Below, piece after piece: positions 1-8,257 of a stretch of 8,257 nt of DNA. Position 1 is the first letter of the stretch; each line of letters opens with the position of its first letter. The DNA lies in contig JAGLTP010000603.1 of assembly GCA_023135215.1 (NCBI GenBank), positions 1-8,257 of the forward strand. The letters are read 5' to 3'. The translations under genes and the position numbers were made by a program. The notes beneath the pieces are model-generated. The model made no database searches and had not been told where the DNA came from. It saw only the letters and a program-made list of their open reading frames with translations. This DNA comes from Candidatus Heimdallarchaeota archaeon. Lineage in GTDB: Archaea > Asgardarchaeota > Heimdallarchaeia > Heimdallarchaeales > Heimdallarchaeaceae.

Positions 1-68
1 ACTGAGAATTGTTTTTGCATTTTTCCTTTATTATCATCCTGAGAAGGAAGAACTTCAAACTCTGACAT
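1..68 (-). CDS. Possible start of a divergent gene, product unknown (partial)
   Basis: Reading leftwards from an ATG at 68-66, the minus strand stays open to the window edge for 22 codons. It encodes a hydrophilic, mixed-charge peptide beginning MSEFEVLPSQDDNKGK. Just upstream is GTGATC, which matches the tail of the archaeal Shine-Dalgarno consensus but sits unusually close to the ATG. A TATA-like TTTATAT lies around 100-108, at a plausible distance. The layout suggests a gene divergent from the large membrane-protein gene at 196. The fragment is too short to show any family, and chance openness over 22 codons is quite possible. Confidence 0.35.
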   Translation of the reverse strand, partial: MSEFEVLPSQDDNKGKMQKQFS

Positions 69-163
69 CGAGATCACTTAAGAAAAAATAGAAGCTAATA
101 AGATATAAAACTTACTTGATATGCAATTCATTAAACAAAAGGCTAAAATTTCTTTTAACTGAA

Positions 164-173
164 TTTTTAAATA
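164..173 (+). promoter_or_regulatory. Candidate TATA box for the large membrane-protein operon
   Basis: TTTTTAAATA is centred about 27 bases before the ATG at 196. With usual archaeal TATA-to-start spacing, transcription would begin at or next to the start codon, giving a leaderless mRNA. This agrees with the lack of a well-placed Shine-Dalgarno site: the only purine cluster, GGAAG at 177-181, is too far upstream. The region is generally AT-rich, so the call is tentative. Confidence 0.35.
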
Positions 174-195
174 ATAGGAAGTATAAAATAATAAG

Positions 196-2904
196 ATGGA
201 AGTCAAGAAAGAGAAAAAAATTCATACCTATTTGTCTAATATATTCTATTATTTATTTGTAGTTTTAGTAGTAGCAATATTGGTATTCTCCTTAGTTATA
301 GAAGGATCTGTTGCACTTTTAGTTTTATTAAATATACTGTCAATTTCATTAATAGTGGTCTCAGTTGTTATTACTTTTTATCTTGCAACTCAAATGTTAA
401 GATATAATCTGACAGTGAGAAAGAAAGTTCAGATTGGTGTATTTCTGATAGTTATTGGTTTTTTGTTAATTCTAAGTTCATTTATCAAGCAAATAACTTT
501 TGGTGAAAGTTTTTTAACTTCCGTTCTCGGAGATACATTCTTTGTTTATTGGGGGATAGGAGCCATTGTTGTAGGTATATTCATTGAGTTGACTTTTCTG
601 GATCAAGGAATCTGGGAACTAATAAAAAAGCCTTTGAGATTTTTATGGAACACACTTGTCTCCTTCTTCAAATGGATTAAAACTCACTGGAAAAACATTA
701 TCCTTTACTCCCTAGATGTTGTTTCTTTGGCAATAATTATCTATGTTGTAGTAACTTGGGAAATTGTAATTTGGAAGTTAATTATCTTATCATTAAGCTG
801 TGTTTATCCTATCGCTCATCATTACAGAAGAATATGGAGAGCAATACGATTTATCGCAGTTGATGTCTTTTATAGAATATTCTATGAAATTGCTGTAATA
901 GTAAAAAGAATATCTGTAGGAGTTTGGAATGCTATCATTTCGTTTTTCAAATTTATTGGAAAACACTGGTGGATTATTTCGAAGGAATTTATACGAATAG
1001 CTGCTATCTTCACTCTGGGTATTATCTTCTGGATTTTTGTTGTGCTAAACTTCTATGCAGGTTGGGTGATAATGTCTATTATAATCTTTCAAGCTTTCAC
1101 AAGACGATTTATCCTAAAAGCTATCTTTAAAGCATTAAAGTTCTCAATTAAGAAAATAGCAGCATTTTTCAAGAAATATTGGAAGAAAATTGTTGCAGAA
1201 TTAACTAGACTAATTTTCTTTGCAACAGGAATAGTCATAATTGTTCTGACTGGATTGGAAATTTGGTTCTTTATTCAGAATTATTTCTATGGAATAGGTA
1301 TAATAATTGCGTTGATCGCAGAAGTTTTTTCTAGAAGAGCTGTGTGGCGGTTTATAATAAAACACAAAATAGCTTCTATAAGAGTGATGGGAATACTCAT
1401 AGTTGTTCTTGGTGTAGTACTAGAATTTACATTAGAGGATTATGTTAATTGGCTTCCTCTCACATCATCTTTAATGGCAATTGGAGCATTTATAACAATT
1501 TTTGCTCGAATAATCGTTGAACCAGTTTTAATACTCAATTTTCTGAAAGCAGTAGGAAGGATAATAAAAAAAGCAGCAGTTGCATTATATAATTTCCTTA
1601 AGAAAAATTGGTGGATTTTTCTCAAAGAGTTCATGCGATTAGCAGCTATTATTGCTTTGGGGATTATATTCTGGATTTTTGTAGAACCAAATCTTTATGC
1701 AGGATGGATAATATTATTCATTATAGTTTTTCAAACATTAACACGAATATTTATCCTTAAACAGATTGGACGTTTCTTCAAACATGTTGGTTTATTACTG
1801 AAAGATTTTCTTGTATGGATGACACGACCAATAAGATATATTTGGAGCGTATTCGTTAATATTCTGCGATTCTTTAAAGAGAATTGGTTAAAGGTTCTTC
1901 TCCATACTTTAGATATTGTTGCTATTGTAGTAATAATCTATTTCTCAATCCAAATTTCAAAAAGCTTTGAATGGTGGTATACAATCATTATAGCTGTCAG
2001 TGTATTATATGTTCCAATTCATCATTACAGAACAGTGTGGAGAGGCATCAGATTCATTGCAGTAGATGTTTTCTATAGGTCTTTAAATGCTATTTATAAT
2101 TTTACTAGAAGTATTCTGAAAGGAATATGGAATAGATTGGTTGCCTTAGCTAATTTCATTAGAGAACACTGGTGGGTTTTTCTAAAAGAGTTTTTACGAC
2201 TTACAGGAGCTACAATAGGCTTTTGGTTTATTCTTATATATGCAGATAAAGGAGGAGAAGGAATCAACTTCGGTGCTGTTACTGATCACTTAATCTGGAT
2301 AGGGATAATTGTCATTGTAGTTAGTTTACTCCTTTCAAGAAAAGCTGTTCTGAAATACTTCTATAATACTCTCAAATCTGTGGTTAAAACTTTAGTCAGA
2401 CGTAGAGTGATAATCTTCAGAATATTTGGGCTTGCAGCCGTCATATATGGAATTGTTATATCATTCATTCAGAGTTGGAATATAGCTGCAATACTCTCTC
2501 TATCAATAGGTGGAGTATTCTTACTTTTTGGCCATTGGATATTCCATCCAAAGAGATTCTGGGAATTCCTGAAGAAAATACCAAAGGTAATCAAGAAAAT
2601 ATTAGACACAATTTGGCTAACAATACGGTCATTTGCTATTTATGTTTTTGATAATTTTATCTGGCTAGTTCTGCTTTTGACTGTGTTAGGATCTGCCGCT
2701 TATGGTCTTTCCTTAGTTATTGGAGTTGATTTTCTGCAAACACCAATCGGAGATTTAGTTCACTGGACGATGGCAGCAATTGGAGGAGGATTAATCCTAT
2801 TAGCCGTTGTTGCTTTATTATTGCTTCAACGTCAATTTAAAAAACTAAGAACTGGAAGCTCAAGAGTGTTAGCAAAACAAATCAAGGAGAGGTGGCAAGA
2901 ATGA
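196..2904 (+). CDS. Giant polytopic membrane protein with internal duplicated modules, function unknown
   Basis: This 902-residue protein belongs to no family I recognise. It has about 22 hydrophobic stretches, mostly paired as short hairpins. They are separated by amphipathic linkers rich in Lys, Arg, Trp and Phe, which are likely cytosolic by the positive-inside rule. Modules recur. A block with HHYR..WR..IRFIAVDVFYR occurs at residues 208-227 and 609-628, with 17 of 20 positions identical. A block with WW...KEF.R occurs near 258, 472 and 659. An SR(R/K)AV segment occurs at 379 and 714. The end is basic and hydrophilic (881-902). There is no signal peptide, catalytic motif, nucleotide-binding site or transporter signature. 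Its stop overlaps the start of the RING-type membrane protein gene (ATGA, 2901-2904), so the two are probably co-translated. Possible roles are scaffold, membrane-shaping protein or channel-like assembly, all inference. The gene itself is secure because it is long, open and has conserved repeats. Confidence 0.92.
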   Translation: MEVKKEKKIHTYLSNIFYYLFVVLVVAILVFSLVIEGSVALLVLLNILSISLIVVSVVITFYLATQMLRYNLTVRKKVQIGVFLIVIGFLLILSSFIKQITFGESFLTSVLGDTFFVYWGIGAIVVGIFIELTFLDQGIWELIKKPLRFLWNTLVSFFKWIKTHWKNIILYSLDVVSLAIIIYVVVTWEIVIWKLIILSLSCVYPIAHHYRRIWRAIRFIAVDVFYRIFYEIAVIVKRISVGVWNAIISFFKFIGKHWWIISKEFIRIAAIFTLGIIFWIFVVLNFYAGWVIMSIIIFQAFTRRFILKAIFKALKFSIKKIAAFFKKYWKKIVAELTRLIFFATGIVIIVLTGLEIWFFIQNYFYGIGIIIALIAEVFSRRAVWRFIIKHKIASIRVMGILIVVLGVVLEFTLEDYVNWLPLTSSLMAIGAFITIFARIIVEPVLILNFLKAVGRIIKKAAVALYNFLKKNWWIFLKEFMRLAAIIALGIIFWIFVEPNLYAGWIILFIIVFQTLTRIFILKQIGRFFKHVGLLLKDFLVWMTRPIRYIWSVFVNILRFFKENWLKVLLHTLDIVAIVVIIYFSIQISKSFEWWYTIIIAVSVLYVPIHHYRTVWRGIRFIAVDVFYRSLNAIYNFTRSILKGIWNRLVALANFIREHWWVFLKEFLRLTGATIGFWFILIYADKGGEGINFGAVTDHLIWIGIIVIVVSLLLSRKAVLKYFYNTLKSVVKTLVRRRVIIFRIFGLAAVIYGIVISFIQSWNIAAILSLSIGGVFLLFGHWIFHPKRFWEFLKKIPKVIKKILDTIWLTIRSFAIYVFDNFIWLVLLLTVLGSAAYGLSLVIGVDFLQTPIGDLVHWTMAAIGGGLILLAVVALLLLQRQFKKLRTGSSRVLAKQIKERWQE
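628..1128 (+). repeat. Internal protein-level duplication, copy 1 (residues about 145-311)
   Basis: Residues 145-311 comprise a KPLRFLW-type linker, an HW..., LD..., IIIY hairpin, the HHYR...IRFIAVDVFYR motif, then a HWW...KEF.R hairpin. The same order recurs about 399-401 residues later (1825-2235). The 60 bases encoding the IRFIAVDVFYR block (817-876) match 2020-2079 at about 47 of 60 positions by hand count. Differences are largely at third codon positions, which indicates an old duplication kept under protein-level constraint. Confidence 0.85.
1600..1770 (+). repeat. Extra copy of the WW...KEF.R hairpin module (residues 469-525)
   Basis: Residues 469-525 align without gaps to residues 255-311 (bases 958-1128). 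By hand count 37 of 57 are identical, including WW, KEF.R, LGIIFWIF, YAGW and the TR.FILK ending. The offset is 214 residues rather than about 400. The protein therefore grew by more than one duplication rather than by a single halving event. Confidence 0.85.
1825..2235 (+). repeat. Internal protein-level duplication, copy 2 (residues about 544-680)
   Basis: This is the second copy of the block at 628-1128: an RPIRYIW linker, NW..., LDIVAIVVIIY, HHYR...IRFIAVDVFYR and HWW..FLKEFLR in the same order. After residue about 670 it diverges into a different hairpin containing a Gly/Glu-rich loop (ADKGGEG, 683-689), which the first copy lacks. Confidence 0.85.
2889..2894 (+). promoter_or_regulatory. 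Shine-Dalgarno site that sets the start of the RING-type gene
   Basis: GAGGTG lies inside the last codons of the upstream gene, six bases before the ATG at 2901. It is a full match to the archaeal anti-Shine-Dalgarno core. It overlaps the in-frame GTG at 2892, which therefore cannot be the main start. This favours ATG 2901, which overlaps the upstream TGA as ATGA and points to translational coupling. Confidence 0.75.
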
Positions 2905-4256
2905 GTGAAGATAAAACTAAACTCAAAGAAAGAAAAACTAGAAATCCAGATATAATTATTTTCTGGATTGGATTAGTTATCTCTCTTATCGGGATTATTT
3001 CTACAATAGTATTATCGATCGCTCTTCAACTAGATACTGATGATTCTCGATTTAGAGCTGTTCTATCAGTGTTCATTTTTGGTGTATTGATACTTGGATT
3101 TGGATTAATTGTTAGAAGGTTGCGAAGAAAAGGAATAGAGGACTTTGTATTAGGTGCAATAACAGCATTCCTTGGTTTTATTCTTCTATACTTTCCAGTT
3201 CTTATGTTTGTAATGGGTATAGATGATTTATTCGTTAAACAATATCCATATTATCTGATGATGGTTGGAGGAGTATTAGTGATAATTTTCGGATATTTCA
3301 TGGAAGTATATGACCTAAACATCAAATTCTTACAGATGATGAAAAGGATGAAAGAAGTTCTAAAAAGAATGCTAGCAAGGATAAATTGGAAATTACTCAG
3401 ATCTCCTTGGAACTTCTTCTCTTTAATGGGTTTAACTGTTATCATTCTTACTGTAATAGGAATTCTAACCTCTCGATATTACCACATTGCAGGAGCTGGT
3501 TTGATTTTATTCAACTTTATATTTCACTTTAGAAAGGAATTAGCTGAAATATTTAAGACAATAGGAAGAATACTGGAAACTATTGCACAAGCTTGGTGGA
3601 AGGTAACAAAACAGATACCAAGAATTTTGAAGAGATTTTTCCAATGGATATACAATCCAGAAAGATTCAAAAAAATTATGCGTTGGATCTGGAAACAGAT
3701 AAAGGTAATTGGTAGGTCAATAAAATACATCTTTGTTAGAAATTATCTGATTCTATTCATTTTTGGAGTAGTATTGTTCTTTGTTTTACCTAAAGATGTC
3801 CTCAATTTTGAGATAAGACTCGCAATTTCATCATTAGTTTGTTTAGTAGCTTTTGTTAAACCAATTTTAGACTGGCGAGAATACTTTGGAGAGGATGTAA
3901 GCTCAGCAAGGACATTCCTGTATAAAACATCAACAAAAGTAACTAAAAGGTTGAAAAGAAGAGTAATAATCAGGTGTCCATACTGTAATTATCCAAATAC
4001 AAGTCAAAGAATGGATTGCTGGAATTGTACTAAAATGCTACCAAGATGCAAGATCTGTAATTCATTTGTAGAACAAGGAACAGAAGTGGCAGTTTGTCAG
4101 CACTGTGATAATATCTATCATGAAAACCACCTTCGTACATGGCTAAGATTAAATCCAAAATGCCCAATGTGTAAAGAAGAGATAGAAAAAATAGAAACAG
4201 AAGAGCTAATAATAGAGTCAGATGTGCAGGAACCAGAGGGTGAGGAAGTACCTTAA
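2901..4256 (+). CDS. Polytopic membrane protein with C-terminal zinc ribbon and RING/PHD-class zinc finger
   Basis: Starting at ATG 2901 the protein has 451 residues. About eight hydrophobic segments (near 18-42, 51-72, 82-106, 117-136, 172-191, 194-210, 282-297 and 305-323) are separated by basic amphipathic linkers, one of them long (about 211-281). An AWWK...IPR linker resembles the WW...KEF.R linkers of the upstream protein. The soluble C-terminus carries a C4 zinc ribbon (C359, C362, C373, C376). It is followed by a cross-brace finger with ligands C383, C386, C399, C402, H407, H410, C421 and C424. The spacing (CX2C, CX2C-X4-H-X2-H, CPMC) is closer to PHD/RING-CH than to classical RING-H2. 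An acidic tail follows from about 425. Proteins of this layout in eukaryotes, such as membrane RING E3 ligases, transfer ubiquitin. Here ligase activity is only inferred, and a structural or protein-binding zinc domain is an equal alternative. The gene is the second of a coupled pair. Confidence 0.9.
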   Translation: MSEDKTKLKERKTRNPDIIIFWIGLVISLIGIISTIVLSIALQLDTDDSRFRAVLSVFIFGVLILGFGLIVRRLRRKGIEDFVLGAITAFLGFILLYFPVLMFVMGIDDLFVKQYPYYLMMVGGVLVIIFGYFMEVYDLNIKFLQMMKRMKEVLKRMLARINWKLLRSPWNFFSLMGLTVIILTVIGILTSRYYHIAGAGLILFNFIFHFRKELAEIFKTIGRILETIAQAWWKVTKQIPRILKRFFQWIYNPERFKKIMRWIWKQIKVIGRSIKYIFVRNYLILFIFGVVLFFVLPKDVLNFEIRLAISSLVCLVAFVKPILDWREYFGEDVSSARTFLYKTSTKVTKRLKRRVIIRCPYCNYPNTSQRMDCWNCTKMLPRCKICNSFVEQGTEVAVCQHCDNIYHENHLRTWLRLNPKCPMCKEEIEKIETEELIIESDVQEPEGEEVP

Positions 4257-4315
4257 TTACTCAAGAATAAAGGTTTACAATTTTTCGATTGATGTGGATT
4301 TGGTTTACAGAATTG

Positions 4316-5650
4316 CTACTTTTTCTTATTATCATATTTATATATTTTTTCTACTATAGCAAAGAAAGAAGCAAAAATTAACACAGCAGCACCAATATAA
4401 ATAAGTAGTTCAGCATTTCCACCAAATCCTAGAATTGCACTGCCTACAATACCACCTAAACCAAACGATAATATTCCAGCTAATTGTAATCCCATAATCA
4501 TGGATTCTTTACTAGGTTTATGTTCATGGACATGAGAATGAATTCCAAAAGAGAATCCTTGTCCCCTACTCATTGAAATATTAAGATGTCTATGTTCATG
4601 ATGAACCTTATCATCTGATAATTCTGTATCAAAATAATTTTCCATTTCTAGAATAGCAATATTCCTTGCAGGTTCCATTAATGATTCACCTATACCTACA
4701 ATAGCAAAAAGAAAAAGAACACCTACCCATGGATAAACTAGATTGTACCCAATAACTCCTGATCCTTTGATAACCATACTTAGAGCCATAGGTATCCAAG
4801 AACCCATTTTATCGACTAGTTTACCCGTAAAGATCTGCGCTAATCCCCAAATTGCATCACCGGTAAAAAATATCAAGGAAATTTGGATTTTCGATATTCC
4901 ATGCGAAGAAAGAACAAGAGGAAGGTTTGGAGTATATATCCCATGAGAAAAATCATAAAGTGTATAAATTATCAGAAGGAGAACAAAAGGTAGAAATTTA
5001 AACAATCCCTTAAGATTTTCAAGGTGAAAATGAGGTATTGCCATACTGTCAACTTCAAACATTTTAGCTCTTGTGCTTCTGTGACTAATAAAAGCAAGAA
5101 TAACTGAAACTATAGCTAGAAAAATTCCTATTAGAAGAACTAGTTGAAAGGGGGAAAAAATCCAGAAAGCTCTTTCTCCAAAAATAGTCTCTTCGAATAA
5201 TCCTGCTAATCCTTGACCAATAGCTCCACCAAAAAAAATACTCCCAAAAAGAGTTCCAACTGCTTCTCCTTTATTATTTTTAAAAAATGTATCAGAAAAA
5301 TTGAGTATGGCAATTATGAGTAAACCGTAACCTAATCCTTCAAAGAAACGAGCAATAATAACAGTAACTAGAAAAGGTAAAAACATGGAAATTAAACTAG
5401 AAAACCACATTAGCATAACAATAAAAAATGCTGATTCGCTTCTACCACAAATTCTCGCTAAGAAAATCAATCCAATAACTTGTCCTGCTGCATATAATAC
5501 TGAAGTGATGGAAACTATAGCTTCACTTCCTCCTAAAGCAACTACCTGGAAGGGGAATAACAAACGAGCTAATCCGATACCAAGTGATGCAAGCAGGATT
5601 TGCAAAAAATGAAGAAAGAGTCTTCTATCTTGAAATAAAAGGATTTGCAA
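4316..5650 (-). CDS. MFS transporter with a histidine-rich loop
   Basis: This 444-residue protein has about twelve hydrophobic segments in two halves, split by a loop around 190-215, as in the major facilitator superfamily. The second half keeps motif A between TM8 and TM9 (GKLVDKMGS, 276-284). The matching loop in the first half is degenerate (ARICGRSES). The R-P-F-Q-type ending of TM1 and the EP-R element at 326-329 also suit MFS carriers. The loop between TM10 and TM11 is unusually long and histidine-rich: H350, H351, H353, H355, H371, H373, H375 and H377, next to Asp and Glu. This suggests metal sensing or transport, but substrate and direction are unknown. The start is a TTG at 5650 with a weak AGGGGT about ten bases upstream. 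A second in-frame TTG lies at 5605, and no ATG or GTG is available upstream. The gene converges on the RING-type gene and diverges from the SPFH gene. Confidence 0.9.
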   Translation of the reverse strand: MQILLFQDRRLFLHFLQILLASLGIGLARLLFPFQVVALGGSEAIVSITSVLYAAGQVIGLIFLARICGRSESAFFIVMLMWFSSLISMFLPFLVTVIIARFFEGLGYGLLIIAILNFSDTFFKNNKGEAVGTLFGSIFFGGAIGQGLAGLFEETIFGERAFWIFSPFQLVLLIGIFLAIVSVILAFISHRSTRAKMFEVDSMAIPHFHLENLKGLFKFLPFVLLLIIYTLYDFSHGIYTPNLPLVLSSHGISKIQISLIFFTGDAIWGLAQIFTGKLVDKMGSWIPMALSMVIKGSGVIGYNLVYPWVGVLFLFAIVGIGESLMEPARNIAILEMENYFDTELSDDKVHHEHRHLNISMSRGQGFSFGIHSHVHEHKPSKESMIMGLQLAGILSFGLGGIVGSAILGFGGNAELLIYIGAAVLIFASFFAIVEKIYKYDNKKK

Positions 5651-5699
5651 GATTACTTTAACCCCTAACGATTTTCTAGGTATGCGTTTTCTGTTTTTT

Positions 5700-5713
5700 A
5701 TTTATATCTTTGG
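5700..5713 (-). promoter_or_regulatory. BRE/TATA promoter of the MFS transporter gene
   Basis: Read on the minus strand this is CCAAAG followed by ATATAAAT, a good archaeal BRE-plus-TATA pair. It predicts a transcription start near 5675-5680 and a leader of about 25-30 bases before the TTG at 5650. The TATA octamer is identical to the one proposed for the DUF998-like gene. Confidence 0.5.
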
Positions 5714-5768
5714 TTTGATAAATGAAAGTAAATGTTAAATCTAGAGGGAGAGGAGGCACATTAAATAC

Positions 5769-5777
5769 CTTTAAAAG
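5769..5777 (+). promoter_or_regulatory. Candidate TATA box of the SPFH gene
   Basis: CTTTAAAAG at this position would place the transcription start near 5797-5803. That leaves a leader of about 40 bases containing the GAGGT ribosome-binding site at 5828-5832. A second TATA-like string, TTATAAAT (5816-5823), lies too close to the start codon to drive an mRNA that contains this site. The call rests on spacing and composition only. Confidence 0.35.
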
Positions 5778-5838
5778 TGAGTTTTACAATATTTTGATTT
5801 AGAACCGACTTAAGGTTATAAATTAAAGAGGTATAAAA

Positions 5839-6822
5839 ATGGTTGAAGTAATTGAATGGGCAACAGGGCGTGGAGACGAAATAATGTACCGACATCCCCG
5901 AGATACAATAAACTGGGGAGATCAGGTAAATGTGATGCCTAACCAAGTCGCAGTATTCATAAAAGACTCTATCGCTTATGATGTTCTTAAATCAGGAAGA
6001 CACTTTATGAAAACAAAGAATATTCCACTATTGACAACATTTCTATCAAAGATTGTTGGTTTTGATAAATCACCATTTAATTGTCAAGTGATTTTTCTAT
6101 CAATGAGCGATTTTCAAGGAAAATTCGGTGGAAGAAGTCAAACACAAGAATTAGCACCATTGCAATTCTTTGGAGATTATTTCTATAAAGTAGCAGATCC
6201 ACAAAAATTCGCATTCGAAATCGCAGGAAACAGAGACATCTTTACAACATCTGCTTTCAATGATTTCTTTAGATCGTTCGTAGTTGAATCAGTTATTAGT
6301 AAGTTATCTGAAAAAGGCATTGTTGATGTGATGTCGAATCTAGGTAAAACCTCTGATTCCATCGAAAAGGAAGTCAAAGGCGATCTATTGGAAATGGGTG
6401 TAAATCTAAAGAACATGAAGTTCGGTGGAATCGATACAACTCCAGAATACAGAGACAGACTGTTCTGGATGAGATCTGGTGTATCAGCAGGCCAAGTCCA
6501 ACAATATGCTGGAATGGCTCAAGTAGCTGAAGCTCTCCCTGAAGGTGGAAGTGGATTAACAGGTGCAGTAATGGTAAACAATCTTTTCTCAAGAAGCGAA
6601 ATAAAGCAAGCTGACAAAATTGAGAAAAAAGGTGAAGTAGAAGCAGCATTTATCACATGCAATCAATGCAAAAAGAAAGTATCACCAATAGCTAAATTCT
6701 GTGGACACTGCGGAGATCCTACCGACGATGAGAAGAAAGGCGAAGTTAAATTCTGTACCGATTGTGGTGCTAAGAACGCCCCCGATGCTAAATTCTGCGC
6801 AAGTTGTGGTCATAAATACTAA
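5839..6822 (+). CDS. SPFH-domain protein (YdjI / virion-core-like) with two C-terminal zinc ribbons
   Basis: This 327-residue protein opens with the IEW.....D...YR.P element and INWGDQVNVMPNQVAVF of the YdjI-like SPFH branch. The SPFH (band 7) domain spans about residues 25-215. No N-terminal TM helix is present, so it is likely cytosolic or peripheral to the membrane. A Gly/Ala/Met-rich stretch (213-250) precedes two double-zinc-ribbon units: C274, C277, C288, C291 and C306, C309, C320, C323, each ending in an FC..CG knuckle. Family members form oligomeric membrane-linked assemblies. The Bacillus YdjI relative sits with PspA-type envelope-stress genes, but no PspA is visible here. The ATG has GAGGT six bases upstream and an in-frame stop just before it (5824-5826). 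Codon choice looks somewhat less AT-biased than in the membrane genes, which may reflect higher expression. The gene stands alone, divergent from the MFS gene and ended by a T-rich tract. Confidence 0.93.
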   Translation: MVEVIEWATGRGDEIMYRHPRDTINWGDQVNVMPNQVAVFIKDSIAYDVLKSGRHFMKTKNIPLLTTFLSKIVGFDKSPFNCQVIFLSMSDFQGKFGGRSQTQELAPLQFFGDYFYKVADPQKFAFEIAGNRDIFTTSAFNDFFRSFVVESVISKLSEKGIVDVMSNLGKTSDSIEKEVKGDLLEMGVNLKNMKFGGIDTTPEYRDRLFWMRSGVSAGQVQQYAGMAQVAEALPEGGSGLTGAVMVNNLFSRSEIKQADKIEKKGEVEAAFITCNQCKKKVSPIAKFCGHCGDPTDDEKKGEVKFCTDCGAKNAPDAKFCASCGHKY

Positions 6823-6860
6823 TCTTCTTTTCTTATTTTTTTATTTTCTTTTATCTTTCT
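6823..6860 (+). terminator. T-rich transcription terminator after the SPFH gene
   Basis: Directly after the stop codon comes a nearly pure pyrimidine stretch with a run of seven T (6836-6842) and several runs of three or four. Such tracts terminate archaeal RNA polymerase without a hairpin. It overlaps the last codons of the minus-strand ABC-2 remnant. Confidence 0.6.
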
Positions 6861-7090
6861 GATAATTTTGTCAATAAAATTCCTATTATCAATAGACCAA
6901 CACCAAAAGTCAAACTTATTCCAATATCTATCCAAGCTATTGCTACATTGTTTGTTTTCATTGAAGCTCTCTATGCCTCTACCATATATGTCAATGGCAG
7001 CATCTTTGAGATTACGTTTATAACAGGTAATCCTGAAACATCAAAGAAAGCACTACTAAGAAACATCATTGGAAAAGCTATAAAAATTTC
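6851..7090 (-). pseudogene. Remnant of an ABC-2-type permease C-terminus
   Basis: The minus strand from 7090 down to a TAA at 6853-6851 encodes 79 residues interrupted once by TAG (6973-6971). The first part contains FPMMFLSSAFFDV, then ISKMLPLTYMVEA. In intact ABC-2 permeases this pattern (FP.hFLSG.FFP, then PLTY.v.alR) marks TM5 and the loop after it. The TAG falls where these proteins have Leu before Arg-Ala. Beyond it, residues 41-79 read as the final TM helix (ISLTFGVGLLIIGILLTK) with a basic end. The front four TM helices are absent, because the intact DUF998-like gene ends immediately upstream. It is therefore a truncated, broken gene of an exporter membrane subunit. No ATPase gene is present. 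Recognition is by motif only, and the fragment has no start codon or ribosome-binding site of its own. Confidence 0.72.
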
Positions 7091-7816
7091 CTACTGCAGT
7101 GCCTGTTGTATCAATGCTCGTTTTTTTTCATATAGATAAGCACCGATTCCTTGTAATCCGTAAACAAGAGTAACTATAAAAATGAAAATTGTGTGTCCTC
7201 CTCGACGAGTCATTGAAAATAATGGTTGTCCATATATTGTCCCCACAATTACTGCTGTTAATAATAAGATGGTAACAACAACCATAGCTAAATATGAATA
7301 AGCGTTTAATCTTGGAAAATCTTTCTCAATAAAGAATACGATTGTATAACATAGGATTGCAGTAAACAGGAAAGCTGGACCTGAAAAGACGAATTTCAAA
7401 TGTGCAGTTATTCGAGTATCTGCTGGTGAGAATGCTATTCCTAAATAAAGAACAAACTGAACGATACCACAGAGGGATCCAAAGATGCTTAACCACTTGG
7501 TCGACCTTTTCTTTTGGAAATATTTCCAAATAAGAGAATAAAATCCTAATACAATAATTGCCATCATAGTTAAAGCGCTAGCATAAAGTGCAAATGAAAT
7601 AGTATTTGATTCTCCATTATAAGCTGTTGTTCTACCTAAATCACTAATGGGATTGTACAATAGGTTAAAACCTTCTGCTGAATAATCTTGCCAATGTCCT
7701 CCGGGATAGAAATTAATAGCAAGACCAAAAAGAACAATAACAATTACTGAAATACAGGCAAGTGTAAGAAAAACAAATTGCAATCTCTTTTCTTTCTCCA
7801 AAACAATCCTCTTCAA
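7091..7816 (-). CDS. DUF998-like six-TM membrane protein
   Basis: This 241-residue protein has six hydrophobic helices near residues 14-37, 71-97, 107-130, 142-163, 173-195 and 207-229. The loop after TM1 contains YPGG (37-40) and NPISDLGRT (55-63), and a FSPAD.....H motif (129-139) precedes TM4. These are the marks I associate with DUF998 membrane proteins, which have no established biochemical role. The assignment is from motif and topology, not a search. The start is a TTG at 7816 with no Shine-Dalgarno site. No ATG precedes it in frame, so a short-leader transcript is likely. The stop is TAG at 7093-7091, and the ABC-2 remnant continues in the same frame directly after it. The gene is divergent from the flavin-binding gene, with a 105-base shared promoter region. 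Confidence 0.82.
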   Translation of the reverse strand: MKRIVLEKEKRLQFVFLTLACISVIVIVLFGLAINFYPGGHWQDYSAEGFNLLYNPISDLGRTTAYNGESNTISFALYASALTMMAIIVLGFYSLIWKYFQKKRSTKWLSIFGSLCGIVQFVLYLGIAFSPADTRITAHLKFVFSGPAFLFTAILCYTIVFFIEKDFPRLNAYSYLAMVVVTILLLTAVIVGTIYGQPLFSMTRRGGHTIFIFIVTLVYGLQGIGAYLYEKKRALIQQALQ

Positions 7817-7857
7817 GTATTTTAAGCTGAAATTATGATTTTGAATATCTCAATATA

Positions 7858-7865
7858 ATTTATAT
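7858..7865 (-). promoter_or_regulatory. Candidate TATA box of the DUF998-like gene
   Basis: ATATAAAT on the minus strand predicts a start near 7833-7836, about 20 bases before the TTG. The octamer equals that of the MFS promoter, but no clear BRE precedes it. The surroundings are very AT-rich, which limits confidence. Confidence 0.38.
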
Positions 7866-7881
7866 GCAATTAATTCATCTA

Positions 7882-7889
7882 CTTATAAG
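7882..7889 (+). promoter_or_regulatory. Candidate TATA box of the flavin-binding gene
   Basis: CTTATAAG, a perfect palindrome, would place transcription starting near 7910-7914. That gives a leader of about ten bases without a Shine-Dalgarno site before ATG 7922. An alternative AT-rich box, GATAAATAAATAT (about 7898-7910), is too close to the ATG for normal spacing. Confidence 0.3.
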
Positions 7890-7921
7890 ACATGTTTGAT
7901 AAATAAATATTGGCGTTTGTA

Positions 7922-8257
7922 ATGAACAAGAAAAACTTCTCATTTTCATTCATTGAAAAGATGGTTAGAACTAAAACATTTGGGATTATTAACACAGTTA
8001 ATCAAGATGGATCTCCTCATTCAACAGGGGTTCTTTATGGAGTTTCTTCACCTGAAAAAAAATTTGCATTATATATAGCGACATCTAAGAAATACAAAAA
8101 AGCTGTAAATATCAAAAGAAATCCTACAGTTTCCTTCATTATTACATTTCCACATCATTATCTTAGATTCGCACCTTCTAGTACAATAACCTTCAGTGGA
8201 AAAGCAGAAATCCTTCCCTTTGAAAATAAAGAATTACTAGCGATTTTCTATGAAAAA
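7922..8257 (+). CDS. Pyridoxamine-5'-phosphate-oxidase-like FMN-binding split-barrel protein (5' part)
   Basis: The reading frame runs open from ATG 7922 to the window edge, giving 112 residues without a stop. The order of elements matches the N-terminal half of PNPOx-like split barrels. FGIINTVNQDGSPHSTGVLY (20-39) forms the first strands with the DG.PH turn. LYIATSKKYKKAVNIKRNP (50-68) is the usual phosphate-contacting T...K segment followed by the N.....P helix, and VSFIIT is the next strand. ITFSGKAEILP (89-99) is the G.A strand. Such proteins are cytosolic dimers that bind FMN, F420 or haem. Which cofactor, and whether it is an enzyme, cannot be told from this half. True PdxH is unlikely on sequence feel alone. 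A second in-frame ATG lies at 7961 but would cut into the fold's lead-in. The full length is unknown. Confidence 0.85.
   Translation, partial: MNKKNFSFSFIEKMVRTKTFGIINTVNQDGSPHSTGVLYGVSSPEKKFALYIATSKKYKKAVNIKRNPTVSFIITFPHHYLRFAPSSTITFSGKAEILPFENKELLAIFYEK

Follow-up and report, generated by a model that had tools for sequence, protein, structure and literature searches.

A candidate membrane-anchored RING-type ubiquitin ligase with a zinc ribbon-RING tail in Heimdallarchaeal Asgard archaea

The protein ORF2, encoded in the 8,257-nucleotide stretch of Heimdallarchaeota DNA analysed here (the window), is a multi-pass membrane protein and, judging from its sequence and structural models, a candidate ubiquitin E3 of the RING type, anchored in the membrane of Heimdallarchaeal Asgard archaea, which belong to the archaeal group nearest to complex cells; we hold this assignment to be moderately probable. 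This reading is preferred because the predicted RING fold, the ligand pattern and the E2-contact residues I385, W414 and P422 match those of archaeal operon RINGs, because relatives have genes for ubiquitin, for an E1-type protein and for E2s that bear a catalytic-type Cys, and because the tail is predicted to be cytosolic and has a dN/dS of 0.02. The features of the window that bear on it are the following:

196..2904 (+): ORF1, 902 aa, about 20 TM helices; overlaps ORF2 by ATGA at 2901-2904
2901..4256 (+): ORF2, 451 aa, multi-pass membrane protein with C-terminal zinc ribbon and predicted RING (ORF list, homologues)
2955..3869 (+): predicted TM domain of ORF2, residues 19-323, about eight helices in four hairpins whose K/R-rich linkers lie on the tail side (AF2 helices)
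3975..4028 (+): C4 zinc ribbon, C359/C362/C373/C376 (29/29 rows; strands in the tail model)
4047..4172 (+): predicted RING finger C4H2C2, C383/C386/C399/C402/H407/H410/C421/C424 (Pfam, PDB matches, fold)
4053..4055 (+): I385, E2-contact position, I30 of Caldiarchaeum srfp when mapped by position (Ile in 29/29 rows)
4140..4142 (+): W414, E2-contact position, W58 of srfp when mapped by position (Trp in 29/29 rows and 19/19 modules)
4173..4175 (+): K425, linchpin position, R69 of srfp when mapped by position (K in 14 and H in 15 of 29 rows)
4316-5650 (-): MFS transporter, the next gene after ORF2
5839..6822 (+): SPFH/Band-7 protein with C-terminal zinc ribbons (Pfam Band_7_1 2.3e-20, Zn_Ribbon_1 1e-9)

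ORF2 may start at ATG 2901 or GTG 2892, and its orthologues P0002-P0005 begin at the ATG. Residue numbers given here count from ATG 2901; those of the alignment A1, which counts from GTG 2892, are 3 higher. A1 comprises 31 rows from a protein search, the window's own protein among them, and two of these end before the tail and fall outside the 29-row counts. All the homologues that name an organism come from Asgard group, Heimdallarchaeota, Heimdallarchaeaceae or Thorarchaeota MAGs, and the two matches located in genome contigs are both from Asgard MAGs. The family is Heimdallarchaeal/Asgard and of archaeal origin, as the earlier note had assumed for this protein. A survey of the phylum with A1, scoring at most seven candidates per genome, gave a match in 143 of 227 genomes. 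Among the matches listed, close orthologues (E < 1e-100) were found in 16 genomes, a few more genomes carry distant full-length relatives, and many matches consist of the ribbon and RING only, on other proteins.

The tail follows the pattern C359-x2-C362, C373-x2-C376, then C383-x-I-C386-x12-C399-x2-C402-x4-H407-x2-H410-L-x2-W414-x6-C421-P-x-C424-K425. The twelve correctly spaced ligands that the earlier note had read from the DNA are therefore present at the positions it gave, and all of them are kept in the 29 A1 rows that reach the tail, with the window's row counted; I385, L411, W414 and P422 are also identical in all 29. The dN/dS of residues 359-425 is 0.022 against L001 and 0.019 against L002, compared with 0.140 and 0.118, respectively, for residues 1-358, which means that purifying selection acts more strongly on the tail than elsewhere in ORF2. 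A chance origin of the pattern was dismissed because of the conservation of the ligands in every row, combined with the low dN/dS of the tail.

The best Pfam model for both the window's tail and the cut finger is zf-RING_2, which scores 29.9 bits for the cut finger (cut-off 27.3) and 23.4 bits, below the cut-off, for full-length ORF2. The RING fold appears in two AF2 models of ORF2. Furthermore, the tail model contains the RING helix and has RING and U-box domains as structural neighbours, so that the finger is predicted to be a RING (cross-brace) fold rather than two ribbons, a choice that the earlier note had left to structure prediction. That note had spoken of a RING/PHD-class finger. The RING half of this description stands, by the position of the Trp and the fold neighbours, whereas PHD fits the ligand spacing alone. 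A PHD finger (C4HC3) was rejected, with a His as ligand 6 in 29/29 rows and a PHD score of 19.0 bits under the cut-off of 24.

In a single-sequence PDB search, the best matches were the RINGs of E3 enzymes: 7p2k, an Arg-to-Cys mutant of Arkadia (1.9e-7), wild-type Arkadia (1.3e-6) and RNF165 (2.3e-6). The predicted ORF2 RING superposes on the RNF165-UbcH5b~Ub complex at 1.7 A. RNF165 and Arkadia are thus the closest matches to this RING in that search, but they are eukaryotic and soluble, use RING-H2 ligands and have no ribbon before the RING in the matched region. The RINGs of synoviolin (0.003) and AMFR (0.005) were also retrieved, and the RING-CH of MARCH/Doa10 was absent from the matches.

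The hydropathy scan found seven TM segments in the window protein and eight in each of three close relatives, and the AF2 helices fit eight, in agreement with the estimate of about eight made before. In 26 full-length homologues, with TM boundaries set by hand, the K+R content of the loops is 29.2 on the N-terminal side (minimum 22, tail excluded) and 2.2 on the opposite side (maximum 5). This bias suggests that the N-terminus, the linkers and the tail face the cytosol, and the tail is predicted to be cytosolic. ORF2 shares with Hrd1/synoviolin, gp78/AMFR and MARCH/Doa10 the combination of a multi-pass membrane protein and a (predicted) cytosolic RING. However, no TM homology to these proteins was detected: Foldseek and VIA returned no Hrd1/gp78-type match to the TM part (model pTM 0.42), and no Pfam TM family scored above its cut-off there. 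ORF2 would work like these ligases without being a member of their families.

The closest archaeal comparison is provided by the small RING proteins (srfp). According to PMC5654768, Caldiarchaeum srfp is an E3 in vitro; its I30Q mutation abrogates ubiquitylation, W58A and R69A impair it, and the protein has one additional Cys and, at ligands 3 and 4 (C3/H4), a displacement by two residues, both of which fit the spacing of the ORF2 finger. Small RING frames were identified by a pattern scan in 6 of 31 ubiquitin, E2 and E1 loci. When four of these Asgard operon small RINGs were aligned with the fingers of nine larger proteins, the eight ligands, the Trp and the CPxC were common to all 13, and the E2-contact Ile position is occupied by Val in three of the four small RINGs. 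A CxxC-x4-HxxH finger that includes the Trp and the CPxC is likewise common to srfp-type proteins and ORF2. Of the six small RINGs from the 31-locus scan, none belongs to a close ORF2 carrier, and the scan found none in the short E2/UEV loci L003-L009 of the close carriers' genomes G001 and G002. The srfp is small, soluble and encoded in the ubiquitin operon, whereas ORF2 also has a TM domain and a ribbon and sits elsewhere; being a membrane protein of 451 aa whose gene, in G001 and G002, lies on a contig other than that of ubiquitin, ORF2 is not an srfp. The E3 case is weakest at the linchpin residue 425, a His in 15 of 29 rows. An Asgard ubiquitin operon was observed at L053:2177-2446 (-) and the following frames, in the order small RING (90 aa), ubiquitin (98 aa), E2 (174 aa) and E1-type protein (358 aa).

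As the earlier note had remarked, the window itself contains no E1, E2 or ubiquitin gene, and the search for this machinery was made in relatives' genomes. E2 matches (PF00179, a model that also catches UEV-like proteins lacking the Cys) occur in 168 of 227 genomes of the phylum and ubiquitin matches (PF00240) in 165, with 0/14 control genomes for each. Among the close ORF2 carriers, all 16 have an E2 match and 14 have ubiquitin, with no PF00240 match found in G017 and G024. Both are present in the four distant carriers examined (G008, G033, G034 and G035), although the best E2 match of G008 reaches only 1.4e-9 and could be UEV-like. In 6/6 genomes searched, ubiquitin has a ThiF/E1-type match less than 200 bases away; the E1-type model PF00899 is unspecific, matching 12 of 14 controls. 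Neither of the two outcomes that the earlier note had named as refuting its reading was observed, and that reading is supported in part.

In G001 and G002, the ubiquitin/E1-type pair is followed by a UEV-like protein of 474 aa without the catalytic Cys. An E2 type, ICVGVLGVDWTPAN, is common to both genomes, and a second one (NICLA...GWSPS), found in G002, is encoded next to a gene that contains a JAMM-like HSHP stretch. The two E2 types have a catalytic-type Cys and carry PF/PA or PY/PS at the RING-facing loops. PY and PS at these loops are as described in PMC5654768. Two catalytic-type and two UEV-like proteins have been reported for Heimdallarchaeota AB125 (PMC9192718). Across the phylum, the ribbon+RING module (any A1 match at E <= 0.001) co-occurs with E2: 141 genomes have both, 2 the module only, 27 E2 only and 57 neither (Fisher p 4e-30, in a test that ignores kinship and takes 39 unlisted E2-negative genomes as G188-G226 by subtraction). 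The ORF1-ORF2 pair lies outside the ubiquitin gene cluster, on different contigs, in G001 and G002.

The gene pair itself is conserved. ORF1 is found directly upstream of ORF2, with overlapping or touching frames, in 14/14 close carriers with upstream DNA, and in G009 it is split in two frames. Its approximately 20 TM helices form hairpins whose linkers are rich in K/R on one side of the membrane (76 vs 16 K+R), and no known family was found for it in Pfam or other searches. In four distant carriers, a different multi-TM gene (14-20 TM) takes its place. Downstream of ORF2, the SPFH gene is present in 10/10 close carriers with enough flank, in some with one or two genes between. A link to ESCRT-type systems has been described for SPFH proteins with zinc ribbons, as with YdjI at PspA loci (PMC10936438), so an ESCRT-linked membrane patch would be a reasonable setting for ORF2.

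In some orthologues (P0015, P0017, P0018 and P0021; L013 and L014), the C-terminus is extended by a double ribbon similar to those of the SPFH neighbour (in G018, 50% over 50 aa by BLASTP), a sequence likeness that may hint at a shared partner. The window also encodes a small membrane protein at 7094-7816 (-), with DUF998 and Frag1/DRAM/Sfk1 matches below the cut-offs; in several genomes, relatives of this protein are encoded close to the SPFH gene.

In the proposed mechanism, the RING would recruit E2~ubiquitin to the inner membrane face and prime the transfer of ubiquitin to membrane or membrane-bound substrates, which the TM domain, probably together with its partner ORF1 of about 20 TM helices, would select. 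The ribbon would pack with the RING as one unit and may provide dimer or partner contacts. More speculatively, the products could feed UEV/ESCRT-type sorting or proteolysis, and the SPFH neighbour could organise the membrane patch.

Judging by sequence, the ribbon+RING is one module reused on several Asgard proteins. Two alignments, A2 and A3, each hold 19 modules drawn from 34 (with L001 and L002 duplicates among the 34), near-duplicates being omitted. The ligand pattern fits 29 of the 30 loci L010-L039; the exception, the distant homologue L028 of G008, keeps the TM domain and has a degenerate finger without several RING ligands, indicating that the finger is dispensable in some relatives. 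Since A2 and A3 were collected by the ligand pattern, ligand invariance there is by construction; that of the Trp and the Pro of CPxC, in 19/19 diverse modules, is not. At E <= 0.1, Pfam assigns zf-RING_2 and DZR to all 19 modules, zinc_ribbon_16 to 17, zf-RING_16 to 10 and Zn_ribbon_IFT122_C to 4; zinc_ribbon_16 and zf-RING_16 derive from SEA/GATOR2 proteins. A widespread Heimdall-type protein of about 690 aa also ends in this ribbon+RING (L037:1474-1743 and L038:1498-1767 (+), with many listed frames), and that of L038 has a PCI (winged-helix) match of 28.1 bits against a cut-off of 22, making it another E3 or assembly candidate. At L030:2340-2609 (-) and L032:3021-3290 (-), two modules per locus were seen, in neighbouring or different frames.

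In a PDB search with the module profile, the RING part matched the Arkadia mutant (2.7e-9), RNF165 (4.5e-9) and EL5 (4.9e-8). The unit as a whole, with a match running from profile position 13 or below to 79 or above, is covered by 16 rows among the best 60 of 167. These include WDR19 (3e-8), a Leishmania IFT-A entry (3.9e-7), WDR24 (1.4e-5), IFT122 (3e-5), MIOS (3.7e-5), WDR59 (4.2e-5) and IFT144 (1.5e-4); three are labelled SEH1 or SEC13, and one just 'WD40 repeat protein'. With the window's ribbon half alone, the top rows were IFT-A entries and MIOS, none of them significant (best E 0.11). As a two-part unit, the module thus most resembles, in profile and predicted structure, the C-termini of IFT-A (WDR19/IFT144, IFT122) and GATOR2/SEA (MIOS, WDR24, WDR59), its best whole-unit matches, where a ribbon likewise directly precedes the RING. 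However, those proteins are soluble WD40/solenoid coat subunits, and ORF2, with a TM domain in place of the WD40 propeller and alpha-solenoid, was rejected as one of them.

This resemblance makes a structural role the main and a serious rival, although a rather unlikely one. The ribbon+RING would be an assembly module without ubiquitin transfer, joining ORF2 to ORF1, to the SPFH protein or to another ribbon-RING protein in a membrane scaffold. In GATOR2, zinc-finger and RING domains build and stabilise the C-terminal junctions (PMC12136191), yeast Sea2-4 need their RINGs for assembly and, in 2021, the E3 activity of the GATOR2/SEA complex was called open (both in PMC8534245). However, by sequence alone the RING is nearest to active E3s, its finger is common to the ubiquitin-operon RINGs, and the E2-contact position holds an invariant Ile where MIOS has Leu. 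Moreover, Foldseek superpositions of the tail on GATOR2 give an rmsd of 7-10 A, so the relative placement of ribbon and RING differs, and a structural role would be compatible with E3 activity. Besides this nearness to IFT-A and GATOR2 junction modules, the points counted against the E3 reading are the full-length zf-RING_2 score, the linchpin His, the degenerate finger of L028, the two close carriers without a ubiquitin match, the location of the gene pair away from the ubiquitin cluster and the breadth of PF00179. It is very improbable that the tail consists of independent zinc ribbons of the double-ribbon type, binding protein, lipid or nucleic acid, with a superficial RING likeness: Zn_ribbon_6 scores 22.5 bits on the tail, DZR reaches 3.7e-7 at best over the modules and ribbons occur on the SPFH neighbour and some orthologues, but zf-RING_2 is the better model, the Trp and Pro are invariant beyond the demands of the pattern, and the tail model has a RING helix and RING neighbours.

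In the literature searched, neither a multi-pass Asgard membrane protein that carries an operon-type RING and belongs to a conserved gene pair nor a link of the Asgard ribbon+RING unit to GATOR2 and IFT-A C-termini was found, and both the ORF2-type pair and the likeness are new as far as searched. It is possible, though doubtful, that the Asgard ribbon+RING was ancestral to the GATOR2/SEA and IFT-A C-termini: an operon-type RING ligase would have acquired a ribbon by fusion and then come to be carried by membrane, winged-helix/PCI and other proteins, ORF2 would be a membrane-anchored E3 beside an SPFH protein in pre-eukaryotic, ESCRT-linked ubiquitination, and eukaryotic coats would later have taken the module as an assembly joint. 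The unit is a possible archaeal source of a GATOR2 and IFT-A domain. In eukaryotes, ER quality control, endosomal sorting and membrane signalling depend on membrane-bound E3s, and ORF2 bears on the question of how these arose. Because it is a membrane protein conserved in Asgard archaea and carries an operon-type RING, it is a candidate with which ubiquitination at a prokaryotic membrane can be tested, and its small soluble tail, together with the E1, E2 and ubiquitin genes known from relatives, makes an in vitro test of the E3 question feasible.
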